Shown here: positions 1 through 64,000 of the stretch, in pieces | How positions within the stretch are numbered: position 1 is the first letter of the stretch | Layout of the letters: every line of letters begins with the position of its first letter | Assembly (NCBI GenBank): GCA_008363215.1 | Contig: RHKP01000020.1 | Span: forward strand, 1 to 64,000 | DNA length: 64,000 nt | Direction: 5' to 3' | Source: Cyanobacteria bacterium CYA | GTDB taxonomy: Bacteria; Planctomycetota; Phycisphaerae; Phycisphaerales; UBA1924 | Program-made: the position numbers and the translations under genes | Notes under the pieces: model-generated | Database searches by the model: none | What the model was told of the DNA's origin: nothing | The model's input: only the letters and a program-made list of their open reading frames with translations

Positions 1-48
1 CACACGTTTGCACAGCCAGTCCAACTGCTCGTCCGTGAGTTTTAGCAT
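1..48 (-). CDS. 5' end of an unidentified gene, possibly a transposase (partial)
   Basis: A minus-strand reading frame starts with ATG at 48 and runs off the left edge after 16 codons, reading MLKLTDEQLDWLCKRV. An N-terminus of the form MxxLTDEQW is common in IS5/IS4-type transposases, so a transposase is possible. Sixteen residues cannot prove this. It could equally be an ordinary short gene downstream of ispE, since both lie on the same strand with about 57 bases between them. Confidence 0.3.
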   Translation of the reverse strand, partial: MLKLTDEQLDWLCKRV

Positions 49-105
49 GGTGCTGAGTCATACGCGCCCCGCCGAAAACGGTTTCGGGATAGCCTCTAGT
101 GATCT

Positions 106-972
106 TCAGACCAGGCGCGTGCAGAGAACTTTCGTGTCGGGCAGAAGCCTTTGCAGGCGCCGGGCGACCTGCTCGTCGCCGGGCAGGAAAAGCGTGCTCC
201 CGCTTCCACTCAGGTGCGGCTCGATCCCGATGTGCTCTCGCACGCGACGGCGCAGGTCGCCCAGGCGCGGCTCGACTGCCTCGGCCGCGAACGCCAGATC
301 GTTGAAGAGTGCGACCGGATCGTGTTGCTCGACCAGGCGACCGACGCGGGCCTGGTCCAGTCCGGGCGAGGGGAGCGAGTCAAATCGGCGATAGACCTGC
401 GGCGTAGCGCACCCGAAGGGTGGGCAGATGAGCACGAGCGGGTCGGTGCGACGCTCGGTGCGTTCAACCTGTTCGCCCACGCCGGAGACGATGCCGGGGC
501 GGGGAGGGGCCTGATGGTCGATGAAGAAGCCGACGTCGCTGCCGAGCGAGCAGCCAAGGGCGCGCAGCGCCGGTAGGCCGATGGCAAGGTCGAAGAGTTC
601 GACGAGGGCGAGCAGTGTGGCGGCTGCATCGGACGACCCGCCGCCCAGCCCTCCTCCGGCGGGGATGTGCTTTTCGATTTCGATTCGGACAGGAAGCGGG
701 CGGTTGGAGTGCGATTCGAGCAGGCGATGGGCGCGGAAGACCAAATCTTTTTCGAGCGGCCATTCGACCGGCGTTCCGTCACCCCAGCGGCGTTCGATGC
801 TGGTGGTGTGGGTGCGAGTGATGCGGACCTGGTCAGCCAGAGCGATGGCGGAAATCCACGAGCAGATGGGATGAAAGCCGGCGTGGGGGTGTCCGGGGGG
901 GTGGGGGGGGCCGACGGAAAGCGCGAGGTTGACCTTGGCGTGGGCGGGCCGGGTCAACGGGGTCGCGGTCAT
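106..972 (-). CDS. ispE: 4-diphosphocytidyl-2-C-methyl-D-erythritol kinase
   Basis: GHMP-family kinase of 288 residues, the usual size. It phosphorylates the 2-hydroxyl of CDP-methylerythritol in the cytosolic MEP isoprenoid pathway. Visible hallmarks are the N-terminal substrate motif PAHAKVNLALSVG (residues 9-21) and the glycine-rich ATP loop PAGGGLGGGSSDAA (about residues 109-122). The C-terminus keeps the HLSGSGSTLF block typical of GHMP motif 3. ATG at 972 is the only sensible start. The gene is divergent from the Nif3-like gene at 1039. The preceding pathway enzyme, ispD, lies 42 kb away in this window, so the two are not an operon. Confidence 0.95.
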   Translation of the reverse strand: MTATPLTRPAHAKVNLALSVGPPHPPGHPHAGFHPICSWISAIALADQVRITRTHTTSIERRWGDGTPVEWPLEKDLVFRAHRLLESHSNRPLPVRIEIEKHIPAGGGLGGGSSDAAATLLALVELFDLAIGLPALRALGCSLGSDVGFFIDHQAPPRPGIVSGVGEQVERTERRTDPLVLICPPFGCATPQVYRRFDSLPSPGLDQARVGRLVEQHDPVALFNDLAFAAEAVEPRLGDLRRRVREHIGIEPHLSGSGSTLFLPGDEQVARRLQRLLPDTKVLCTRLV

Positions 973-1038
973 GGGGCATGGTAAGTCGGCCCGGGGCGGG
1001 GCGGCTCATACAATGGGCCGGACTTCACCAGGAGAGGC

Positions 1039-2199
1039 ATGATGAAGTTACGCGATCTGGTCGCCCTGATGCAGGAAGTCGCGCCGCTGGAGTACGCCGA
1101 GGACTGGGACCGCGCGGGTTTGCAGGTGGGCGTTCCCGAGCGTGAACTGACCGGGGCGATCCTGCTGACCATCGACCTGACCGAGGCAGTGCTGGCCGAG
1201 GCGATCGGGCAGGGGTGCTCGGCGATCATCGCGTACCACTGTCCGATCTGGAACCCGCTGACGACGCTGACGGACACGTCGGCCAAGGAGCGGGTGGTGC
1301 GTGGAGCGATCGAGCATGGGATCGCAATCTACTCGCCGCACACGGCGCTGGATGCGGCGCCGGGCGGGGTGACGGACTGGTTGTGCGAGGGGCTGAGCGG
1401 GGGGAGCGAGAACCAGATCGCCGGCGACTGCCGCGCGCTGGTGCCGCACCTGCGCGTCGAGCGCAACCGGCAACTCAAGATTGTGGTGTTCGTACCCGAG
1501 AACGACGTGGACGCGCTGCGAAACGCGCTGGGCACGGCCGGGGCGGGGACGATCGGGGCCTACCGGTTGTGCTCGTTCGCCACGCCGGGGACGGGAACCT
1601 TCTTCGGCGCCGAGACGGCGGCGCCGCGCATGGGAACGACCGGGCGTCTGGAGAAGATTCCCGAGGTGCGGCTGGAGATGGTGTGCTCGAAGGCCGCCCT
1701 GCCGCTGGTGATTCAGACGCTGCGAGAGTTTCATCCGTACGAGGAGCCGGCCTTCGACGTGTACGAACTGGTGGGGACGCAGTTGCGGTCGGCCGGGCTG
1801 GGTCGTCGGCTGGTGCTTGACCGCCCGGCGACGGTGGTCGAACTGGCCGACCGGCTGTCAGCGCACCTGAACGTGAACCGTGTGAAGTATGCGCTGGCTG
1901 GGGAAGCGGACGAGATGATCCGGCACGTAGGCGTGATTCCCGGGTCAGGGGAGGATCTGCTCGATCTTGCGACACGGGAGGGGTGCCGCGTGTTTGTGAC
2001 CGGCGAGATGCGGCATCACGCGGTGGTCGCGGCGCTGCAGCAGGGCGTGAGCGTGATCCTGGGCGGACACACGCCCACCGAGCGCGGGTATCTGCCGCGT
2101 CTGGCGCAACGGTTGACGGCGATGGGGCCCGACGTGCCGGTGCTGGTGAGCCGGCAGGATCGCGATCTGTTCACGATGGCAGGGCAGAAGAAGTCATGA
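1039..2199 (+). CDS. Nif3-like dinuclear metal-centre protein
   Basis: 386 residues, matching the long (YqfO-type) Nif3/DUF34 proteins. The N- and C-terminal halves form the metal-binding Nif3 fold, with a PII/CutA-like insert between them (roughly residues 135-240, containing FHPYEEPAFDVYEL). Metal-ligand motifs visible are IIAYHCPIW (near residue 63), SPHTALDAAPGG and GGHTPTERGYL near the C-terminus. The biochemical role of the family is unsettled; older annotations as GTP cyclohydrolase type 2 are doubtful. The start is ATG 1039 or the next codon ATG 1042; GGAGAGG at 1030-1036 is a fair ribosome site. The stop overlaps the start of the next gene in ATGA, so the two are translationally coupled. 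Confidence 0.9.
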   Translation: MMKLRDLVALMQEVAPLEYAEDWDRAGLQVGVPERELTGAILLTIDLTEAVLAEAIGQGCSAIIAYHCPIWNPLTTLTDTSAKERVVRGAIEHGIAIYSPHTALDAAPGGVTDWLCEGLSGGSENQIAGDCRALVPHLRVERNRQLKIVVFVPENDVDALRNALGTAGAGTIGAYRLCSFATPGTGTFFGAETAAPRMGTTGRLEKIPEVRLEMVCSKAALPLVIQTLREFHPYEEPAFDVYELVGTQLRSAGLGRRLVLDRPATVVELADRLSAHLNVNRVKYALAGEADEMIRHVGVIPGSGEDLLDLATREGCRVFVTGEMRHHAVVAALQQGVSVILGGHTPTERGYLPRLAQRLTAMGPDVPVLVSRQDRDLFTMAGQKKS

Positions 2200-3638
2200 G
2201 CGAACAGGAAGCCAGGCGCGCCGGGGCCCAGGTTCTGATCGTCGAGGATGAGCCCGACCACGCCGAGGTGATGGCCGAGGCGCTGCGCCGACCCGGACAC
2301 GTCTGCACAATCGTCGGCGGAGTGTCGGCGGCGATGGGGGAACTCGAAGGCGGATCCTTTGACGTGATCGTCACCGACCTGCGCATGCCCGAGTCGGGCG
2401 GGGAGCACGGGGCGAGCCCTGACGGGGCCGACGCGGGGCTGATCGTGCTCGAGGCGGCGCGACGGCTTCAGCCCAACGCCGAGACGATCATGGTGACGGC
2501 GCACGGGGACGTGGCGACGGCGCGGGCGGCCTTCAAGCACGGGGCCTTCGACTTCATCGAAAAGCCTCTGGAACTGGAGGTGTTCCGCAGCCTGGTCAAC
2601 CGGGCGGCCGAGAACGTGCTGCTCAGGTACGAGTCGGGCGACCTCTCAGGGTTGGTGCAGCATGACGGGTTTGAGGGCATCATCGCCGGTTCAGAGTCGA
2701 TGCGGCGCATCCTGCGCACGGTGCGCACGGTGGCGGGCAGCACGATTCCGGTGCTGGTGACCGGCGAGAGCGGGACCGGCAAGGAACTGATCGCCCGGGC
2801 GGTGCATGAGAACTCGAAGCGGCGCGGGGCACGCTACGCGGTGTTCAACTGCGCCGGGCAGAGCGAGAGTCTGCTGGAGGATCAACTCTTCGGACACGTC
2901 AAGGGCGCCTACACCGGGGCCGAGAAGGACCGCGAGGGCGTGTTCGAGTATGCCAGCGGCGGGACGCTGTTCCTCGATGAGATCGGGGACATGCCGGTGT
3001 CGATGCAGGCTAAGTTGCTGCGGGTGCTCGAATCGGGGGAGGTGGTGCGGCTGGGGTCGAACGAGCCGCGGAAGATCGACGTGCGTTTCGTGAGTGCGAC
3101 CAACCGCGAACTGCGGGAAATGATCGGGCAGGGCGCGTTCCGCGAGGATCTGTTTTTCCGCATCAATGGAAGCCACGTGCACCTGCCGCCGCTGCGCGAG
3201 CGGCGTGACGACATTCCGCGGATCGTGCGCCACGCGATCGGGCGGTTTTCCGCCCAGATGGCGTCCGACACGCCGCCCCCGCCGATCAGCGACACAGCGA
3301 TGCTGCGGCTGACAAGTTACGCGTGGCCGGGCAACGTGCGACAGTTGCTCAACGTGACACAGAACATGGTGATCGCAGCGATTGGGGAGTCCGAGAACCC
3401 GTCGCGGGCGCGGATCGAGGTGCGGCACATTCCCCCCGAGGTGTTGGCGTCCGAGATTGACGACGGGTCGGAGGGCCTGAGCGGGTCTCTGGCGGGGAGC
3501 AGCCTGGAGCAGTTGGAGAAGCGGGCCATTCGCGAGACCCTGCAGATGACCGGGGGCAATCGGGAGCAGACGGCCAAACTGCTCGGGATCGGAGAGAGAA
3601 CCCTCTATCGGAAACTGAAGGAATACGGGTTGAGGTGA
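2196..3638 (+). CDS. NtrC-family sigma-54-dependent response regulator
   Basis: 480 residues from the ATG overlapping the Nif3 stop; the frame is open further upstream but the receiver domain begins here. Domains in order: REC (residues 12-135, phospho-acceptor Asp61 in VIVTDLRMP), sigma-54 AAA+ ATPase (about 165-395, Walker A GESGTGKE near 189, sigma-54 loop GAYTGA near 238, Walker B LFLDEIGDM), and Fis-type helix-turn-helix (about 440-478, NREQTAKLLGIGERTLYRKL). GAYTGA is a tolerated variant of GAFTGA. The receiver domain has about 10 extra residues after the phosphorylation site (SGGEHGASPDGAD). No sensor kinase is adjacent, so its signal is unknown. It should activate RpoN-dependent promoters. 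Confidence 0.92.
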   Translation: MSEQEARRAGAQVLIVEDEPDHAEVMAEALRRPGHVCTIVGGVSAAMGELEGGSFDVIVTDLRMPESGGEHGASPDGADAGLIVLEAARRLQPNAETIMVTAHGDVATARAAFKHGAFDFIEKPLELEVFRSLVNRAAENVLLRYESGDLSGLVQHDGFEGIIAGSESMRRILRTVRTVAGSTIPVLVTGESGTGKELIARAVHENSKRRGARYAVFNCAGQSESLLEDQLFGHVKGAYTGAEKDREGVFEYASGGTLFLDEIGDMPVSMQAKLLRVLESGEVVRLGSNEPRKIDVRFVSATNRELREMIGQGAFREDLFFRINGSHVHLPPLRERRDDIPRIVRHAIGRFSAQMASDTPPPPISDTAMLRLTSYAWPGNVRQLLNVTQNMVIAAIGESENPSRARIEVRHIPPEVLASEIDDGSEGLSGSLAGSSLEQLEKRAIRETLQMTGGNREQTAKLLGIGERTLYRKLKEYGLR

Positions 3639-3866
3639 ACCGCCCACACCGCTTTGAGGGCGTTATGAGCCGTTTCCGGTTGTGCTTTTTCGATTGCACA
3701 ACGTCGAAAGAAGCCTCGCGTGGACTTGGGATGAAATCTTAGGGTCAAAGCCTGAAAAAGCGCATGGCTGTCCGTCAACATGCCTTGGAGACTGTCCGAT
3801 GAGCCTGTCTCTGCGGGGGATGTCACTCGTTTGCCCGCGCAGAGGAGGGTTGGGGGGGCGTCCGGC

Positions 3867-5738
3867 ATGGAGACTGTGCGGTTCCAGAAGGTTATTTCAT
3901 GTCCAAACCTGCCCACTCTTCCGGGCATCGCGATACAGGTGCTCGAACTGACCGGCCGGCCGGATACGTCGCTCCGCTCGCTGGCGCACGTTGTCGAGCA
4001 GGATCAGGCATTGGCGGCCAAGATCCTCAAGACGGTCAATTCGAGTTTCTACGGGCTGGCCAAGCCGTGCGGCACGGTGGACCGGGCGTTGAACTACCTG
4101 GGGCTGAACACGGTCAAGTCGCTGGTGTTGGGGTTCAGCCTGTTCGATTCGACCAAGTTGGTCGGGCACGGCACGGGGTTTGATCTTCAACGGTACTGGA
4201 GGAGGTCGGTTTGCAGTGCGGTGGCTGCACGGATGCTGTCGTTGCAGTTGCGGCGTTGCGACCCGGACGAGGCGTTCACAGCGGCGTTGTTCCAGGACAT
4301 CGGCATCCTCGCGGCGGTGACGGCTCTGGGGGAGGAGTACGTCAACGTTATGGGTGAAGCGAACATGGGCGATGACTCGTGCTGCCAGGCCGAGCAGGCC
4401 GCGTTCGAGTTCGATCACACCTCGATTGGAGCGGCGCTGGCGACGAAGTGGCGCCTGCCGGAGTCGTACGGGGTGGTGGCGGGGCACCACCATCATCCGC
4501 GCGGAGTGCCGACGGCGTCGTTGCACCTGGTGCGGACGGCGATCATGGCGCGATACGCGGCGAACATGCTGCTGGACAAGGAGCAGGAGGCGCAGTGGTC
4601 CAGCCGTCTGGAGCGGACGACGCAGGAGTGGTTCGGGTGCGAACTGGCCGAACTGGACTCGGCGCTGAGCGAGATTGCGTCGGCGGCGCGCCAGATCGAG
4701 AAGTTGTTCGACCTGGACGCGATCGGCTCGACGTCGAACCTGATGGCGGCGGCCGAGGAGCAGGCGATCCAGGTGCGACTCGAAGCAGACCGCGCGTCGA
4801 CCTGCGATCCACTGACCGGGCTGGGCAATCGGCGGCGGCTGGATGAGCGGTTGGCGGCGCTGTTCGCTGAATCTCGCGCGTCGGGCTCGAGCCTGACGGT
4901 GATCATGTGCGACGGGGACCGGTTCAAGTCGATCAACGACACGTTGGGTCACCAGGCCGGGGATGCGGTGCTCAAGGAAATCGGCGAGCGACTGGCGACG
5001 GCCATGCAGGAGCGGGGCGAGGTGTTCCGCTATGGCGGGGAGGAGTTCGTAGCGCTGCTGCCCGGGCTGACGCCGGCCGACGCGCGGGCGGCCGGCGAAG
5101 AGATACGCGAATCGATGGCGAGCATCGAGGTGGACATCAGTGCGCTTGGCCTGAGCAGGTCGAGCGTCGCGGTGACCATCAGCGTGGGGATCGCGCACGC
5201 GCAGGGCGCGACCTGGCCGGAGGCGTGCGAGCACCTGGTGCAGCGGGCCGACGAGGCGTTGTATGAAGCCAAGCACAAGGGGCGGAATCGGGTGGAATGG
5301 TGGGTGGGCGCCCATGCGGCGCAGCCGCCCGCGGCCGCGCGCGGGGAGCGGACGCGAGTTCTGATCGTTGAAGATGACCCGCTTGCAGCCGCGATCTGGC
5401 GCACGCTGCTGGGAAAGCAGAATGTGGAGATGAGTTTTGAAGCCGGCGTGCCGGGGGTCAAGCGCCTGCTCGAGAGCGGATACAAGCCTGACGTGGCCGT
5501 GGTCGACTACATGCTCAGCATCGGCACGGGGCCTGAAGCCATCGTGGCGATCCGCGCGGCGGTGGGGAAGGAAGTACCCATCCTGCTGGTGTCGGCGCAC
5601 CTGAGTGCGGACAAGCGGGCGGCCGGTGAACGGGCCGGCGCGACCGCGTGCATGAGCAAGATCGAACTGTGTTCCAGCCTCGGGCAGATCGTTCAGAGGC
5701 TGATCACGGGCGAGGTGAGCAAACTGTGGGCGGCCTAG
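3867..5738 (+). CDS. HDOD-GGDEF-REC signalling protein
   Basis: 623 residues from ATG 3867; an in-frame ATG at 3780 would add 29 residues that look non-conserved. Domains: HDOD (about 8-215, with LPTLPGIAIQVLEL and NSSFYGLAKP), GGDEF (about 311-480, opening DPLTGLGNRRR, active-site loop GGEEF near residue 389), then a C-terminal receiver (about 496-620, phospho-acceptor in VAVVDYML). The intact GGEEF predicts diguanylate cyclase activity. The RxxD product-inhibition site normally just upstream is not present (MQERGEVFRY instead), so feedback control may be missing. A receiver at the C-terminal rather than N-terminal end is an uncommon order. No kinase is adjacent. Confidence 0.9.
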   Translation: METVRFQKVISCPNLPTLPGIAIQVLELTGRPDTSLRSLAHVVEQDQALAAKILKTVNSSFYGLAKPCGTVDRALNYLGLNTVKSLVLGFSLFDSTKLVGHGTGFDLQRYWRRSVCSAVAARMLSLQLRRCDPDEAFTAALFQDIGILAAVTALGEEYVNVMGEANMGDDSCCQAEQAAFEFDHTSIGAALATKWRLPESYGVVAGHHHHPRGVPTASLHLVRTAIMARYAANMLLDKEQEAQWSSRLERTTQEWFGCELAELDSALSEIASAARQIEKLFDLDAIGSTSNLMAAAEEQAIQVRLEADRASTCDPLTGLGNRRRLDERLAALFAESRASGSSLTVIMCDGDRFKSINDTLGHQAGDAVLKEIGERLATAMQERGEVFRYGGEEFVALLPGLTPADARAAGEEIRESMASIEVDISALGLSRSSVAVTISVGIAHAQGATWPEACEHLVQRADEALYEAKHKGRNRVEWWVGAHAAQPPAAARGERTRVLIVEDDPLAAAIWRTLLGKQNVEMSFEAGVPGVKRLLESGYKPDVAVVDYMLSIGTGPEAIVAIRAAVGKEVPILLVSAHLSADKRAAGERAGATACMSKIELCSSLGQIVQRLITGEVSKLWAA

Positions 5739-5787
5739 CGGGTTGCCCCCTGGGTCCGGGCATGGGAGCATTGTGCAGGAGCGACCC

Positions 5788-6771
5788 ATGCAAGCCATAC
5801 GAGTTCACGTCCACGGCGATTCATCGGTGATGAAGTTGGATGAAGCGCCTGACCCGCAGCCCGGCGCCGGGCAGGTGCTGGTACGGATCCACGCGGCCGG
5901 CGTCAACCCGGTGGACACGTACATCCGCGCGGGCGGGTACGGAAGGCTCCCGAGCCTGCCGTACACGCCGGGCATCGATGCAGCCGGCGTGATCGAAGCA
6001 GTGGGGCAGGGCGCTGATCTCCGCCGCGGGACGACGACGCTCAAACCGGGCGATCGGGTCTGGGTGTGCGCACTGGCCGGGGGAACCTATGCGCAGCGCG
6101 TCACAGCGCAGGCTCATGAAGTGCATGCGCTGCCGGGCGGGGTGAGGTTTGAAGAGGGCGCTCGGCTCGGCGTGCCCTGTCTGACGGCGTGGCGCGCGAT
6201 GATGCAGATCGGGGCGGCCCGCCCGGGGCAGAGCGTGCTGATTCACGGCGCCAGCGGGGGCGTGGGCAGTGCGTGCGTGCAGATCGCCAGCGCCAGCGGG
6301 CTGCGGGTGATCGGTACGGCCGGCACCACTGACGGGCTGGCGTTTGTGCGCAAACTGGGCTGCGAGGCCGCGTTCAACCATCGCGAGAAGGGCTACGAGG
6401 AGCAGATCATGGACGCGACCGGCGGGCGCGGGCCCGACCTGATCGTCGAAATGCTGGCCAATGTCAATCTCGAGCGCGACATGGGACTGGTGGCTCCGCG
6501 CGGGCGGATCATCGTGGTGGGCAATCGAGGCCAGATCACCGTGAACCCGCGCGGGCTGATGGGCAAGGACTCGAGTGTGCACGGCATGGCGCTGTTCAAT
6601 GCTTCGCGCGAGGAGTTGCTCGAATGTGCCAGCGGCGTGGAGGGCGGGCTGCGTGCTGGGTGGCTGCGGCCCGTGGTGCAGGAAGTGATGCCGCTGAGGG
6701 ACGCGCCGCGGGCGCACGAATGGGTGATGACCGACGGAAAGCGCGGAAGCGTGGTGCTGAGCGTGGAGTGA
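5788..6771 (+). CDS. zinc-independent NADPH:quinone oxidoreductase (MDR family)
   Basis: 327 residues from ATG 5788, preceded by CAGGAGCG. It resembles quinone reductase / zeta-crystallin type medium-chain dehydrogenases. The N-terminal GroES-like fold carries AAGVNPVDTYIRAG, and the Rossmann fold carries the NADP-binding GASGGVGSACVQIA (near residue 152). The cysteines of zinc-dependent alcohol dehydrogenases are absent. The family reduces quinones or enones using NADPH in the cytosol; the actual substrate cannot be told. It is convergent with purL, 76 bases away. Confidence 0.88.
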   Translation: MQAIRVHVHGDSSVMKLDEAPDPQPGAGQVLVRIHAAGVNPVDTYIRAGGYGRLPSLPYTPGIDAAGVIEAVGQGADLRRGTTTLKPGDRVWVCALAGGTYAQRVTAQAHEVHALPGGVRFEEGARLGVPCLTAWRAMMQIGAARPGQSVLIHGASGGVGSACVQIASASGLRVIGTAGTTDGLAFVRKLGCEAAFNHREKGYEEQIMDATGGRGPDLIVEMLANVNLERDMGLVAPRGRIIVVGNRGQITVNPRGLMGKDSSVHGMALFNASREELLECASGVEGGLRAGWLRPVVQEVMPLRDAPRAHEWVMTDGKRGSVVLSVE

Positions 6772-6847
6772 AATCACAGGAACGTCAACCCGGAGAGACG
6801 CCTGAAGACGAGCGCTTCTCCAGCGTCCATTGCGGGGGACATTGCAC

Positions 6848-9800
6848 TCACCAGTCCAGCGTGCCGAGCCACGCGGCTGCGAGGTCGGAGACGGGAACGG
6901 AGCCATACTCGTCATTGAGATCGAGTATGCCGGATGCGTCAAGCGGCGATCCAAGGATGTTTGCGCCGAGAGCACCGCCATACAACTCGCCGATGCGCTT
7001 CATCGTGTGCACCGGGTTCTTGCATTCGAGGACATAGCAACTGCGTTCGCCGAACCAGTACGCCATCAGGTAGTCGTCGCGATAGAGCGGGTACATTCGA
7101 CAGCCAAGCGGGCGCTCCGGCGTGGAGCCGGCGATGAGCATTTCTGCGACTGCACAGAGGATGCCGCCATCGGAGGCGTCGTGCGCGGATTCGACGAGCC
7201 CTTCGTTCATCGCTTGGTGGACGGCACGCGCCAGACGAGCCGAGGCCTCGGGATCCGGTCGAGGTCTGCCCGTGCTCGCACGCGGAGGAAGTGCACCAAT
7301 TTGAGCAAGGTGTGTGCCTCCGAGGCGCAGTGTGTCCTCGGCCCATTGTTCAAACGTACCACGCATCGGCTCAACGGCGATGAGCGTGTTGCCCGGTTTT
7401 TTTGCATCCATCGTCACACAGGTGCGCACGTCGTGGACGATGCCGACGCCGGTGATGAGGAGGGTTGGCGGGATCTCGATGGTGCGGGCGGGTCGGCCGT
7501 TCTCGCCGGGGATGGTGAACTGGTTATTGAGGCTGTCCTTGCCGCTGATGAAGGGCGTGCGGTAGGCCTTGGCGCCGTCGTAGCAGCCCTCGGCCGCGCG
7601 GACCAGGCTGGCGAGGTTCTCCGGCTTCTTGCAACTCGGCCAGCAGAAGTTGTCGAGGATCGCGATGCGGTTGGGGTCGGCGCCAACGCAGACAAGGTTG
7701 CGCACGCATTCGTCGATCGCAGCCAGGGCCATTTCGTAGGGGTCTGTGTAGATCGGCGCTCCGAGCGGATGGTTGGTGTGTCCGGAGCCATCGAGTATCG
7801 GCTCGGCGGGCCGATCCACCCCGAGCCCGCAGGCAATGGCGAGGCCTTTGTGGGTGCCCGGGACCGGCTCGATGACGGCTGCATCCATCGGCCCGCGTCC
7901 GCAAGGCCCGCCGAGCGGACGAATGACGGTGTTGCCCTGCACCTCGTGGTCGTACTGCCGGATGATGAAGTGCTTGCTGGCGATGTTGGGGTGCGCGAGG
8001 AGCGCGAGCAGCGCGTCGCGGGGAGAGGGAGATTCAACCACAGACGACACGGAAAAAGGGACCAGGGATCGGCCATCAGCCACCAGGGGATCAGGTCTTG
8101 AATCGTTCTCGCTCTTGCTCCGTGCAACTCCGTGGGACTCCGTGGTGAAGTCTGTGGTCTTCCACACGGCCTCGCGGGTCGGCGTGGGGATGCCGTTGTG
8201 GAGAAAGTGCATAGGCAGGCGTCCGACCTCGTGCCCGTTGTAGTGCAGGACGAGGTCGCGGGCGGGGGTGCCGAACGTGCCGAGCACACTCAGTTCGACG
8301 TGCTCTTCATCGCAGATCTGCTGGAGCGCGGGCAGGTTCTCCTTCGGCACGGCCAGCACCATGCGCTCCTGCGCCTCGCTGATCCAGATTTCGGTGTACG
8401 TCAACCCGGCGTACTTCAGCGGCGCACGATCGAGGTGCACTTCGGCGCCAAGGTGCTCGCCCATCTCGCCGACCGCGGACGAGAAGCCGCCCGCGCCACA
8501 GTCGGTGATGGCGTTGAAGAGGGGGAATGGAGCATGTGAAGTGGGGAAAGGGTTCCCCTCGCAGGCGCTTCGGGCTCGTGTCTCGTCGCTTGGCTCCTGA
8601 GCCCCCCCCTCCGGGCGTGCCTGTGTCGCTTCGCCGCCTTGTCCTTCGTGCCCGCACGCCACATAGTCGCGAGCCCGCAGAATCGCATCGAGCACACGCT
8701 TCTCCTCGATCGCGTTGCCGATCTGCACGGCGTGGGCAAACTCGTCGGCGTGGGTGTCGGTCAGTTCGGCGCTGGAGAAGGTCGCGCCGTGGATGCCGTC
8801 GCGCCCGGTGCGCCCTCCCAGTGCGACGATGAGGTCGCCTGGCCTGGCCTTGCCGTCGATGCGGTCGCGCGGCATGATGCCGACGCACCCGCAGAAGACC
8901 AGCGGGTTGCCGACATAGCGATCGTCGAACCACACCGCGCCGTTGACGGTGGGGATCCCCATGCGGTTGCCGTAGTCACGCACACCGGCGACGACGTCGG
9001 TGAGAATCCGCCGCGGATGCAGGCAGCCGGCAGGAAGTTGGTACGCACAGGTGGCGGAGGGTGCAGGGGCCGCAGAGAAGGAAGCCGGGACTTGCTTCGA
9101 AGAACTCTCCTCCGAGTCTGCGCCCTTGGCGCTCTTTGCGTCCTCTGCGTACCAGTGTCTGGGGTGAGCCACGCAGAAGACGTCGGTGCTGGCGATGGGT
9201 TTGGCGGCCAGCCCGGTGCCCATGATGTCGCGGATGCACCCGCCGATACCCGTGGCTGCGCCGCCATAGGGCTCCAGAGCGCTGGGGTGGTTGTGCGTTT
9301 CGACCTTGACGCACACGGCGTGGTTGTCATCGAACGTGATCACACCCGCGTTGTCGACGAAGACAGAGAGCGTCCAGTCAACCCCCTCGGCGATGAGTTC
9401 GTGTGTCGCGGCGGCGACGGTGGACTTGAGGAGATTGTGGATGGTGACGGACCCGTCGGCGTGGACTTGGTGCCCGGGACGACCTTCCCAGCGGATGGGG
9501 TCTGCCTGGCTGGCGCTTCGGGCTCGTTCCGCGTCGCGTCCCCCTCCATGCCCTTGTGCCTGCGTGCCTTCCTGCCTGTACCTGATCGTGCTCTTGAGGG
9601 TCTTGTGCACGCAGTGTTCCGACCAGGTCTGCGCGAGGGTTTCCAGTTCGATGTCTGTCGGCTCACGGTTCAGACGCCGGTACTCGTCGCGGATGGCCCG
9701 CATCTCGTCGAGGCTCAGGAACAGATGTGCGTCGCGGCTGAGCCGTTCGAGTGCGTCGTCGTCCAGTCTGCGGATTTCGACGTGTGTGACGCGGAACTCG

Positions 9801-10306
9801 GCGGGGCGGCCCTTGGGAAGTTGCTCGGGCAGATGGGCGTGATCGTAGAGAGCGTGGACGACAGGGTTTGCCAGCAGGCGGCGGGCGAGAGTCATGGCGG
9901 CCGCACGGTCGACGCCTCCGAGGTCATAGCGCCACGCCGTGACAACTGCGGCCGGCGCGCCGGTCAGTTCGGCGATGGCGCGTGCGACGGTCTGGGCGGC
10001 CGGGTCCATGACTCCCGGAAGCGGGTGGACCTCGACGGTGATCTCTCCCGGGAGGGTTGGGGAAGCGCCGCCGGTGCCTGACTCGATGACCGGGTCAACG
10101 AGCAGGCGGGTGCGGATGGCTTGGAGTTGGTCAGAGTCCAGGGCTGCCTCGATCAGGTAGACCCGCGTGGTCCGGGCGGAGGAAAGGGTGATGCCGATGG
10201 CGGCCGCGTCGTGCTGGAGGGAGCGGGCGCGGGGGTCGCCGGCGTCGGGACGTGGGCGGACCTCGATGCGATGGACACGGGTGAGGACAGCGACGGCGGT
10301 GGTCAT
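6848..10306 (-). CDS. purL: phosphoribosylformylglycinamidine synthase, tandem PurS-like domains fused to PurL
   Basis: 1152 residues; converts FGAR to FGAM in purine synthesis, using ammonia from a glutaminase (PurQ) not present in this window. Residues 1-75 and about 88-155 each look like a PurS domain (IEVRPRPDAGDPRARSL...LVDPVIE, then VEVHPLPGVMDPAAQTV...LLANPVVHAL), so PurS appears duplicated and fused. The PurL core then shows TWSEHCVHKT, VKVETHNHPSALEPYGGAAT and DCGAGGFSSAVGEMG. The protein is much longer than ordinary PurL (about 740) because of four stretches without PurL character at about residues 240-272, 377-420, 547-594 and 715-759. These stretches contain palindromic repeat DNA (see repeat entries). 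The frame remains open, so the gene is probably functional. Confidence 0.9.
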   Translation of the reverse strand: MTTAVAVLTRVHRIEVRPRPDAGDPRARSLQHDAAAIGITLSSARTTRVYLIEAALDSDQLQAIRTRLLVDPVIESGTGGASPTLPGEITVEVHPLPGVMDPAAQTVARAIAELTGAPAAVVTAWRYDLGGVDRAAAMTLARRLLANPVVHALYDHAHLPEQLPKGRPAEFRVTHVEIRRLDDDALERLSRDAHLFLSLDEMRAIRDEYRRLNREPTDIELETLAQTWSEHCVHKTLKSTIRYRQEGTQAQGHGGGRDAERARSASQADPIRWEGRPGHQVHADGSVTIHNLLKSTVAAATHELIAEGVDWTLSVFVDNAGVITFDDNHAVCVKVETHNHPSALEPYGGAATGIGGCIRDIMGTGLAAKPIASTDVFCVAHPRHWYAEDAKSAKGADSEESSSKQVPASFSAAPAPSATCAYQLPAGCLHPRRILTDVVAGVRDYGNRMGIPTVNGAVWFDDRYVGNPLVFCGCVGIMPRDRIDGKARPGDLIVALGGRTGRDGIHGATFSSAELTDTHADEFAHAVQIGNAIEEKRVLDAILRARDYVACGHEGQGGEATQARPEGGAQEPSDETRARSACEGNPFPTSHAPFPLFNAITDCGAGGFSSAVGEMGEHLGAEVHLDRAPLKYAGLTYTEIWISEAQERMVLAVPKENLPALQQICDEEHVELSVLGTFGTPARDLVLHYNGHEVGRLPMHFLHNGIPTPTREAVWKTTDFTTESHGVARSKSENDSRPDPLVADGRSLVPFSVSSVVESPSPRDALLALLAHPNIASKHFIIRQYDHEVQGNTVIRPLGGPCGRGPMDAAVIEPVPGTHKGLAIACGLGVDRPAEPILDGSGHTNHPLGAPIYTDPYEMALAAIDECVRNLVCVGADPNRIAILDNFCWPSCKKPENLASLVRAAEGCYDGAKAYRTPFISGKDSLNNQFTIPGENGRPARTIEIPPTLLITGVGIVHDVRTCVTMDAKKPGNTLIAVEPMRGTFEQWAEDTLRLGGTHLAQIGALPPRASTGRPRPDPEASARLARAVHQAMNEGLVESAHDASDGGILCAVAEMLIAGSTPERPLGCRMYPLYRDDYLMAYWFGERSCYVLECKNPVHTMKRIGELYGGALGANILGSPLDASGILDLNDEYGSVPVSDLAAAWLGTLDW
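8030..8160. repeat. in-frame insertion in purL flanked by imperfect inverted arms
   Basis: This part of purL (residues about 715-759) has no PurL character. Its ends are imperfect inverted repeats: AACCACAGACGACACGG (8036-8052) and a right arm ending CTCCGTGGTGAA (8139-8150). The right arm also carries internal CTCCGTG/CTCCGTGG copies. This resembles the ACCACAGAGGACACGGAG-type intergenic palindromes found in many bacterial genomes. On the coding strand it reads through without stops (HGVARSKSEND ... FSVSSVVE). Confidence 0.5.
8528..8665. repeat. in-frame insertion in purL with GGCGCTTCGGGCTCGT core (copy A)
   Basis: The core GGCGCTTCGGGCTCGT lies at 8564-8579. The longer stretch 8556-8579 matches 22532-22555 in an intergenic region with a single mismatch over 24 bases. 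The purL frame reads it as RARSACEG. Flanking sequence (GHEGQGGEATQARPEGG) is low-complexity and not PurL-like. The following block DCGAGGF is a conserved PurL motif, so the insertion lies between conserved elements. Confidence 0.6.
9040..9175. repeat. in-frame insertion in purL with CTCTGCG inverted arms
   Basis: Residues about 377-420 of purL (starting YAEDAKSAKGADSEESSSK) interrupt a conserved region. The DNA holds CGCAGAG at 9071-9077 and the inverted CTCTGCG at 9143-9149, the latter within GCTCTTTGCGTCCTCTGCGT (9131-9150). That string is reminiscent of the TTTGCGTCCTCTGCG palindromes dispersed in many bacterial genomes. The stretch is stop-free in the purL frame. Confidence 0.5.
9490..9590. 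repeat. in-frame insertion in purL with GGCGCTTCGGGCTCGT core (copy B)
   Basis: The same 16-base core as copy A occurs at 9512-9527, in the same orientation and the same codon register: copy B reads RARSASQA and copy A reads RARSACEG. It sits between the purL blocks SEHCVHKT and HADGSVTIHNLLKST, in residues about 240-272, where ordinary PurL proteins are much shorter. Confidence 0.6.
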
Positions 10307-10378
10307 GGGCGATGGTAGGTGGCGGGGCGGGCGGCGCTGCCAGTGGAAGCGGGCAGCAAGTCACAGTACAGTCGGGCC

Positions 10379-11182
10379 ATGAGTACCGCGGCCGAACCGT
10401 CCGTCCGCAATCCCATCGGCGCGGAGGCCGCGCCCGAGTTCAGCCATCGGCACAACTTCACGGGCTACATGCGGATCGTGGAGGGCATGACGGCGCGGCT
10501 GCGGCGCGGGCGTGTGCTCGACATGGCGGCCGGCGCGGGGCAGATGACCGCGGCGATGCGGGCGCAGGGGCACGAGGTGATCCCGGCGGACATCAACGGG
10601 CACGATCCGTCGTTTGTCGCGGCCGACATGACGCGCCGGCTGCCGTTCGAGGACCAGTCGTTCGACGTGGTGGTGTGCCTGGAAGGGATCGAGCACGTGC
10701 AGAGGCCGCACGACCTGCTGGGTGAGTTGTTTCGTGTGTGCCGCGTGGGGGGGTCGGTGATTATCAGCACGCCGAACGTGACGTCGATGTTCTCGCGGAT
10801 GCAGTTCCTGTTCACCGGCACGCTGCACCAGTTTCATTTTGCGCAGTTGCGCGAGTTGCCGCCCGACGCGCAGGATGACCGCTTCCACGTCTCGCCGGTC
10901 AGTCTCGACTGGCTGTGGCACGACGGCTCGTACTGGGGCGGGCGAGTGGTGGAGACATCCGGCGATCGCTGCAAGCGCAAGGTGCTGTTGCCGGTGTACG
11001 CGCTGGTGCGGCTGCTGGGCACCCCGTGGATGCGCCTGGTATATCTGCGCCTCGGGCGTCCGGAGCACGCGGATCGCAACGCGCAGATGTACCGGCACGC
11101 GCGCTCGTGGGCGGTGACGCTGGGACGGTCGCTCGTGGTGCGCTATGAAAAGCATCGACACGTAATCGAGGGCGAGCGGTGA
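10379..11182 (+). CDS. class I SAM-dependent methyltransferase
   Basis: 267 residues. The SAM-binding motif I is [14 protein letters not shown] (about residues 42-55), followed by the acidic loop ADINGHDPS and the motif [13 protein letters not shown], as in Methyltransf_11/23-type enzymes. The substrate is not evident; the [16 protein letters not shown] segment resembles O-/N-methyltransferases that act on small molecules or glycans. ATG at 10379 is chosen because the upstream in-frame codons overlap the purL promoter region. The stop overlaps the GTG start of rnhA (GTGA). Confidence 0.85.
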
Positions 11183-11643
11183 GCGCCAAGCCCGCGGTCG
11201 AACTGTTTACCGACGGTGCTTGCTCGGGGAATCCCGGGCCGGGCGGGTGGGCGTTCATCCTCCGCCATCCGGCCAGCGGCAAGGAAACCGAGCGATCGGG
11301 CGGCGAGGCGCGGACGACCAATAACCGCATGGAACTGATGGCTGTGATCGAGGGACTGTCGACCCTGTCGCGGACCTCGTTGGTCGATCTGCATTCCGAC
11401 TCGCAGTACGTGCTCAAGGGCTTGCAGGAATGGCTGGAGTCGTGGAAGAAAAGGGGATGGCGCACGGCCGACAAGAAGCCGGTGAAGAACGAGGATCTGT
11501 GGCGCCGCCTGGATGAACTCAAGTCGCGGCACGAGATTCGTTTTCACTGGATCCGGGGGCACCAGGGGCATCCCGAGAACGAGCGATGCGATGAACTGGC
11601 GGTGCTGGCGGCCCGACAGATGCAGGACAGTTCGCCAAAGTGA
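11179..11643 (+). CDS. rnhA: ribonuclease HI
   Basis: 154 residues, typical for bacterial RNase HI, which cuts RNA in RNA:DNA hybrids and removes R-loops and primers. The catalytic carboxylates are visible: D in [15 protein letters not shown] in [14 protein letters not shown] in [11 protein letters not shown], and D in NERCDELA. The basic handle region ([20 protein letters not shown]) is present, so this is the E. coli-like form. The start is GTG 11179, overlapping the methyltransferase stop by four bases, which suggests coupled translation. Confidence 0.95.
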
Positions 11644-11645
11644 GC

Positions 11646-11687
11646 GGCGCCGTTGGCTGATCGCGAGCGATCAGTGGGGCCGGCGCC
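11646..11687. terminator. hairpin between convergent genes, possible terminator
   Basis: An inner stem TGATCG-cgag-CGATCA (11658-11673) is enclosed by GGCGCCG (11646-11652) and CGGCGCC (11681-11687). It lies between rnhA (plus) and the secreted-protein gene (minus), where a shared terminator would be expected. There is no T-tract on either side, so the call is weak. Confidence 0.3.
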
Positions 11688-12468
11688 GGGGGAATGTTGC
11701 GATCGCCAAGAGCGCCAGCGGAGCGAGCGAACCCGGGCTCGGCACGCCGCCCGTGCCGAGTACCTGGCGCGCGGTCAGTGCGGAGTAGTCAGTCGCGACG
11801 AACGCGACGTCGAACACGATCGCAACGGCCGACCCGGTGGGGAAGGCGAACTGCCCGACCAGCATCTCGGACGGGTCTTCGCTCATCGTGCCGCTGATTT
11901 CTCCTGAACTGACCAGCCCCACGATGCCGGTAGGGTTTTCGAGCAGGTCGAAGCCCTCATCGAGGCTGAGCGGCTCACTGGTGAGCGTGAACAGGAGGTT
12001 TTCAAAGTGCACGGCCTCGGACCAGGAGTTCAGCAGGTAGACGTTCCCGACGTCATCGACGCGCCAGCCCATGAGGGGCATGTTGTCGCGGGCGTTGGCG
12101 CGGGGAGTGAAGTGGACATCCTTGATCTCAACCTGATCGACCTTGGGCCCGTTGCCCGCGGCGCCGTATCGGATCTCCACGCCGTTCGGCACGTCGAGCA
12201 CCCAGTCGATCTGGACCTCGGAGGTGTTGTTGTTGGTGACGGTGGCGCGGACCTCAGTGTTGTCGTTGAGGCGGCGGAGCACCGGACCGCTCGCTCCGGT
12301 GAGCAACTTGATCTTCTGGTTGTTCTTGGCGACCAGCGTCGCGTGGAAGTCAGCCTTCGCGACGCCGGTGCTGTTGGTGCCCCGGGCACAGTTGATGTAC
12401 TGCGTCTGCGCCGATGCAACCGAGGCGGATACGATCAAAGTGCAAACCAGGTGAGTTTGGCGGAACAT
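11671..12468 (-). CDS. secreted protein with PEP-CTERM-like sorting tail
   Basis: 265 residues. The N-terminus is a signal peptide (LVCTLIVSASVASA, cleavage near residue 20). The C-terminus has the tripartite sorting tail common in planctomycetes: a VPSPGS motif, a short hydrophobic helix (LAPLALLAIATF), then RRRPH. Such proteins are exported and thought to be processed by an exosortase-type system; none is present in this window. The middle is probably beta-rich and carries no motif I recognise. The start ATG is preceded by AAAGGAG on the minus strand, about 7 bases upstream. Confidence 0.75.
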   Translation of the reverse strand: MFRQTHLVCTLIVSASVASAQTQYINCARGTNSTGVAKADFHATLVAKNNQKIKLLTGASGPVLRRLNDNTEVRATVTNNNTSEVQIDWVLDVPNGVEIRYGAAGNGPKVDQVEIKDVHFTPRANARDNMPLMGWRVDDVGNVYLLNSWSEAVHFENLLFTLTSEPLSLDEGFDLLENPTGIVGLVSSGEISGTMSEDPSEMLVGQFAFPTGSAVAIVFDVAFVATDYSALTARQVLGTGGVPSPGSLAPLALLAIATFPRRRPH

Positions 12469-12710
12469 GATGAAACTCCTTTCTTCACGACGCCTAGAGC
12501 GGAACGATTCCTACAAACCGGGAATATGCCCCAGAACAAGCGAAAGTCCAATAAAGGTTTGAGGATTTTGCCTAGGGTCATTCCGGTAGTGTCGCGTGGA
12601 AAGGGCGGGAAAGTCCTGGGCTTCGAGAGGCGAGATAAACCCGGCGTAGCGCCCGGCCGATCAAAGCGGTCGGCGTTGCGCCGTCGTTCAACCGCCCGGA
12701 GGAGCCCACC

Positions 12711-13678
12711 GTGGATCTGGACACCATTCTTCGAGCCGCGTACGAAGCGGACGCGAGCGACATTCACCTCGTGGCCGGCGAGCCCCCGGTGATGCGCGTC
12801 CACCAGGTCGTGCAGCCGATGGATTTCCCGGTCATTACGCCCGAGGCGGCGATGAAGATGTTCCGGCAGATGGCTTCGGAAGAAGCGCAGGGCATCTTCG
12901 ACCGGCAGAAGGACGCGGACTTCTCGTACGAGGTTCCCGGACTGAGCCGCTACCGCGTCAATGCGCACATGCAGCGAGGGCGCGTGGGCATGGCGCTGCG
13001 ATCGATCAAGACGCGGGTGCCTCCGCTGGCCGACCTGCACCTGCCCGAGGTGATCGCGCGGCTGACGTACCTGCCGCGGGGGCTGGTGCTGGTGACGGGC
13101 GATAGGTCGAATACGCGTTCATGAGCAAGCAGTGCCTGATCGAGCAGCGCGAACTCGGGCAGGACATGCCCACGTTTGCGTCAGGCCTCAAGCACTGTCT
13201 GCGACAGGATCCCGACATCATCCTGGTGGGCGAAATGCGCGACCTGGAGACATCGGCGCTGGCGATCAGCGCGGCCGAGACCGGTCACCTGGTGCTCTCG
13301 ACGCTGCACACGGTCAACGCGTCACAGACGGTGGAGCGCATCATCGACATGTATCCGTCCGGTCAGCAGAACCAGATCCGCTCGATGCTCTCGACGACGC
13401 TGCAGGCGGTGATCTCGCAGACGCTGTTCACGCGGGCCGATCGACCGGGCATGGTGCCGGCGGTGGAGACGCTGCTGGCTACGCCGGCGGTGCGCAACCT
13501 GATCCGCGAGAACCGCACGTATGAAATTCCCAACGTGATCGAGACGAACCGGGCGATCGGCATGTGCAGCCTGGACACTTCGATCGCCGAGTTGTACTTC
13601 AACGGGCTGATCAGCAAGGAGGACGCGATCGCGCAGGCGGTCTATCCGGACAAACTCGAGCGGCAGTTGGTGGCGTAA
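12711..13678 (+). pseudogene. pilT: pilT twitching ATPase, disrupted by deletion of the P-loop and a frameshift
   Basis: PilT powers type IV pilus retraction. The first part (GTG 12711, RBS GGAGGA) encodes the normal N-terminal domain (DASDIHLVAGEPPVMRV) up to LPRGLVLVTG near 13099. The Walker A loop GPTGSGKS and roughly 30 following residues, expected next, are missing. The sequence resumes in a different frame at GTCGAATACGCGTTC (13106-13120) as VEYAF, then [15 protein letters not shown] and the normal C-terminal half ([16 protein letters not shown] Walker [14 protein letters not shown]). Neither piece alone could bind ATP. Both halves look otherwise undamaged, so the lesion is recent, or it is an assembly error. 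Confidence 0.85.
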
Positions 13679-13711
13679 AGCGCCCGGCGGGGCGATTGAG
13701 GCGGGCAGTCG

Positions 13712-14938
13712 ATGGGGACGTATCAGTACCAGGTCCGGGATGCGAGCGGTCAGGTCAGGCAGGGCTCGCTGAGTGCCGCGTCGGCGTCGGCGGCGGCGGC
13801 ATCGCTGCGGGCGCAGGGCGTCCACGTGCTCTCGGTGGGCGCAGGTCGTTCGGACAGCACCGGGGGCTCAGTGACCGACCGGCTGCGCCGGCTCAACGAA
13901 GCCAAGCCGAGCAAGAAGAACGTCCTCGACTTCACCACCCAGTTGGCGGTGATGATCCGGGCGGGCATCAATCTGCGCGCCGCGCTGGAGGGCATCGCCG
14001 ACCAGACCACGCACCGCACCTTCCGCAGGATCATCCTTGAACTCAAGAGCGACGTGGAGTCGGGCAAGCAGTTCTCCGACGCCCTGGCCAAGCACAGCAA
14101 ACTGTTCGGACCGCTGTACGTCAACATGGTGCGGGCGTCGGAAATCTCCGGTTCGTTTGCCGACATGCTCGACCGCATCGCCGGGTACATCAGCCAGCAG
14201 ATGGAAACCAAAAAGATGGTGGTCGGGGCGTCGATCTACCCGGCGATCATCGGCATCCTGGCCGTGAGCGTCACCATCTTCCTGCTGACCTTTGTGCTGC
14301 CCAAGTTCTACGCGGTGTTCGAGGGCAAGGAGGACGTGCTGCCCTGGGCCACGACCTTCCTGATGTCACTGAGCAAGTTGATCATTGCGCAATGGCCTCT
14401 GCTGCTGGCGGCGCTGGCGGTGGTGGCGGGGCTGATCTTTGCGGGCTTGAAGACCGAGGTGGGCGGTTTCTGGTTTGACCGCTTCAAACTGTCGGCCCCG
14501 CTGCTCAAGGCGATGTTCCGTTCGCTGTACATCAGCCGCTCGTTGCAGACGATGGGGCAGTTGCTCAACGCGGGCGTGCCGATGCTGGACACGCTGACGA
14601 TCACCGGCGACGTGTCGGGCAACCAGTTGTACAAGATCATGTGGCGCAAGGTGTATACCAGCGTCAAGCAGGGCAAGAAGGTGGCGGCTCCCCTGCAGAA
14701 CGACAAACTGCTGCCCCGGGCGGTGGTGCAGATGATCTCGGCGGGTGAGGAGTCCGGTAAACTGGGCGAGGTGCTCGACCAGATCAGCGCCTTCTACTCC
14801 AAGCAGTTGAAGGACAACATCAAGACGGTTACCGGAATGATCGAGCCCATCATGATCCTTGTAATGGGTACGATCGTCGGCTTTATCGCTATGGCCATCA
14901 TCCTCCCGATCTTCAAGATGAGCCAACTGGTCAAGTAG
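13712..14938 (+). CDS. pilC: type IV pilus / type II secretion inner-membrane platform protein
   Basis: 408 residues, GspF/PilC family. Two homologous cytoplasmic helical domains (about residues 65-190 and 270-380) alternate with three membrane segments (near 172-200 as PAIIGILAVSVTIFLLTFVLP, 222-245, and 378-400). Family signatures are QLAVMIRAGINLRAALE and, in the second repeat, TMGQLLNAGVPMLDTL. It anchors the pilus motor ATPases in the inner membrane. It follows pilT by 33 bases and precedes prepilin-like genes, so a pilus or pseudopilus operon is likely. The name pilC is chosen because of the PilT-type neighbour. Confidence 0.9.
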   Translation: MGTYQYQVRDASGQVRQGSLSAASASAAAASLRAQGVHVLSVGAGRSDSTGGSVTDRLRRLNEAKPSKKNVLDFTTQLAVMIRAGINLRAALEGIADQTTHRTFRRIILELKSDVESGKQFSDALAKHSKLFGPLYVNMVRASEISGSFADMLDRIAGYISQQMETKKMVVGASIYPAIIGILAVSVTIFLLTFVLPKFYAVFEGKEDVLPWATTFLMSLSKLIIAQWPLLLAALAVVAGLIFAGLKTEVGGFWFDRFKLSAPLLKAMFRSLYISRSLQTMGQLLNAGVPMLDTLTITGDVSGNQLYKIMWRKVYTSVKQGKKVAAPLQNDKLLPRAVVQMISAGEESGKLGEVLDQISAFYSKQLKDNIKTVTGMIEPIMILVMGTIVGFIAMAIILPIFKMSQLVK

Positions 14939-14991
14939 CCGATGGACCTTCGGAACGCGCGGTCGCACGCGCGGGAGGAGGTCGAGAGACC

Positions 14992-15702
14992 ATGCGGACG
15001 TTTCGTTCCAGCGCCCGGTCGGCGCGCCGAGTGCGTGCACGCGGCGGGTTTACGCTCATCGAGGCCGCCCTGGCCACCGTGATCGTCGGCGTGGGCGTGG
15101 TCGCGATGGTCGAGGCGCAGCAGTCGTTCATCCGCTCGAACTTGTGGTCGAGCCACGCGGCAACAGGCACCTTCCTGGCCAACGAGATCCGCGAACTGAC
15201 GCGCAATCTTCCCAAGCACGATCCGGTGACGGGGCTTTTCCTCGACGACCCGGGCATCGGCGCCCCGACGCTGGTAGGCTGGGGCCCGGAAGAGGGCGAA
15301 GTCCTGATTGAGGACTTTGACGACCTCGACGACTTTGACGGGCTGAGTTTCTCGTTCGTCGGCACGGACGGGTTGGCCGATCTCGACCTGCCCGGCCCGG
15401 TCAATGCCTTCGGCGAGGTGATTCCCGACATCGGGCCGGATGGGTCGATCGCCGAGCCCGACCCGGAGAGCGGGGCTGTGGCGCCTATGTCGGGTTGGAC
15501 GCAGACCGTGCTCGTGCAGAAGGTGAGCCCCTTCGACACGGGAACGGTGGTGCCCGACGCGCAGACCGAACCGGCATCGGGCAGTTTCCGGGGGCGGGAC
15601 GTGGACGAGTACCCGCTGCGGGTGACGGTTGAAGTGAGTTATCAGGCTCCGTTCGCGACCGAGAGCGAGGTGGTCGCGCGCGTGACGTGGATCGTGCCAT
15701 GA
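14992..15702 (+). CDS. prepilin-like protein (PilV/GspI type)
   Basis: 236 residues with a class III signal: RGGFTLIEAALATVIVGVG, cleaved by prepilin peptidase after Gly19, leaving Phe20 as the mature N-terminus and Glu24 as the assembly residue. The rest is a variable domain rich in Asp (VLIEDFDDLDDFDG). Its position after pilC and before the PilX- and PilW-like genes suggests a minor pilin. The stop overlaps the next start in ATGA. Confidence 0.8.
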   Translation: MRTFRSSARSARRVRARGGFTLIEAALATVIVGVGVVAMVEAQQSFIRSNLWSSHAATGTFLANEIRELTRNLPKHDPVTGLFLDDPGIGAPTLVGWGPEEGEVLIEDFDDLDDFDGLSFSFVGTDGLADLDLPGPVNAFGEVIPDIGPDGSIAEPDPESGAVAPMSGWTQTVLVQKVSPFDTGTVVPDAQTEPASGSFRGRDVDEYPLRVTVEVSYQAPFATESEVVARVTWIVP

Positions 15703-18647
15703 CGCGGGGGCGTGTGGAGCACAGGACCATGAGTGCCGTGAATCGTGTATGCAGGCGGAAGAGCCGTCGCGGGATCGCGTCGGTGCTGGCGATGATGTTC
15801 CTGATCATTTTCGGGTCGCTGGTGGCGGCGATGGCCATTGCCAGCACCGGCAACATCCGGACGGCGGCGATGCACCTGCACGTGATGCGGGCAATGTCGG
15901 CGGCGGAAACAGGGTTGCAGGTGGCCGAGCAGCGCCTCACTGAGGCTGCCAACCGCTTTGTCGTCGCGCAGAGCACCATCGACGCCTCGTTCACACAGGC
16001 GTTATGGACGGGCAACGCCGGCGCGATGGGGGACTACGCCGTGCTGCCGCCCTCGAGCGGATTCAACGAGGCCGACCTGCCCGCCGGCATGGCCGAGGCC
16101 CTGCTCAACCGGCACAACGCCGACCTGAATGTCATCTCGGGCGCCGAGTTCATCGACACGGCGTTCATCGGCGCGGCGCCGAGCGGCACCGATTCGTCGA
16201 TCTTCTCGCTGGAGAACTGGGTGTACACGCCCGCCGTGGCCGTCGAGCCTACCGGCGACGGCGAGGCCCTGCCTCCGGTGTTCCAGATCCGCTACGCGCC
16301 GCTGGCCGACGGAGAGCATGTCCGCGTCATCGTCGATGGGTTCGTGTTCGACTACGGGCGCAACAACGAGCCGATCCGGCGCACCATCAGCCGCGACTAC
16401 CGGCTGGTCAAGCGCGTCAATCATGCGATCATCAGCCCCAGCCGCATCATGATCGGCAAGAACGTCAAGGTGGTGGGAGACCTGGGCGCCCGCTTCGACG
16501 ACCTCGAGTTCGAGATGGGCGACCCGCTCGTTCTCCGATCCGACTTCGCCGGGCTCGATGACGTGCTCGACGCCAAACTCCAGGCCTTCTTCAGCGGCGT
16601 CGACAGCAACGACGTCGACGGCGACAACCGCCTGCGCGCCGGACACCCCGTCGAATCGGGCGGCATTCCCGGCGGCGATACCGACTTCGACTCCGACGGC
16701 GAAGACGACAACGCGTTCTGGGACGTCACCGGCGATGGATACGTCGATGAACTGGACATCTTCATTCTCCACTATGACGAGGACGGCGACGGGCGCGTCA
16801 CGCTCTCGCCGGCCCTGATCGCCGGCACCGTCGCCGGTGCGGCCGGCGCGTCGCCTGAGTTCGTCCGCAGCGACGGGTCGCCCGTTGACGACGACCTGGC
16901 CCTGATGCTCGACAGCGCCACGCCCGACCGCAACCGCAACGGCGTGTACGGCTGGGTGGACGTCAACGGCGACAACAGGTACCAGCCCGACACCGAATCC
17001 CCCCTGGACTACGACGCCAACACATCGACGTATCCCGATCTGGAACTGGGATGGCGCGACGGGTACATCGACCGCCTGGACCGCTACTCCAAGGTCGCCG
17101 GACGCCTGGTGTTCAAGGTGAACTCCAGCGACTGGACAAACCAGCAGGGTGACTATCGTCCGCGCCTGCGCGGGCCCATCAGCCCCACCGACGGCCAGAG
17201 CCCGCTGCTCTTCGAGGCTGACGACAACACCCTGCCCGATATCTCGGCGGAGAGTTTCTCGTCGACCACTTCGGCGCTGGTGGCCGCAGCCGACGGAGAT
17301 CCGTTCTGGACGCAGGTGGCCACGCAACTGGGCGCATCGATCAGCGCGCTGGACGAGTGGGAGATCAGCCAGAACCCCGGCGGCAGCGAGAGCCCATACT
17401 TCATTGCGGTGTGGGACGACGACAACCATGACGGGCTGCCCGACAATGCGGAGGACGCCTATTTCGAGAAGTCGCCGTTCAACAGCCCCAACTACGCCGA
17501 CTGGTACTACCGCCCGGTGTTCCGGCGCTTCATCTTCCGCAACGTGACCATTCCGCGCGGGCTGAACGCGCTGTTCGAGGACTGCCAGTTCATCGGCGTA
17601 ACGCTGGTGGAAACCACGGTCGGCAACACCCACCCCCTGTGGACGATCTACGGCAGAATGGAACTCGACGCCACGTCAGGGCGGCCGGCGCCCTCGTACG
17701 AGCGGACAGCCTACGGCGACGATGCCGACGAGCCGGCCGGCGATGTCATCGGCGATCCCTATCTGCCTGACACGGCCCGCCCACCATCACAGATCCTCGA
17801 AAAGGCCGCCAGCCCGCTCGACAAGGGTGACGTGCTGATCTCCGAGGTCGACGAATACGAGGCCTCCGCGTACGACGCGCTGCCCAGCCCTCTGGTCATC
17901 GACGGCAAGCGCGTCACCGACACCAAGAAGTACTCGAACAACATCCGCTTCCACGACTGCCTGTTTGTGGGCTCGATTGTCAGCCAGGCTTCGACCAACT
18001 ACACGCAGGTGCGAAACAAACTCCAGTTCACCGGGGCCACGCGCTTCCTGCAGGAGCACCCCGACGAACCGGAGTCGGCGCTGCTCAACCCCGACCCCGA
18101 GGATCTGGACGAGATCGCCAAGAGTTCGATGATGCTGCCCAACTACTCGGTGGACGTGGGATCGTTCAACTCCCCGCCCGAGCAGGACGTGCGTTTGAAA
18201 GGCGCCATCATCGCCGGCGTACTCGACGTGCGCGGCAACGCCAGCATCTCCGGCGCCCTGCTGCTCACCTTCCAGCCCGTGCAGGGCGAAGGCCCGCTGG
18301 TCGACATCAACGGGCAGCCGGTCGGCAACCCGGCCGGCTTCAACGCCTCCATCGGCTACTTCGGACCTGATGAGGGCGACTATGAGTCCCTCGACCCCGA
18401 GTCGTTGCCGATCGTCGACGGCGAGCGCATCGTCGGGTGGGATCTCGACGGCGACGGGCTGGCCGACCTGAATCACGACGAAACGCCTACGCAGGCGCAG
18501 ATCGACGCCGGCGCGGTGACCGTGCCGTGGAACGGCTACGGGCACGTCGAACTCTCATACGACCCCGACATGACCCTTCCCGACGGGCTCATGCTCCCGC
18601 TGAACATCTCGCCCATGGCCGGCTCGTACACGGAGGGCCACCAGTGA
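15699..18647 (+). CDS. PilX-like pilus-associated protein with Ca-binding-type Asp repeats
   Basis: 982 residues from the ATG overlapping the previous stop; ATG 15729 is an alternative. Near the N-terminus RRGIASVLAMMFLIIFGSLVAAMAIAS forms a membrane helix like PilX, without the FTLIE signal. The long exported part contains several DxDGDG-type loops resembling EF-hand/dockerin calcium sites: DFDSDGEDDNAFWDVTGDG, DEDGDGRVT, DVNGDNRYQ and DLDGDGLADLN. PilX/PilY-like proteins act in pilus assembly or adhesion, and calcium binding is an inference. At nearly 1000 residues it is far larger than a typical PilX. The stop overlaps the GTG of the next gene. Confidence 0.65.
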   Translation: MTRGRVEHRTMSAVNRVCRRKSRRGIASVLAMMFLIIFGSLVAAMAIASTGNIRTAAMHLHVMRAMSAAETGLQVAEQRLTEAANRFVVAQSTIDASFTQALWTGNAGAMGDYAVLPPSSGFNEADLPAGMAEALLNRHNADLNVISGAEFIDTAFIGAAPSGTDSSIFSLENWVYTPAVAVEPTGDGEALPPVFQIRYAPLADGEHVRVIVDGFVFDYGRNNEPIRRTISRDYRLVKRVNHAIISPSRIMIGKNVKVVGDLGARFDDLEFEMGDPLVLRSDFAGLDDVLDAKLQAFFSGVDSNDVDGDNRLRAGHPVESGGIPGGDTDFDSDGEDDNAFWDVTGDGYVDELDIFILHYDEDGDGRVTLSPALIAGTVAGAAGASPEFVRSDGSPVDDDLALMLDSATPDRNRNGVYGWVDVNGDNRYQPDTESPLDYDANTSTYPDLELGWRDGYIDRLDRYSKVAGRLVFKVNSSDWTNQQGDYRPRLRGPISPTDGQSPLLFEADDNTLPDISAESFSSTTSALVAAADGDPFWTQVATQLGASISALDEWEISQNPGGSESPYFIAVWDDDNHDGLPDNAEDAYFEKSPFNSPNYADWYYRPVFRRFIFRNVTIPRGLNALFEDCQFIGVTLVETTVGNTHPLWTIYGRMELDATSGRPAPSYERTAYGDDADEPAGDVIGDPYLPDTARPPSQILEKAASPLDKGDVLISEVDEYEASAYDALPSPLVIDGKRVTDTKKYSNNIRFHDCLFVGSIVSQASTNYTQVRNKLQFTGATRFLQEHPDEPESALLNPDPEDLDEIAKSSMMLPNYSVDVGSFNSPPEQDVRLKGAIIAGVLDVRGNASISGALLLTFQPVQGEGPLVDINGQPVGNPAGFNASIGYFGPDEGDYESLDPESLPIVDGERIVGWDLDGDGLADLNHDETPTQAQIDAGAVTVPWNGYGHVELSYDPDMTLPDGLMLPLNISPMAGSYTEGHQ

Positions 18648-19249
18648 CCAGGTCTCCACACGCCCGCAGGCACTGCCGGTGCGCCTTCAGCATCATCGAG
18701 ATGCTGATCGCGCTGGTCATCACCTCGACGCTGCTCACCGCGACCCTGGCCGCGCTTGACGCCAGTTTCAAGAGTTACAAGGTCACCAGCGACTCGGCTT
18801 CCACTCACGTGGTCAGCCGCATCGTCATGCAGCGGCTCATGGCCATGATCCGCAACGGGTCCAACTTCGGACCTTACCCCGCCAACCCCATCGCCACGCC
18901 CGTCATCGAGTCGGACTGGATCGAGTTCGAGACCATCACCGACGCGGCTTCGGCCTCCAGCCGCATCACCACCCTCTCCCGCCAGCAGAGCGGCGAGGAG
19001 TGGAACCTGATCTGCACCGTCGCCCTCTACGAGGGCGGCGTGCTCATCAGCGAAGACTCGCGCCCGCTCATCACCGGGCTGACCGAACTCAACTTCATCA
19101 TGGAGTACGACGTCGGACCGGTGCTCAAGCGAGTCACCGTAGACATGGTGGTGCAGCCCAACGATCTTCAGGATGCGGCCATCAACGCCGATCTCGAAGC
19201 CCCGACCATCCGCATGGTCGCCTCGGCCAGCCCGCGACGCCTGGACTAG
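18644..19249 (+). CDS. prepilin-like protein (PilW/GspJ type)
   Basis: 201 residues from GTG 18644, which overlaps the preceding TGA. The N-terminus CAFSIIEMLIALVITSTLL is a prepilin signal with Ser-Ile-Ile replacing the usual Thr-Leu-Ile and with the essential Glu retained. Alanine sits at -1 instead of glycine, which may slow processing. It is the last gene of the pilus-type block. It probably encodes a minor (pseudo)pilin at the inner membrane. Confidence 0.75.
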   Translation: MTRSPHARRHCRCAFSIIEMLIALVITSTLLTATLAALDASFKSYKVTSDSASTHVVSRIVMQRLMAMIRNGSNFGPYPANPIATPVIESDWIEFETITDAASASSRITTLSRQQSGEEWNLICTVALYEGGVLISEDSRPLITGLTELNFIMEYDVGPVLKRVTVDMVVQPNDLQDAAINADLEAPTIRMVASASPRRLD

Positions 19250-19254
19250 ATTCC

Positions 19255-19305
19255 GGGTGCTTCGCCCCTCCGGGGCGATATCGTTCTCGGAGACAACGAC
19301 CCACC
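19255..19305. repeat. 51-bp dispersed element, copy 1
   Basis: It matches 20496-20546 at 44 of 51 positions by eye. It contains a GC hairpin CGCCCCTCCGGGGCG followed by a second imperfect one, GTTCTCGGAGACAAC. It ends 26 bases before the start codon of the ABC binding-lipoprotein gene. Confidence 0.75.
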
Positions 19306-19331
19306 GGCAGACTCACACTACACTGCCGGTC

Positions 19332-20366
19332 ATGGCACGCACCGTCTGCCTCGCAATGCTCTCGTTCTTCGTACTGGTCGGCTGCTCACGCACCCCGGCA
19401 TCCGAGCAGAAGCAGGTTGTCCTCTACAGCAGCGTCGATGAGGAGTTCCTCCGCCAGATCGTGGCGGCCTTCGAGCAGCAGACCGGCGTGCGCGTGCTCG
19501 TCGTCGGCGACAATGAAGCCGTCAAGACCACCGGTCTCGTGCAGCGCGTGTTGGCTGAAAGGGACCGCCCCCAGGCCGATGTGTGGTGGTCCAGCGAGCC
19601 GTTCGGCACTATTCGCCTTTCGCGCGAGGGTGCGCTCCGGGCCTATCGCTCGCAAAGCGCCGAAGAGTCGATCGAGGGAGGCTGGCCGAGCCATCTCAAG
19701 GCCGACGACTGGTACGGCTTCGCCCTGCGTTTCCGCGTGTTGGGCTATTCGGTGGAGCGCCTGCCGCAGCCGCCGCATGCGCCCGGAGAGATGACCAGCC
19801 CTGCGTTCAGGGGCCGCATCGGCATGGCCCGCCCGCAGTTCGGCACCACGCGCGGGCACATGGGTGTGCTCCTTCATGCCTGGGGCCCCGAACGATTCCG
19901 CGCCTGGCTCGAAGCCATGCGCGACAACGGGCTGCGTCTGTACGACGGCAACGCCAGCGCCGTCCGCGGCGTGCGCCAGGGCGAGATCGACGTGTGCATG
20001 ACCGACACCGACGACGTCTGGTCGGCTCAGCGCAACGGCTGGCGGATCGAGGCCGCGCACGAACCTGCCGAACCCGACGATGGGGCCGACTTCCCCTCGA
20101 CCGGTCCGATCGCCGTGCCGAACACGCTGGCCCTTGTGCAGGGCGGCCCGAACCCGGAACTGGGCAGGCAACTCATCGACTTCCTGCTCAGCGAACAGGT
20201 CGAACGGCTGCTGGCTGAGAGTGATTCGCATAACGTGCCCGTTCGCCCGTCGTTGCAGCGCGAGTTCGCCCGTTGGGCGCCGCCGAGTTGGCGGCCGCTC
20301 GACTACCAGGCCATCGAGTCGAAGATCGAAGAGGCCCTGTCCATCTGCGACGAGGTGCTCAAGTGA
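19332..20366 (+). CDS. iron(III)-type ABC transporter substrate-binding lipoprotein
   Basis: 344 residues. A lipoprotein signal MARTVCLAMLSFFVLVGC gives Cys18 as the lipidation site. The mature part opens VVLYSSVDEEFLRQIVAAFE, typical of FbpA/AfuA/FutA-type (family 1/6) solute-binding proteins, and QADVWWSSEPF follows the same pattern. It would capture ferric iron or a similar anion or metal outside the cytoplasmic membrane. No permease or ATPase is adjacent; the double permease at 55130 in this window is a plausible partner of the same transporter class. ATG 19332 is the start of the signal peptide, and no strong Shine-Dalgarno is seen. Confidence 0.85.
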   Translation: MARTVCLAMLSFFVLVGCSRTPASEQKQVVLYSSVDEEFLRQIVAAFEQQTGVRVLVVGDNEAVKTTGLVQRVLAERDRPQADVWWSSEPFGTIRLSREGALRAYRSQSAEESIEGGWPSHLKADDWYGFALRFRVLGYSVERLPQPPHAPGEMTSPAFRGRIGMARPQFGTTRGHMGVLLHAWGPERFRAWLEAMRDNGLRLYDGNASAVRGVRQGEIDVCMTDTDDVWSAQRNGWRIEAAHEPAEPDDGADFPSTGPIAVPNTLALVQGGPNPELGRQLIDFLLSEQVERLLAESDSHNVPVRPSLQREFARWAPPSWRPLDYQAIESKIEEALSICDEVLK

Positions 20367-20495
20367 AGGTGCCGACAATGTCACTCTTCGGACGTTGCTG
20401 AATCCGTGCGTGAACGAGCGGCACCGGCTTTCGGCCGGAGAACAGCAACCTTGCAAAGCCAAGTTGCCGGCTCGCGATGCTGGACGCGTTGTTGG

Positions 20496-20546
20496 GGGTA
20501 CTTCGCCCCTGCGGGGCGATGTGGTTCTCAGAGAGAACGACGCACC
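20496..20546. repeat. 51-bp dispersed element, copy 2
   Basis: Same orientation and length as 19255-19305. It keeps the hairpin CGCCCCTGCGGGGCG, in which the loop base differs but the stem does not, and the second stem GTTCTCAGAGAGAAC. It ends 41 bases before the M20 peptidase start codon. Confidence 0.75.
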
Positions 20547-20587
20547 CAGGACGCCATTGCCCGCGATACCTCTCCCTACCATCCTCC

Positions 20588-21829
20588 ATGACCACGACGA
20601 CCAGCACCCGCGTGGAGACAGCCGCGCTGCGCGCCATGATTGCCGGCGAGATGTCCGACCTGCTCGACATCCGCCACGACCTGCACGCCCACCCCGAACT
20701 GATGTTCGAGGAACGTCGCACCTGCGAGGTCATCCTCGGCGAACTGAGTGCCCTGGGCATCACGCACAAGACCGGGCTGGCCCGGGGAACCGGCGTACTC
20801 GCCCACCTGCCCGCCACCGAGCGCGGCTCGCGCCCTTCCGTCGCGCTGCGCGCCGACATGGATGCCTTGCCCATCGTTGAATGTACGGGCCGTTCGTACT
20901 CCTCCACCCATCACGGCGTCATGCACGCGTGCGGGCACGACGGGCACACGACCATCCTCCTCGGGGCCGCCCGAGTGCTCGCCAAACTCACCCATCGCCC
21001 CAACCCTGTCACCTTCGTTTTTCAGCCGGCCGAGGAAGGCGGCGCGGGCGGTGAGCAGATGTGCCTGGACGGGTGCCTCGAGGGCGCCGCCGGACGCGGA
21101 TTCGGTCCGCCTGTCGCACGCATGTATGGGCTGCATGGGTGGCCCCAACTCCCGCTCGGGCAGATCGGCACCCGCCCCGGCCCGCTGCTCGCGGCCACCG
21201 ATGAGTTCACCATCACCGTCCGCGGCACGCAGTGCCACGGCGCCTACCCGCACCTGGGTTCCGATTCGATCGTCGCCGGCGCCCACATCGTCGCCGCCCT
21301 TCAGACCATCGCGTCGCGCAACACGTCGCCCACCGATTCGATCGTGGTCACGGTCGGCGCCTTCCATGGCGGAACCGCCAGCAACATCATCCCGGCCGAG
21401 ACCACCCTCATCGGAACTGTGCGCACGCTGCGCGACGACACGCGCGCCATGGCCCGCCGTCGCCTCTTCGACCTTGTGCAGCACACCGCCCGCGCCCACG
21501 CCTGCGAGGCACACGTCGAATGGGAAGAGGGGTACCCCGTCACTCACAACGATCCAAAACTGGCCACCCAGGTGCTCGGCGTCGCCGAGTCAGCCTTCGG
21601 GGCGGCCGGCTCGCTGCTGGTTGAGAACCCGAGCATGGGCGGCGAGGACTTTTCGTACTACGGGCGCCACGTTCCGGCCTGCTTCTACTTTCTGGGGCTG
21701 TGCCCGCCCGGGCTCGAGCCGCTTGGTGTGCCCCAACTGCACCAGCCGGACTTTGACTTCAATGACCAGGCCCTGGCCCCCGGAATTGAAATGATGTGCC
21801 GCCTGGCCCTGTCCGACGCCCCTCAATGA
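20588..21829 (+). CDS. M20-family metal-dependent amidohydrolase
   Basis: 413 residues, M20D / N-acyl-amino-acid (hippurate-type) hydrolase. Motifs: DLHAHPELMFEE near the N-terminus, ALRADMDALPI (metal-ligand Asp region), HACGHDGHT (metal ligands), FQPAEEGGAGGEQM (catalytic Glu and metal Glu), and a dimerisation lid with TVRGTQCHGAYPHLG. The C-terminal SMGGEDFSYYG completes the set. It probably deacylates N-acyl amino acids or related amides in the cytosol; the substrate is unknown. ATG 20588 is used because the upstream in-frame codons lie in the 51-bp element. Confidence 0.88.
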   Translation: MTTTTSTRVETAALRAMIAGEMSDLLDIRHDLHAHPELMFEERRTCEVILGELSALGITHKTGLARGTGVLAHLPATERGSRPSVALRADMDALPIVECTGRSYSSTHHGVMHACGHDGHTTILLGAARVLAKLTHRPNPVTFVFQPAEEGGAGGEQMCLDGCLEGAAGRGFGPPVARMYGLHGWPQLPLGQIGTRPGPLLAATDEFTITVRGTQCHGAYPHLGSDSIVAGAHIVAALQTIASRNTSPTDSIVVTVGAFHGGTASNIIPAETTLIGTVRTLRDDTRAMARRRLFDLVQHTARAHACEAHVEWEEGYPVTHNDPKLATQVLGVAESAFGAAGSLLVENPSMGGEDFSYYGRHVPACFYFLGLCPPGLEPLGVPQLHQPDFDFNDQALAPGIEMMCRLALSDAPQ

Positions 21830-21923
21830 TCCACACCTGCTTTCCCCGCTTGCCCTCGGGCGCACCATCGGTGATGCTGTGCATGCGCAGGAAGGAGACC
21901 CCTTCCTCGAAAGGAGACGCGGC

Positions 21924-22517
21924 ATGCGCGCAATCCTGGCGGCGTTGGCGGGCGCCCTTACACTGTTCCTGTGGGGAGCGGCCTTCTGGATCGGGCTTTC
22001 CGACTTCTTCGGCGGACTGAGGAAACTCGAACCGGCGCAGGAGCAGGCCATTGTCGACACTCTGAACGCCCAGAACCTGCCCACCGGCGTGTACTACTTC
22101 CCGGGCATGCCCACGCACGGGAGAGACCTGCCGGCCGATGAAGCCGAACGCCTCAACGACGAGTGGGAAGCCCGTCACAGGGCCGGCCCGCTCGGCACCA
22201 TCACCTATGTGCCCGAGGGCAAGGAGGTCATGGAACCGGTGCTTTTTGCGCGCGGTTTCGCCATCGACCTCATCGCGTCAATCCTGGTCTGCATCCTGGT
22301 CATCGCCGCTACGCCCGGAGGATTTCTCAAGCGCTGGGGCATCGCGGTGCTCTTCGGGGCGGCGGCGTCGGTCTGCATCCACCTGGTCGACTGGAACTGG
22401 ATGTACACACCGACGGATTACACGCTGATGGCCTGCGTCGACACCACGCTCGGCTGGGCGATCGCCGGCATTCCCATCGCCGCCCTGCTTCCATCAAGCA
22501 GGCGCCGCAAGGCGTGA
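21924..22517 (+). CDS. four-helix membrane protein, function unknown
   Basis: 197 residues from ATG 21924, preceded by AAAGGAG. Predicted membrane segments are about residues 3-24 (ILAALAGALTLFLWGAAFWIG), 112-135 (IDLIASILVCILVIAATPGG), 138-160 and 170-190. Between the first and second helix lies a periplasm-sized loop with GVYYFPGMPTH. I do not recognise the family. It stands alone between the M20 peptidase and ychF, the latter on the opposite strand. Confidence 0.65.
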   Translation: MRAILAALAGALTLFLWGAAFWIGLSDFFGGLRKLEPAQEQAIVDTLNAQNLPTGVYYFPGMPTHGRDLPADEAERLNDEWEARHRAGPLGTITYVPEGKEVMEPVLFARGFAIDLIASILVCILVIAATPGGFLKRWGIAVLFGAAASVCIHLVDWNWMYTPTDYTLMACVDTTLGWAIAGIPIAALLPSSRRRKA

Positions 22518-22531
22518 AAGGGCGCAGTACT

Positions 22532-22555
22532 CCCTCGCCGGCGCTTCGGGCTCGT
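22532..22555. repeat. intergenic copy C of the GGCGCTTCGGGCTCGT element
   Basis: It lies between convergent genes (the membrane protein ending at 22517 and ychF ending at 22588). Twenty-four bases match 8556-8579 inside purL with one mismatch. This shows that the purL insertions are related to sequence that also occurs outside genes. Confidence 0.7.
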
Positions 22556-22587
22556 AAAGTCTCTGCTTCATCTCTTCGTCTGTTTCC

Positions 22588-23691
22588 TCACACATTGAAC
22601 AGGAAGTGGCACACGTCTGCGTCGTGCATGACGTATTCCTTGCCTTCGACGCGCATCTTGCCGTGTTCCTTGATCGCCTTCTCACTCTTGAATTGCACCA
22701 GGTCGTCGACGCTGTAGCACTCCACGCGGATGAACCCACGCTCGAAGTCGGTGTGAATCACCCCGGCCGCCTGCGGCGCCTTCGTCCCGTGCGGGATGGT
22801 CCACGCCCGGATCTCCTTGGGTCCGGCGGTGTAGAAGCTCTGGTATCCCAGCACGTGATAAGCCGCCCGCGCCAGTTTGCCCAGCGCCGGCTCGTCCATG
22901 CCCATATCGCGCAGCATCTCGAGTTTCGACTCCGCGTCCAGTTCGGACAGTTCGCTTTCGATCCGCGCGCACACCGGCACCATCTCCGAGCCAACGCTCT
23001 CGGCATACTCCCGCACGCTCTGCGCCAGCGGGCTCTGGCCGTTCACGTCGTCATCATTCACGTTGGCGACGTACAACATCGGCTTGACCGTGATCAGCCC
23101 GAGGCTCCTGAGCCCGCGCCTGGCTTCCGGGTCTTCCAGGTGCACCGCTCGCGCAGGCTTGCCGTCTTCCAGCACCGGCTGCACCTTCTCGATCGCCGCC
23201 AGCCGCGCAATCGCGTCGCGATCCTTGCCGCGGGCTGCACGCTGCGCCTTGTGCAGGGCATTCTCCAGGGTCTGGAGATCGGCGAGAATCAGTTCGGCCT
23301 CGATGGTGTGGATGTCGCGGATCGGGTCGACCGTGCCCTCGACGTGGGTGATCTCCTCGCCACCCGGCGCCTTGTCGAAGCAGCGCACCACCTGCACAAT
23401 CGCGTCCACGTCGCGGATGTGCCCGAGAAACGCATTGCCCTTGCCCTCGCCCTTGCTCGCCCCGCGCACCAGTCCGGCGATGTCCACCAGGCGCAGCATG
23501 GCATGCACGATCTTCTGCGTCTCGATGTACTCGTTGATCGTCACCAGGCGCGGGTCGGGAATCGGCACCACACCCACGTTGGGCTCGATGGTAGCGAAGG
23601 GATAGTTTGCCGCCAGCGCCCCGGCCGCGGTCAGGGCGTTGAACAGCGTGCTCTTGCCGACGTTCGGCATTCCGACGATGCCTGCTTCCAT
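22588..23691 (-). CDS. ychF: YchF/OLA1-family ATPase
   Basis: 367 residues, standard for YchF, a ribosome-associated P-loop NTPase of the Obg group that prefers ATP. Walker A is [14 protein letters not shown] at residues 7-20, G3 is DIAGLVRGA, and the coiled-coil arm spans about 130-200. The C-terminal TGS domain contains [20 protein letters not shown] and ends [15 protein letters not shown], as in the family. Start ATG 23691. Probable housekeeping role in translation or the stress response. Confidence 0.95.
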
Positions 23692-23851
23692 GAACTCTGT
23701 CTCCGATGTCCAAACGAGCCGCGGCCGTCGGGGAGCGGTCAGGCCTGCCCCGCCCGCCGGCGCGCCGGATCATAGACAACCGCGCCGCTGACCGGTCTTC
23801 GCGTCGGCACGCTCACGCGCCGGCAGGCCAAGGCCGGGGCTCGCAGGACGC

Positions 23852-24778
23852 CTATTCCCCGGGCTCGTGCCCATCAAACGCCATCTTCGCCCACACCGCG
23901 TCGTGGTCCGAAGGGCACTGCCCCCCGTCGCCACGCGTCCGGTCGATGCCCGCGCCGAGCACGCGCAGGCCCGGTCCGGCGAAGATGTGATCGATCTTCT
24001 CCCCGCGGCGTTCGTCCTTGAAGCCGTTGAACGTGCCGACCTCGCTCGCGTCCGGGTGCTGCGCGCGGAAGGTGTCGATCAGCCTGGGTGAATCGGGAGC
24101 ATCATCGCGCCCGGAGGCGCTGTCCACTTCGCCGCGCATGTATCGACAGGCGCTGTTGCCTTCCCCCGCGTTGAAGTCACCCATCACGATCACGGGCTCG
24201 TCGGCGAACGTCCGCTCGTGAATCAGTTGCGAGATCTCTTCCGCGCTGCGCTCGCGCGAGGCCTGCGACTGGTGGTCCAGGTGCGCGTTGTACACCCACA
24301 CGCCTCGCCCCGAGCGCAGGTCAATCAACCGCGCCCAGGTCACGATGCGCGTGATGCTGTTGCCCCAACTTTTCGAGCCCGGCACATTCGGCGTGTCGCT
24401 CAGCCACGCCGTGCCGCTGCGGTCGATCGCGAATCGGTCGGTGCGAACAAGCAAGGCCGTGTGCTCGCCCCTGCGCGCTCCGTCATCGCGTCCGACACCG
24501 ATCTGCACGTAGCCCGGCAACATCTCTCGCATCTCGTCGAGTTGAAAGTCGAGCGCCTCCTGCACGCCCACAATGTCCGCATCGAGCGCTTGCAGCACCC
24601 CGATACACAGATCGCGCCGGTTTGGCCACGAGTTGTTCCCGTCGTCGGCTGTTCCGTAGCGGATGTTGAACGTCGCAACGCCGAACTCAAGTTCGGCCGA
24701 CGGCGCATCACTGCTGCGCTGCCAGGGCGCCAGCAGCAGCGCGCATCCCAGCAGCACGATCGACACGATGATCTTCAT
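23852..24778 (-). CDS. exported endonuclease/exonuclease/phosphatase-family hydrolase
   Basis: 308 residues with an N-terminal signal peptide (IIVSIVLLGCALLLAPW). EEP-fold motifs in order: VATFNIRYGTADDG (metal Asn), VGVQEALDFQ (metal Glu), VYNAHLDHQSQASR (catalytic His), VMGDFNAGEGNSACR (Asp/Asn) and the terminal SDHDAVWAKM (His). This full set predicts an active Mg-dependent phosphodiesterase or phosphatase outside the cytoplasm. Domain-level resemblance alone cannot distinguish sugar-phosphatase, nuclease or sphingomyelinase-like activity. The ATG is preceded by AAAGGAG. Confidence 0.85.
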   Translation of the reverse strand: MKIIVSIVLLGCALLLAPWQRSSDAPSAELEFGVATFNIRYGTADDGNNSWPNRRDLCIGVLQALDADIVGVQEALDFQLDEMREMLPGYVQIGVGRDDGARRGEHTALLVRTDRFAIDRSGTAWLSDTPNVPGSKSWGNSITRIVTWARLIDLRSGRGVWVYNAHLDHQSQASRERSAEEISQLIHERTFADEPVIVMGDFNAGEGNSACRYMRGEVDSASGRDDAPDSPRLIDTFRAQHPDASEVGTFNGFKDERRGEKIDHIFAGPGLRVLGAGIDRTRGDGGQCPSDHDAVWAKMAFDGHEPGE

Positions 24779-24877
24779 CCCGGCGACTCCTTTCGCCCCT
24801 TTCGGGTCGGTCGGCCCTCCGAGCCGACTTGCTTCCGAGTGGAGATCGCGGCAAGCAATCCCGCGTGTGACCCGTTC

Positions 24878-26176
24878 TTACACCTCAAACCCCGCCCGGA
24901 ACTCAGGCACGATCCACTCCTGGGCCTCGGGCGCATTCTTCACCCGCGCCTGCGCTCCGTCCCATTCGAGCGCCTTACCTGTGCGGAAGGCCACGTTGCC
25001 CAGCAGCACCGCCTCGGCCAGCGCGCCGGAATATTCGAAGTTGCACGTCGTCGGCGTGCCTTCCTTGCACGCCCTGATCCACTCGGCATGATGCCCGATC
25101 GACCCGGGGATCGTCTGGGCGGGGCGCTGGTAGTCGGTAAAGTCGCTCTCCGGCAGCAGCATGTGCCCGCCGTAATCGCTGATGAGCATGCCCTTGTCCC
25201 CGATGAACAACTGCCCGTCGCCCCATTGCAGCGCCGAGCCGTCGGAGCGGCGCAGATTCTTCAGCGCTTCGGGGCGCTTCGAGCCGTCGTACCACCATAC
25301 CGGCAGCACCCCTTTGCCGTCCGGCTGCGGGAAGTCCCAGCGGACCGTGAGCGAATCGGGCGTGCCGACCTCGTGCACAGCAGGCCCCGCGGCCTCGACG
25401 CGCAACGGGTGCCGCAGATCGAGCGCCCAGAAGACCAGGTCCATGTAGTGACAGGCCATGTCGCCCAGCGTCCCGGTGCCGAACTCCCAGAAGCGGCGCC
25501 AGTTGCCCGGGTGCAAGCCGTCGCAATACGGGCGCTGCGGGCGCGGGCCAAGCCACAGGTTCCAGTCAAGGTGGGCCGGGGCCTCCTTCGGCTCGGCGAA
25601 GCGACCGTCCGCCCAACTCTTCCCGCACCACACGTGCGCCTCGGTGACGCGCCCGATGGCCCCGCCCCGGATCAACTCGACCACGCGACGGTAGTTGTCG
25701 CCCGCGTGGATCTGCGTACCCATCTGCGTGGCCAGGTTCTTCGATGCCGCAACCCGCGCCATCGTGCGACACTCGTACACCGAGTGCGCCAATGGCTTCT
25801 CGCAATACAGGTGCAGTCCCCGCCGCAGCGCAAAGGCGCCCGCTGGGCCGTGCACGTGGTCGGGCGTCGAGACCACCACCGCGTCGAGCGACTCGGTGGC
25901 GATCATCTCGCGATAATCGCGGTACAGCGTGGCGCCCTTGAACGCCTGGGCTGCGCCTTCCAGCGTGTTTCGATCCACGTCGCACAGCGCCACGACTTCT
26001 TCGCCCGATACCCCGTTGAGGTTTGCACGGCCTTGCCCGCCCACGCCGACGACGCCAACGCGGAGCCTGGAGTTGGCCAGCGTCGACGCGGCCGACCGCG
26101 GGAGGATCAGCAGCGAGCACGCGGCCCCGCCGGAGGCGAGCAGGAAGTCACGACGAGACACCAGCGTGTGACGCAT
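24878..26176 (-). CDS. Tat-exported Gfo/Idh/MocA-family oxidoreductase
   Basis: 432 residues. The N-terminus SRRDFLLASGGAACSLLILP is a twin-arginine signal, so the NAD(P)-bound enzyme is exported folded; tatC lies at 62250 in this window. Rossmann fold: LRVGVVGVGGQGRAN (near residue 39). The family motif EKPLAHSVYEC carries the catalytic Lys-Pro. Tat-exported members of this family are numerous in planctomycetes and are usually linked to sugar derivative catabolism; the substrate here is unknown. The start ATG has GGAAGG upstream. Confidence 0.88.
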   Translation of the reverse strand: MRHTLVSRRDFLLASGGAACSLLILPRSAASTLANSRLRVGVVGVGGQGRANLNGVSGEEVVALCDVDRNTLEGAAQAFKGATLYRDYREMIATESLDAVVVSTPDHVHGPAGAFALRRGLHLYCEKPLAHSVYECRTMARVAASKNLATQMGTQIHAGDNYRRVVELIRGGAIGRVTEAHVWCGKSWADGRFAEPKEAPAHLDWNLWLGPRPQRPYCDGLHPGNWRRFWEFGTGTLGDMACHYMDLVFWALDLRHPLRVEAAGPAVHEVGTPDSLTVRWDFPQPDGKGVLPVWWYDGSKRPEALKNLRRSDGSALQWGDGQLFIGDKGMLISDYGGHMLLPESDFTDYQRPAQTIPGSIGHHAEWIRACKEGTPTTCNFEYSGALAEAVLLGNVAFRTGKALEWDGAQARVKNAPEAQEWIVPEFRAGFEV

Positions 26177-26284
26177 GCCAACCCTTCCTTCTTCCCCCGG
26201 CGCCGAGTATCTTCACCGCCTGCCGTATGCCGTATGCCGAATCCACCATACAGCAAATCGTCCGCCCGCGCGCACTCACCACGC

Positions 26285-26869
26285 TCACACACGGCGAAAT
26301 CCTACGAACGCCCCCGCGAGCCCGGCGCCGAACGTCGGCAGATACCCGGTGATGAACCCGCCCAGCCCCCTGGTCTGCTCGGTGAACCAGGCGCCGAACG
26401 TGTCGAACCCACCCGAGATCTTCTCCCAGTCCACCTCGATCATGCCAGCGTACTGCAAGCCCGCCAGTCCGAGGATCGCGATGCCCGCGGCCACGAGCGT
26501 CATACGCACGAACATCCGCATCGCGTACCCGACGGCAAAGCCCGCAAAGAACCCGAAGCCCAGGCGGAACACCGCGCCGCTGGTCGAGTCGATGAGACGC
26601 TCGGTCTGCGCCTGCCCGTCGGTGGGCTGGTGGCTGTCGGCGTTTCCGTCCGGGGCAAAACCCTGCACAAGGCTCGATGTTCCCGGCGCCCCGGCACTCG
26701 CGGGCGCCGGCTCGGGCCGGGTGCCGGCGGCGTACACCATCAGCCCCACCCCGCTCAGCGCGATCACCACAGACAGCACCGCCAACGCCTTCTGCCAGGG
26801 GCGCAGGCGCTTGCGCTCCCTCCGCTCACGCGGCTTGCGATCGGCCTTTTCCGCACAGGGCTTGCTCAC
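26285..26869 (-). CDS. FUN14-family membrane protein
   Basis: 194 residues. A basic N-terminus (RKPRERRERKRLRPWQK) is followed by one helix (ALAVLSVVIALSGVGLMVYAAG). A linker leads to the FUN14 core FRLGFGFFAGFAVGYAMRM and RMTLVAAGIAILGLAGLQYAG with VDWEKI, the recognisable FUN14 signature (GYxxK/R, then YxGxIxVDW). The C-terminal segment GFITGYLPTFGAGLAGAFVGF is glycine-patterned. The function of bacterial FUN14 proteins is unknown. Convergent genes are absent; the tRNA-Arg gene begins 47 bases upstream on the other strand. Confidence 0.7.
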   Translation of the reverse strand: MSKPCAEKADRKPRERRERKRLRPWQKALAVLSVVIALSGVGLMVYAAGTRPEPAPASAGAPGTSSLVQGFAPDGNADSHQPTDGQAQTERLIDSTSGAVFRLGFGFFAGFAVGYAMRMFVRMTLVAAGIAILGLAGLQYAGMIEVDWEKISGGFDTFGAWFTEQTRGLGGFITGYLPTFGAGLAGAFVGFRRV

Positions 26870-26915
26870 GGTGCTCTCCGGTCAGGCCCGGGGTCGAATA
26901 GACTCTGGGCGCGTT

Positions 26916-26989
26916 GCCCCCGTAGCTCAGCAGGATAGAGCGACGGTTTCCTAAACCGTAGGTCAGAGGTTCGAGTCCTCTCGGGGGTG
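26916..26989 (+). tRNA. tRNA-Arg (anticodon CCT)
   Basis: 74 nt. Acceptor stem GCCCCCG/CGGGGGT (one G-U pair), D stem GCTC/GAGC, anticodon stem ACGGT/ACCGT with loop TTCCTAA (anticodon CCT, reads AGG), T arm AGAGG-TTCGAGT-CCTCT and discriminator G. The CCA end is not encoded. The flanks show no integrase or duplicated T-arm half, so no element appears inserted here. Confidence 0.95.
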
Positions 26990-27018
26990 TTCGAGGCACC
27001 GGAACATCTGTCGGCCGC

Positions 27019-28101
27019 TCAGGGGCGGTCGCTCGGGGCGCCCGGATCGTCCGAGTCCCCGTTCCCGCCCGCGTCGTCGGATTTCCCGTCGTCGCCCTGG
27101 TCGCCCGGCTTTTCATCGTCGGGCGTATCCTCGTCGGAGGTTGCATCCCCGGGCTGAACGGGCGGCTGATCGTCCGCCGGGTCGGCGGCGGGGTCGGCCG
27201 GTTGATCTGTGGCCGGGTCGGCAGGTTGGTCACCCGGAGGAGCCGACTGCTCTTCGCCGGGTTGTCCGCGACGATGGCGCGGCTGTTCTTCTTCAGGCGG
27301 TACTTCGCCCTCACGCAGCGTCTTGACCATCTGCGCGATCATGCTGTTGATGCGGATCTTCTGGTGCCCTGATGCGTGCTGACCCACGCCGTTGTTGAGG
27401 AACGTGATCATCCGCACCGTGTTCTCGACGGGCATACGCCCGGACTGGACGAACTCAAGGTCGCGCTGCGCCTGGCGCCGGCCTTCGATCAGCCGGTCCT
27501 CGTCGGAGATGTTCCGTTCCTCCCCGGCCACCTTTTCCAGCGTCTTTTGAAACTCGATGAAGGTGTTCTCGACGTACCGGTCGCGTTCAGCCGGCTCGGC
27601 CCGCGGGTTGAAATCCTCCGCGTATTTGTCAAACAGGTCGACCGCCAGCAGCGAGGCGTTCTTCTCGAACTGCGTGCGCACCTCGCCGGTGATCTGGGCG
27701 GCAAAGGCCGCCATCAGAAGTGACTGATCGGCATCGATCGACTTGAGACGCTTGACCAGTTCGGCGATCAGTTCCAGGCGCTGCTCGACCGGCAGTTTGT
27801 TGAACTCGTCGGTCAGCAGGGTGTAGTTGAACAGCACATCGATGTTGGCGGTGCGAAAGTCCGGCTGCGGCGTCGGGCGGAAGTAGAAGAACGCGCCGAC
27901 CGCCACGCCCAGCGCCAGCGCGCCGGCGGCGATCCCTACGCCCAGGCGCGCCCGCGGGCGCGACCACAGCGCAGCGAATCCGGCGCGCAGTCGCGCATCG
28001 ACGCGGCGGTCCCAACGCATGCGCCCGGGTCGCGATGCGGTGAGTGGCGCCGGGCCGTCGTCCAGCAGTGATTCAAGTCGGCGCGGAGGTTCGTTGGTCA
28101 T
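27019..28101 (-). CDS. single-pass membrane protein with long acidic tail
   Basis: 360 residues. A cytosolic N-terminus with several Arg leads to one membrane helix (LGVGIAAGALALGVAVGAFFYF, about residues 52-73). A helical domain follows (FRTANIDVLFNYTLLTDEFNKL ... FEKNASLLAVDLFDKYAEDF), and the last 90 residues are a Pro/Asp/Gly-rich disordered tail (PADPATDQPADPAADPADDQ). I do not recognise the family. It is the third gene of a minus-strand operon, starting 9 bases after the broken pseudopilin gene ends, so it may serve the same secretion-type machinery. Confidence 0.6.
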   Translation of the reverse strand: MTNEPPRRLESLLDDGPAPLTASRPGRMRWDRRVDARLRAGFAALWSRPRARLGVGIAAGALALGVAVGAFFYFRPTPQPDFRTANIDVLFNYTLLTDEFNKLPVEQRLELIAELVKRLKSIDADQSLLMAAFAAQITGEVRTQFEKNASLLAVDLFDKYAEDFNPRAEPAERDRYVENTFIEFQKTLEKVAGEERNISDEDRLIEGRRQAQRDLEFVQSGRMPVENTVRMITFLNNGVGQHASGHQKIRINSMIAQMVKTLREGEVPPEEEQPRHRRGQPGEEQSAPPGDQPADPATDQPADPAADPADDQPPVQPGDATSDEDTPDDEKPGDQGDDGKSDDAGGNGDSDDPGAPSDRP

Positions 28102-28110
28102 GGCTGATTC

Positions 28111-28825
28111 TCACGGCGCGCCCGGCAGCCCGCTGAGGCGCACGATGTCGGTGAACAGTTCGACGAGCAACTCGGTGTCCTGGGTCATGTTGATCTCGGC
28201 CCAGTCGGCACGAGAGTCGGAGATGTACAGCGCGTTGGCGCCCATGCCGCCGGTGCGCGGGTGGAAGGCGGCCTGCGGATCGTCCTCGAGCATGCACGCA
28301 TCGACGAGAAAGGGGAGTTCCTTGCCCTTTTCCTTCCACAGATCCCACACACGCGCGACCACACGCGGGCTGATCTGCATGTTGTACACCAGGTTGGTGA
28401 ACTGGAACACCGCGCCGGGTGTGTAGTAGTAACTGGTGCCGTATTGCTCCCAGTACCGGTCGGTGTGGCGCCCATCGTCGCCCGGGCAGAAGTACGGCGC
28501 CTCGACCAGGAACGGGGCCGTGTCGGGGTCGGGATAGGAAGGATCGCGGCGCGGAGTGGGGGCGTCCACGTAGTCGCCCAGGAGGCTGAGCAGCGTCACG
28601 TCGTTGTTGGGGTTGACCTGTCCGCCGTCCTGGATCGGCTCGACCAGCGGAAAGGCGCCCTGCGAGGACTGATCCATGTACATCGTCGTCGCCTGGCCCA
28701 GCGAGCGCAGGTTGTTCAGGCACCCGGTACGGCGCGAACTGTATCAGGATGCCGATGATGGCGATCACCACCAGCAACTCGATGAGCGTGAAAGCAAGGC
28801 GGGGGTCGCGCGCGTGTCTGGTCAT
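28111..28825 (-). pseudogene. pseudopilin (type II secretion-like), internal deletion and frameshift
   Basis: It starts at 28825 with a perfect prepilin signal, RLAFTLIELLVVIAIIGILI. The usual continuation (VLLPALxxARE...) is missing. After GGCATCCTGATA the DNA continues in another frame as SSRRTGCLNNLRSLGQATT and MYMDQSSQGAF, running intact to 28111. Re-joining the frames gives a normal pseudopilin of about 240 residues minus roughly 15. As written, translation from 28825 leaves the correct frame after residue 31. Its start overlaps the upstream lipoprotein stop (ATGA). The downstream part is undamaged, so the lesion is recent, or it is an assembly error. Confidence 0.75.
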
Positions 28826-29448
28826 ACGGGCAGTCGGAGCATGAACCCTTCGTGCAGCTTCTCGTCCACGATTCGCTTGGCCGTGGAAGTCTGCACACTT
28901 CTCAATGTATCGGCATGGCGTTGTATTGCGGAACGGAACTGTTCATCTTTCTCCGAGGCCTTGGCGATGCTGACGGCGATCGAACCGGCCGCCCGCTTGA
29001 GTTGGCTCGCCCGGAAGACGGCCGCCAGCAGGGCGCCGACCAGAAGTGCCGGGCTGCGCAAGGGTTCCGGCAAGAGGGGCACGGCTTCGCTCGCCACTTG
29101 CTGGATGACGGCGTCCGGCGAATGTTCGGCCGCCAACACGCGGTCAAGGGCGGCGATGGCCTGATCGAGTTCGGCAAGGCGCGCGGCCAGAGCGATCGCG
29201 GCCTGCCCGGACGCCTCGGCCAGAACCGGGTCAGATTGGACCTGTGCGTCCGTTTCCAGGCGCTCCACCTCGGTCGCCAGTTCCGATCGGACGGCCACCG
29301 CCCGCTCGCGCAGGGCGGCCAGGTGAGCGCTGTCGACACACCCGGAAAGCGGGAGCGTCAGCCCCAGACACAGGACCAGACAGAGGAACAGACGAGCGCC
29401 CAGCGAGACGACGTGGAATCCGGACAGAGCCAAACGTGAGTGGAGCAT
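28822..29448 (-). CDS. lipoprotein, function unknown
   Basis: 208 residues from ATG 29448; a second in-frame ATG is at 29469. The signal LFLCLVLCLGLTLPLSGC ends in a lipobox, so it is lipid-anchored and secreted. The rest is almost all helical and Ala/Glu-rich (LRERAVAVRSELATEVERLE), with a hydrophobic stretch SPALLVGALLAAVFRASQLKRA. First gene of a three-gene minus operon with the pseudopilin and the acidic-tail membrane protein. No family recognised. Confidence 0.6.
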   Translation of the reverse strand: MLHSRLALSGFHVVSLGARLFLCLVLCLGLTLPLSGCVDSAHLAALRERAVAVRSELATEVERLETDAQVQSDPVLAEASGQAAIALAARLAELDQAIAALDRVLAAEHSPDAVIQQVASEAVPLLPEPLRSPALLVGALLAAVFRASQLKRAAGSIAVSIAKASEKDEQFRSAIQRHADTLRSVQTSTAKRIVDEKLHEGFMLRLPV

Positions 29449-29469
29449 GGAGCCCTCCTGCGGCCGCAC

Positions 29470-29799
29470 GTGTGCGACAGGTCCGGACGTGCGGAATCGT
29501 CCGGGCGAGGGGGAGGGGGGACTGCGGGCTCACGATACCTCGGGGGCGGGGAGATGCAAGAGGCTGGGGGTGCAGGGGCGCGTTTGTGCGCGCGCGGGCG
29601 GAAGGCGCGGGCGCGGAATCCGAAAATCGCGGACTTGGGAAGGGGCAGGTGGAAGTCGCTACACGCAAATCCCGACGCGCAGGCAGTCAGCGGGATGACC
29701 TGGGGTTGCCGGTGTCCGGGCGTGCATCTGTCGAGACCGGCCCGGCACGGGCCGGCTTGCGCGTCGACTTCGGAGAAGTCGACCCACCCGGGGAGCGCC
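29470..29799. other. intergenic region with repeat, no gene seen
   Basis: About 330 bases between the lipoprotein start (minus) and the end of the BFD-like gene. It holds the GTCGACTTC palindrome at 29763-29783 and a GC palindrome GGCCCGGCACGGGCC near 29740. Reading frames crossing it have no credible start or homology. Confidence 0.6.
29763..29783. repeat. GTCGACTTC inverted repeat, copy 1
   Basis: Perfect palindromic hairpin: nine-base arms GTCGACTTC and GAAGTCGAC around GGA. On the opposite strand it is followed by GCAAGCCGGCCCG. A second copy with the same following module lies at 38826-38846. Confidence 0.65.
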
Positions 29800-30099
29800 T
29801 TATTCGGCTCCATCTTCCGGCCGCTGGTCCGATCCGTCTTCGGGTCGCTGGCCGGTCTTGCGATAGGTGGTGCGGCGGTCGGCGTATTGCTCGGGGGTGA
29901 TGCGCAGGTCGGGGGTGCGGCCTCGCTGGTGGTCGGCGTGGAGTTTCTGGAGGTAGGGGACGCACCAACCGCAGCCGGTCCCGGCGCCGAGGCATTCGGA
30001 GATCAACGACGCGACCGGGGGATCCTCGCGTTCGACGAACGCGCGGATCTTGCGGAGGGATACATGGAAGCACAGACATACGTCGTCGTCGGGGTCCAC
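29800..30099 (-). CDS. BFD-like [2Fe-2S] protein
   Basis: 99 residues starting at GTG 30099. The cysteines C-L-C near residue 8 (VCLCFHV) and C-G-W-C (GTGCGWCVPYL, near residue 42) match the four-Cys bacterioferritin-associated ferredoxin fold, in which the domain binds a 2Fe-2S cluster. BFD proteins release iron from bacterioferritin or serve as regulatory or electron-transfer modules. No ferritin gene is adjacent. The last 30 residues (RKTGQRPEDGSDQRPEDGAE) are a polar tail with a duplicated QRPEDG unit. Confidence 0.8.
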   Translation of the reverse strand: MDPDDDVCLCFHVSLRKIRAFVEREDPPVASLISECLGAGTGCGWCVPYLQKLHADHQRGRTPDLRITPEQYADRRTTYRKTGQRPEDGSDQRPEDGAE

Positions 30100-30218
30100 G
30101 CGTCGAGTCTAGGTGCGGACGGGGGAGTTCTTGCTGCACGGTGGATCGGCAACAGCGGCGGACTTTGGGCCGGTGGCGCTGCCGGTGACGCGCAGGACGC
30201 CTGTCTGAACCGTCGGGC

Positions 30219-30977
30219 TCAGCGAAGGCTCTCGATCAGTTCGAGCACTCCCTCGGCCAGCGGGCGAGAGGCGACCTGGTCGGCGTGGGGCTTGAGTGTT
30301 TCGGCCGCATTGGCGGGGCAGCCGAACCACGCGACGCGATCCCGGATGAACAGGTCGCTTGTGGTGTCGCCGATGCCGGCGAGTCGATCGCGGTGCAGTT
30401 GATGCGAGGCGATGATGCGGTCAATAGCGGTTGCCTTGCTGACGTGTCTGAGGTCAACGTTGATGCAGGTCCAGGTCATGGAGACGCGCATGGGCCAGTT
30501 GTGTTGGGCGATGAGTGCCTCGATGCGCGGGACCACTTCGTGGGCGAGGTAGTCCACATCGTCGTGGAAGACCGTGGCCGATGCGTGCTTGCCCAGTTGC
30601 AGAAAGCAGCCTGCCGGCCCGAGTTCGGTTTCCACCCAGCGTTCAAAGTCACGGACAGCGGCGAGGTGGTCCGGCGTGATGGCGGGGTCCATGTGCCAGC
30701 GATGGGCAACGAACTCATAGACCCAGACGCCGTTCTCGCAGGCCGCCAGCGGACAGTCCAGGGCCCGGCAGACGGCTTCGGCGTAGGGCTGGGGACGCCC
30801 GGTACAGAGGATGAGCACAGGGCGATCGGCGTGGTCGAGCGCGGCGCGGTTGTAGGCGGCGACCTGTGCCAGGGCGCGCAGGTCGGCAGCGTGGGCGTCC
30901 TCGGGCATGAGACACCCGTCGACATCGCAGAAGACGGCGTCAAAACGCCGGGCAGGAGTTGGCCTTAGGCTTTGCAT
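30219..30977 (-). CDS. HAD-superfamily hydrolase
   Basis: 252 residues from ATG 30977; longer versions in the same frame have no support. Motif I is FDAVFCDVDGCLMPED (nucleophile and acid-base Asp, residues about 16-18), motif II is LCTGRPQP, and motif IV is GIGDTTSDLFIRDR. The capping region is large and inserted after motif II (type C2), as in Cof-type or mannosyl-3-phosphoglycerate / trehalose-phosphate phosphatases. A small-molecule phosphatase in the cytosol is likely; the substrate cannot be read from the sequence. Confidence 0.82.
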   Translation of the reverse strand: MQSLRPTPARRFDAVFCDVDGCLMPEDAHAADLRALAQVAAYNRAALDHADRPVLILCTGRPQPYAEAVCRALDCPLAACENGVWVYEFVAHRWHMDPAITPDHLAAVRDFERWVETELGPAGCFLQLGKHASATVFHDDVDYLAHEVVPRIEALIAQHNWPMRVSMTWTCINVDLRHVSKATAIDRIIASHQLHRDRLAGIGDTTSDLFIRDRVAWFGCPANAAETLKPHADQVASRPLAEGVLELIESLR

Positions 30978-31091
30978 GGTCGGCGACTGTACGCGGGTGT
31001 CAAACCGGGAGCGGCGCTGGGGGATTTCCGGGGGTGAAAGTGACAGCGGTTCTCGGCCAATGAGCGGGAACCCGGGATTGGAGATTGTGCG

Positions 31092-31958
31092 ATGAAGCGA
31101 ATCATGACAGTGGCGTTGGCGGCGGGGGCGGGCTTGCTTCTGGGTGGGTGCCGGTGGCAGCAGGCAAGCGTCACCCGGACCGACTTGCTCACCTACCCGC
31201 ATCAGAGCGGGAGCGGGTTGAACGTCGAAGTGGCCAACGGGTCGATTGACGTCACGCGGGGCGGAGAAGCGGTCTCGATCGAGGCGAAGATCAGGGCGGT
31301 CACGCAGGCAAGGCTGGATGCGACGCAGGTCGTGGCGACGCGTCAGAGCGACGGGACGCTGAACATCCGCATCAACTGGCCTGAGGGCGGGCGGAAGGGC
31401 AATGAGGGGTGCAGTCTGGCGATCGTGATGCCGGACGCGGGGGAGATCGAACTAGAGACGAGCAACGGGGCGCTGAAGGTCGAGGGGGTCGGCAGGGACG
31501 TGACGTTGCACACGAGCAACGGTGCGATCAGCGTTGCCGGCGTGAGCGGCGGGGTGCAGGCGCGCACAAGCAACGGGCGCGTCGTGGTGAGCGACGTGCC
31601 GGGCGCGGTGCTGGCCGAGTCGAGCAACGGCGCGATGGAACTGGTCGGACTGGGCGGCTCAGTCCGGGGCTCGACATCAAACGGAGCGGTGACGGTGCGA
31701 TTGAGCGAAGAGAGTGCAGGGCCTGTGGATGTGCACTCGTCGAACGGCGCGGTGCGGGTGGAAGTAGGAGCGGGCTTTCAGGGCGAGTTGGATGCGTCGA
31801 CGTCGAACGGCGGGCTCCGGGCCGAGGGATTTGAAGGTGCCAAGTCAGTCGAGATCGGCAAGCGCTGGGCCAAGATCTGCTTCGAGGGCGAAGGCACGTC
31901 AAAGATCCGGACGAGCAACGGGTCGGTGACGCTGTTGCGCCGGGGCGCGCCGGGGTGA
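31092..31958 (+). CDS. DUF4097-type beta-helix lipoprotein
   Basis: 288 residues. The lipoprotein signal VALAAGAGLLLGGC gives Cys20 as the lipid site. The exported part is a regular beta-repeat array in which each turn contains a SNGA/SNGR unit (TSNGALKVEG, TSNGAISVAG, TSNGRVVVSD, SSNGAMELVG, TSNGAVTVRL and so on), the hallmark of DUF4097/adhesin-like solenoids. At least eight units are visible. The domain is common in bacterial surface or envelope-stress proteins, but its ligand is unknown. Confidence 0.8.
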   Translation: MKRIMTVALAAGAGLLLGGCRWQQASVTRTDLLTYPHQSGSGLNVEVANGSIDVTRGGEAVSIEAKIRAVTQARLDATQVVATRQSDGTLNIRINWPEGGRKGNEGCSLAIVMPDAGEIELETSNGALKVEGVGRDVTLHTSNGAISVAGVSGGVQARTSNGRVVVSDVPGAVLAESSNGAMELVGLGGSVRGSTSNGAVTVRLSEESAGPVDVHSSNGAVRVEVGAGFQGELDASTSNGGLRAEGFEGAKSVEIGKRWAKICFEGEGTSKIRTSNGSVTLLRRGAPG

Positions 31959-32208
31959 TAGGGCTGTGATCGCCTTCTGTTTTTAGAATCCAGGTTCTGG
32001 TCACGGCAGACGTGTTCTGGTATGCTCGGGTGTTCCCGTGGCGAGAGGCTGCCGGGTTCCCGATGGGAGCCGGGCGACCTTTGGGCGGCCCTGTGGGGGG
32101 TTGTCCGACGTGGCGGGGCACTTGGGTCGGCGTCGTGTGCGGGCGTCCTGGCGGTGGGTCGGGGCGTGGGCGCGGGCGGGGCCACAATCCGGAAGGAGCG
32201 TGACCACC

Positions 32209-33618
32209 ATGGTGCAATCCACCAACGGACACGGGTCTGCGGGGTATCAGGCTGTCACCCGCGCCAATGTCCATAAGTTGAGTCAGTGGGAGGGTTTGTC
32301 AAGCGAAGTGCGCGAAGCGATCGAGGTGGTTTCGACGGTGCTTCCGTTCCGGGTCAACCGGTACGTGGTGGATGAGTTGATCGACTGGTCGCGCGTGCCC
32401 GATGACCCGATGTTCCAGTTGACATTCCCTCAACGGGGGATGCTCGGGGAAGACGATTACGACTCGATGCTGGCGGTGGTGCGCTCGCACCGGCTGGGCA
32501 ACACGAGCAAGGCGGAGTTGGAGTCCGAGGCCAATCGGATTCGACGAGCCCTGAATCCCCATCCGGCAGGGCAGATGACACACAATGTGCCGACGTTGGT
32601 GAGTGAAGAGGGCGAGGCCGAGGTGTTGCGGGGGGTGCAGCACAAGTACGCCGAGACAGTTCTCTTTTTTCCAAGTCAGGGGCAGACGTGTCATGCGTAC
32701 TGCACATTTTGTTTCCGGTGGGCGCAGTTCGTGGGGATGGAGGATCTGAAGTTTGCCAGCCGCGAGGTTGAGCCGCTGGTGCGGTACCTGCGTCAGCACC
32801 CGGAAGTGACGGACGTACTGATCACGGGCGGCGATCCGATGGTGATGAAGTCGCGTGTGCTGGGCGAGTACATCCGTCCGCTGCTGGAGATCGAGAGCGT
32901 GCGAACGGTCCGGATCGGGACCAAGTCGGTGGCGTACTGGCCGCAGCGATACGTGAGCGACGATGACGCGGACGAGTGTCTGGATCTGTTTGAGTCGGTA
33001 GTGCAGAGCGGGCGTCACCTGGCGATCATGGGGCACTATTCGCATCCGGTGGAGTTGTCGACGGATGTGGCGCGGCAGGCGCTGGTGCGGATCCGCGGGA
33101 CAGGGGCCAATGTGCGGATGCAGAGCCCGGTGGTGCGGCACGTCAACGACGAACCGTGGGCGTGGGCCGAGTTGTGGCGGGCGGGGGTTCAACTCGGCGC
33201 GGTGCCGTACTACTTTTTCGTAGAGCGGGACACGGGGGCCAAGCGGTATTTCGAGTTGCCCTTGGCGCGGTGCTGGGAGATTTTCCGTCGTGCGTACGGG
33301 CAGGTGTCGGGGATGGCGCGGACAGTGCGGGGGCCTTCGATGAGTGCGTTCCCCGGCAAGGTGCAGGTGCTGGGGGTGGCGCAGGTCGGAGGTGAGAAGG
33401 CGTTCATGCTCGAGTACCTGCAGGCGCGGGATCCCTTGCTGGTGAGGCGCCCGTTCTTCGCCCGCTTTGATCCGCAGGCAACCTGGTTCGACCAGTTGAA
33501 GCCGTTGACGTTCGCAGACGCGCGCTTCTGGCCGAGCGGGCAGGGGTCGGGCGGCGTCTCCCTGCGTGTGCGCGGGGAGATGTGCTCCGAGGCGCACGGG
33601 GAGATCAGCGCACACTGA
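32209..33618 (+). CDS. KamA/lysine 2,3-aminomutase-family radical SAM enzyme
   Basis: 469 residues from ATG 32209 with GGAAGGAG 10 bases upstream; an in-frame ATG at 32038 is rejected because it gives no conserved extension. The radical-SAM cluster motif is CHAYCTFCFRW (CxxxCxxC, near residue 163), followed by the SAM-binding ITGGDPMVMKS. A Lys in SAFPGKVQV near the C-terminus aligns with the PLP Lys of aminomutases by inference. The family moves the alpha-amino group of lysine or related residues to the beta carbon. A larger family of uncharacterised KamA-like proteins exists, and the cysteine context CTFCFRW departs from the CRYCFRR of LAM. Confidence 0.75.
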   Translation: MVQSTNGHGSAGYQAVTRANVHKLSQWEGLSSEVREAIEVVSTVLPFRVNRYVVDELIDWSRVPDDPMFQLTFPQRGMLGEDDYDSMLAVVRSHRLGNTSKAELESEANRIRRALNPHPAGQMTHNVPTLVSEEGEAEVLRGVQHKYAETVLFFPSQGQTCHAYCTFCFRWAQFVGMEDLKFASREVEPLVRYLRQHPEVTDVLITGGDPMVMKSRVLGEYIRPLLEIESVRTVRIGTKSVAYWPQRYVSDDDADECLDLFESVVQSGRHLAIMGHYSHPVELSTDVARQALVRIRGTGANVRMQSPVVRHVNDEPWAWAELWRAGVQLGAVPYYFFVERDTGAKRYFELPLARCWEIFRRAYGQVSGMARTVRGPSMSAFPGKVQVLGVAQVGGEKAFMLEYLQARDPLLVRRPFFARFDPQATWFDQLKPLTFADARFWPSGQGSGGVSLRVRGEMCSEAHGEISAH

Positions 33619-33663
33619 GCGCCTGGGTCGGGCCAAGGGCGCTCGCCTAGGCTCACCGCGCCG

Positions 33664-34905
33664 ATGCAGTGGCTGAGCGAGTGGAATCCGGCGGCGGTGA
33701 CGGTGTTCGTGGTCGTGATGGCGACGAGCATCGGTTGCCTCGTGTACTGGTCGGTGGCGTTGGGGCAGGTGGTGCGTTCGCTGCGCTGTCTGCCGACGGC
33801 CCGGGCGGGGCTTGCGCTGCCGGCGCCGCGGCGGCGGGTTTGCGTGATCGTGCCGGCGCACAACGAGGAGCGGGCGCTGCCCAGACTGACCGAATCGCTC
33901 AAGACGCAGGATCTGGAAGGCGCGCGATTCGTGCTGGTGCTGGACCGATGCACCGACGGCACGGGCGAGGGCGTGCGGCGCGTCGTGGGCGATGACGAGC
34001 GCTTCGAGATCATCGAAGTCAGTGAGTGTCCGCCCGATTGGGCGGGCAAGGTGAACGCGGCGTGGCAGGGGGTGCAGCGCTCGCACGGCGCGCGCGAGGC
34101 TGAGGTGCTCGTCTTTACCGACGCGGACTGCGAGTTTGACCCCGGGTGCCTGCGTGCGAGCGTGGGGCTGCTGGAGGATCGACAACTTGACCTGCTGAGT
34201 TTGTTGAGCACGCTGCGAATGGAGAAGTGGTTTGAACTGCTGTGCCAGCCGGCCGCCACGCTCGAGTTGCTGCGGCACAACCCTCTGGAGCGTGCCAATC
34301 GCAACGACGAGGAGCATCGGGCGTTTGCCAACGGGCAGTTCCTGATGTTCCGGGCCGAGGCGTATCACCGCATCGGCGGGCACGCGGGGGTACGCGAGGC
34401 GCTGCTGGAGGACATTGCGCTGGCCAAGCGGATGGCGCACGGGCCGGAGCGGTTTCGCACCGGCCTGCTGGTGGCCGACGGGATGGTGCGCTGTTCGATG
34501 TATGAAACGTGGGCGCAGTTCCGCAACGGGTGGAGACGGATCTACATCGAGGCGTGCGGGCGGAAGTCCAGGCGACTGGCCGGCAACGCGTGGAAGGCGC
34601 GGGGCGTGGGAACGGTGCTGCCGCTGGGGGCGCTGGTGGGGCTGCTGACGGGGATCGGTGATCCGAGCGTGGACCCGGGCTGGCGGATGGGCATCGGGCT
34701 GGTCTCAGGTCTGGCGCTGTGCGTGTGGCTGACGGCGCTGTGGTTCCTGGCACGGGCGGGAGGATCGGCCGGTTGGACCATCATGCTGCACGCGATCGGC
34801 ACGTGGCTGGTGGGCGGGATATTGATCGAGGGGGCGCGTGATCTGCGTGAGCGGCGTCCGACGCGGTGGGGCGGGCGGGAATACGTGCTGGAGGATCGCT
34901 CGTGA
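33664..34905 (+). CDS. membrane-anchored family 2 glycosyltransferase
   Basis: 413 residues. An N-terminal helix (VTVFVVVMATSIGCLVYWSVAL) precedes the GT2 domain: RVCVIVPAHNEERALPRL, nucleotide-sugar DxD-like VFTDADCEFDP, catalytic ALLEDIALAKRM (ED motif) and NGWRR in the QxxRW-like position. The C-terminal helices (LPLGALVGLLTGIG, MGIGLVSGLALCVWLTALW, IMLHAIGTWLVGGILI) complete the layout of hopanoid- or carotenoid-associated and polysaccharide synthases. The acceptor is unknown. Its stop overlaps the GTG start of the ExbD gene. Confidence 0.82.
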   Translation: MQWLSEWNPAAVTVFVVVMATSIGCLVYWSVALGQVVRSLRCLPTARAGLALPAPRRRVCVIVPAHNEERALPRLTESLKTQDLEGARFVLVLDRCTDGTGEGVRRVVGDDERFEIIEVSECPPDWAGKVNAAWQGVQRSHGAREAEVLVFTDADCEFDPGCLRASVGLLEDRQLDLLSLLSTLRMEKWFELLCQPAATLELLRHNPLERANRNDEEHRAFANGQFLMFRAEAYHRIGGHAGVREALLEDIALAKRMAHGPERFRTGLLVADGMVRCSMYETWAQFRNGWRRIYIEACGRKSRRLAGNAWKARGVGTVLPLGALVGLLTGIGDPSVDPGWRMGIGLVSGLALCVWLTALWFLARAGGSAGWTIMLHAIGTWLVGGILIEGARDLRERRPTRWGGREYVLEDRS

Positions 34906-35336
34906 TTCGTTTTCGCAGGACCAGTCCGGAGGTGCGGCTGGAGATGACGCCGATGATCGACGTCATCTTTCTGCTGCTGACGTTTTTCATCTTTGCGCTG
35001 GTGCTGATGGTGCGGGCCGACGTGCTCGACGTGAAACTGCCTCAAATCGGAGCGGGCCAGGAGCCTTCGGGCGAGTTGATCACCATCGCGATCGAGCAGG
35101 ACGGGCGGGTGGCCGTCGACGGGCAGGCGGTCGAGTTGGGCGAACTGGTCGAGCGGGTGAAGGCGTTGCGGAGTGAGAGGCCTGAGGCCAGGCTGGTCAT
35201 CGCAGTGGACCGCGAGGGGCGGTTGGGCGTGTTCATTCAGGTGGCTGACACGCTTGCAGGGGCCGGTCTGGGAGAGTTCGGGATCATCGGGACACAGGCG
35301 GAAGAGGATGGGCTGGAGCCGGAAAAAGAGCCTTGA
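34902..35336 (+). CDS. exbD: ExbD/TolR-family biopolymer transport protein
   Basis: 144 residues from GTG 34902, overlapping the glycosyltransferase stop by four bases. It has the family layout: a basic cytosolic tip (RFRRTSPEVRLEMTPM), one membrane helix starting with the functional Asp (MIDVIFLLLTFFIFALVLM), and a periplasmic alpha/beta domain. ExbD works with ExbB and TonB, or as TolR with TolQ, to couple proton flow to the envelope. No ExbB/TolQ gene is adjacent; a TonB-like protein is at 39598. The pairing is therefore uncertain. Confidence 0.85.
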   Translation: MIRFRRTSPEVRLEMTPMIDVIFLLLTFFIFALVLMVRADVLDVKLPQIGAGQEPSGELITIAIEQDGRVAVDGQAVELGELVERVKALRSERPEARLVIAVDREGRLGVFIQVADTLAGAGLGEFGIIGTQAEEDGLEPEKEP

Positions 35337-35366
35337 AGTGGGCGGTGACGGTTCAGTGGGAGCGCC

Positions 35367-37202
35367 ATGCCGAGGTTCATCTATAATCTGTTCGTGCATG
35401 TGGATGTGATCAGCCGCGTGACGGAGTGGTGGCGGTGCGTCGGGAAGACGGTGCGCTCGCTTTGTCTGTTGCTGGTGACATTGGGGCTGGGCGCCTGGCA
35501 GGGCGCCGGGGTGGACGAGCAGACCCCGGTCGCGGTGGCCGGTGCTCGGCAGGCCGACGTGGTCGCCGTGATCACCATTGACGGCCCGATCGATGGGGTG
35601 ACGTCGTACAGCGTGCAGCGGCGGATCAGGCAGGCGGCTGAAGGCGGGGCACAGGCAATCGTGTTCGAGATCAACTCTCCCGGCGGGGAGTTGGGGGCTG
35701 TTCTGGAGGTTTCGCAGGCGATCAAGCAGAGTTCAGTGCCCAACACGGTGGCGTGGGTGCACCCGCAGGCGTATTCAGGTGGGGCCGTCATCGCGCTGGC
35801 GTGCAAGGAGATGGTGGTCTCGCCCACGGCACAGATGGGCGACGCCTTTCCCGTGACTCCCATCGTCAAGGAGGGTGGTTCGCCCGGGCTGCGCGGGTTG
35901 ACGCCCGATGAGCGGACCAAGATGCTCCCTCCTCTGCTGGCCGACGTGGTCGACTCGGCGCGGCGGGCCGGATATGACGAGTATCTGGTGCAGGCGATCG
36001 TGACCGACGGCGTCGAGTTGTGGCTGGTGGAGGAAGAAGGGACTGGCCGGCGCTGTGCGATCAACGAGGCGGAGTATCGCGCGATTTTCGGGCGCGATCC
36101 GGCGCGCGTGAGCCCGATGATCCCGCATGTGAGCGGCGGGCGTGCCGAGGCGGGCATGGCGAGCAAGGAACCGACGGGCGATCAGGCTCCGGTCGCGCCT
36201 GCGGCGCCCGGGGAGCAGCGGTTCAAGCCTGCGGCGCCGGGGCTGGAAGATCTGTCGCGGGCCGTGACGGATCGGCTGACAGTCGCGTCGGAGCGGCCGA
36301 TTTTTGACGCCACGCAGGTCGGACAGTGGCGTGAGGTGGCATATCTGACCGACGGGAGCGCGCCGATCGTGATGTCGGCCGAGCAGATGCGCTCGGTTGG
36401 GTTTGCAACGGCCCAGATCGGGACTGACGAGGAGTTGCGGCAGTTCTTCGGGGCCAGGCAGTTGGTGCGGGTCGATCAGTCGTGGTCGGAGACGGCGTCG
36501 GGCTTCCTCTCGCAGATGCCGGTGCGATTCGTGCTCATCGCGGTGTTCCTGCTGGCATTGTTCATCGAGATGTCCAGCCCGGGGCTGATTCTGCCGGGGA
36601 CGATCGCGCTGCTGGCGGGCTTCCTGCTGCTGGCGCCGCCGATGATCATCGGGATGGCCAACTGGTGGGAGATCGGGGCGATCGGGCTGGGCGTAGTGCT
36701 GATCGCGCTGGAGATTTTCGTCCTGCCGGGATTCGGGATCTTCGGAGTGATCGGTCTGGTGGCGCTGTTCGGGGGGCTGGTGGGGACGTTCATTCCCAAT
36801 CAGGGGCTGATGCCCGACGCCTCGCAGACCGGCGACGCATTGCGCGGGATCGTGACGATTCTGCTGGCACTGATGACGGCCGGCGTGGGGATGTATTTCA
36901 TCTCCAAGCACTTCCAGACGCTGCCGCTGCTCAGTCGGCTGGTGCTGACCGACCGGCGGGAAGAAGAGGAGGATCTGTCGCTGAAGGAAATGCTCGGACC
37001 CGAGCCGGGGTTTGGGGTAGAGGCAGGGGCGGTGGGGGTGGCGACGACGAATCTCAAGCCGGTCGGGCAGGCCGAGTTTGGAGAGCGCATCGTGGACGTG
37101 ATGTCGGATCTGGCGTTCGTGCGAGCGGGCACGCCGGTGCGCGTGGTTTCGGTCAGTGCGACGCGGGTGGTGGTCGAGCCGATCGAGGGAGCGTCGGCAT
37201 GA
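35367..37202 (+). CDS. NfeD1b-type membrane serine protease
   Basis: 611 residues. After a signal or anchor (SLCLLLVTLGLGAWQG, near 32-47) comes a ClpP/S49-like protease domain (about 65-330) with INSPGGELGAVLEVSQAI and the nucleophile region HPQAYSGGAVIALACKEMV (Ser in AYSGG). Four or so membrane helices follow (LIAVFLLALFIEMSSPG, IALLAGFLLLAPPMIIGMANW, IGAIGLGVVLIALEIFVLPG), and then an NfeD/OB-fold tail (about 520-605). NfeD1b proteins sit with flotillins and slipins in lipid-domain operons; the neighbours at 37199 and 37769 fit exactly. Confidence 0.88.
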   Translation: MPRFIYNLFVHVDVISRVTEWWRCVGKTVRSLCLLLVTLGLGAWQGAGVDEQTPVAVAGARQADVVAVITIDGPIDGVTSYSVQRRIRQAAEGGAQAIVFEINSPGGELGAVLEVSQAIKQSSVPNTVAWVHPQAYSGGAVIALACKEMVVSPTAQMGDAFPVTPIVKEGGSPGLRGLTPDERTKMLPPLLADVVDSARRAGYDEYLVQAIVTDGVELWLVEEEGTGRRCAINEAEYRAIFGRDPARVSPMIPHVSGGRAEAGMASKEPTGDQAPVAPAAPGEQRFKPAAPGLEDLSRAVTDRLTVASERPIFDATQVGQWREVAYLTDGSAPIVMSAEQMRSVGFATAQIGTDEELRQFFGARQLVRVDQSWSETASGFLSQMPVRFVLIAVFLLALFIEMSSPGLILPGTIALLAGFLLLAPPMIIGMANWWEIGAIGLGVVLIALEIFVLPGFGIFGVIGLVALFGGLVGTFIPNQGLMPDASQTGDALRGIVTILLALMTAGVGMYFISKHFQTLPLLSRLVLTDRREEEEDLSLKEMLGPEPGFGVEAGAVGVATTNLKPVGQAEFGERIVDVMSDLAFVRAGTPVRVVSVSATRVVVEPIEGASA

Positions 37203-37711
37203 CCGGAGAGACGTTGTTGTACGCCGGCGTGGGACTGCTGGCGGTGGCGGTGCTGCTGATTGTCGTCGAGGCCTTCATTCCGTCGGGTGGGGTGATCGGG
37301 ACGGTGGCAGCGGTGGCGGGCATCGCGGGCGTGGTGCTGCTGTTTCGGTACAGCACGGGCTGGGGCGTGGCCGGACTGCTCAGCACGCTGGTGCTGGGCC
37401 CGCTGGTGTTCTTCTTCGCCGCGTCGATGCTGCCTTCGACGCCGATGGGCAAACGTCTGATCGGGCAACCGAGCGAGGAAGAGGTGTTGGCGCGGCAGGA
37501 GCGGGAACTGAAACTGATCGAGGAATATCGAGCGTTGGTCGGGGCCGAGGGTGTGGCGCTGACGGATCTCAAGCCGGTGGGGACGGCCCGGATCGGCGGG
37601 AAGCGCTACGACGTGCTGGCCGAGGGCGGACTGATCGACCTTGGGACCAGGATCCGGGTGACATCGGCCGAGCCGAACTTGATCAAGGTCCGTCCGGTGC
37701 GGGAGTCGTGA
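37199..37711 (+). CDS. short NfeD-like membrane protein
   Basis: 170 residues from the ATG overlapping the previous stop (ATGA). Three membrane helices (LLYAGVGLLAVAVLLIVVEAF, IGTVAAVAGIAGVVLLFRY, VAGLLSTLVLGPLVFFFAASM) are followed by a C-terminal OB-fold with GVALTDLKPVGTARIGGKRYDVLAEGG, the NfeD tail. It lacks the protease domain of its neighbour. Two NfeD proteins in a row before a flotillin fit the two-NfeD type of floA operon. Confidence 0.82.
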   Translation: MTGETLLYAGVGLLAVAVLLIVVEAFIPSGGVIGTVAAVAGIAGVVLLFRYSTGWGVAGLLSTLVLGPLVFFFAASMLPSTPMGKRLIGQPSEEEVLARQERELKLIEEYRALVGAEGVALTDLKPVGTARIGGKRYDVLAEGGLIDLGTRIRVTSAEPNLIKVRPVRES

Positions 37712-37768
37712 ACGGGTTAGGATGACGCGCGGGCCGGGGATTCCGGCGCCGCCTGGAGAGACGACCGA

Positions 37769-38776
37769 ATGCCGCAGAACACCATTCTCATCATCGTCGC
37801 GATCATCGGCGTTCTGATTGCGATCGTCGTGTTCTTCTCGCTCTTTCAGTTCCTGGGGCTGTGGTTCCAGGCCCTGCTGTCGGGAGCGAAGGTCTCGCTG
37901 GTGGACATCATCGCGATGCGCTTCCGCAAGGTGGACATCCGGGCGGTGGTGCTCAGCCGGATCCGCGCCGTCAAGGCCGGCATCAACGCGACGACGAACC
38001 AGTTGGAAACGCACTACCTGGCGGGCGGGCGGATCGTCAACGTGGTCAATGCGCTGATCGCGGCCCAGAAGGCGCGGATCGACCTGGACTGGGACACGGC
38101 CGTGGCGATCGACCTGGCCGGACGCGACATCTTCGACGCGGTGAACACCAGCGTGAACCCCAAGGTGATCGATTGCCCCAGCCGTGAGAGCGGGCGGACG
38201 ACGATCGACGCGGTGGCCAAGGACGGGATTCAGTTGAAGGCACGGGCGCGGGTGACGGTGCGGACGAACCTGGCGCGGCTGGTGGGCGGCGCAACGGAGG
38301 AGACGGTCATCGCGCGCGTGGGTGAGGGCATCGTGTCGGCGATCGGTTCGGCCGACTCGCACAAGCAGGTGCTGGAGAACCCGGACAACATTTCCAAGGC
38401 GGTGATCCAGCGCGGGCTGGACGCGGGGACGGCGTTCGAGATTCTGTCGATCGACATCGCTGATGTGGACGTGGGGGAGAACATCGGCGCCAAGTTGCAG
38501 GCCGACCAGGCCGAGGCCGACAAGCGGCGCTTCCAAGCCGAGGCCGAGAAGCGACGTGCAATGGCCGTGGCGCAGGAGCAGGAGTTCACCGCCGAGGCGC
38601 AGAAGAACCGGGCACTGGTGGTGCTGGCCGAGGCGGAAGTTCCCAAGGCAATGGCCGAGGCGTTCCGCAGCGGGAACCTGGGCATCATGGACTATTACCG
38701 CATGAAGAACATCAACGCGGACACGTCGATGCGCAGTTCGATCGCCGGCGAAGGCCCGGGCAAACAGACAACGTGA
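37769..38776 (+). CDS. floA: flotillin-like protein FloA
   Basis: 335 residues, the typical size. A membrane hairpin at the N-terminus ([34 protein letters not shown]) precedes the SPFH domain ([21 protein letters not shown] onwards) and a helical flotillin tail rich in Ala/Glu ([20 protein letters not shown]). FloA organises ordered membrane microdomains and works together with NfeD proteins. It follows the second NfeD gene by 57 bases in the same direction, which supports an operon. Confidence 0.93.
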
Positions 38777-38825
38777 CGGGTCGTTCCATCCGGGTGGGTC
38801 AATGAGCGTGGGTCAACCAGTGCGG

Positions 38826-38846
38826 GTCGACTTCTCCGAAATCGAT
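38826..38846. repeat. GTCGACTTC element, copy 2 (imperfect palindrome)
   Basis: GTCGACTTCTCCGAAATCGAT differs from copy 1 (read on the opposite strand) at two bases, which turns the perfect hairpin into an imperfect one. About 35 bases later GCAAGCCGGGCCCG matches the module flanking copy 1. It lies in the gap between floA and the minus-strand gene ending at 38927. Confidence 0.55.
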
Positions 38847-38926
38847 ATCGCCCCGGAGAGGAGAAGTACCCGACGGCATCGGCCGCAAGCCGGGCCCGCG
38901 GATCGTGCTTGGATCACGCGCGCGCG

Positions 38927-39565
38927 TTACTCATCGCCTCGGAGGGCGCGCGCAAGCAGCGTGTCGACGCGGTGTCGGCGCACGTCGTCGTTGAACCACA
39001 TCGAGAGGCGCCGCGCGACCTGATCTTCGGCCTGGGCCTCGGCCAGCGCGCGGGCCCGCTCGTCGATCGGGTTTGGTGCCAGCGGCGCGGCCGGCGGCGG
39101 CGCCAGAGAGGTTCCCATCCGCGTGGGCTGTATTCCCGTCCACACACGCCCGTCGATCGCGGTGCTCAGTGACGAGTTGATGCGTCCGGAGGGCGCGGAG
39201 AGGATCGACTCATCACCCAGCGCCAGCCCGAGTTGACGCAGCAGCGCGGGCGAGGGCTCGCCGATGACGAACACCGTGTCGGCCGGGATCGTCGGCACAG
39301 TGCCGAAAGGCGTGTCGATGTAGTTCGACTGCGGGAAGACAGCCGTCACGGCGCCGGCGCGACGGGTGTACAGCGTGCCGTATTCAGACTGGATCCGAGA
39401 CAGATCGCCCCAATCGTCAGCAATGCGCAAGTCGAGCGGCACGATCCGCAGACTCTCGGAGAGAATGCCCATGTCACCGACGCCCGGCTCCACACGATCG
39501 CGAGCGTCCCAGCCCGATTCGGGCTGAGCCGGCGCCAGGGCGAGGATGAGTGCGAACGCGAGCAT
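38927..39565 (-). CDS. putative secreted protein, function unknown
   Basis: 212 residues. The N-terminus MLAFALILALAPAQPES is a short signal peptide. The mature part has no motif I recognise; the terminal 60 residues are basic and helical (RARALAEAQAEDQVARRLSMWF). Last gene of the ispD-gatC-DUF2314-gatA-TonB-like operon, starting 33 bases after the TonB-like stop. Co-transcription is likely. The coding register is supported by the strong GC3 bias and the absence of overlap with other genes. Confidence 0.55.
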   Translation of the reverse strand: MLAFALILALAPAQPESGWDARDRVEPGVGDMGILSESLRIVPLDLRIADDWGDLSRIQSEYGTLYTRRAGAVTAVFPQSNYIDTPFGTVPTIPADTVFVIGEPSPALLRQLGLALGDESILSAPSGRINSSLSTAIDGRVWTGIQPTRMGTSLAPPPAAPLAPNPIDERARALAEAQAEDQVARRLSMWFNDDVRRHRVDTLLARALRGDE

Positions 39566-39597
39566 GGGGTGTGATCGGTCAGGGCTGCCGCCCGGGC

Positions 39598-40560
39598 TTA
39601 CCCGCGCAGCAGCAGTCTTACGGAGTAGGTCAGAGTCTGGTCATCACCCAGGTCATCGACAGCCTGCCCCTTGGCGGTCCAGCGATAGATCGCGTCGAGG
39701 ATGGCGCCGTCAACGTAGGGGTTGCCCGTGTTCAGCGTGCGCGTGGCGTTTCGGGCAAAGCGGGCGCGGCGGACGTGCCCGTCAGGCCCGAAGTCGATGA
39801 CCACCAGCGGGTTGTCCGGGTTGGCCAGAATGCGCACCGTCGTGCCGAAGTCGGGACGCACCGTGGTGATCTCGATGCCCTCGCCGGCAATCGGCTTCCC
39901 GGGCTTGTATTCGAGCGGCTTCCGCAAGGCCGCTGCGTCGGACTCCCGCTCGTCTTCCAGCCCCGGGCGCCCGCTGGCGATCTCACTGGGAGTCGGCGGG
40001 GCGGCGGGCCGGGCCTGTTGCGGCTCGAGCGGCGGCTCGGCAGAGGTCGGCGGTATGGCGACGGGCTCGGCCGAGCGAGCCGTGGTCGGAGCCGACGGAG
40101 CGATGGGCACCGGCGCCAGCACGTCCAGAGGAATGCTCGGAGCCGGCGCGGGGGCCGGTTGCGCCCGCGAGTCCGGGGAAGAAGGCTGGACGCTCGGTGT
40201 GGGGGGCGAGGGCTCGTTCAGCGGGGCGGGCGGTGCCGGGTCCGCGGCTGCCAGCGGCGAAAGACCCGGCGCTGGTGACAGCATCGCCTGCTCCACCTCG
40301 CTCATCTGGGCCTGGTGCTCGGTGGGACTCTCAAACCCCACCCAGGTCACTGTTACGGCCTTGGAGCGCTCGATGCCCAGGCGCGGCATCGTCGGGTTGA
40401 TCGGCATGATCGGATCGATCTGCGCGCTGCTCTCATCAGGTGAGGTGCGCTGCGCCCACGGCGACACGATTGCCCACCCGGCGGCCAGGTGCAGGAGCAC
40501 GCTGACACCGGCGGCTGCCCAGAGGAAGCGCGGACCGAACTCGACCCGGGTTTGGGGCAT
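39598..40560 (-). CDS. TonB-like energy transducer
   Basis: 320 residues from ATG 40560; the frame stays open to a TTG at 40680, abutting gatA, which would add 40 Pro-rich residues. One membrane helix (FLWAAAGVSVLLHLAAGWAIV), a long Pro/Ala-rich periplasm-spanning linker (PAPPAPLNEPSPPTPSV...) and a compact C-terminal domain (RFARNATRTLNTGNPYVDGAILDAIYRWTAKG) follow the TonB/TolA plan. The usual TonB motif YP is not obvious, so a TolA-like or divergent role is possible. It could work with the ExbD at 34902. Confidence 0.6.
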   Translation of the reverse strand: MPQTRVEFGPRFLWAAAGVSVLLHLAAGWAIVSPWAQRTSPDESSAQIDPIMPINPTMPRLGIERSKAVTVTWVGFESPTEHQAQMSEVEQAMLSPAPGLSPLAAADPAPPAPLNEPSPPTPSVQPSSPDSRAQPAPAPAPSIPLDVLAPVPIAPSAPTTARSAEPVAIPPTSAEPPLEPQQARPAAPPTPSEIASGRPGLEDERESDAAALRKPLEYKPGKPIAGEGIEITTVRPDFGTTVRILANPDNPLVVIDFGPDGHVRRARFARNATRTLNTGNPYVDGAILDAIYRWTAKGQAVDDLGDDQTLTYSVRLLLRG

Positions 40561-40680
40561 GGAAAAGGGTAGGGGGGTGGGTACGGGCTGGCGCACGCTG
40601 GTTGCCTGGGGCTCGGAGACAGGCGGTTCTGAGCAGGTTGACCCTCTGGGCCGATGGTCTGTGTCTACCCGCTCGAGCAA

Positions 40681-42036
40681 TCAGGCGGGGAAGTTCATGG
40701 CTGGCGATTGGCGTTCCAAAGTGCGTGCCACCCGGAGCAGGGTGGGTTCGTCGAAGGGTCGCCCAACCAGTTGCACGCCGATCGGCAGGGGGTTCTCACC
40801 CGCGGTCATGCCGGCAGGCAGGGCGATGCCGGGCAGGCCGGCGAGGCTGACTCCGACCGTGTAGACGTCTTCGAGGTAGAGAGCCAGCGGGTCCGTGTCC
40901 TTCTCTCCGATGCGGAATGCCGGGCCGGGAGTGACGGGCATGAGCAGGGCATGCAGCGCGTGAGTGTCGAAGGCCCGGTCGAAGTCATTGCGGATGAGGC
41001 GTCGGGCCTTGAGAGCGCGCAGGTAGTATGCGTCGTAGTAACCCGAACTGAGCACATGCGTGCCGAACATGATGCGCCGGCGGACTTCGGGCCCGAATCC
41101 CTCGGTGCGAGTGGCGCAGTAGAGGTCTTCGAGCGAGGCTCCGTCGGGCAGCGCAGCGCGCCGGCCGTAGCGCACGCCGTCAAAACGTGCGAGGTTGGAA
41201 CTGGCTTCTGCCGGGGCGACGATGTAGTAGGCCGCAATCGCGATGTCCGGGTCGAGCAGGTCCACGTCGACGATGGCGGCGCCGGCGCCGGCAAGGCGCG
41301 ACGCGCTGTCTTCGACGGCCTGATTCACGCTCGGGTGATTGGCGCAGGACAGCATGGAGCGCACCAGCCCCACGCGCAGGTGCTCGACCGGCGTCTCGAG
41401 CGAGCCGAGCATGTCCGGCACGGGGCGCGACGAGCAGGTCGAGTCATGCGGGTCGGGCCCGGCGATGACCTGAAGCACGCGAGCGGCGTCGGTGACGGTG
41501 CGCGCAATCGGACCGACGACGTCGAGGCTGCTCGCGTAGGCGATCAGCCCGTATCGGCTGACGCGCCCGTAGGTGGGCTTGAGTCCGACCAGTCCGCACA
41601 GCGCGGCCGGTTGGCGGATGGAGCCGCCGGTGTCTGAACCGAGGGCGACGGGGACGATGCCGGCGGCGACGGCTGCGGCCGAGCCGCCGCTGCTCCCGCC
41701 GGGCACGCGATCAACATCCCACGGGTTACGCGTGGGGCCTTGGGGGGAGTGCTCGGTGGAGGAGCCCATGCCGAACTCGTCCATGTTGGTCTTGCCGACG
41801 ATGACGGCGCCGGCGTCAAGCAGGCGGGCGACCGCGGTGGCGTCGAAGGGCGAGCGATAGTTTTCAAGGATGCGGCTGCCCGCGGTGCTCAGGCCCTGGC
41901 GCGTGCAGATGTTTTCCTTGACGGCGATCGGCATGCCGGCCAGCGGGCCGGGCTGCGGCCGACGAAACTCGTCGAAAACCTGCGTGAAGGCATTGAGGCG
42001 CGGGTTGAGCGCGCCTGCGCGTTCGGCGGCGTTCAC
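40681..42036 (-). CDS. gatA: aspartyl/glutamyl-tRNA amidotransferase subunit A
   Basis: 451 residues from GTG 42036. An amidase-signature enzyme that supplies ammonia from Gln to mischarged Glu-tRNA(Gln) or Asp-tRNA(Asn). Catalytic triad: Lys in IAVKENICT, cis-Ser in [10 protein letters not shown] and the nucleophile region, with [16 protein letters not shown] the signature motif. The N-terminus starts at [16 protein letters not shown], missing about 35 residues (a helix of the form LxxAELAALIRxGEVSxVE) that GatA normally carries. The frame upstream shows no such helix. The start overlaps the stop of the DUF2314 gene (GTGA). Confidence 0.9.
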
Positions 42037-42944
42037 GGCGATTCCTCCGAAAGCAGCGCATGCAGGGAGAACCCGCCGACGATCGAGCCGTCGCGCATGT
42101 AGAGCCAGTCTTCCAGTTCCTCACACCGACGTTCGACATCCTGCCCTTCGGCGATGTTGGTGACCACGGCGGGCTGGTTGCCCAGCGTGCCGCGGACCAC
42201 GTCGCCTTCGATGGAAGAAACCTCGATCCACATGTGCTCGATCTTGTCGGCTTGAGCAAAGGGAAACTTGACGGAGAAGTTGTCGCCGTCGCGACGGTCG
42301 AAGGCGTCCGTGAACTCGCTCCAGCGAGAGAGGGCCTTCTTGCGGGCGTCTTCCAGCGCGGGGTCGTTCGCCGGTTTGCGCACGGTGTGGTCAAGCGAGG
42401 AAAGGTGAAAGTGTTGCAGCCATACCCCGCGACGCATGTCCTCAACCAGGGGCGGCGAGGGCAGCGAGGCCACACCCAGCGCCGGGACGAAGAGCAGGCA
42501 GGTGTGTTCGTCGATCAGTTCGGCGGCGATCTGCCCGATCACCGAATAGGCGTCATCGCTGGAGCCGGCGACGAAATCGACCGCCATCCATCCACGGTGG
42601 CGCCGGAACGCGTCGACGAACTCGGGCCGATCACCATCCTGCGATCGATCGGCCGGGTCGATGTAGGGGAAGGGTGCGACGAGGAGCCCATAGACGGCGC
42701 GATTGACCGCGACGGGAAGTGTGCGACACGGGCCCGCGTCCGGTGCATACGCGGGCGCGGGCATCTGCCCGCCGGGGAGGATCTCCGGGGCGCTGACGGG
42801 CAGGGCGCGCTTGACGGCGGCGACGATCGCGTCGTCGGGCAGGTTCGGCAGCACATCGGTGAGGATCACCAGTGAGACGAGCGGCTGCTCGGATCGCTTG
42901 CCGCCGAAGAGTCGGGCGATGAATCCGAGCAGGCGGGCGAACAT
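42033..42944 (-). CDS. DUF2314-domain protein between gatC and gatA
   Basis: 303 residues. A short hydrophobic start (FARLLGFIARLFGGK) is followed by an unassigned N-terminal domain. The C-terminal DUF2314 unit (about residues 215-300) contains KFPFAQADKIEHMWIEVSS, GTLGNQPAVVTNIAEGQDV and ELEDWLYMRDGSIVGGFS, all family hallmarks. DUF2314 has no assigned function. The gene directly follows gatC with no spacing (TAG then ATG at 42944) and overlaps gatA, so it is almost certainly co-translated with the amidotransferase. gatB is not in this window. Confidence 0.75.
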   Translation of the reverse strand: MFARLLGFIARLFGGKRSEQPLVSLVILTDVLPNLPDDAIVAAVKRALPVSAPEILPGGQMPAPAYAPDAGPCRTLPVAVNRAVYGLLVAPFPYIDPADRSQDGDRPEFVDAFRRHRGWMAVDFVAGSSDDAYSVIGQIAAELIDEHTCLLFVPALGVASLPSPPLVEDMRRGVWLQHFHLSSLDHTVRKPANDPALEDARKKALSRWSEFTDAFDRRDGDNFSVKFPFAQADKIEHMWIEVSSIEGDVVRGTLGNQPAVVTNIAEGQDVERRCEELEDWLYMRDGSIVGGFSLHALLSEESP

Positions 42945-43256
42945 CTACGCGCCGCCTCCTTCGCCCAGCACCTTGGGCACGCGGACGAAGCGGTCATAGG
43001 CCTGCGGCGCCATGTCGAGCAGCGTCTGCCGATCGAGTGGAGGCCCGGGTTGATCGATGCCGAGCACGTTGGTTTCGTCGCTTACGTGCGGCATTTCGAG
43101 GACATTGTCGAGATTCAGTGTGTCAAGGCGGGCCACGTAGCCGAGCACGGCTTGCAGGCGCGAGGCCAGATCGTCCAGTTCGTGGTCGGGCGCATCGAGC
43201 CGGCAGAGCCGCGCCAGTCGTCGCACCTGTTCGCGCTCCAGAGCCGTGTGTTCCAT
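42945..43256 (-). CDS. gatC: aspartyl/glutamyl-tRNA amidotransferase subunit C
   Basis: 103 residues, typical for GatC, which wraps around GatA and stabilises the GatCAB complex. It starts EREQVRRLARLCRLD and contains LDTLNLDNVLEMPHVSDE, the conserved centre that contacts GatA. ATG 43256 is chosen because the frame upstream is ispD sequence in another register. It starts 26 bases after ispD ends. Confidence 0.92.
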   Translation of the reverse strand: MEHTALEREQVRRLARLCRLDAPDHELDDLASRLQAVLGYVARLDTLNLDNVLEMPHVSDETNVLGIDQPGPPLDRQTLLDMAPQAYDRFVRVPKVLGEGGGA

Positions 43257-43281
43257 GAGGGTGAGTGTAGTGGGCGGGCGC

Positions 43282-44082
43282 TTAGAATCGCTTGTGGGTG
43301 GGGCGTGAATCCGGGGGGCGCAGCCCGAGGATGGCGCGAACGAGGCGCACATCGGCGGGGCGGGTGATCTTGATGTTGCGCCGGTCGCCATCAACGACCA
43401 CCACCCGTTCGCCGAGGCGTTCAACCAGCGCCGCGTCGTCGGTGCTGTCAAGGTCCGGCTGGGTGTAGGCCCGTCGAAGCAGGTCGAGCGCGAAGACCTG
43501 CGGCGTCTGGACGAGCACCAGGTCGGCGCGGGGGAGGGTCTGCTCGACCGGGCGCAGCGCCGGTCCCGTGCTGGTCGCGCCGAGAATGGCGGCAATCGGG
43601 TCGTGCTGTCCGGAGGTGTCAATCGACCCGCCCACGCGCTTGAGAGTCTCGTCGACGGGGACGGCCGGGATGACCGCCGGGTGGTGGGCGGCCGCGTCGA
43701 AAACCCGGTCGATCAGTTCCGGTGGAGTGGCGGGACGGGCGGCGTCGTGAACAGCCACGTGGGTGTGATCGGTGCCGACGAGCGCGAGCGCCGCCTGGAC
43801 GGTCTGGTAGCGATGGGTCTTACCCCCCCGACAGAGGGTGATGCCGAAGAGTGAGAGTTTGTCCCCATGCCGGAGTTGGAACTCTTGGAAGCGGGCGTCA
43901 TCGTGAGGCCCGGCAACGATGATGGTGCCGACGTCATCGCGTGTATTGAAAAGTTCAACAGTGCGTTGGAGGACTGGCTTACCGCCAAGATCCTCATCGA
44001 GTTTCGACCGGGGTGCTTCCCGGGCGTCGGGGTTGAAGCGGGAGGAGGAGCCGGCGGCGGGGATGATGACGGCGACGCGCAT
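43282..44082 (-). CDS. ispD: 2-C-methyl-D-erythritol 4-phosphate cytidylyltransferase
   Basis: 266 residues from ATG 44082; the frame is open 28 codons further but the enzyme begins MRVAVIIPAAGSSSRF. The nucleotide-binding PAAGSSSRF and the KLDEDLGGKPVLQRTVELF block form the CTP site. VAVHDAARPATPPELI and VPVDETLKRV are family landmarks, and the terminal DRRNIKITRPADV closes the domain. It makes CDP-methylerythritol in the MEP pathway, ahead of ispE, which lies at 106. First gene of the gat operon by spacing. Confidence 0.93.
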   Translation of the reverse strand: MRVAVIIPAAGSSSRFNPDAREAPRSKLDEDLGGKPVLQRTVELFNTRDDVGTIIVAGPHDDARFQEFQLRHGDKLSLFGITLCRGGKTHRYQTVQAALALVGTDHTHVAVHDAARPATPPELIDRVFDAAAHHPAVIPAVPVDETLKRVGGSIDTSGQHDPIAAILGATSTGPALRPVEQTLPRADLVLVQTPQVFALDLLRRAYTQPDLDSTDDAALVERLGERVVVVDGDRRNIKITRPADVRLVRAILGLRPPDSRPTHKRF

Positions 44083-44126
44083 GCGGGTGATCCTAACCAC
44101 CTGTGGCACGGGAGAATGCCGACAGT

Positions 44127-44143
44127 GGGGGGGGGGGTATAAT
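44127..44143 (+). promoter_or_regulatory. G11 tract joined to a perfect TATAAT (-10)
   Basis: Eleven Gs (44127-44137) end directly at TATAAT (44138-44143). A possible -35 (GCCGACA) lies just before the Gs, so the tract would fill the spacer. Spacing is short (about 13), so the -35 is weak. The next start codon on this strand is 44312. Confidence 0.55.
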
Positions 44144-44197
44144 GGGTCGTCCGAATTTGCTTGCAAGCCGATTCCGGTAGCGCAGGCGGCTAGAATG

Positions 44198-44226
44198 AAA
44201 ACCCCATGCCGTTCTCTGGGGGTTTT
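44198..44226 (+). promoter_or_regulatory. hairpin in the 5' leader, attenuator-like
   Basis: AAAACCCC (44198-44205) pairs with GGGGTTTT (44219-44226), loop 13 bases, and the 3' arm ends in TTTT. It lies between the TATAAT candidate and the DUF11 lipoprotein start, so it may be a leader attenuator. Transcription is not proven. Confidence 0.4.
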
Positions 44227-44311
44227 GCGTATTGGATCTGTCTGTCGATCCCTTTCCCAAGAGCGACCCGGGCTTCGGGTGCGCTGGCCAAAGCACTATG
44301 GAGTACAAGTG

Positions 44312-45934
44312 ATGAGAGCGAAGTGGAGTATTTTCGGTGCGGCGTTGATGGCTGCATCCTTGCTGGTGGGGTGCCAATCTCAGGATGGCCGGGCAACCAG
44401 CAACGACGTAGATCGCGTCGCGGTCGACGTGGAGGGGCGTCAACCCGATCCGTGGTGGGATCCGACCCGTCCCGACCGTCGCGCCCGCGCGATCCGCGAG
44501 CCGGCTCCGGCCGAGCCCGCTCCGATCGTGAGCGACGGTCGCGGCAGCGTTTCGGCGGCCTACCCGACCGGCGATCCGCGTACCAGCGCCATTCTCGTCG
44601 AGAAGTTCTTCCCGCTGACGGTCAACGCGGGCGCTCCATTCGACTACGAGATTCGGGTGACCAACCTGACGAGTCTGGACCTGGACAACGTGCAGGTATG
44701 GGACAACGTGCCCAATAACTTCCGACTCGAGTCTTCAGACCCCAACGCCGACAGCACGTCGGGCAACAACCTGATGTGGATGCTTGGAAGCATGGGCCCG
44801 CGCGAGATCAAGACGATTCACGTCCGCGGCTCGGCTCCGGCCGAGGGCACGATTACGGCCTGCGCCAAGGTGGCGTATGACACGAGTTTGTGCAACGAGA
44901 TCACGGTGGTGCAGCCGGCGCTGTCCTTGGCGGTCGAGATGACGCCGGAGGTCACGATCTGCCAGCCGATCACGATCAAGTACACGGTGTGCAACAAGGG
45001 CTCGGGTCCGGCGACCAACGTGGTTGTCAACAAGACGCTGCCCGACGGGCTGACGGTCAACGGGTCGCGCGAAGTGCGCTTCACGGTCGATCGCCTGGCT
45101 GCGGGCGAGTGCCGTGACTTTGCGGTGCAGGCTCAGGCCGGCAAGACCGGGACCTTCTCGGTGGACGGCACGGCGACGGCCGAGCCGGGTCTGTCGAGTC
45201 AGGCCGCAGCCGTCGAGACGGTGGTGCGTCAGCCGGCGCTGACGATCGCGCTGGAATGCCCGGGCCGCATCCTGGCCGGCCAGAGCGTGCCGGAAGTGCC
45301 GATCACGCTGACGGTGGAGAACACGGGCGACACGGTTTCGGCCAACACGGTGATCGAGGCTCCGGTTCCGGCGGGGGCCAGTTTCATCCGCGCCAGCGAC
45401 AACGGCGTCAACGCGGGCGGAACGGTCCGCTGGGAGATCGGTTCGCTGGCCGTCGGCGCCAAGCGCACGGTGAGTTTCTCCGTGCAGCCGGGCGAACGCG
45501 GCACGGTGAACGCGACCGGTCGCGTGGTGGGCGAGTGCGCCAACGCGGCGACGGCCCAGTGCAGCACGGAAGTGCTGGGTATCCCGGCGGTGCTGCTGGA
45601 AGTGATCGACGTGGAAGACCCGGTGCGCGTGGGCACCACGGTGGTGTACCGCATCACGGTGACCAACCAGGGCAGCGCGCGTGACACGAATATCCGCGTG
45701 GCCGCGACGCTGGAAGACGAGGCCGAGTACGTGTCGGCCAGCGGGCAGCACACGACCAGCGGCAACACCATCACCTTCGCGTCGGTTCCTGTGCTGAACG
45801 CCAAGGAGCAGGTGACGTTCGAGGTGGTGGTGCGGGCGGTCAAGGCCGGCGACGTCCGCTTCGCGGTGCAGTTGAACACCGACGAACTGGGCCGTCCGGT
45901 GCAGGAGACCGAGGCGACGAACTTCTACGAGTAA
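44312..45934 (+). CDS. DUF11-repeat surface lipoprotein
   Basis: 540 residues. The signal WSIFGAALMAASLLVGC gives Cys21 as the lipid anchor. After a Pro/Arg/Asp-rich linker come four DUF11-type Ig-like repeats (about residues 95-200, 210-300, 308-430, 435-540), with recurring phrases such as YEIRVTNLTSLDLDNVQVWD, TVCNKGSGPATNVVVNKTLPDG, VENTGDTVSANTVIEAPVP and TVTNQGSARDTNIRV. Such repeats form rods on cell surfaces. ATG 44312 has GGAG upstream. A strong terminator follows at 45961, so it is monocistronic and probably highly transcribed. Confidence 0.85.
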   Translation: MRAKWSIFGAALMAASLLVGCQSQDGRATSNDVDRVAVDVEGRQPDPWWDPTRPDRRARAIREPAPAEPAPIVSDGRGSVSAAYPTGDPRTSAILVEKFFPLTVNAGAPFDYEIRVTNLTSLDLDNVQVWDNVPNNFRLESSDPNADSTSGNNLMWMLGSMGPREIKTIHVRGSAPAEGTITACAKVAYDTSLCNEITVVQPALSLAVEMTPEVTICQPITIKYTVCNKGSGPATNVVVNKTLPDGLTVNGSREVRFTVDRLAAGECRDFAVQAQAGKTGTFSVDGTATAEPGLSSQAAAVETVVRQPALTIALECPGRILAGQSVPEVPITLTVENTGDTVSANTVIEAPVPAGASFIRASDNGVNAGGTVRWEIGSLAVGAKRTVSFSVQPGERGTVNATGRVVGECANAATAQCSTEVLGIPAVLLEVIDVEDPVRVGTTVVYRITVTNQGSARDTNIRVAATLEDEAEYVSASGQHTTSGNTITFASVPVLNAKEQVTFEVVVRAVKAGDVRFAVQLNTDELGRPVQETEATNFYE

Positions 45935-46607
45935 GTCGCAACGGGTCAGTTGATGCTTCGAGGCCCGTCCCCATGTGGGGGCGGGCCTTTTTTCTTGTGC
46001 GGTCGCTTCTCGGGCTCGTGCCGTGTGTGTACCGATCCCGATTCAAGCGTGGGCGCGCGCCGGAAGCCAATCTCGTGCGCGTCTTCGCCCGAGCCCGAAT
46101 GTTGCACCGACCCGGAGAGGAACCCGAGAACGGGCTCGCCTCCGGCGTCCGGGCGTCGCTTAAGAATCCACCGGAACGGGTATCTCAGAGAATCCTGTGC
46201 TGAGCATCCTCGGAAAACAGGCGCGTCGTTCCATCGGTCCACCTGTCTGCCAGGGTCGGGTACGCGCGGGCGTACAACGGGGACTAATTTCTCGTCGGCG
46301 TCGGTCAAGTCCAACTCTGGAGCGGGAATCCGCAACCCATGGCCACGCCATGTGTAGAAACCCCGAGCAGCCTGTGAAGCGTTCCAGAGAACGCACTTGA
46401 CAGTCGGGGGAGTAGCATAGATCTGTTTGAGTGACGACTGGTGGCTGGCGGCGGCATCGGCACCGGGGTGAGCACGAGCCGTTGGACTCTGACCTGCCCA
46501 CCTGACCCTCCATCGCTCGGTGAATGGGCTTTCAGCGACCGTTCGGCGATCCGCACACCCGGGCAGGCGTAGTATGTGACGCGCGGAATGAGCGCCGTTG
46601 ACAAGTT
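45935..46607. other. 673-base gap before ssrA, no gene seen
   Basis: Apart from the terminator at 45961 I see no gene. Several overlapping open frames cross the region on both strands without a conserved sequence or start signal. Near 46003-46019 the string CGCTTCTCGGGCTCGT resembles a degenerate GGCGCTTCGGGCTCGT element. Confidence 0.5.
45961..45992 (+). terminator. rho-independent terminator after the DUF11 lipoprotein gene
   Basis: The stem AGGCCCGTCCCC / GGGGGCGGGCCT with loop ATGT is followed by TTTTTT. Mirror-complementarity is nearly perfect, and it stands 26 bases after the stop codon. Confidence 0.85.
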
Positions 46608-46957
46608 GGGGCCGACTGGTTTCGACCGGGCAGGGAAGGCTTGGTGTGGCGTGTCGAGGGGCGTGCTGGCCTCGTAAAAAGCACGCGACTGCAATGACTG
46701 CCGAACCGCAGTACGCTTTGGCGGCCTAACAGCGCCGTCGGTCCGCCGCCTGACGCCCGATGGGGCGGCGGATCAAGACATCGGGCTGGTACAACCGCGG
46801 CGCCTCCGGGCGGGTGTGCGAGGAGGTTCACCGGGAGCTGGGCGACAGCGCAGGCCGTCGGTGGCCGGCGTCAAGCCGAGATTCAAAACGCCGACTACGC
46901 ACGTAGAAGCACCCTGCTGACTGCTCTGGGACGGGGGTTCGATTCCCCCCGGCTCCA
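46608..46957 (+). ncRNA. ssrA: tmRNA
   Basis: 350 nt. The tRNA-like ends pair as GGGGCCG (46608-46614) with CGGCTCC (46950-46956), discriminator A at 46957, and CCA is not encoded. The 5' part has CGACTGGTTTCGACCGG, the usual D-arm-like start. The T arm is GGGGGTTCGATTCCCCC. The tag reads GCA ATG ACT GCC GAA CCG CAG TAC GCT TTG GCG GCC TAA at 46691-46729, giving AMTAEPQYALAA, with the protease-recognised YALAA end. It rescues stalled ribosomes with SmpB. Confidence 0.93.
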
Positions 46958-47290
46958 TTCTTCCGAAACACCGGGACTTGCGGAAACTAGCCGCAAGTCC
47001 CGGAAATCTGCGGAGTTCCGCGCTTCAGCGCGATCCGCGTCTTTCCCCTGTTTCTTCTCGTTTCCGGCCCCATCCGACGCCTTCCGCTGCGCCTGGCGCT
47101 GCGCGCAGGTCGCGGGCGTCTTGGCGGCCCGTTCGAAGAGTTCGTCGGGCACGGCGTTGGCGTAGTGCTTGCCGCTGATGGTGATGCTGTGCCCGATCCA
47201 CCGGCTCACGGCGAACTGCGGGAAGGTCATCGCCCATTCCTTCTCACCGGGCGATCGCGGCGTCGTGGCAACACAAGCGCAATGCCACCG
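46958..47290 (-). pseudogene. tyrosine recombinase (phage-type integrase), C-terminal relic
   Basis: The minus strand reads EKEWAMTFPQFAVSRWIGHS, then ITISGKHYANAVPDELFERA, matching the C-terminus of tyrosine recombinases around the catalytic Tyr (in KHY). The expected upstream block HDxRRSC, which carries the catalytic His/Arg, survives only as CHD in a different frame near 47260. The rest of the enzyme is missing. Past the real C-terminus the frame runs into the tmRNA. This is a decayed integrase pointing to an old insertion at the ssrA 3' end, a classic attachment site. Confidence 0.65.
46971..47003. terminator. 13-bp perfect hairpin after ssrA
   Basis: CCGGGACTTGCGG (46971-46983), loop of seven, CCGCAAGTCCCGG (46991-47003). 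It begins 13 bases after tmRNA and could end its transcription, although no T-run follows. It also lies at the integrase relic, so an att-type role is possible. Confidence 0.5.
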
Positions 47291-47404
47291 GCCGCCGGAC
47301 CTCGGTGCTCACCCGACGTTCATGACACCTTGCACGAGGGGCGGGGCAGGTGAACGGCCCACTGGCCCGGCGCATCTGCGAAGTTTCCGGGATGGGCACG
47401 GCCC

Positions 47405-49258
47405 TCACGGTAACGCCAACTCTTCGAGTGCCGCCTCAATGCTCGCCTCGTCGGCGCCGCTCGAACGAATATCCAGCCGTACCTTGGACAAACGCTCCTC
47501 AATGCGCTCGATGGCGGATCGTGATCTGCTCTCGGGTGTGCCCGCCAACCCCGCCAACTCGTCCTGCAGATCGTGCAGCGAGGCCGGGGCCGATGCTCCC
47601 AGGCACCAGCCGGCCCTGACGAGCGCTTGAAGCCTGGGCTGAAGTGCGAACCGCCATCGATTGGGCGGCGCGGCGATGGACAAGTCGGGTTCCGGTTTGC
47701 GCCGGTCATCGACGTAGGGTGTGAGGCGATGGCGCCCGTCCCGCGAGAGCACGGCCACCGGAGACGAGAGCACCCGTTGACGCTGCGCCTGGTCAAGCGG
47801 GAGCGTGACCACAACGGACTGAATGTTCCCGGGTTTCCCGCCGCGCACTGTGATCTCCAGTCCTTCGGCTGCGATCCGCACGGTCAGGCCGACTTCCATC
47901 GTCTGCGCCGTCGCAGCACGGAATTCCTCTCCGAGTTCCGTCGCACTCTTGCCTGCCCCCAGGTCTGTTCCGTCGACGACGATCGACCTGCGCTGCTCGA
48001 TGAGAATCCTGACCATGGACCGGCCTTCCACGCCGAGGCCGAGGCCCGCCGCTCCGGTATCGGGCGTGTCCTGAAACCCGATCAGGCATCCGATGGTGGG
48101 CTCGGGCACTCCGCGCTCGACCGCCCCGACAAGCGGGGACTGCGGGTGGAGCGGGTAGTCCATGACGAAGGGGTCGTATACCGGCGTCTGGCCGGGTGGA
48201 AAGTTCAGGTTGGTCTGCGAGAAGGGGCCCGACTGGGGCCAGCCGTAGGAAAACAGCGTATCCCCATCCTGCTCCCAGCCCCAATCGACATAGTGGAACG
48301 ACGAGCGACGGGTCCGGACCCACGCGTCGAAGTCTGCGTCGAGTTTCGCCGTGCCGAACAACTGCTCCATCAGCCGCGCCGAAGGCTCCCGCCAGGGCTG
48401 CCCGGGTCCGAGTTTCGAGATCTCGTCGCGCCAGACCCTGAAGCGGGCAAGCCGATCCGGAGTGCTGGAAAAGAAGGTGTAGATGAGGAAACTGCGGGCG
48501 CGTGACGAGGGGTCCGCGCCCAGGAGGTCCGAGAGTTTGAACGGGGTGCGTGTGAAATCCTCGAGCCCGTCGTCGTACCAATTGGTGATCGTGGGCTTGT
48601 CCGTGACGCCCATCGTCAGGCGCTGCGCTGACTCTTCCCACACGTGATGGGCCAGCCCGTCGGCGATCCCCTCGAAGTACCACGCGGGCGTGTTTCCGAC
48701 GGTGCCGTTCAGGCACATCTGGAAAAGATGGACACACTCGTGGAGCATGATGTACCGCTGGTGGTATTGGAGTGAGCCGCTGGGGTAGTTGAAGGCCGCC
48801 CGGATACCTTCGAATGTGATCCCGCCGCCGTGGAAGCTCCAGTCGATTCCGTCGCCGAGCAGCACCCTGCGGAGCGAGTCGGTGCTGGCGCCGTAAACGA
48901 CCGCCATGCGGGTGGTCTGGTCGTTCGGGATCTCCTGCCCGAATGCTTCGACGTAGTGCGGGTACGCCAACTCCAGGAGTGTGAGCAGGTGGCGGGCACG
49001 CGCGGCGTCATAGTCAGTTTGCAGCGCATAGTGCCGACTGACATACCACGTAAACCCCGGCGAGTTCTTCAACTGATCCCCCGAGAAGGTCGCAGGGATC
49101 TCCTGCCCCACGTCCTGAATCGTGATCGACACGAGCGTTGACGTGCGCCCCGAGACAACCAGTTCGACTGGTGTCGCGGCAGGCGGCGGAACTTCGCCGC
49201 CGATCGCCGAGGACACCCACAAGAACATGGTCAGCGCGGACAGGAAAGACTTACACAT
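47405..49258 (-). CDS. secreted zinc-peptidase-like protein (HECVH)
   Basis: 617 residues from ATG 49258, with AGGAG upstream and a signal peptide (LSALTMFLWVSSAIGGE). The middle has HECVHLFQMC followed about 22 residues later by AWYFEGIADGLA. HExxH with a downstream Glu is the gluzincin zinc site (peptidase MA-like), which predicts an active exported metallopeptidase. The flanking domain after about residue 330 contains MVRILIEQRRSIVVDG and reads as beta-rich. No family name is certain. It stands alone, 16 bases before the IS3-like relic region. Confidence 0.7.
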   Translation of the reverse strand: MCKSFLSALTMFLWVSSAIGGEVPPPAATPVELVVSGRTSTLVSITIQDVGQEIPATFSGDQLKNSPGFTWYVSRHYALQTDYDAARARHLLTLLELAYPHYVEAFGQEIPNDQTTRMAVVYGASTDSLRRVLLGDGIDWSFHGGGITFEGIRAAFNYPSGSLQYHQRYIMLHECVHLFQMCLNGTVGNTPAWYFEGIADGLAHHVWEESAQRLTMGVTDKPTITNWYDDGLEDFTRTPFKLSDLLGADPSSRARSFLIYTFFSSTPDRLARFRVWRDEISKLGPGQPWREPSARLMEQLFGTAKLDADFDAWVRTRRSSFHYVDWGWEQDGDTLFSYGWPQSGPFSQTNLNFPPGQTPVYDPFVMDYPLHPQSPLVGAVERGVPEPTIGCLIGFQDTPDTGAAGLGLGVEGRSMVRILIEQRRSIVVDGTDLGAGKSATELGEEFRAATAQTMEVGLTVRIAAEGLEITVRGGKPGNIQSVVVTLPLDQAQRQRVLSSPVAVLSRDGRHRLTPYVDDRRKPEPDLSIAAPPNRWRFALQPRLQALVRAGWCLGASAPASLHDLQDELAGLAGTPESRSRSAIERIEERLSKVRLDIRSSGADEASIEAALEELALP

Positions 49259-49950
49259 GCGAATCGGCTCCTGGAGTTCGTGACTGCCGACCCGCGCGGG
49301 ATGGCATCCATTTCCCTCGAAAGCAAGGCAAGGACGATGCTCGAGGCGTGTCTGGCGGCAGCGACTTCGAGGTAATAGGCTCCGCACATCCTCATCCATG
49401 TGCCGAAGGAGTCCCGATGGATCCAAGTGCGAACCCGGAGCCCCCTGCGGCAGCGGGCCAAGTGTACACTGGAGCAGATCGTCGCAACGCTCCGGGAGGT
49501 GGTGGCAATGTTGGTGTCGGAACGACCGAGCGCCCCGGTCGTGCAGGTGCTGGCGGTGGGAAAGCCGACGATCCAGCGGTGTCCAGGACCGGGGCGATGA
49601 ACGCCAAGTTCGAGTGGTGCGGCTGCCGCGTGCTGGGGCAACCCACAACAGCCGCTTCATCGTCGGCGTATCGCTTCGCTGTGTCGCTCGCGTTGCCGAC
49701 CGCCGGACCCCGGTCGGGGCTGCGCCCCTCCCTCCGACCCGGCCGGCGCCAGCCCCTATGCTCACCCGACCCTCATAGCGCCTGGTACAGAAATCGGGGG
49801 CAGGTCAGACCCGTTCTCATTCCGCGTCATCCCAACGCCGGGTTGCCTCGGACGCTTGGTGGTCCCATCACTCATAGCCCGGCGCCGGCACGGACCACCG
49901 GCCTCGCTGGTTCGCGCCACGCCATTGCGCGACTTCCAACTCACGCCTCT
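49259..49950. other. 692-base gap with an IS3-like relic
   Basis: This region carries a transposase fragment (see next entry) and GC-rich hairpins such as GGACCCCGGTCGGGG near 49716. No intact gene is visible. Several overlapping open frames on both strands have no conserved sequence. Confidence 0.5.
49435..49660 (+). pseudogene. IS3-family transposase orfA relic
   Basis: The plus strand reads AKCTLEQIVATLREVVAMLV and then VVQVLAVGKPTIQR, resembling the KxTxEQIVxxLREAE ... LGVSxxTxYRW helix-turn-helix of IS3 orfA proteins. The expected tail (W-R-x-x-Y-G-G-M) is broken at GTCCAGGACCGGGG. Similarity is partial and by eye. No terminal inverted repeats are seen. Confidence 0.35.
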
Positions 49951-50169
49951 CTACATCTTCTCCACTTCGCACGTTCCCACGCCAACGATCGCGTACGCCG
50001 GGCAGAAGCCCACAGCCCCGGTGATCAAACTCACCAGCCCCACCACGCCCAGCGCGATCCCGGCGATCTGCCCCTGGAACATCCCGGCCCCGAAGATCGC
50101 CACCACCAGGAACGCAATCCCCGCAAACACGCGGATCGCCCGGTCCGCGCTGCCCTCGTTCGGCTTCAT
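49951..50169 (-). CDS. DUF2892 (YgaP-like) small membrane protein
   Basis: 72 residues from ATG 50169, with GGAGTCGGAGTCG upstream. Two helices (AIRVFAGIAFLVVAIFGAGMF and IAGIALGVVGLVSLITGAVG) are followed by CPAYAIVGVGTC, the Cys-containing signature of DUF2892 (P-A-Y with two Cys). The function is unknown; members often accompany rhodanese or sulfur genes, which are not seen here. The gene follows phhA by 38 bases in the same direction. Confidence 0.75.
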   Translation of the reverse strand: MKPNEGSADRAIRVFAGIAFLVVAIFGAGMFQGQIAGIALGVVGLVSLITGAVGFCPAYAIVGVGTCEVEKM

Positions 50170-50207
50170 CGACTCCGACTCCTTTCCAGGCGGCAAACGG
50201 CCGCGGT

Positions 50208-51113
50208 TCAACGCACCGAGACATCGGCTTCGTCCAACACCCGCTCAGCATACGAGTTCATCGCGTCCCGCAACTGCTCGAACGACTCCAGCACGTACAG
50301 GATCGGCTGAAACTTGTCGATCTCGAACGTCGTGTTGATGACCCGGTCCAACTCAAAGGCCCGGCGCTCCACCCGGCCCTCACCCACACCCTCGGGCGCG
50401 TGCAGGGCGTGGTGGCTCTCGCCGTGGCTCGATATCAGCCCCGACCCGTAGATCTTCGTCCGCCCGTCCTCGTGGATCAGCCCGAACTCGACCGTGAACC
50501 AGAACAGGCGCGCCAGCGGCTCGGTGTGCTTCGGCGCAGCGTGCAGGGCCGCCTTGCCGTAGGTCTGGAGAAACTCGGCGAACACCGCGTCGGCGTGCAG
50601 CGGCACATGCCCGAACACGTCGTGGATGATGTCCGGCTCGGGCAGGTAGTCCATCTTCTCCCGAGGCCGCACCACGATCGTCGTCGGAAACTCCCGCCGG
50701 CTCAGGCACGCAAAGAACGCCTTGGCCGGCAGATAACCCGGTACCCCGCGGCTCTGCCAGCCCGTCAGCGGCCGCAGATACTCGTTGATCCCCTTGACTG
50801 TCCGCTTCGGGTCAAAGGGATCCTTGGCCGTGCCGAACAGCAACGGCACCCGGTCGGGCACAAGGTTGATCGCCCGCAGGCCGGCCAGGAAGGTGTTCGA
50901 CGCCTGCTCTTCGAGCACGCTCCAGCGCTTCTCGTACATCTCGCGCCAGACTTCGTGGTTCTCTTCTGAGTACTTCTCGTAGATCTGACGCACATAGAAC
51001 TGCGTGGGGTCGATCTGCTCGGCCGTCTGCCCCTCGGCCGCGTCGGCAGCCGCCTGGGCCCGGACGAACTCCTCCCCGTCGATGATGTTGTTGTACCGGA
51101 TGTCGCTGCGCAT
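50208..51113 (-). CDS. phhA: phenylalanine 4-monooxygenase
   Basis: 301 residues from ATG 51113; a 35-codon extension upstream lacks conservation. Pterin- and iron-dependent aromatic amino acid hydroxylase that turns Phe into Tyr. Iron ligands: two His in EPDIIHDVFGHVPLH and Glu in FWFTVEFGLIHE. Substrate region: LPAKAFFACLSRREFPTT. It starts further out than typical single-domain forms and lacks an N-terminal regulatory ACT domain. No pterin recycling gene is adjacent. Confidence 0.93.
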   Translation of the reverse strand: MRSDIRYNNIIDGEEFVRAQAAADAAEGQTAEQIDPTQFYVRQIYEKYSEENHEVWREMYEKRWSVLEEQASNTFLAGLRAINLVPDRVPLLFGTAKDPFDPKRTVKGINEYLRPLTGWQSRGVPGYLPAKAFFACLSRREFPTTIVVRPREKMDYLPEPDIIHDVFGHVPLHADAVFAEFLQTYGKAALHAAPKHTEPLARLFWFTVEFGLIHEDGRTKIYGSGLISSHGESHHALHAPEGVGEGRVERRAFELDRVINTTFEIDKFQPILYVLESFEQLRDAMNSYAERVLDEADVSVR

Positions 51114-51233
51114 GTCGGACTCCTCGCTCAGACGGAAAACCGGCCAACACAGCATAGCTCGCCTGGTACTTTCACCTGTAATGTTCGCTGAGTGTCCGGA
51201 ATTGGGGGAGAGCTCCATGATCCTCGACCAGAT

Positions 51234-52466
51234 CTAGCCGCGAAAACACGCCCACGCCTCATCCTCGCCGATCGCCTGCCCCGCCCCCACCGCCTCTTCA
51301 ACCCCCATCTCCGCTCGCCTCCGATGCACCGCCGCCTGGATGCTGTCGCCCGCGTCGGCCCGCACGATCGGCACGTCGCTCCCGAAAATCAGCCCGACCC
51401 CCGGCTGCAGCCCGCTGTCGATCAGGTCTCGCAGCGGCATCACCCGATCAAGACGCCCAGGCAGTCCGCGACGCAACGCCTCGATGTCATACAGCAGATG
51501 GCATGGCTGCACGCTGGCGATCACGCCCAGTTCCGCGAATCGCGGCACGTCACCCTCGTCAATCACTTCGCAATGCTCGATGCGGAAACCCGCCGTGCGC
51601 GGCCGCACCTTCTCGATCGCGTCCAGCACCGCCCGCACCGCCCCGTCTCCTATCGCGTGAGCCGCCAGCGGCACGCCCACCTCATCGCACCGGCGCACCG
51701 CCGCCTCGATCTGCCCGGACGTCATCATCGGCGTGCCGCACGGGTGCTCGCGCCGCCCGTTGATGAACGGGTGCAGCATCCAGGCGGTGCGACTGTTCAA
51801 CGTCCCGTCGACAAATATCTTCGCCCCGCCCAGACGCACCCGGCCCGACTCCCACGCCCCGCGCGTGGCCATGACTTCGTCGAGATTGTCCAGCAGCGGC
51901 CAGAGGACAAAGTGCCCTTGGGAGCGCTCCTGGCACAGTTCGGCCAGCGCCGGGCCCAGCCACGTCGGCGCTTTGAGGTCATGCACCTCGACGTACCCGA
52001 GGGCGCTCAACGCCTCGACGCTCCGCTTCACGCAGCGCCGACGCTCATCCGCGTCAGGCTCGGGCACGGCGTGCCAGACCATCGAGGCCGCATTCTCATA
52101 CACCACTCCGCTCAGCGAACCGTCCGGCTCGCGACCGAGGATGCCCCCGGGCGGATCGGGCGAGTCTTCGCGCAGTCCCGCGGCCGTCAGCGCCGCTCGA
52201 CTGGCAATCAGTGCGTGGTAGTCAAAACACCACGCCGCCAGCACGCGCCCCCCCGCCACGCGCTCGATCTGCTCGATTGTCGGCCAGCGGGCGTCGCTCC
52301 AGGCCTCGGGGCGCGCCCCGTGCGCCAGGATGTCGCCCGGACGGCTCGCCCGCTCGCACAGCGCGTCGATCATCTCCCCACTTGAGCGGCACGCGGACAG
52401 ATCCACCATGTCCAGGGCCCGCCCATGCGCAAAAATGTGCGCGTGTGCCTCGCGCAGCCCGCTCAC
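51234..52466 (-). CDS. amidohydrolase family 3-like hydrolase
   Basis: 410 residues. The barrel begins at SGLREAHAHIFAHG (metal-ligand H-x-H), followed by HDLKAPTWLG, then IFVDGTLNSRTAWML, ..AAHAIGDGAVRAVLDAIE, ..IEHCEVIDEGDV and FGSDVPIVRADAG, an amidohydrolase metal-site ladder as in YtcJ-like proteins. The usual N-terminal beta-sandwich half (ADxVLxxG) is missing, so the protein is N-terminally short. The substrate is unknown. Its start overlaps the stop of the upstream gene (52463) by four bases. Confidence 0.75.
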   Translation of the reverse strand: MSGLREAHAHIFAHGRALDMVDLSACRSSGEMIDALCERASRPGDILAHGARPEAWSDARWPTIEQIERVAGGRVLAAWCFDYHALIASRAALTAAGLREDSPDPPGGILGREPDGSLSGVVYENAASMVWHAVPEPDADERRRCVKRSVEALSALGYVEVHDLKAPTWLGPALAELCQERSQGHFVLWPLLDNLDEVMATRGAWESGRVRLGGAKIFVDGTLNSRTAWMLHPFINGRREHPCGTPMMTSGQIEAAVRRCDEVGVPLAAHAIGDGAVRAVLDAIEKVRPRTAGFRIEHCEVIDEGDVPRFAELGVIASVQPCHLLYDIEALRRGLPGRLDRVMPLRDLIDSGLQPGVGLIFGSDVPIVRADAGDSIQAAVHRRRAEMGVEEAVGAGQAIGEDEAWACFRG

Positions 52467-53107
52467 AGCGATTCACCCGCGTCGAGTACCTCGCGAATCA
52501 GCCGCATGGCCTGTTCCTCGTTCTCAGCCGGGTGCTCGAACTCGACGCGCCGCACGCCGTGCGCAAGGCGAACATCCAGCCCGTGTCCGTCAACCCCGAC
52601 CACTGTTGCGCTGCCGAGCATGGTGCCGAAACGACGCCGACACATCTCCACCAGTTTCGGCCCCATCTGGTTGCACGCGCGGCACAGGCGGCTTTCGCAT
52701 TGGCCCAGCGCATTGACCTGCATCAGTTCGTCGCCGTCAAACAGATCATCGTCGAGCCGACCCGAGAGGATCTTCATCCACACCCATACCCCGCCGCGGA
52801 TGTGCCCGTGGTAGGCCATGTGCCGGTCTCGCAACCGTTCGGGTACGGGCGGCTCGTGCGCCATCTCCACCACCGCCTCCAGCGTTTCCTCGTCCCCCGG
52901 CATGGTCTCGTCGGGCACAAAGAGCGTGTGCTCGCCCAGTTCGAGCAGTACCCGCGTCACCGAGAATACCAGCAGCCCTGTGGAGCCGTCGATGACGAAG
53001 TGGGCGTCCTCGGCCCGGGTCTCGATTCCGTCGGGGTGGGAGGCCACCAGCCGCCCCAGCCGGTGACGGCGTAACAGCGCGCGGGCCTGTTCCAGCGGCC
53101 TGCCCAT
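52463..53107 (-). CDS. pyridoxamine-phosphate-oxidase-like protein (tentative)
   Basis: 214 residues from ATG 53107, with ATG 53122 as alternative. The N-terminal part (ALLRRHRLGRLVASHPDG ... DAHFVIDGSTGLLVFSV) fits a split-barrel flavin fold. The C-terminal VVGVDGHGLDVRLAHGVRRV resembles the DUF2470 tail of HugZ-type haem-binding proteins, where it reads GVDRxGxDxR. Similarity is moderate and by eye, so this is not certain. Stop and start overlap the amidohydrolase gene, so the two are likely co-translated. Confidence 0.5.
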   Translation of the reverse strand: MGRPLEQARALLRRHRLGRLVASHPDGIETRAEDAHFVIDGSTGLLVFSVTRVLLELGEHTLFVPDETMPGDEETLEAVVEMAHEPPVPERLRDRHMAYHGHIRGGVWVWMKILSGRLDDDLFDGDELMQVNALGQCESRLCRACNQMGPKLVEMCRRRFGTMLGSATVVGVDGHGLDVRLAHGVRRVEFEHPAENEEQAMRLIREVLDAGESL

Positions 53108-53132
53108 GCCCCCATTGTCCATCCGACTTCCC

Positions 53133-53168
53133 ACAAAAACAAGCGAGCCGGTCTCTCGACCGGCCCGC
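53133..53168 (-). terminator. rho-independent terminator of the histone-like gene
   Basis: Reading the minus strand, GGCCGGTC-GAGA-GACCGGC forms a 7-8 bp stem followed by TCGCTTGTTTTTG, a short T-run. It follows the 53191-53391 gene by about 20 bases and is the natural end of that transcript. Confidence 0.7.
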
Positions 53169-53190
53169 CTTTGCCTGTGGTTCGACCGGA

Positions 53191-53391
53191 TCAGGCCGGC
53201 ATTGCCGGAGCGGCCTTGGTGGCCTTCTTCCGGGTGGCCTTCTTGCGAGTCGCCTTCTTGCGGGTCGCCTTCTTGGCGGTCTTCTTGCGAGTCGCCTTCT
53301 TGCGGGTCGCCTTCTTGCGGGTCGACTTCTTGGCGGTCTTCTTCTTGGCCGCTTTCTTCCTGGTCGCCTTCTTGGCAGTTCTCTTGGCCAT
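53191..53391 (-). CDS. histone H1-like, Lys-Ala-rich DNA-binding protein
   Basis: 66 residues, almost entirely KKATRKKA repeats (AKRTAKKATRKKAAKKKTAK, then TRKKATRKKATRKKTAKKAT), highly basic with no acid residue, ending KAAPAMPA. Such AlgP/Hc1/H1-like tails bind DNA non-specifically and compact the nucleoid. A terminator follows. The near-perfect repeat makes it prone to copy-number change, so repeat count may vary between strains. Confidence 0.75.
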   Translation of the reverse strand: MAKRTAKKATRKKAAKKKTAKKSTRKKATRKKATRKKTAKKATRKKATRKKATRKKATKAAPAMPA

Positions 53392-53881
53392 CGTCAGATC
53401 TCCTTACAGGTTCGCGAACCGTCTCTCGCCGGACGCCAAACTCGGCCCGGCACACTACGAGTCATCTGCCTTCATCGGGCTGTCTGACTCAAACACTTGA
53501 GCAATCTGATCCCTTCCATCGGACGTTCACTCAGCACACCATACACATTTGTGCGCCGTCGTGCGCGCTCTTCAAGCGTCAATCAACACCATCGACTGCA
53601 TTCTGTCAACCCAATCTCCAACTTCTCACTCGCTTCCACCTGGCGCGCGCCGCACGCGCGCACGCTCCCTTTCGCCCCCCGCGCGCCCAGGCGACACTTC
53701 CGCACGATCCGCTCGCGCGCCGGCCGCACCCACTCTAACCGCGACAAGATGCCCACAAGATCGGCGCAGTTGCCGACAAGATCGTGCGCGCCCTCCACCA
53801 TCGAACCGTCGCGCCGCGCTCTGTGCGCACTGAGTATCGCGCCGCTAGACTTGCTGGCACACCCCTCCCGGAGGTCACTTG
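53392..53881. other. 490-base gap, no gene seen
   Basis: The plus strand is rich in C and T pyrimidine runs. It separates the histone-like gene (minus) from the M16-like gene (plus), so both promoters must lie here. TTGACA on the minus strand at 53604-53609 is a possible -35, without a good -10. I see no open frame worth calling. Confidence 0.5.
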
Positions 53882-55117
53882 ATGGACTCTCTTCAACTCG
53901 CCCAACTCGATCACGGCGCCCACCTCATTGTGGAAAAAATTTCTGGTGTGCAGTCCGTGGCGCTCACTTGGATGCTCCCTGTCGGCCCTGCCTACGACCC
54001 CGCGCACCTCCTCGGACGCGCCGCCGTCACCGGCGAGATGCTCCTCCGAGGAGCCGGATCGCTCGATTCCCGCGCCTTCGCCGACGCCGCCGACGCCGTC
54101 GGCCTGAACCGATCTGTCGAGCCCGGCACCCTCTACATGAAGATCGTCGCCTCCTTCCTCTCTGACCGCCTTCCCGATGCACTGCCCCTGCTGATCGATC
54201 TCGTCCGTCGCCCTCGTTTCGACGACGACGCCTTCGAACCATCCCGCCAACTGGCGCTCCAGGCGCTTGAATCACTACAGGATGATCCGCAGCAGCAGGC
54301 CGTCCTCGCCGCTCGCCAGCGTCATTACCCGGCACCGCTCAATCGCTCAGGCATGGGCACGCCTGACGGCCTGGCCGCCCTGGACGTCTCCCTCGTTCGC
54401 AGCGGCTGGTCGCACGGCGCCGTCCCGCAGGGCTCCATCATCGCGCTGGCCGGCAACGTCGACCTCCCGCGTGTGCATGACCTGCTGGAGCCGCTGCTGG
54501 GCGGCTGGAACGGTGCGGCGCCCTCGCTGGAGATCGAAAACTCCGCCCCGCGCGGGTACGCCCATCAGCCCGACGACACCAACCAGGCGCAGATCGTCGT
54601 CGTCCATGATGCCCCGCCCGCCCCGCACGACCACGCCGTCCTTGAGCACGTCGTCTGCTCCATCCTCTCCGGCGGCATGTCCGGGCGCCTCTTCACCGAA
54701 GTGCGCGAAAAGCGCGGCCTGTGCTACGCCGTCAGCGCCTCCTACCGCTCCGACCGCGATTTCGGTTCGGTCACCGGTTACGTCGGCACCACCCCCGAAC
54801 GGGCTCAGGAATCGCTCGATGTCCTCGTTTCCGAACTGGCGCGCATCACACAAGGCGCCGAGCAGGAAGAGTTCGACCGAGCCATGATCGGGCTGAAGAG
54901 TCGCGTGATCTTCAGCGGCGAATCCACCCCCGCCCGCGCCGCCGCTCTGGCCTCCGATATGCACAAACTCGGTCGCCCCCGCTCGCTCGATGAGATCACC
55001 GCCGAACTCGACGCCGTCACCCTCGACCGCGTCAATGCCTATCTTTCGACCCGCACCCTGGGAAGGCTCACCATCCAGACGCACGGGCCCGCCGAACTGA
55101 CGCCCCCGACCAACTGA
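53882..55117 (+). CDS. M16-family (insulinase-like) protein lacking the zinc-binding site
   Basis: 411 residues from ATG 53882 with GGAGGT nine bases upstream. Overall M16 layout, with the second-domain motif SGRLFTEVREKRGLCYAVSA (the R/Y site for substrate) intact. At the active-site position the usual HFLEH is replaced: GRAAVTGEMLLRGAG aligns with GLAHFLEHMLFKGT, giving AVTGE, so both His and the catalytic Glu are gone. It is thus a non-catalytic half, which in other systems pairs with an active subunit (as alpha with beta in mitochondrial processing peptidase). No partner is adjacent. Confidence 0.85.
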   Translation: MDSLQLAQLDHGAHLIVEKISGVQSVALTWMLPVGPAYDPAHLLGRAAVTGEMLLRGAGSLDSRAFADAADAVGLNRSVEPGTLYMKIVASFLSDRLPDALPLLIDLVRRPRFDDDAFEPSRQLALQALESLQDDPQQQAVLAARQRHYPAPLNRSGMGTPDGLAALDVSLVRSGWSHGAVPQGSIIALAGNVDLPRVHDLLEPLLGGWNGAAPSLEIENSAPRGYAHQPDDTNQAQIVVVHDAPPAPHDHAVLEHVVCSILSGGMSGRLFTEVREKRGLCYAVSASYRSDRDFGSVTGYVGTTPERAQESLDVLVSELARITQGAEQEEFDRAMIGLKSRVIFSGESTPARAAALASDMHKLGRPRSLDEITAELDAVTLDRVNAYLSTRTLGRLTIQTHGPAELTPPTN

Positions 55118-55129
55118 GGACCACGCCCA

Positions 55130-56872
55130 GTGCCCCGCGTCATCGCCCGCACCCTCTCCCGCTATGCCCTGTTGATCGCCCTGATCGCCGGCCTCGCCTT
55201 CTTCCTTCTTTATCCCATCGGCCTGACTGTGGCCGGCGGCTTCGCGGCCGACCCCGCCCGCGGACTCACCCTTCGCCCGGAATCGTGGACCCTGGTCCAC
55301 ATCAGACTCGCCTTGAGCGACCCCGTCATCCGCGATGCCCTGCGAAACTCATTCCTCATCGCCACCGCCACCACCTGCACCGCCATCGTCATCGCACTCC
55401 CGCTGGCCACCCTCTCCGCCTGCTACCGCTTCCCCGGCAAGAAAATCTTCAACGCCCTCATCCTCGTTCCCCTCATCCTCCCGCCCTTCGTCGGCGCCAT
55501 CGGCGTCCGCGCGCTCCTCGGCCGCGAAGGCGCCCTCAACGCCCTCTTCGGAACCGAGTTCGATATCCTCGGGCAGGGAAAGTTTCTCGGCGTCGTCGCC
55601 GTCCAGTCCCTCAGCCTCTACCCCATCATCTTCCTCAACGCTGCCGCCTCACTGGCCAACCTCGACCCCGCCCTCAACGAGTCCGCAGAAAATCTCGGCG
55701 CCGGGCCCGTCCGACGCTTCTTCAAGATCACTCTGCCCCTCATCCGCCCGGGGCTCTTTGCCGGCGGCACCATCATCTTCATCTGGTCCTTCACCGAACT
55801 GGGCACCCCGCTCATGTTTGACTTCTACCGCGTCACGCCCGTCCAGATTTTCTACGGCCTCAAGGAAATCGAATCCTCCGCCGAGCCCTACGCACTCACC
55901 GTCATCCTGCTCACCTGCGCCATCACCTTCTACATCCTCGGACGCACCGTCTTTGGGCGCAAGGGGCATGCCATGTACTCCAAGGCTGCCCGCGCCGCCG
56001 ATGAGCGCCCGCTCCCCCCGATCGTCGCCGCCTTGGCCTCGGGCCTGTTCGCCCTCGTCTGCTCGCTGGCCCTGCTCCCGCACGTCGGTGTGATCTTCAC
56101 CAGCCTCTCCGGCGTCGGCGCGTGGTACGACTCGGTCCTCCCCACCTCCTACACCCTCCATCACTTTGCCGAAGCCCTCGGCGCTCCCGAGGCCTTCGGC
56201 GCTATCCGCAACTCACTCTTCCTCTCGCTCTCGGCCATGATGCTCGACATCGTCCTGGGCATCCTCATCGCCTACATCGTCGTCCGCACCAAACTCGTGG
56301 GGCGACACCTGCTCGACACCCTCTGTATGCTCCCCTTGGCCGTCCCCGGACTCGTCCTGGCGTTCGGTTTCGTTGCGATGACGCTGCGATGGCCTTTCGG
56401 AAAGGGCGGTCCCCTCGAAGGCGTCTTCGCCGTACTCGGCGCCGACCCCAATCCCTTCCCCTTGCTCGTCTTCGCCTACGCCGTACGCCGACTCCCCTAC
56501 ATCGTCCGCGCCGCCAGCGCCGGGCTCGAGCAGACCAGTGGCGAACTCGAAGAAGCCGCCATCAACCTGGGCGCCTCACGCATCATGGCCGTACGGCGCG
56601 TCATCGTCCCCCTCATCGCCGCCAACCTCATCGCCGGCGGATTGCTGGTCTTCTCCTTCTCCATGCTCGAAGTCTCCGATTCCATGATCCTCGCGCAAAA
56701 GACCAGTCACTTCCCCATCACCAAGATGATTTTCGAATACATGAACCGCCTCGGCGACGGGCCCTACATCGCCAGCGCCATGGGCGTCTGGGGCATGGTC
56801 CTGCTTACCGTCACCCTCTTCGGCGCCTCACTCATGCTTGGAAAGAAACTCGGCTCCATCTTCCGTGTGTAG
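55130..56872 (+). CDS. double-domain ABC transporter permease (FbpB-type)
   Basis: 580 residues from GTG 55130 with GAGGA upstream. Two homologous six-helix permease halves, each with an EAA-like coupling loop: ESAENLGAGPVRRFFKITLP in half one and EAAINLGASRIMAVRRVIVP in half two. This fused layout is typical of ferric-iron (FbpB) and thiamine/putrescine permeases. No ATPase or binding protein is adjacent; the binding lipoprotein at 19332 in this window is a candidate partner. It begins 12 bases after the M16 gene, so the two may share a transcript. Confidence 0.85.
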   Translation: MPRVIARTLSRYALLIALIAGLAFFLLYPIGLTVAGGFAADPARGLTLRPESWTLVHIRLALSDPVIRDALRNSFLIATATTCTAIVIALPLATLSACYRFPGKKIFNALILVPLILPPFVGAIGVRALLGREGALNALFGTEFDILGQGKFLGVVAVQSLSLYPIIFLNAAASLANLDPALNESAENLGAGPVRRFFKITLPLIRPGLFAGGTIIFIWSFTELGTPLMFDFYRVTPVQIFYGLKEIESSAEPYALTVILLTCAITFYILGRTVFGRKGHAMYSKAARAADERPLPPIVAALASGLFALVCSLALLPHVGVIFTSLSGVGAWYDSVLPTSYTLHHFAEALGAPEAFGAIRNSLFLSLSAMMLDIVLGILIAYIVVRTKLVGRHLLDTLCMLPLAVPGLVLAFGFVAMTLRWPFGKGGPLEGVFAVLGADPNPFPLLVFAYAVRRLPYIVRAASAGLEQTSGELEEAAINLGASRIMAVRRVIVPLIAANLIAGGLLVFSFSMLEVSDSMILAQKTSHFPITKMIFEYMNRLGDGPYIASAMGVWGMVLLTVTLFGASLMLGKKLGSIFRV

Positions 56873-56970
56873 AAGATCCGTTCCCTCGGGGTCGAAGTGC
56901 CCGGTGCGGCCAGACGCAAGGGGGTCTTCGTCCGTCACCGAGCGCGCGCCGACGCAAACGAGGCATCGCC

Positions 56971-57720
56971 TTACCTCGCACTCTGGTCTTCGTTCTCCGC
57001 GCGCCCGCTCGCCAACTTGTTCATCGCCCCCTGCGCAATCTGCCCGATCACCAAAATGATCACGACCGCCGCGACGATTCCGCCCACCACCACCCACTTG
57101 GGCTTCTCGGCCTCGCCCCACGCCGTCAACTGCGAGCCGACTTGCACCGCGATGAACGTCCGCACGCCCAGGCCCACGGCCGTCCCCACGACATAGGTCA
57201 CCAACGGCACCCCGCACGCGGCCAGCGCCAGATTCGTCAACGCAAACGGCGAGTTGAGCCGCACCAGCGTCACCACGCCCAGCGTCCCCCAGAAACTGCG
57301 CCCGACCAGCGCGTTGCGCACCACCCGCGCCTTGGGATGAGACCGAATCTCCCGCTCCGCCCGCTCACGCGCCACCGTCCGCGACACCATGAACGCAATC
57401 AGCGACGCCAGCACAAACCCGGCCTCAGCCCCGGCAAAGCCCCGCCACAAACCGAAGACATAGCCCCCCAGCACCGCCTGGCTCCATGTGGGCAGCAATC
57501 CCAATCCCGCGCCCACCGCAAAGCACGCGATGTAGATCGCCAGCCCTGCCGGCCCCTGCGCCTCCAGCCACGCGGCGATCTCCGGCCCGAACACACCCAT
57601 CAGCGCCAGGCCCGCCAGCGGCGTCACCGCCCACACGCCTGCCAGCACCGCCGCCGGCCCCAGCCTCCGCAGCACCGCACCGGTAGTGTCCGACTGTTCG
57701 TTGGTACTCGCTTCGTTCAT
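56971..57720 (-). CDS. TVP38/TMEM64 (DedA-related) membrane protein
   Basis: 249 residues from ATG 57720; a longer version in the same frame is ignored. Several helices: AAVLAGVWAVTPLAGLALMG, AIYIACFAVGAGLGLLPTWS, GYVFGLWRGFAGAEAGFVLA and so on, with the SNARE-associated-type core LLPTWSQAVLGGYVFG and the conserved LVRLNSPFALTNLALAA. Members are thought to scramble or move polyisoprenoid lipids and appear in resistance phenotypes; the exact cargo is unknown. It is convergent with the ABC permease. Confidence 0.8.
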   Translation of the reverse strand: MNEASTNEQSDTTGAVLRRLGPAAVLAGVWAVTPLAGLALMGVFGPEIAAWLEAQGPAGLAIYIACFAVGAGLGLLPTWSQAVLGGYVFGLWRGFAGAEAGFVLASLIAFMVSRTVARERAEREIRSHPKARVVRNALVGRSFWGTLGVVTLVRLNSPFALTNLALAACGVPLVTYVVGTAVGLGVRTFIAVQVGSQLTAWGEAEKPKWVVVGGIVAAVVIILVIGQIAQGAMNKLASGRAENEDQSAR

Positions 57721-58020
57721 GCTCACGAGCAGAGCGTAGCACGTCGGCACAAAACTGAGTTCGCCGGCCCGAATGGAACCGGCGAACCCGGAGGAGAGAG
57801 AGGATCATGAAACCGCGCGCTCTACTTTATCAATCGTTCCACCATCTATCTTATTCGCTTTGTGCCTCCGCTGGTTGCAGACGCCTGACCCGATTCGCCT
57901 CGTGCCCGCCTGCCCTGCCGCCCATACTTCGCTCGAAACTCCCCCGGGGTTCGCTCCCGCCTCATCACCGGCATGTCACACCGGCGCTACTATGGCTCTT
58001 TCGGGGTGGTACGCGCCCCC

Positions 58021-59037
58021 ATGAACCCGGTCCCTTCCTCGTCGGGCGGAAGCCCGGCCGGAGAATTCGGCATGATCCCCAAGCCTCCGCCCCGTGAGGG
58101 CTCCCTCGGTTTCCTCTACATCCACCCCTTCCGTGTCCAGGGGCTCTCGATCGCCGGCGAAGCCACCTGCGTGCAGATCCCCGAACTCGACGTCTGCTTT
58201 GACATGGGCTCGTGCCCGCGTCCAGCCTTGGCCTGCCGCTTCGCGGCTGTCTCCCACGGACACATGGACCATGTCGGCTCGCTCGCCTACTGGTGCTCCC
58301 AGCGCCGCTTCCAGGGCATGGGCACCGGCAAGATCGTCTGCGACGCGCGCATCGCCCCGGCCGTCCGCGCCATGATGGAAGGCTTCATCCAACTCGAACG
58401 CCAGGAAACCGCCTACGAACTCGTCGCCCTTGATGCCTCGCCCGGCGTGGAACAGTGCGTCGAAATCAAGAACAACATGATCCTCCGAGCCTTTCACACC
58501 GAACATACCGCTCCTTCCGTCGGGTACTCCGTGCTCGAAAAACGCACCAAACTCCGCGAGGAGTTCGCCGGGCTGCCACAGGAAAAACTCCGCGAACTCA
58601 AGGCCCGCGGCACCGAAATCACCCGCCAACTCGAAATCCCGCTCGTTGCCTATCTGGGTGACACCCTGCCCGGCCCGCACCTGATCCGTGAGGACGTACG
58701 CCGCGCGCAGATCATCGTCACGGAGTGCACGTTCTTCGAGCCTGAGCACCGTGCCCGCGCCCGCGTGGGAATGCACCTCCACGTCGAAGACATCGCCGAG
58801 TGGCTTCGCGTCGTCGAGTGCGAAGCCATGGTTATCACTCACGTCTCACGACGCACCAACCTCGCCTACGCCGTCAAGCGCCTGTCCGAACTGGCCGGAC
58901 CCGAACTGGCAAGCAGGGTGCACTTCCTGATGGACCATCGCACCAACAAGACCCGCTACGAGCGCCAGGCCGAACTGGCACAGGCACGCGAGGCCGAACA
59001 CGCCCGCCAGGACGCCAAATCAGATCTCGACGGTTGA
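58021..59037 (+). CDS. RNase Z-like metallo-beta-lactamase-fold hydrolase
   Basis: 338 residues from ATG 58021. The metal-binding motif AVSHGHMDHVGSL (HxHxDH) near residue 77, then FHTEHTAPSVGYSVLE, DT in YLGDT, TECTF and ITHVSRR give a nearly complete MBL metal ladder. The arrangement SVGYSVLE and the tail LxxDHRTNK resemble ElaC/RNase Z-like proteins, which cut tRNA 3' ends; the substrate is not proven. It ends 139 bases before dnaA, with a possible promoter of dnaA overlapping its stop codon. Confidence 0.78.
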   Translation: MNPVPSSSGGSPAGEFGMIPKPPPREGSLGFLYIHPFRVQGLSIAGEATCVQIPELDVCFDMGSCPRPALACRFAAVSHGHMDHVGSLAYWCSQRRFQGMGTGKIVCDARIAPAVRAMMEGFIQLERQETAYELVALDASPGVEQCVEIKNNMILRAFHTEHTAPSVGYSVLEKRTKLREEFAGLPQEKLRELKARGTEITRQLEIPLVAYLGDTLPGPHLIREDVRRAQIIVTECTFFEPEHRARARVGMHLHVEDIAEWLRVVECEAMVITHVSRRTNLAYAVKRLSELAGPELASRVHFLMDHRTNKTRYERQAELAQAREAEHARQDAKSDLDG

Positions 59038-59062
59038 CAGAATCGCGACCTTGGTTTACCGT
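59034..59062 (+). promoter_or_regulatory. possible dnaA promoter
   Basis: TTGACA (59034-59039) is followed after 17 bases by TACCGT (59057-59062), a weak -10. It overlaps the stop of the upstream hydrolase and sits 115 bases ahead of dnaA. The -35 is a perfect match, the -10 poor. Confidence 0.35.
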
Positions 59063-59176
59063 CAGGACTCTTGGGAGGGCGGGGCACGACGCGTTGGGAG
59101 GCATCGCCCGCCACACACATTAAAGGGCTTTTTCGAGCGGTCGCACTGCGCGCCCCCGCGACGAGGTTGCCGACAC

Positions 59177-60538
59177 ATGTCTGACCCGGATCGTCAGGTC
59201 TGGAATGCCCTTCTCTCCTACCTCCGCCGTAACCACCTCCCCGTCTGGAGACAGTGGTTCGATGAACTGGAACCCCTGGGCATCAACTCCGGGGCCATGC
59301 TCATCCGTGCCCGCTCCGATGTCCACCGCGACTACCTCCGTCGCGACTGCCTCGAAGCCTTCAACGACGCCCTCTGCACCGTCACCAGCCAACTTCTGGC
59401 CGTCCGCTTCCTCGGACCCAAGGATCCCGGGCCTGTCGCAACCACCAACGGCACCCCGCCCGCGCCCACCGAGGCCTATTCCCCAAGTCAGGCCGAACTG
59501 GCCTCCCGTCCCGACGCCCTGACCATCAACCCCGACTACGGGTTCGAAAACTTCGTCGTCGGCCCGAACAATCGCCTCGCCCACGCCGCTGCGGTGGCTG
59601 TCTCTGACAACCCGGGGCAGGCATACAACCCGCTCTTCATCCACGGCGACGTAGGACTCGGGAAAACCCACCTGCTTCAGGCCATCTGCCTCAAGATCAA
59701 GCAGGCCCGCCCTGAATCGGTGATGCACTACATCTCCTGCGACGGGTTCATCAACGACTTCATGCACTCCGTCCAGTCCGGGCGAATGGGCGCCTTTCGG
59801 CACCGCTTCCGTGACGTCGACGTGCTCGTGATCGACGACATCCACTTCCTGGCCAAACGAGACCGCACTCAGGAGGAGTTCTTCCACACCTTCAATACGC
59901 TCTATCAGGCCCGCAAACAGATCGTGCTCAGTTGCGATGCCCCGCCCGAGGAAATTCCCGATCTTGAAGATCGGCTGGTCAGTCGCTTCAACTGGGGGTT
60001 GGTGACCAAGATCGACGCCCCGTGCTACGAGACGCGCGTCGCCATCGTCAAGTCCAAGGCCGAGATACGGCACATGCCCCTGCCCGATGACGTGGCGTGC
60101 TACATCGCTGCCCAGATCGATTCCAACATCCGTGAACTCGAGGGCGCGATCATCAAGATCCAGATCCTCGCCAGCGTCGAGGCCCGCGAGATTGACCTTG
60201 ACCTGGCGCGGGCGGCACTCGGCGAGTCCCCTCAACGGGTTGGTAAACGACCCTCCGTCGACGCCATCATCAACGTGGTCACCGACTTCTACTCGGTGAA
60301 GCGCACTGACCTGCTGGGCAAGCGCCGGCACAAATCCATCAGCCTCCCGCGGCAGGTCTGCATGTACCTGGCGCGCAAGGAAACCTCACATTCACTTGAG
60401 GAAATTGGTGCCCACTTCGGGGGGCGAGATCACACAACGGTAATGCACGCCGTGCGGACCATCGAGTCGAAGGCACACGACGATGTGCAGTTCGCCTCGG
60501 TGGTGCAGTCGTTGATGCGGTCACTCCGGGATGAGTGA
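59177..60538 (+). CDS. dnaA: chromosomal replication initiator DnaA
   Basis: 453 residues from ATG 59177. Domain I (about 1-70: DRQVWNALLSYLRRN, LPVWRQWFDELEP) binds helicase and other partners. The linker is Pro-rich. The AAA+ domain has Walker A GDVGLGKTHL (near 157), Walker B VLVIDDIHF and sensor 1 with LSCDAPP. The C-terminal DnaA signature CMYLARKETSHSLEEIGAHF with GGRDHTTVMHAVRTIE recognises DnaA boxes. It binds oriC and opens the helix in the cytosol. No dnaN or recF follows; instead the next gene is mutM, so the classic dnaA-dnaN order is lost. Confidence 0.95.
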   Translation: MSDPDRQVWNALLSYLRRNHLPVWRQWFDELEPLGINSGAMLIRARSDVHRDYLRRDCLEAFNDALCTVTSQLLAVRFLGPKDPGPVATTNGTPPAPTEAYSPSQAELASRPDALTINPDYGFENFVVGPNNRLAHAAAVAVSDNPGQAYNPLFIHGDVGLGKTHLLQAICLKIKQARPESVMHYISCDGFINDFMHSVQSGRMGAFRHRFRDVDVLVIDDIHFLAKRDRTQEEFFHTFNTLYQARKQIVLSCDAPPEEIPDLEDRLVSRFNWGLVTKIDAPCYETRVAIVKSKAEIRHMPLPDDVACYIAAQIDSNIRELEGAIIKIQILASVEAREIDLDLARAALGESPQRVGKRPSVDAIINVVTDFYSVKRTDLLGKRRHKSISLPRQVCMYLARKETSHSLEEIGAHFGGRDHTTVMHAVRTIESKAHDDVQFASVVQSLMRSLRDE

Positions 60539-60933
60539 GCGGACGGACCTCCATCTGCAACCAATGCACAACTCTGTGTTTGTGCAGGAGGCGTGGACAA
60601 CCTCACGAGGGGGTGCCCCTGGGTCGGCAGGGAAGGGCATTGAGGACCTTGAAGACCGGGTCTTGCTCGCGGAAACTTCATCCGGCAGTGTGGAAGAGCG
60701 ACACGTAAGCGCCAGCCAATCCACTGATGTGTGTTGCTGTAAATCAAGTCTCTATAAGGGTTTGGGTGCTTTGTCGCGGGCTTGTCCACCTTGCGCCAAG
60801 GCTCAATTCGACGACGAACTCCTCAATTCTTCAATTGAAGATCCGTGAGGCGTGGGCCACCTCCCCTCTGGCCAGGTGCGTCACTCTTCGAAAAAATCCC
60901 AAGCCTCGATTGTGGAAAACGTGGTGCGGGAGT
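60539..60933. other. oriC-like gap downstream of dnaA
   Basis: 395 bases between dnaA and mutM without a credible gene. On the minus strand, TTTTCCACA (60911-60919) fits the DnaA-box consensus TTWTNCACA. Two nearer misses are TTGTCCACG (minus, 60592-60600) and TTGTCCACC (plus, 60782-60790). TGCACAA...TTGTGCA (60565-60586) is an inverted repeat with eight bases between arms. Local AT-rich stretches lie at 60729-60758 and 60820-60840. This is only a candidate origin. Confidence 0.4.
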
Positions 60934-61800
60934 TCACCCAATCGCTGCTTGGCAAGTCGGGCAGAACACTGTGCCACGCTGCGCAACAACGATGCGCTCG
61001 AGCGTCGTCCCGCAGCGGGGGCAGGGTCTGCCAGCACGGGCATACACCCGGTGGCGCATCTGGTAATCGCCGGCATGGCCGTGGACGGAACGGAAGTCGC
61101 GGATGCTCGAGCCGCCGGAGCGAACCGCGGCCCGGAGCACGCGGCGGATGCTCAGGGCCAGGCGCGCGATGCTCTCCGGAGGGAGAATCGCTGCGGGTGT
61201 GCAGGGGTGAACCCCGGAGTCAAAGAGAGATTCGTCGGCGTAGATGTTTCCGACTCCGGCGAGGGCTCGCTGGTCGAGCAACAAAGCCTTGATGGCGCGG
61301 TGCGATCCATCGCAGGCTCGGGCCAGGTCTGCTGCGCGCAGCCGAAGCGCATCAGGCCCAAGGGTGCTCCAGCGGACGGCCATCAGGTCATCAACGTCGG
61401 CGTGCGCACCGATGAGTCCGAAGCGGCGCGGGTCAGAGAAGGCCAGGCGCGAGCCGTCGTCCAGCGTCCAGACGATGTGCTCGTGCGGGCGAGGCAGATC
61501 GGTGAGGCTGAGTCCGCCGGTCATGCCCAGTTGCACACACAGGGCCGGGCCTTCGGTGCTGACGATGCCCAGTTGTTTACCCCGGCGTTCGATGCGTTCG
61601 ATGGTGCAGCCCTGAAGGAGCAGTCGGCGCTGCAGCCGTGCGGGCGGCGCCCGGCATCGCGAGCGTGTGATGCCGGCCGGTGGATCGCCCGGCATGGCGA
61701 TCACGGATCGGGTCCGCACGTCGACGCGGCGCACGATGCGGCCCGCAACGGTCGGCAAGAGTGCCAGACGGATGCTCTCGACCTCGGGCAGTTCAGGCAC
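60934..61800 (-). CDS. mutM: formamidopyrimidine-DNA glycosylase
   Basis: 288 residues from GTG 61800. After loss of fMet the N-terminus is PELPEVESIRL: Pro as the nucleophile and Glu the catalytic acid, which fixes this start although the frame is open upstream. H2TH region: LDQRALAGVGNIYADESLF. The C-terminal zinc finger has CPRCGTTLERIVVAQRGT with CPTC. The enzyme removes 8-oxoguanine and related lesions and cuts at the AP site. Its GTG overlaps the 3' end of tadA, so the two are translationally coupled. Confidence 0.93.
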   Translation of the reverse strand: MPELPEVESIRLALLPTVAGRIVRRVDVRTRSVIAMPGDPPAGITRSRCRAPPARLQRRLLLQGCTIERIERRGKQLGIVSTEGPALCVQLGMTGGLSLTDLPRPHEHIVWTLDDGSRLAFSDPRRFGLIGAHADVDDLMAVRWSTLGPDALRLRAADLARACDGSHRAIKALLLDQRALAGVGNIYADESLFDSGVHPCTPAAILPPESIARLALSIRRVLRAAVRSGGSSIRDFRSVHGHAGDYQMRHRVYARAGRPCPRCGTTLERIVVAQRGTVFCPTCQAAIG

Positions 61801-62263
61801 GGCGGAGGTTCCGGAAGAAATCTGAGAGCAGCGAGGCGCAGGGCTCTTCCATGACTCCGGGCAAGACCTCGGCTCGGTGGTTGAGCCTGTGGTCTTCGAG
61901 CAGGCGGTGGAGGGTGCGTACGGCGCCGGCCTTGGGATCGGCGGCCCCGTAGACCACGCGCCCGACGCGGGCGTTGACGATGGCGCCTGCACACATGGCG
62001 CAGGGCTCCAGCGTGACCGCCAGCGAGAAGTCATTGAGGCGCCAGTCGCCCAGTCGACGGCAGGCGCGGCGGAGGGCTTCAAACTCGGCGTGCCCGGCTG
62101 GGTCGCGATCGCGCTCGCGCCGGTTGGAGGCCTGGGCGTAGACGTCTCCGCTCGCCGAGTGGTAGATGACAGCGCCGACGGGAACCTCCCCGAGGTCGGC
62201 GGCCTGGCGAGCCAGTTCGATGGCGCGGGCCATCATCGCAAGATCAAGGTCAGTCGGCGACAT
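61793..62263 (-). CDS. tadA: tRNA adenosine deaminase TadA
   Basis: 156 residues. The zinc-deaminase motifs are DPAGHAEFEALRRA (HAE) and LEPCAMCAGAIVNARV (PCxxC), with VVYGAADPKAGA and FFRNLRR closing the fold, as in TadA/GuaD-like deaminases. It converts A34 of tRNA-Arg(ACG) to inosine in the cytosol. It overlaps tatC by 14 bases upstream and mutM by 8 bases downstream, so the three genes form one tightly packed operon. Confidence 0.9.
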   Translation of the reverse strand: MSPTDLDLAMMARAIELARQAADLGEVPVGAVIYHSASGDVYAQASNRRERDRDPAGHAEFEALRRACRRLGDWRLNDFSLAVTLEPCAMCAGAIVNARVGRVVYGAADPKAGAVRTLHRLLEDHRLNHRAEVLPGVMEEPCASLLSDFFRNLRRA

Positions 62264-63230
62264 TGCCCTCCTTGCGCGTGCCGGCGACGCGGTCGGCCGG
62301 GAGCACGACCAGCAGGATCATGCCCAGTTCGAAGAGCAGATAGAGGGGAATGGCCATGAGAAGCATAGAGAGCGGGTCGGCCGGGGTGAGGAGGGCGCCC
62401 AGGACGGCGCAGACGGCGCAGACATGGCGTCGATAGCGGGCCAGAGTCTGGCGATCGATGATCCCCGCCCAGCCGAGCAGGAGGACGACGATGGGCATCT
62501 GGAACGCCACGCCGAACGCCAGCGCGAAGTTAAGGAGCATCTTGACGTACTCGCTGATGCGGTATTGCTGGAGAACGCCGGCGGTGCTGGACAGTTCGGC
62601 GCCGACGATGACAGGCCGTTCGTTTTCGGTGCCGATGCAGAAGCGTACCTGTCGGAGGGCGGTGTTGATCCACTCCTGTCCGACGACGGGGTCGACGGGG
62701 TCGTGGTCGAGGACGGCCACGGAGGTGAGGGTGACGCCCTCCGGGAGTGGCCCGACGGCAATGTCCATCTTGCCCAGGGTCGAGCCGAAGTTGACGAGGA
62801 AAGCGAGAACGACGGGGAGGATGACGAAGTAGAAGAAGGCGACGCCGACAAAGGTGAGCAGGGCGCTCATGGGGACGAGCAGGTAGGCAAAGCGTCGTTC
62901 GGCGGCGTAGAGGCCCGGGGAGACGAACTTCCAGAGGTGGTAGACGATCCACGGGGCGCCGGCGAGGATGGTGACGACGAGGACGACGCGAAAGTACGTG
63001 CCAAAGGCCTCGAAAGGGCCGGTGGCCAGCAGGGCGGAGGGCTGGTTGGCGGCCCGGAGGGACGCGCGGATCGGGTCCATCAGCAGGCCCAAGAGAGGTC
63101 GCCCGACTCCCATGGCCACGAAGAAGATGGGCAGTATGCCGGCAATGGCGAGGAGGAGTCGCCGGCGGAGTTCGTCGAGGTGGTCCCCGAAGGACATGAC
63201 GGCCAGGGGATTATCGGAATCGGTGCTCAA
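62250..63230 (-). CDS. tatC: Sec-independent translocase subunit TatC with long periplasmic insert
   Basis: 326 residues, against about 250 for typical TatC. The family motif at the N-terminus is SFGDHLDELRRRLLLAIAG. Six helices are recognisable, ending with LSMLLMAIPLYLLFELGMILL. Between helix 3 (AYLLVPMSALLTFVGVAFFYFVILP) and helix 4 (MLLNFALAFGVAFQMPIVVLLLG) about 55 extra residues (around 155-215, including TLTSVAVLDHDPVDPVVGQE) sit in the second periplasmic loop. TatC, with TatA/B, exports folded proteins such as the RR-signal oxidoreductase at 24878. TatA/B genes are not in the window. Confidence 0.9.
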   Translation of the reverse strand: MSTDSDNPLAVMSFGDHLDELRRRLLLAIAGILPIFFVAMGVGRPLLGLLMDPIRASLRAANQPSALLATGPFEAFGTYFRVVLVVTILAGAPWIVYHLWKFVSPGLYAAERRFAYLLVPMSALLTFVGVAFFYFVILPVVLAFLVNFGSTLGKMDIAVGPLPEGVTLTSVAVLDHDPVDPVVGQEWINTALRQVRFCIGTENERPVIVGAELSSTAGVLQQYRISEYVKMLLNFALAFGVAFQMPIVVLLLGWAGIIDRQTLARYRRHVCAVCAVLGALLTPADPLSMLLMAIPLYLLFELGMILLVVLPADRVAGTRKEGNVAD

Positions 63231-63331
63231 TTTCGGCTCGCGTTCTCTCAGGAGAGCATAGAAGGGCGCGGGGGCGTGACGGACGGGGAGGGGGCGCGCA
63301 TCTCAGTGTGGGAAAGCCCGGAAGGCAGAGT

Positions 63332-63925
63332 GTGAACGAACAGGCACTGACCGAAACCCGGGACGAACTGGCTGCGGCGATGCGCGGCAACCAAGACGCG
63401 CTGCGCGCGGTGTGGCGATCCCACCGAGCGTGGGTGGCGGCGATCTTGCTGGCCCACAAGCCCCGCGAGAGCGAACTGGAGGACTTGCTCCAGACGGTGG
63501 CGCTGACCTTGGTCCGGCGGATCGGGGACGTGCGGGACGAGGGGGCGTTTCGATCGTGGCTTCGGACGGTGGCGATCAACGTGGCCCGGGCCGCGGGTCG
63601 GAAACAGGCGACCGAGCGGCGGGCTCGTCTGCGGCTGGCGGATCGGTGCCAGGTGGAGTGCGCCGAGGCGGGGGTGGGGCAGGATGGGCGATCGATGCTG
63701 GATCTGGCGCGCCAGTTGCCCGACGGGTATAGCGAGCCGCTGCTGCTGCGGTGTGTCAAGGGTATGAGTTACCGCGAAATTTCCAAAGTGCTGGAGTTGC
63801 CCGAAACCACGATCGAAACGCGCATCGCGCGGGGGCGGCGCATGCTGCGCGAACTGGCCACCCGTCGTGAGGCGGCCGGAGGGGTGGAATCGGGCGCGGC
63901 GCTCGAGGGGGTGACCGATGTGTGA
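63332..63925 (+). CDS. ECF-type RNA polymerase sigma factor
   Basis: 197 residues from GTG 63332, with GGAAGGCAG just upstream; the frame is open further but without conserved sequence. Region 2 is LLAHKPRESELEDLLQTVAL with FRSWLRTVAINVARA. Region 4 is LPDGYSEPLLLRCVKGMSYR and then ISKVLELPETTIETRIARGR, the helix-turn-helix that reads the -35 box. It lacks regions 1 and 3, as ECF sigmas do. The stop overlaps the next gene, which begins with a Cys-x-x-Cys motif and is the probable anti-sigma factor. Confidence 0.9.
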   Translation: MNEQALTETRDELAAAMRGNQDALRAVWRSHRAWVAAILLAHKPRESELEDLLQTVALTLVRRIGDVRDEGAFRSWLRTVAINVARAAGRKQATERRARLRLADRCQVECAEAGVGQDGRSMLDLARQLPDGYSEPLLLRCVKGMSYREISKVLELPETTIETRIARGRRMLRELATRREAAGGVESGAALEGVTDV

Positions 63926-64000
63926 AACGTGTTCAACACGCGACCTGCTGATCAGCCGCGTGATCGACGGGCGCGCCGGCGGGGGTGACTGGCAGTCGCT
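63918..64000 (+). CDS. N-terminus of a probable zinc-type anti-sigma factor (partial)
   Basis: An ATG at 63918 overlaps the sigma-factor stop (eight bases shared) and the frame runs open to the window edge: MCETCSTRDLLISRVIDGRA and on. A CxxC just after the start and adjacency to an ECF sigma gene fit a zinc-binding anti-sigma protein (ZAS-like), but the His and second Cys pair would lie beyond this window. Confidence 0.5.
   Translation, partial: MCETCSTRDLLISRVIDGRAGGGDWQS

Follow-up and report, generated by a model that had tools for sequence, protein, structure and literature searches.

A G11 tract beside a TATAAT box in a planctomycete, and a family-wide class of candidate promoters with G or C homopolymer spacers

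Introduction

The slippage of homopolymers in promoter spacers is known mainly from host-adapted pathogens. In Neisseria, a poly-C tract in the fetA promoter and a poly-G tract in the porA promoter lie between the -10 and -35 elements, and the length of the tract sets both the spacing of these elements and the level at which the surface proteins are transcribed, according to the excerpted text of PMC5320596 and PMC7864442. Several variants of this arrangement appear in the same portions of PMC7864442. In Treponema pallidum tp0126, a poly-G tract stands between -35 and -10, activity is best at a spacing of 17 and an OmpW homologue lies downstream. The Treponema genes tprE, tprG, tprJ and tprL have poly-G promoters with length effects; in tprL, where length variation was followed by fragment analysis, the run covers part of the -10 and leaves the spacing unchanged. 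In Neisseria opc, a poly-C tract lies over the -35.

Within the open-licence literature searched, we found no report of promoter-spacer slippage in planctomycetes, and the excerpts of PMC3711429, PMC4060949 and PMC5845749 hold no planctomycete case, the last using the term 'phase-variable' in an unrelated sense. An earlier note on the planctomycete sequence analysed here had drawn attention to a G-tract next to a -10 box, upstream of a gene for a DUF11-repeat lipoprotein. Here we examine this site in the window, by which we mean the whole stretch of 64,000 nucleotides that was analysed, and compare it with the genomes of the family.

Results

The G11 tract occupies positions 44127-44137 of the forward strand and directly touches a perfect TATAAT (44138-44143), as the earlier note had read it; this box is the -10 of a proposed slippery promoter, P1. 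Preceded by GT, the tract fills most of a 13-base spacer that begins after CCGACA (44119-44124, forward strand), a -35-like hexamer matching TTGACA in four of six positions and recognised from a spacing scan and from the placement of GACA before G8-TANNNT across 163 genomes. The last base of TATAAT is 55 bases from the start of a hairpin, AAAACCCC...GGGGTTTT (44198-44226, forward strand), with a CCCC/GGGG stem, and here too the position and sequence given previously are correct. Further downstream lies the DUF11 gene (44312-45934, forward strand, ATG at 44312), whose product of 540 aa has DUF11 repeats and, judged by eye, a lipoprotein-type N-terminus. Its divergent neighbour is ispD (43282-44082, reverse strand). 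On the reverse strand, seven bases 5' of the ispD ATG, there is a TAGGAT (44090-44095), found as TAGGAT or TAGAAT in two congeners, which suggests a leaderless ispD transcript. An Rfam scan of 43900-44500 gave three matches only, each under the gathering score and taken as chance.

On the forward strand between 44060 and 44320, no TANNNT other than this TATAAT has, at spacings of 10-21, a -35 with two mismatches or fewer. A homopolymer between -35 and -10 is found at this site solely if the imperfect CCGACA, with its two mismatches to TTGACA, is accepted as the -35, and the spacer of 13 bases is off the optimum of ∼17 in the assembled sequence. A standard scan for promoters with spacers of 16-18 had no match at the site. 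Judged by its -35 and its spacer, P1 taken alone is predicted to be a poor promoter; since 11 Gs give a 13-base spacer, it is expected to have little or no activity at the assembled tract length.

Long runs of G are in themselves unremarkable in this DNA. The window holds 6 matches to G8 where 6.15 are expected, and a manual tally found 22 runs of at least nine Gs in its genome, most of them with no TANNNT box after them. It is the setting of the G11 that is unusual: an order-1 Markov model predicts about 0.1 runs of at least 11 Gs or Cs per window, and about 0.002 sites per whole genome in which G8 is followed by TATAAT. The pattern GACA, 0-8 bases, G8, TANNNT occurs at 40 places in the 163 family genomes, the window site included, with one match for the reversed control. 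By comparison with the TTGACA searches, just 4 of these 40 sites lack TTGACA; accordingly, chance alone is unlikely to account for the window site, but the site is atypical.

Relatives of the DUF11 locus point to a different promoter. The orthologous proteins of two congeners, G001 and G002, and of locus L035 are 89%, 73% and 67% identical to that of the window, and all three lack a G-run upstream. G002 has TATACT aligned with the TATAAT of the window, and in G001 nothing similar is aligned. What all three share with the window is a -10-like box, TAGAAT in the window (44191-44196, forward strand) and TAGAAT, TACAAT or TACGAT in the relatives, followed by CCCC...GTTCT...GGGG. The simplest reading of this conservation would be a promoter, P2, whose RNA starts at or just before the hairpin, so that the hairpin would form the 5' end stem of the transcript. 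At spacings of 10-21, P2 lacks any -35 within two mismatches of TTGACA.

The hairpin had also been described as attenuator-like, and this description has not survived. The TTTT is part of the 3' arm of the stem and is followed by GCG, with no U-run past the stem; a terminator scan at the site found none; the fold, at -10 kcal/mol (z -1.12), is matched in stability by 23 of 200 shuffles; and the T-rich 3' arm is not conserved in the relatives. For a leader attenuator or terminator of the lipoprotein gene it could be said that the CCCC/GGGG stem is kept among the relatives examined, but with these four results against it we consider that reading hardly credible and rejected it. The hairpin itself is real, if unexceptional, and RNAalifold on the four sequences gave little covariation. 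A shared GTTCT element downstream of tract promoters was considered as well and dropped, with 1 case in 80.

Of 38 DUF11 orthologues, two, the window and G034, carry eight or more consecutive Gs or Cs in the promoter region; in this set, locus L009 offers hardly any upstream sequence, and several of the start codons chosen by script are doubtful. The G034 orthologue has the promoter sequence TTGACA-N5-G8-CCG-TAGACT.

Tract promoters as a class are nonetheless a feature of the family. We searched its 163 genomes for TTGACA, at most 12 bases, a non-G base, G8, at most 12 bases and TANNNT, taking the reversed pattern as the control. This gave 126 distinct sites in 63 genomes (130 rows minus four that represent a second -10 choice at the same site; two of the G004 sites are identical copies on two contigs) as against 2 control matches, and we are all but certain that the class is real as a sequence pattern. 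Its spacers measure 10-29 bases (mean 17.5, sd 3.0), with 104 of the 126 within 15-21 and 17 at 14 or less; the longest G-run per site is 8-18, and the run touches the -10, as it does at the window site, in 83 cases. A C-run version of the search returned 36 rows (35 distinct sites) in 25 of the 163 genomes and nothing for the control. With the -10 left out, TTGACA, 0-8 bases and G8 matched 44 of 100 genomes, with 10 single matches for the control. With the -35 left out, G8-TANNNT matched 134 times, in 57 of 100 genomes, and the control 50 times, a high background from which it follows that the -35 makes the pattern specific. Ordinary TTGACA-TANNNT pairs in the sampled loci peak at spacings of 16-18, a small sample with 11 of 26 there versus 3 of 26 for an ACAGTT control. 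Apart from the window site, the genome of the window has three TTGACA-tract promoters, at C1:107206, C8:4841 and C24:2487, and further long G-runs of the genus likewise have TTGACA on one side and a TANNNT box on the other.

On the scale of the phylum, the pattern is present in 37 of 392 genomes, with 3 control matches in all. Ten of the 392 belong to the same family, and three of those ten match, leaving 34 of 382 outside the family versus 63 of 163 within it. The class is thus commoner inside the family than outside and is not confined to it.

Six of the C-run rows lie, by their coordinates, on the opposite strand of a G-run site; at these six places in four genomes (two each in G053 and G047, one each in G046 and G103), a single tract stands between two divergent promoters. 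These shared tracts lie in L176 (G053:C1:1638300-1648000) and at G047:C13:52014, G047:C34:164136, G046:C270:5442 and G103:C11:10961. TTGACA stands on either side, and each -10 overlaps the -35 region of the opposite promoter.

The genes that follow the tracts, for which gene starts and export were assessed with simple scripts and gene calls were codon-based, include a family of ∼370-aa proteins with a hydrophobic N-terminal stretch and, by eye (alignment A2), a C-terminal one; examples are L094:1863-3008 (G000:C8) and L097:1350-2480 (G000:C24). Neither Pfam nor NCBIfam has a name for the members scanned, and homologues occur in 40 of 100 family genomes. When upstream regions were chosen by protein match, 30 of 68 (27 of 60 plus 3 of 8) had at least eight consecutive Gs or Cs in their promoter region, compared with the 2 of 38 among DUF11 orthologues; the fraction of 30 in 68 may be inflated by kinship, as this protein family was first met via tract promoters. 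In addition to 12 homologues first collected for their tract promoters, the 68 regions leave out partial matches as well as three at the start of a contig; the 30 exclude L244 (a run of 7), L245, L268 and the artefact-like L276, and include the artefact-like L219. Several homologues have ordinary tract-less promoters with 16-17 base spacers, and in the genome of the window just two of eight genes of this family have a tract.

Pfam gave names to only part of the downstream proteins, namely pseudopilin-like proteins (N_methyl), one MauE-like and one FGE-sulfatase protein; others are, by eye, small Cys-rich secreted proteins. Of 74 proteins encoded downstream of tracts, 54 have a hydrophobic N-terminal segment, compared with 166 of the 424 other genes in these loci, so that exported products appear enriched downstream of tracts by this crude test. 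One exception is the tract in L115, which precedes an apparent plsX (named by eye), and the DUF11 gene itself is outside the typical genes of the class. In L175 and L177 (G053:C1 near 1,600,000 and 1,806,500), adjacent copies of a pseudopilin-like gene each have their own tract promoter, and AT-rich stretches lie 5' of the -35.

Tract lengths differ between species, each represented by one genome; these are differences between species rather than within one. In two comparisons with alignable flanks, G9 in G118 faces G11 in G093, and G9 in both G122 and G123 faces G11 in G074; from TTGACA to past the -10 there is no further gap, and small gaps occur farther out. Between G000 and G001, the difference is one of shrinkage plus substitution (G9 vs G6TG). 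Two recent duplicate pairs in G053 have equal tract lengths and a third has G13 and G15. The tract of the window has no counterpart among its congeners. All 13 genomes tested, that of the window included, have MutS (MutS_I), which gives no indication of a raised slippage rate, and a lack of mismatch repair was rejected as the cause. Where very long runs of G or C occur at N gaps or at the ends of contigs, in L119 (G001:C4 near 148060-148220), L219 (G004:C13:1-573) and L276 (the end of G092:C4), they probably reflect sequencing or assembly trouble at tracts; as some tracts lie at gaps or contig ends, tract lengths in assemblies may be unreliable.

Discussion

The best reading of these patterns is that planctomycetes have a class of slippage-tunable promoters resembling those of porA and tp0126. 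In such a promoter, a homopolymer of G or C makes up most of the spacer between the -35 (TTGACA) and the -10 (TANNNT), and slipped-strand replication would add or remove bases, alter the spacer and turn transcription up or down, on the model of Neisseria porA and fetA and of Treponema tp0126. By this model, the tracts would slip within populations and expression would change with their length. At the window site, the G11 tract would form P1 as an extra promoter for the DUF11 lipoprotein gene, upstream of the conserved P2 (TAGAAT at 44191), and with 14-16 Gs its spacer would approach 16-18 bases. As judged from its sequence, the site probably belongs to the slippery-spacer class as an extra and currently mis-spaced promoter. 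For the fuller claim, that it is a member of the family class and tunable by slippage, we would put the chances slightly short of even, and the probability that it is a working slip-tunable promoter is likewise a little under one half.

The proposal of the earlier note, that a homopolymer in a promoter spacer may slip and so switch an exported protein, thus fares better for the clade than for the site that inspired it. At the level of the clade it agrees with the 126 sites against 2 in the control, with the 2-G differences between sister species (two comparisons) and with the crude enrichment of exported products. At the window site, the imperfect -35, the 13-base spacer, the missing G-run in three relatives and the conserved -10-like box downstream all weaken it.

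These same points lend themselves to another explanation, in which the class is real elsewhere and the G-run of the window arose next to a TATAAT by accident in this one species; transcription of the lipoprotein gene would then depend solely on TAGAAT at 44191, with a transcript starting at or near the hairpin. The three relatives that keep a TANNAT box and the hairpin without any G-run fit this account, as do the quality of P1 and the rarity of runs among DUF11 orthologues (2 of 38, the window included). It is harder to reconcile with the placement of GACA before G8-TANNNT (40 vs 1 control) and with the ∼0.002 sites of G8 plus TATAAT expected per genome, and P2, on which it relies, comes without a -35 of at most two mismatches. 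We regard it as possible, if rather doubtful.

The tracts might alternatively have a fixed role in DNA structure (stiff or A-like DNA) or in recognition (by a special sigma factor) and be selected for reasons other than slippage. The strong preference for G over C (126 vs 35 distinct sites) and the frequent contact with the -10 (83 of 126) would be natural under such a rule, but a spread of spacers from 10 to 29, sister-species tracts 2 Gs apart and homologous genes that may use ordinary tract-less promoters would not, and we judge it unlikely. Sequencing or assembly artefacts, with poly-G called at gaps, may well explain individual runs, such as a G001 promoter with G51 and G22 flanking an N gap, the long C-runs of L219 and L276 at contig starts or ends, and certain tracts near contig ends (e.g. 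L193). As an account of the runs in general this is very improbable: a TTGACA-TANNNT placement ∼60 times above the reversed control is not expected of artefacts, tracts recur at orthologous places, and the tract of the window lies within unbroken sequence.

Returning to the slippage reading, one may envisage a clade-wide system in which slippery G or C spacers switch the genes of exported proteins (the unnamed membrane-anchored family, small Cys-rich secreted proteins and pseudopilin-like proteins), and in which, at the shared divergent tracts, one slip could re-tune two genes. We give this broader scenario an even chance. What would be new is not the mechanism, which has been described before, but its lineage, how many sites there are and the tracts shared by divergent promoters. 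If the scenario is true, free-living planctomycetes make large-scale use of the same simple device to diversify the proteins they export, and the unnamed exported proteins flagged by tracts are worth study as targets of shifting selection. Since tract lengths are easily measured, the idea is directly testable.

The closest described systems place these promoters in context. As in porA and fetA, the planctomycete homopolymers lie between -35 and -10, ahead of predicted exported proteins; they differ in belonging to another phylum, in forming a set that spans a family and precedes exported proteins most of which are unnamed, in being known here from sequence alone and, at the window site, in an imperfect -35 and a 13-base spacer. 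With tp0126 they share a poly-G tract between -35 and -10, and the mean spacer of the class, 17.5, compares with the tp0126 optimum of 17, although tp0126 was shown experimentally whereas the planctomycete class consists of sequence patterns and species comparisons. Unlike the tract of tprL, most planctomycete runs are inside the spacer, and several of the C-type runs resemble opc in that they start directly after CTTG.
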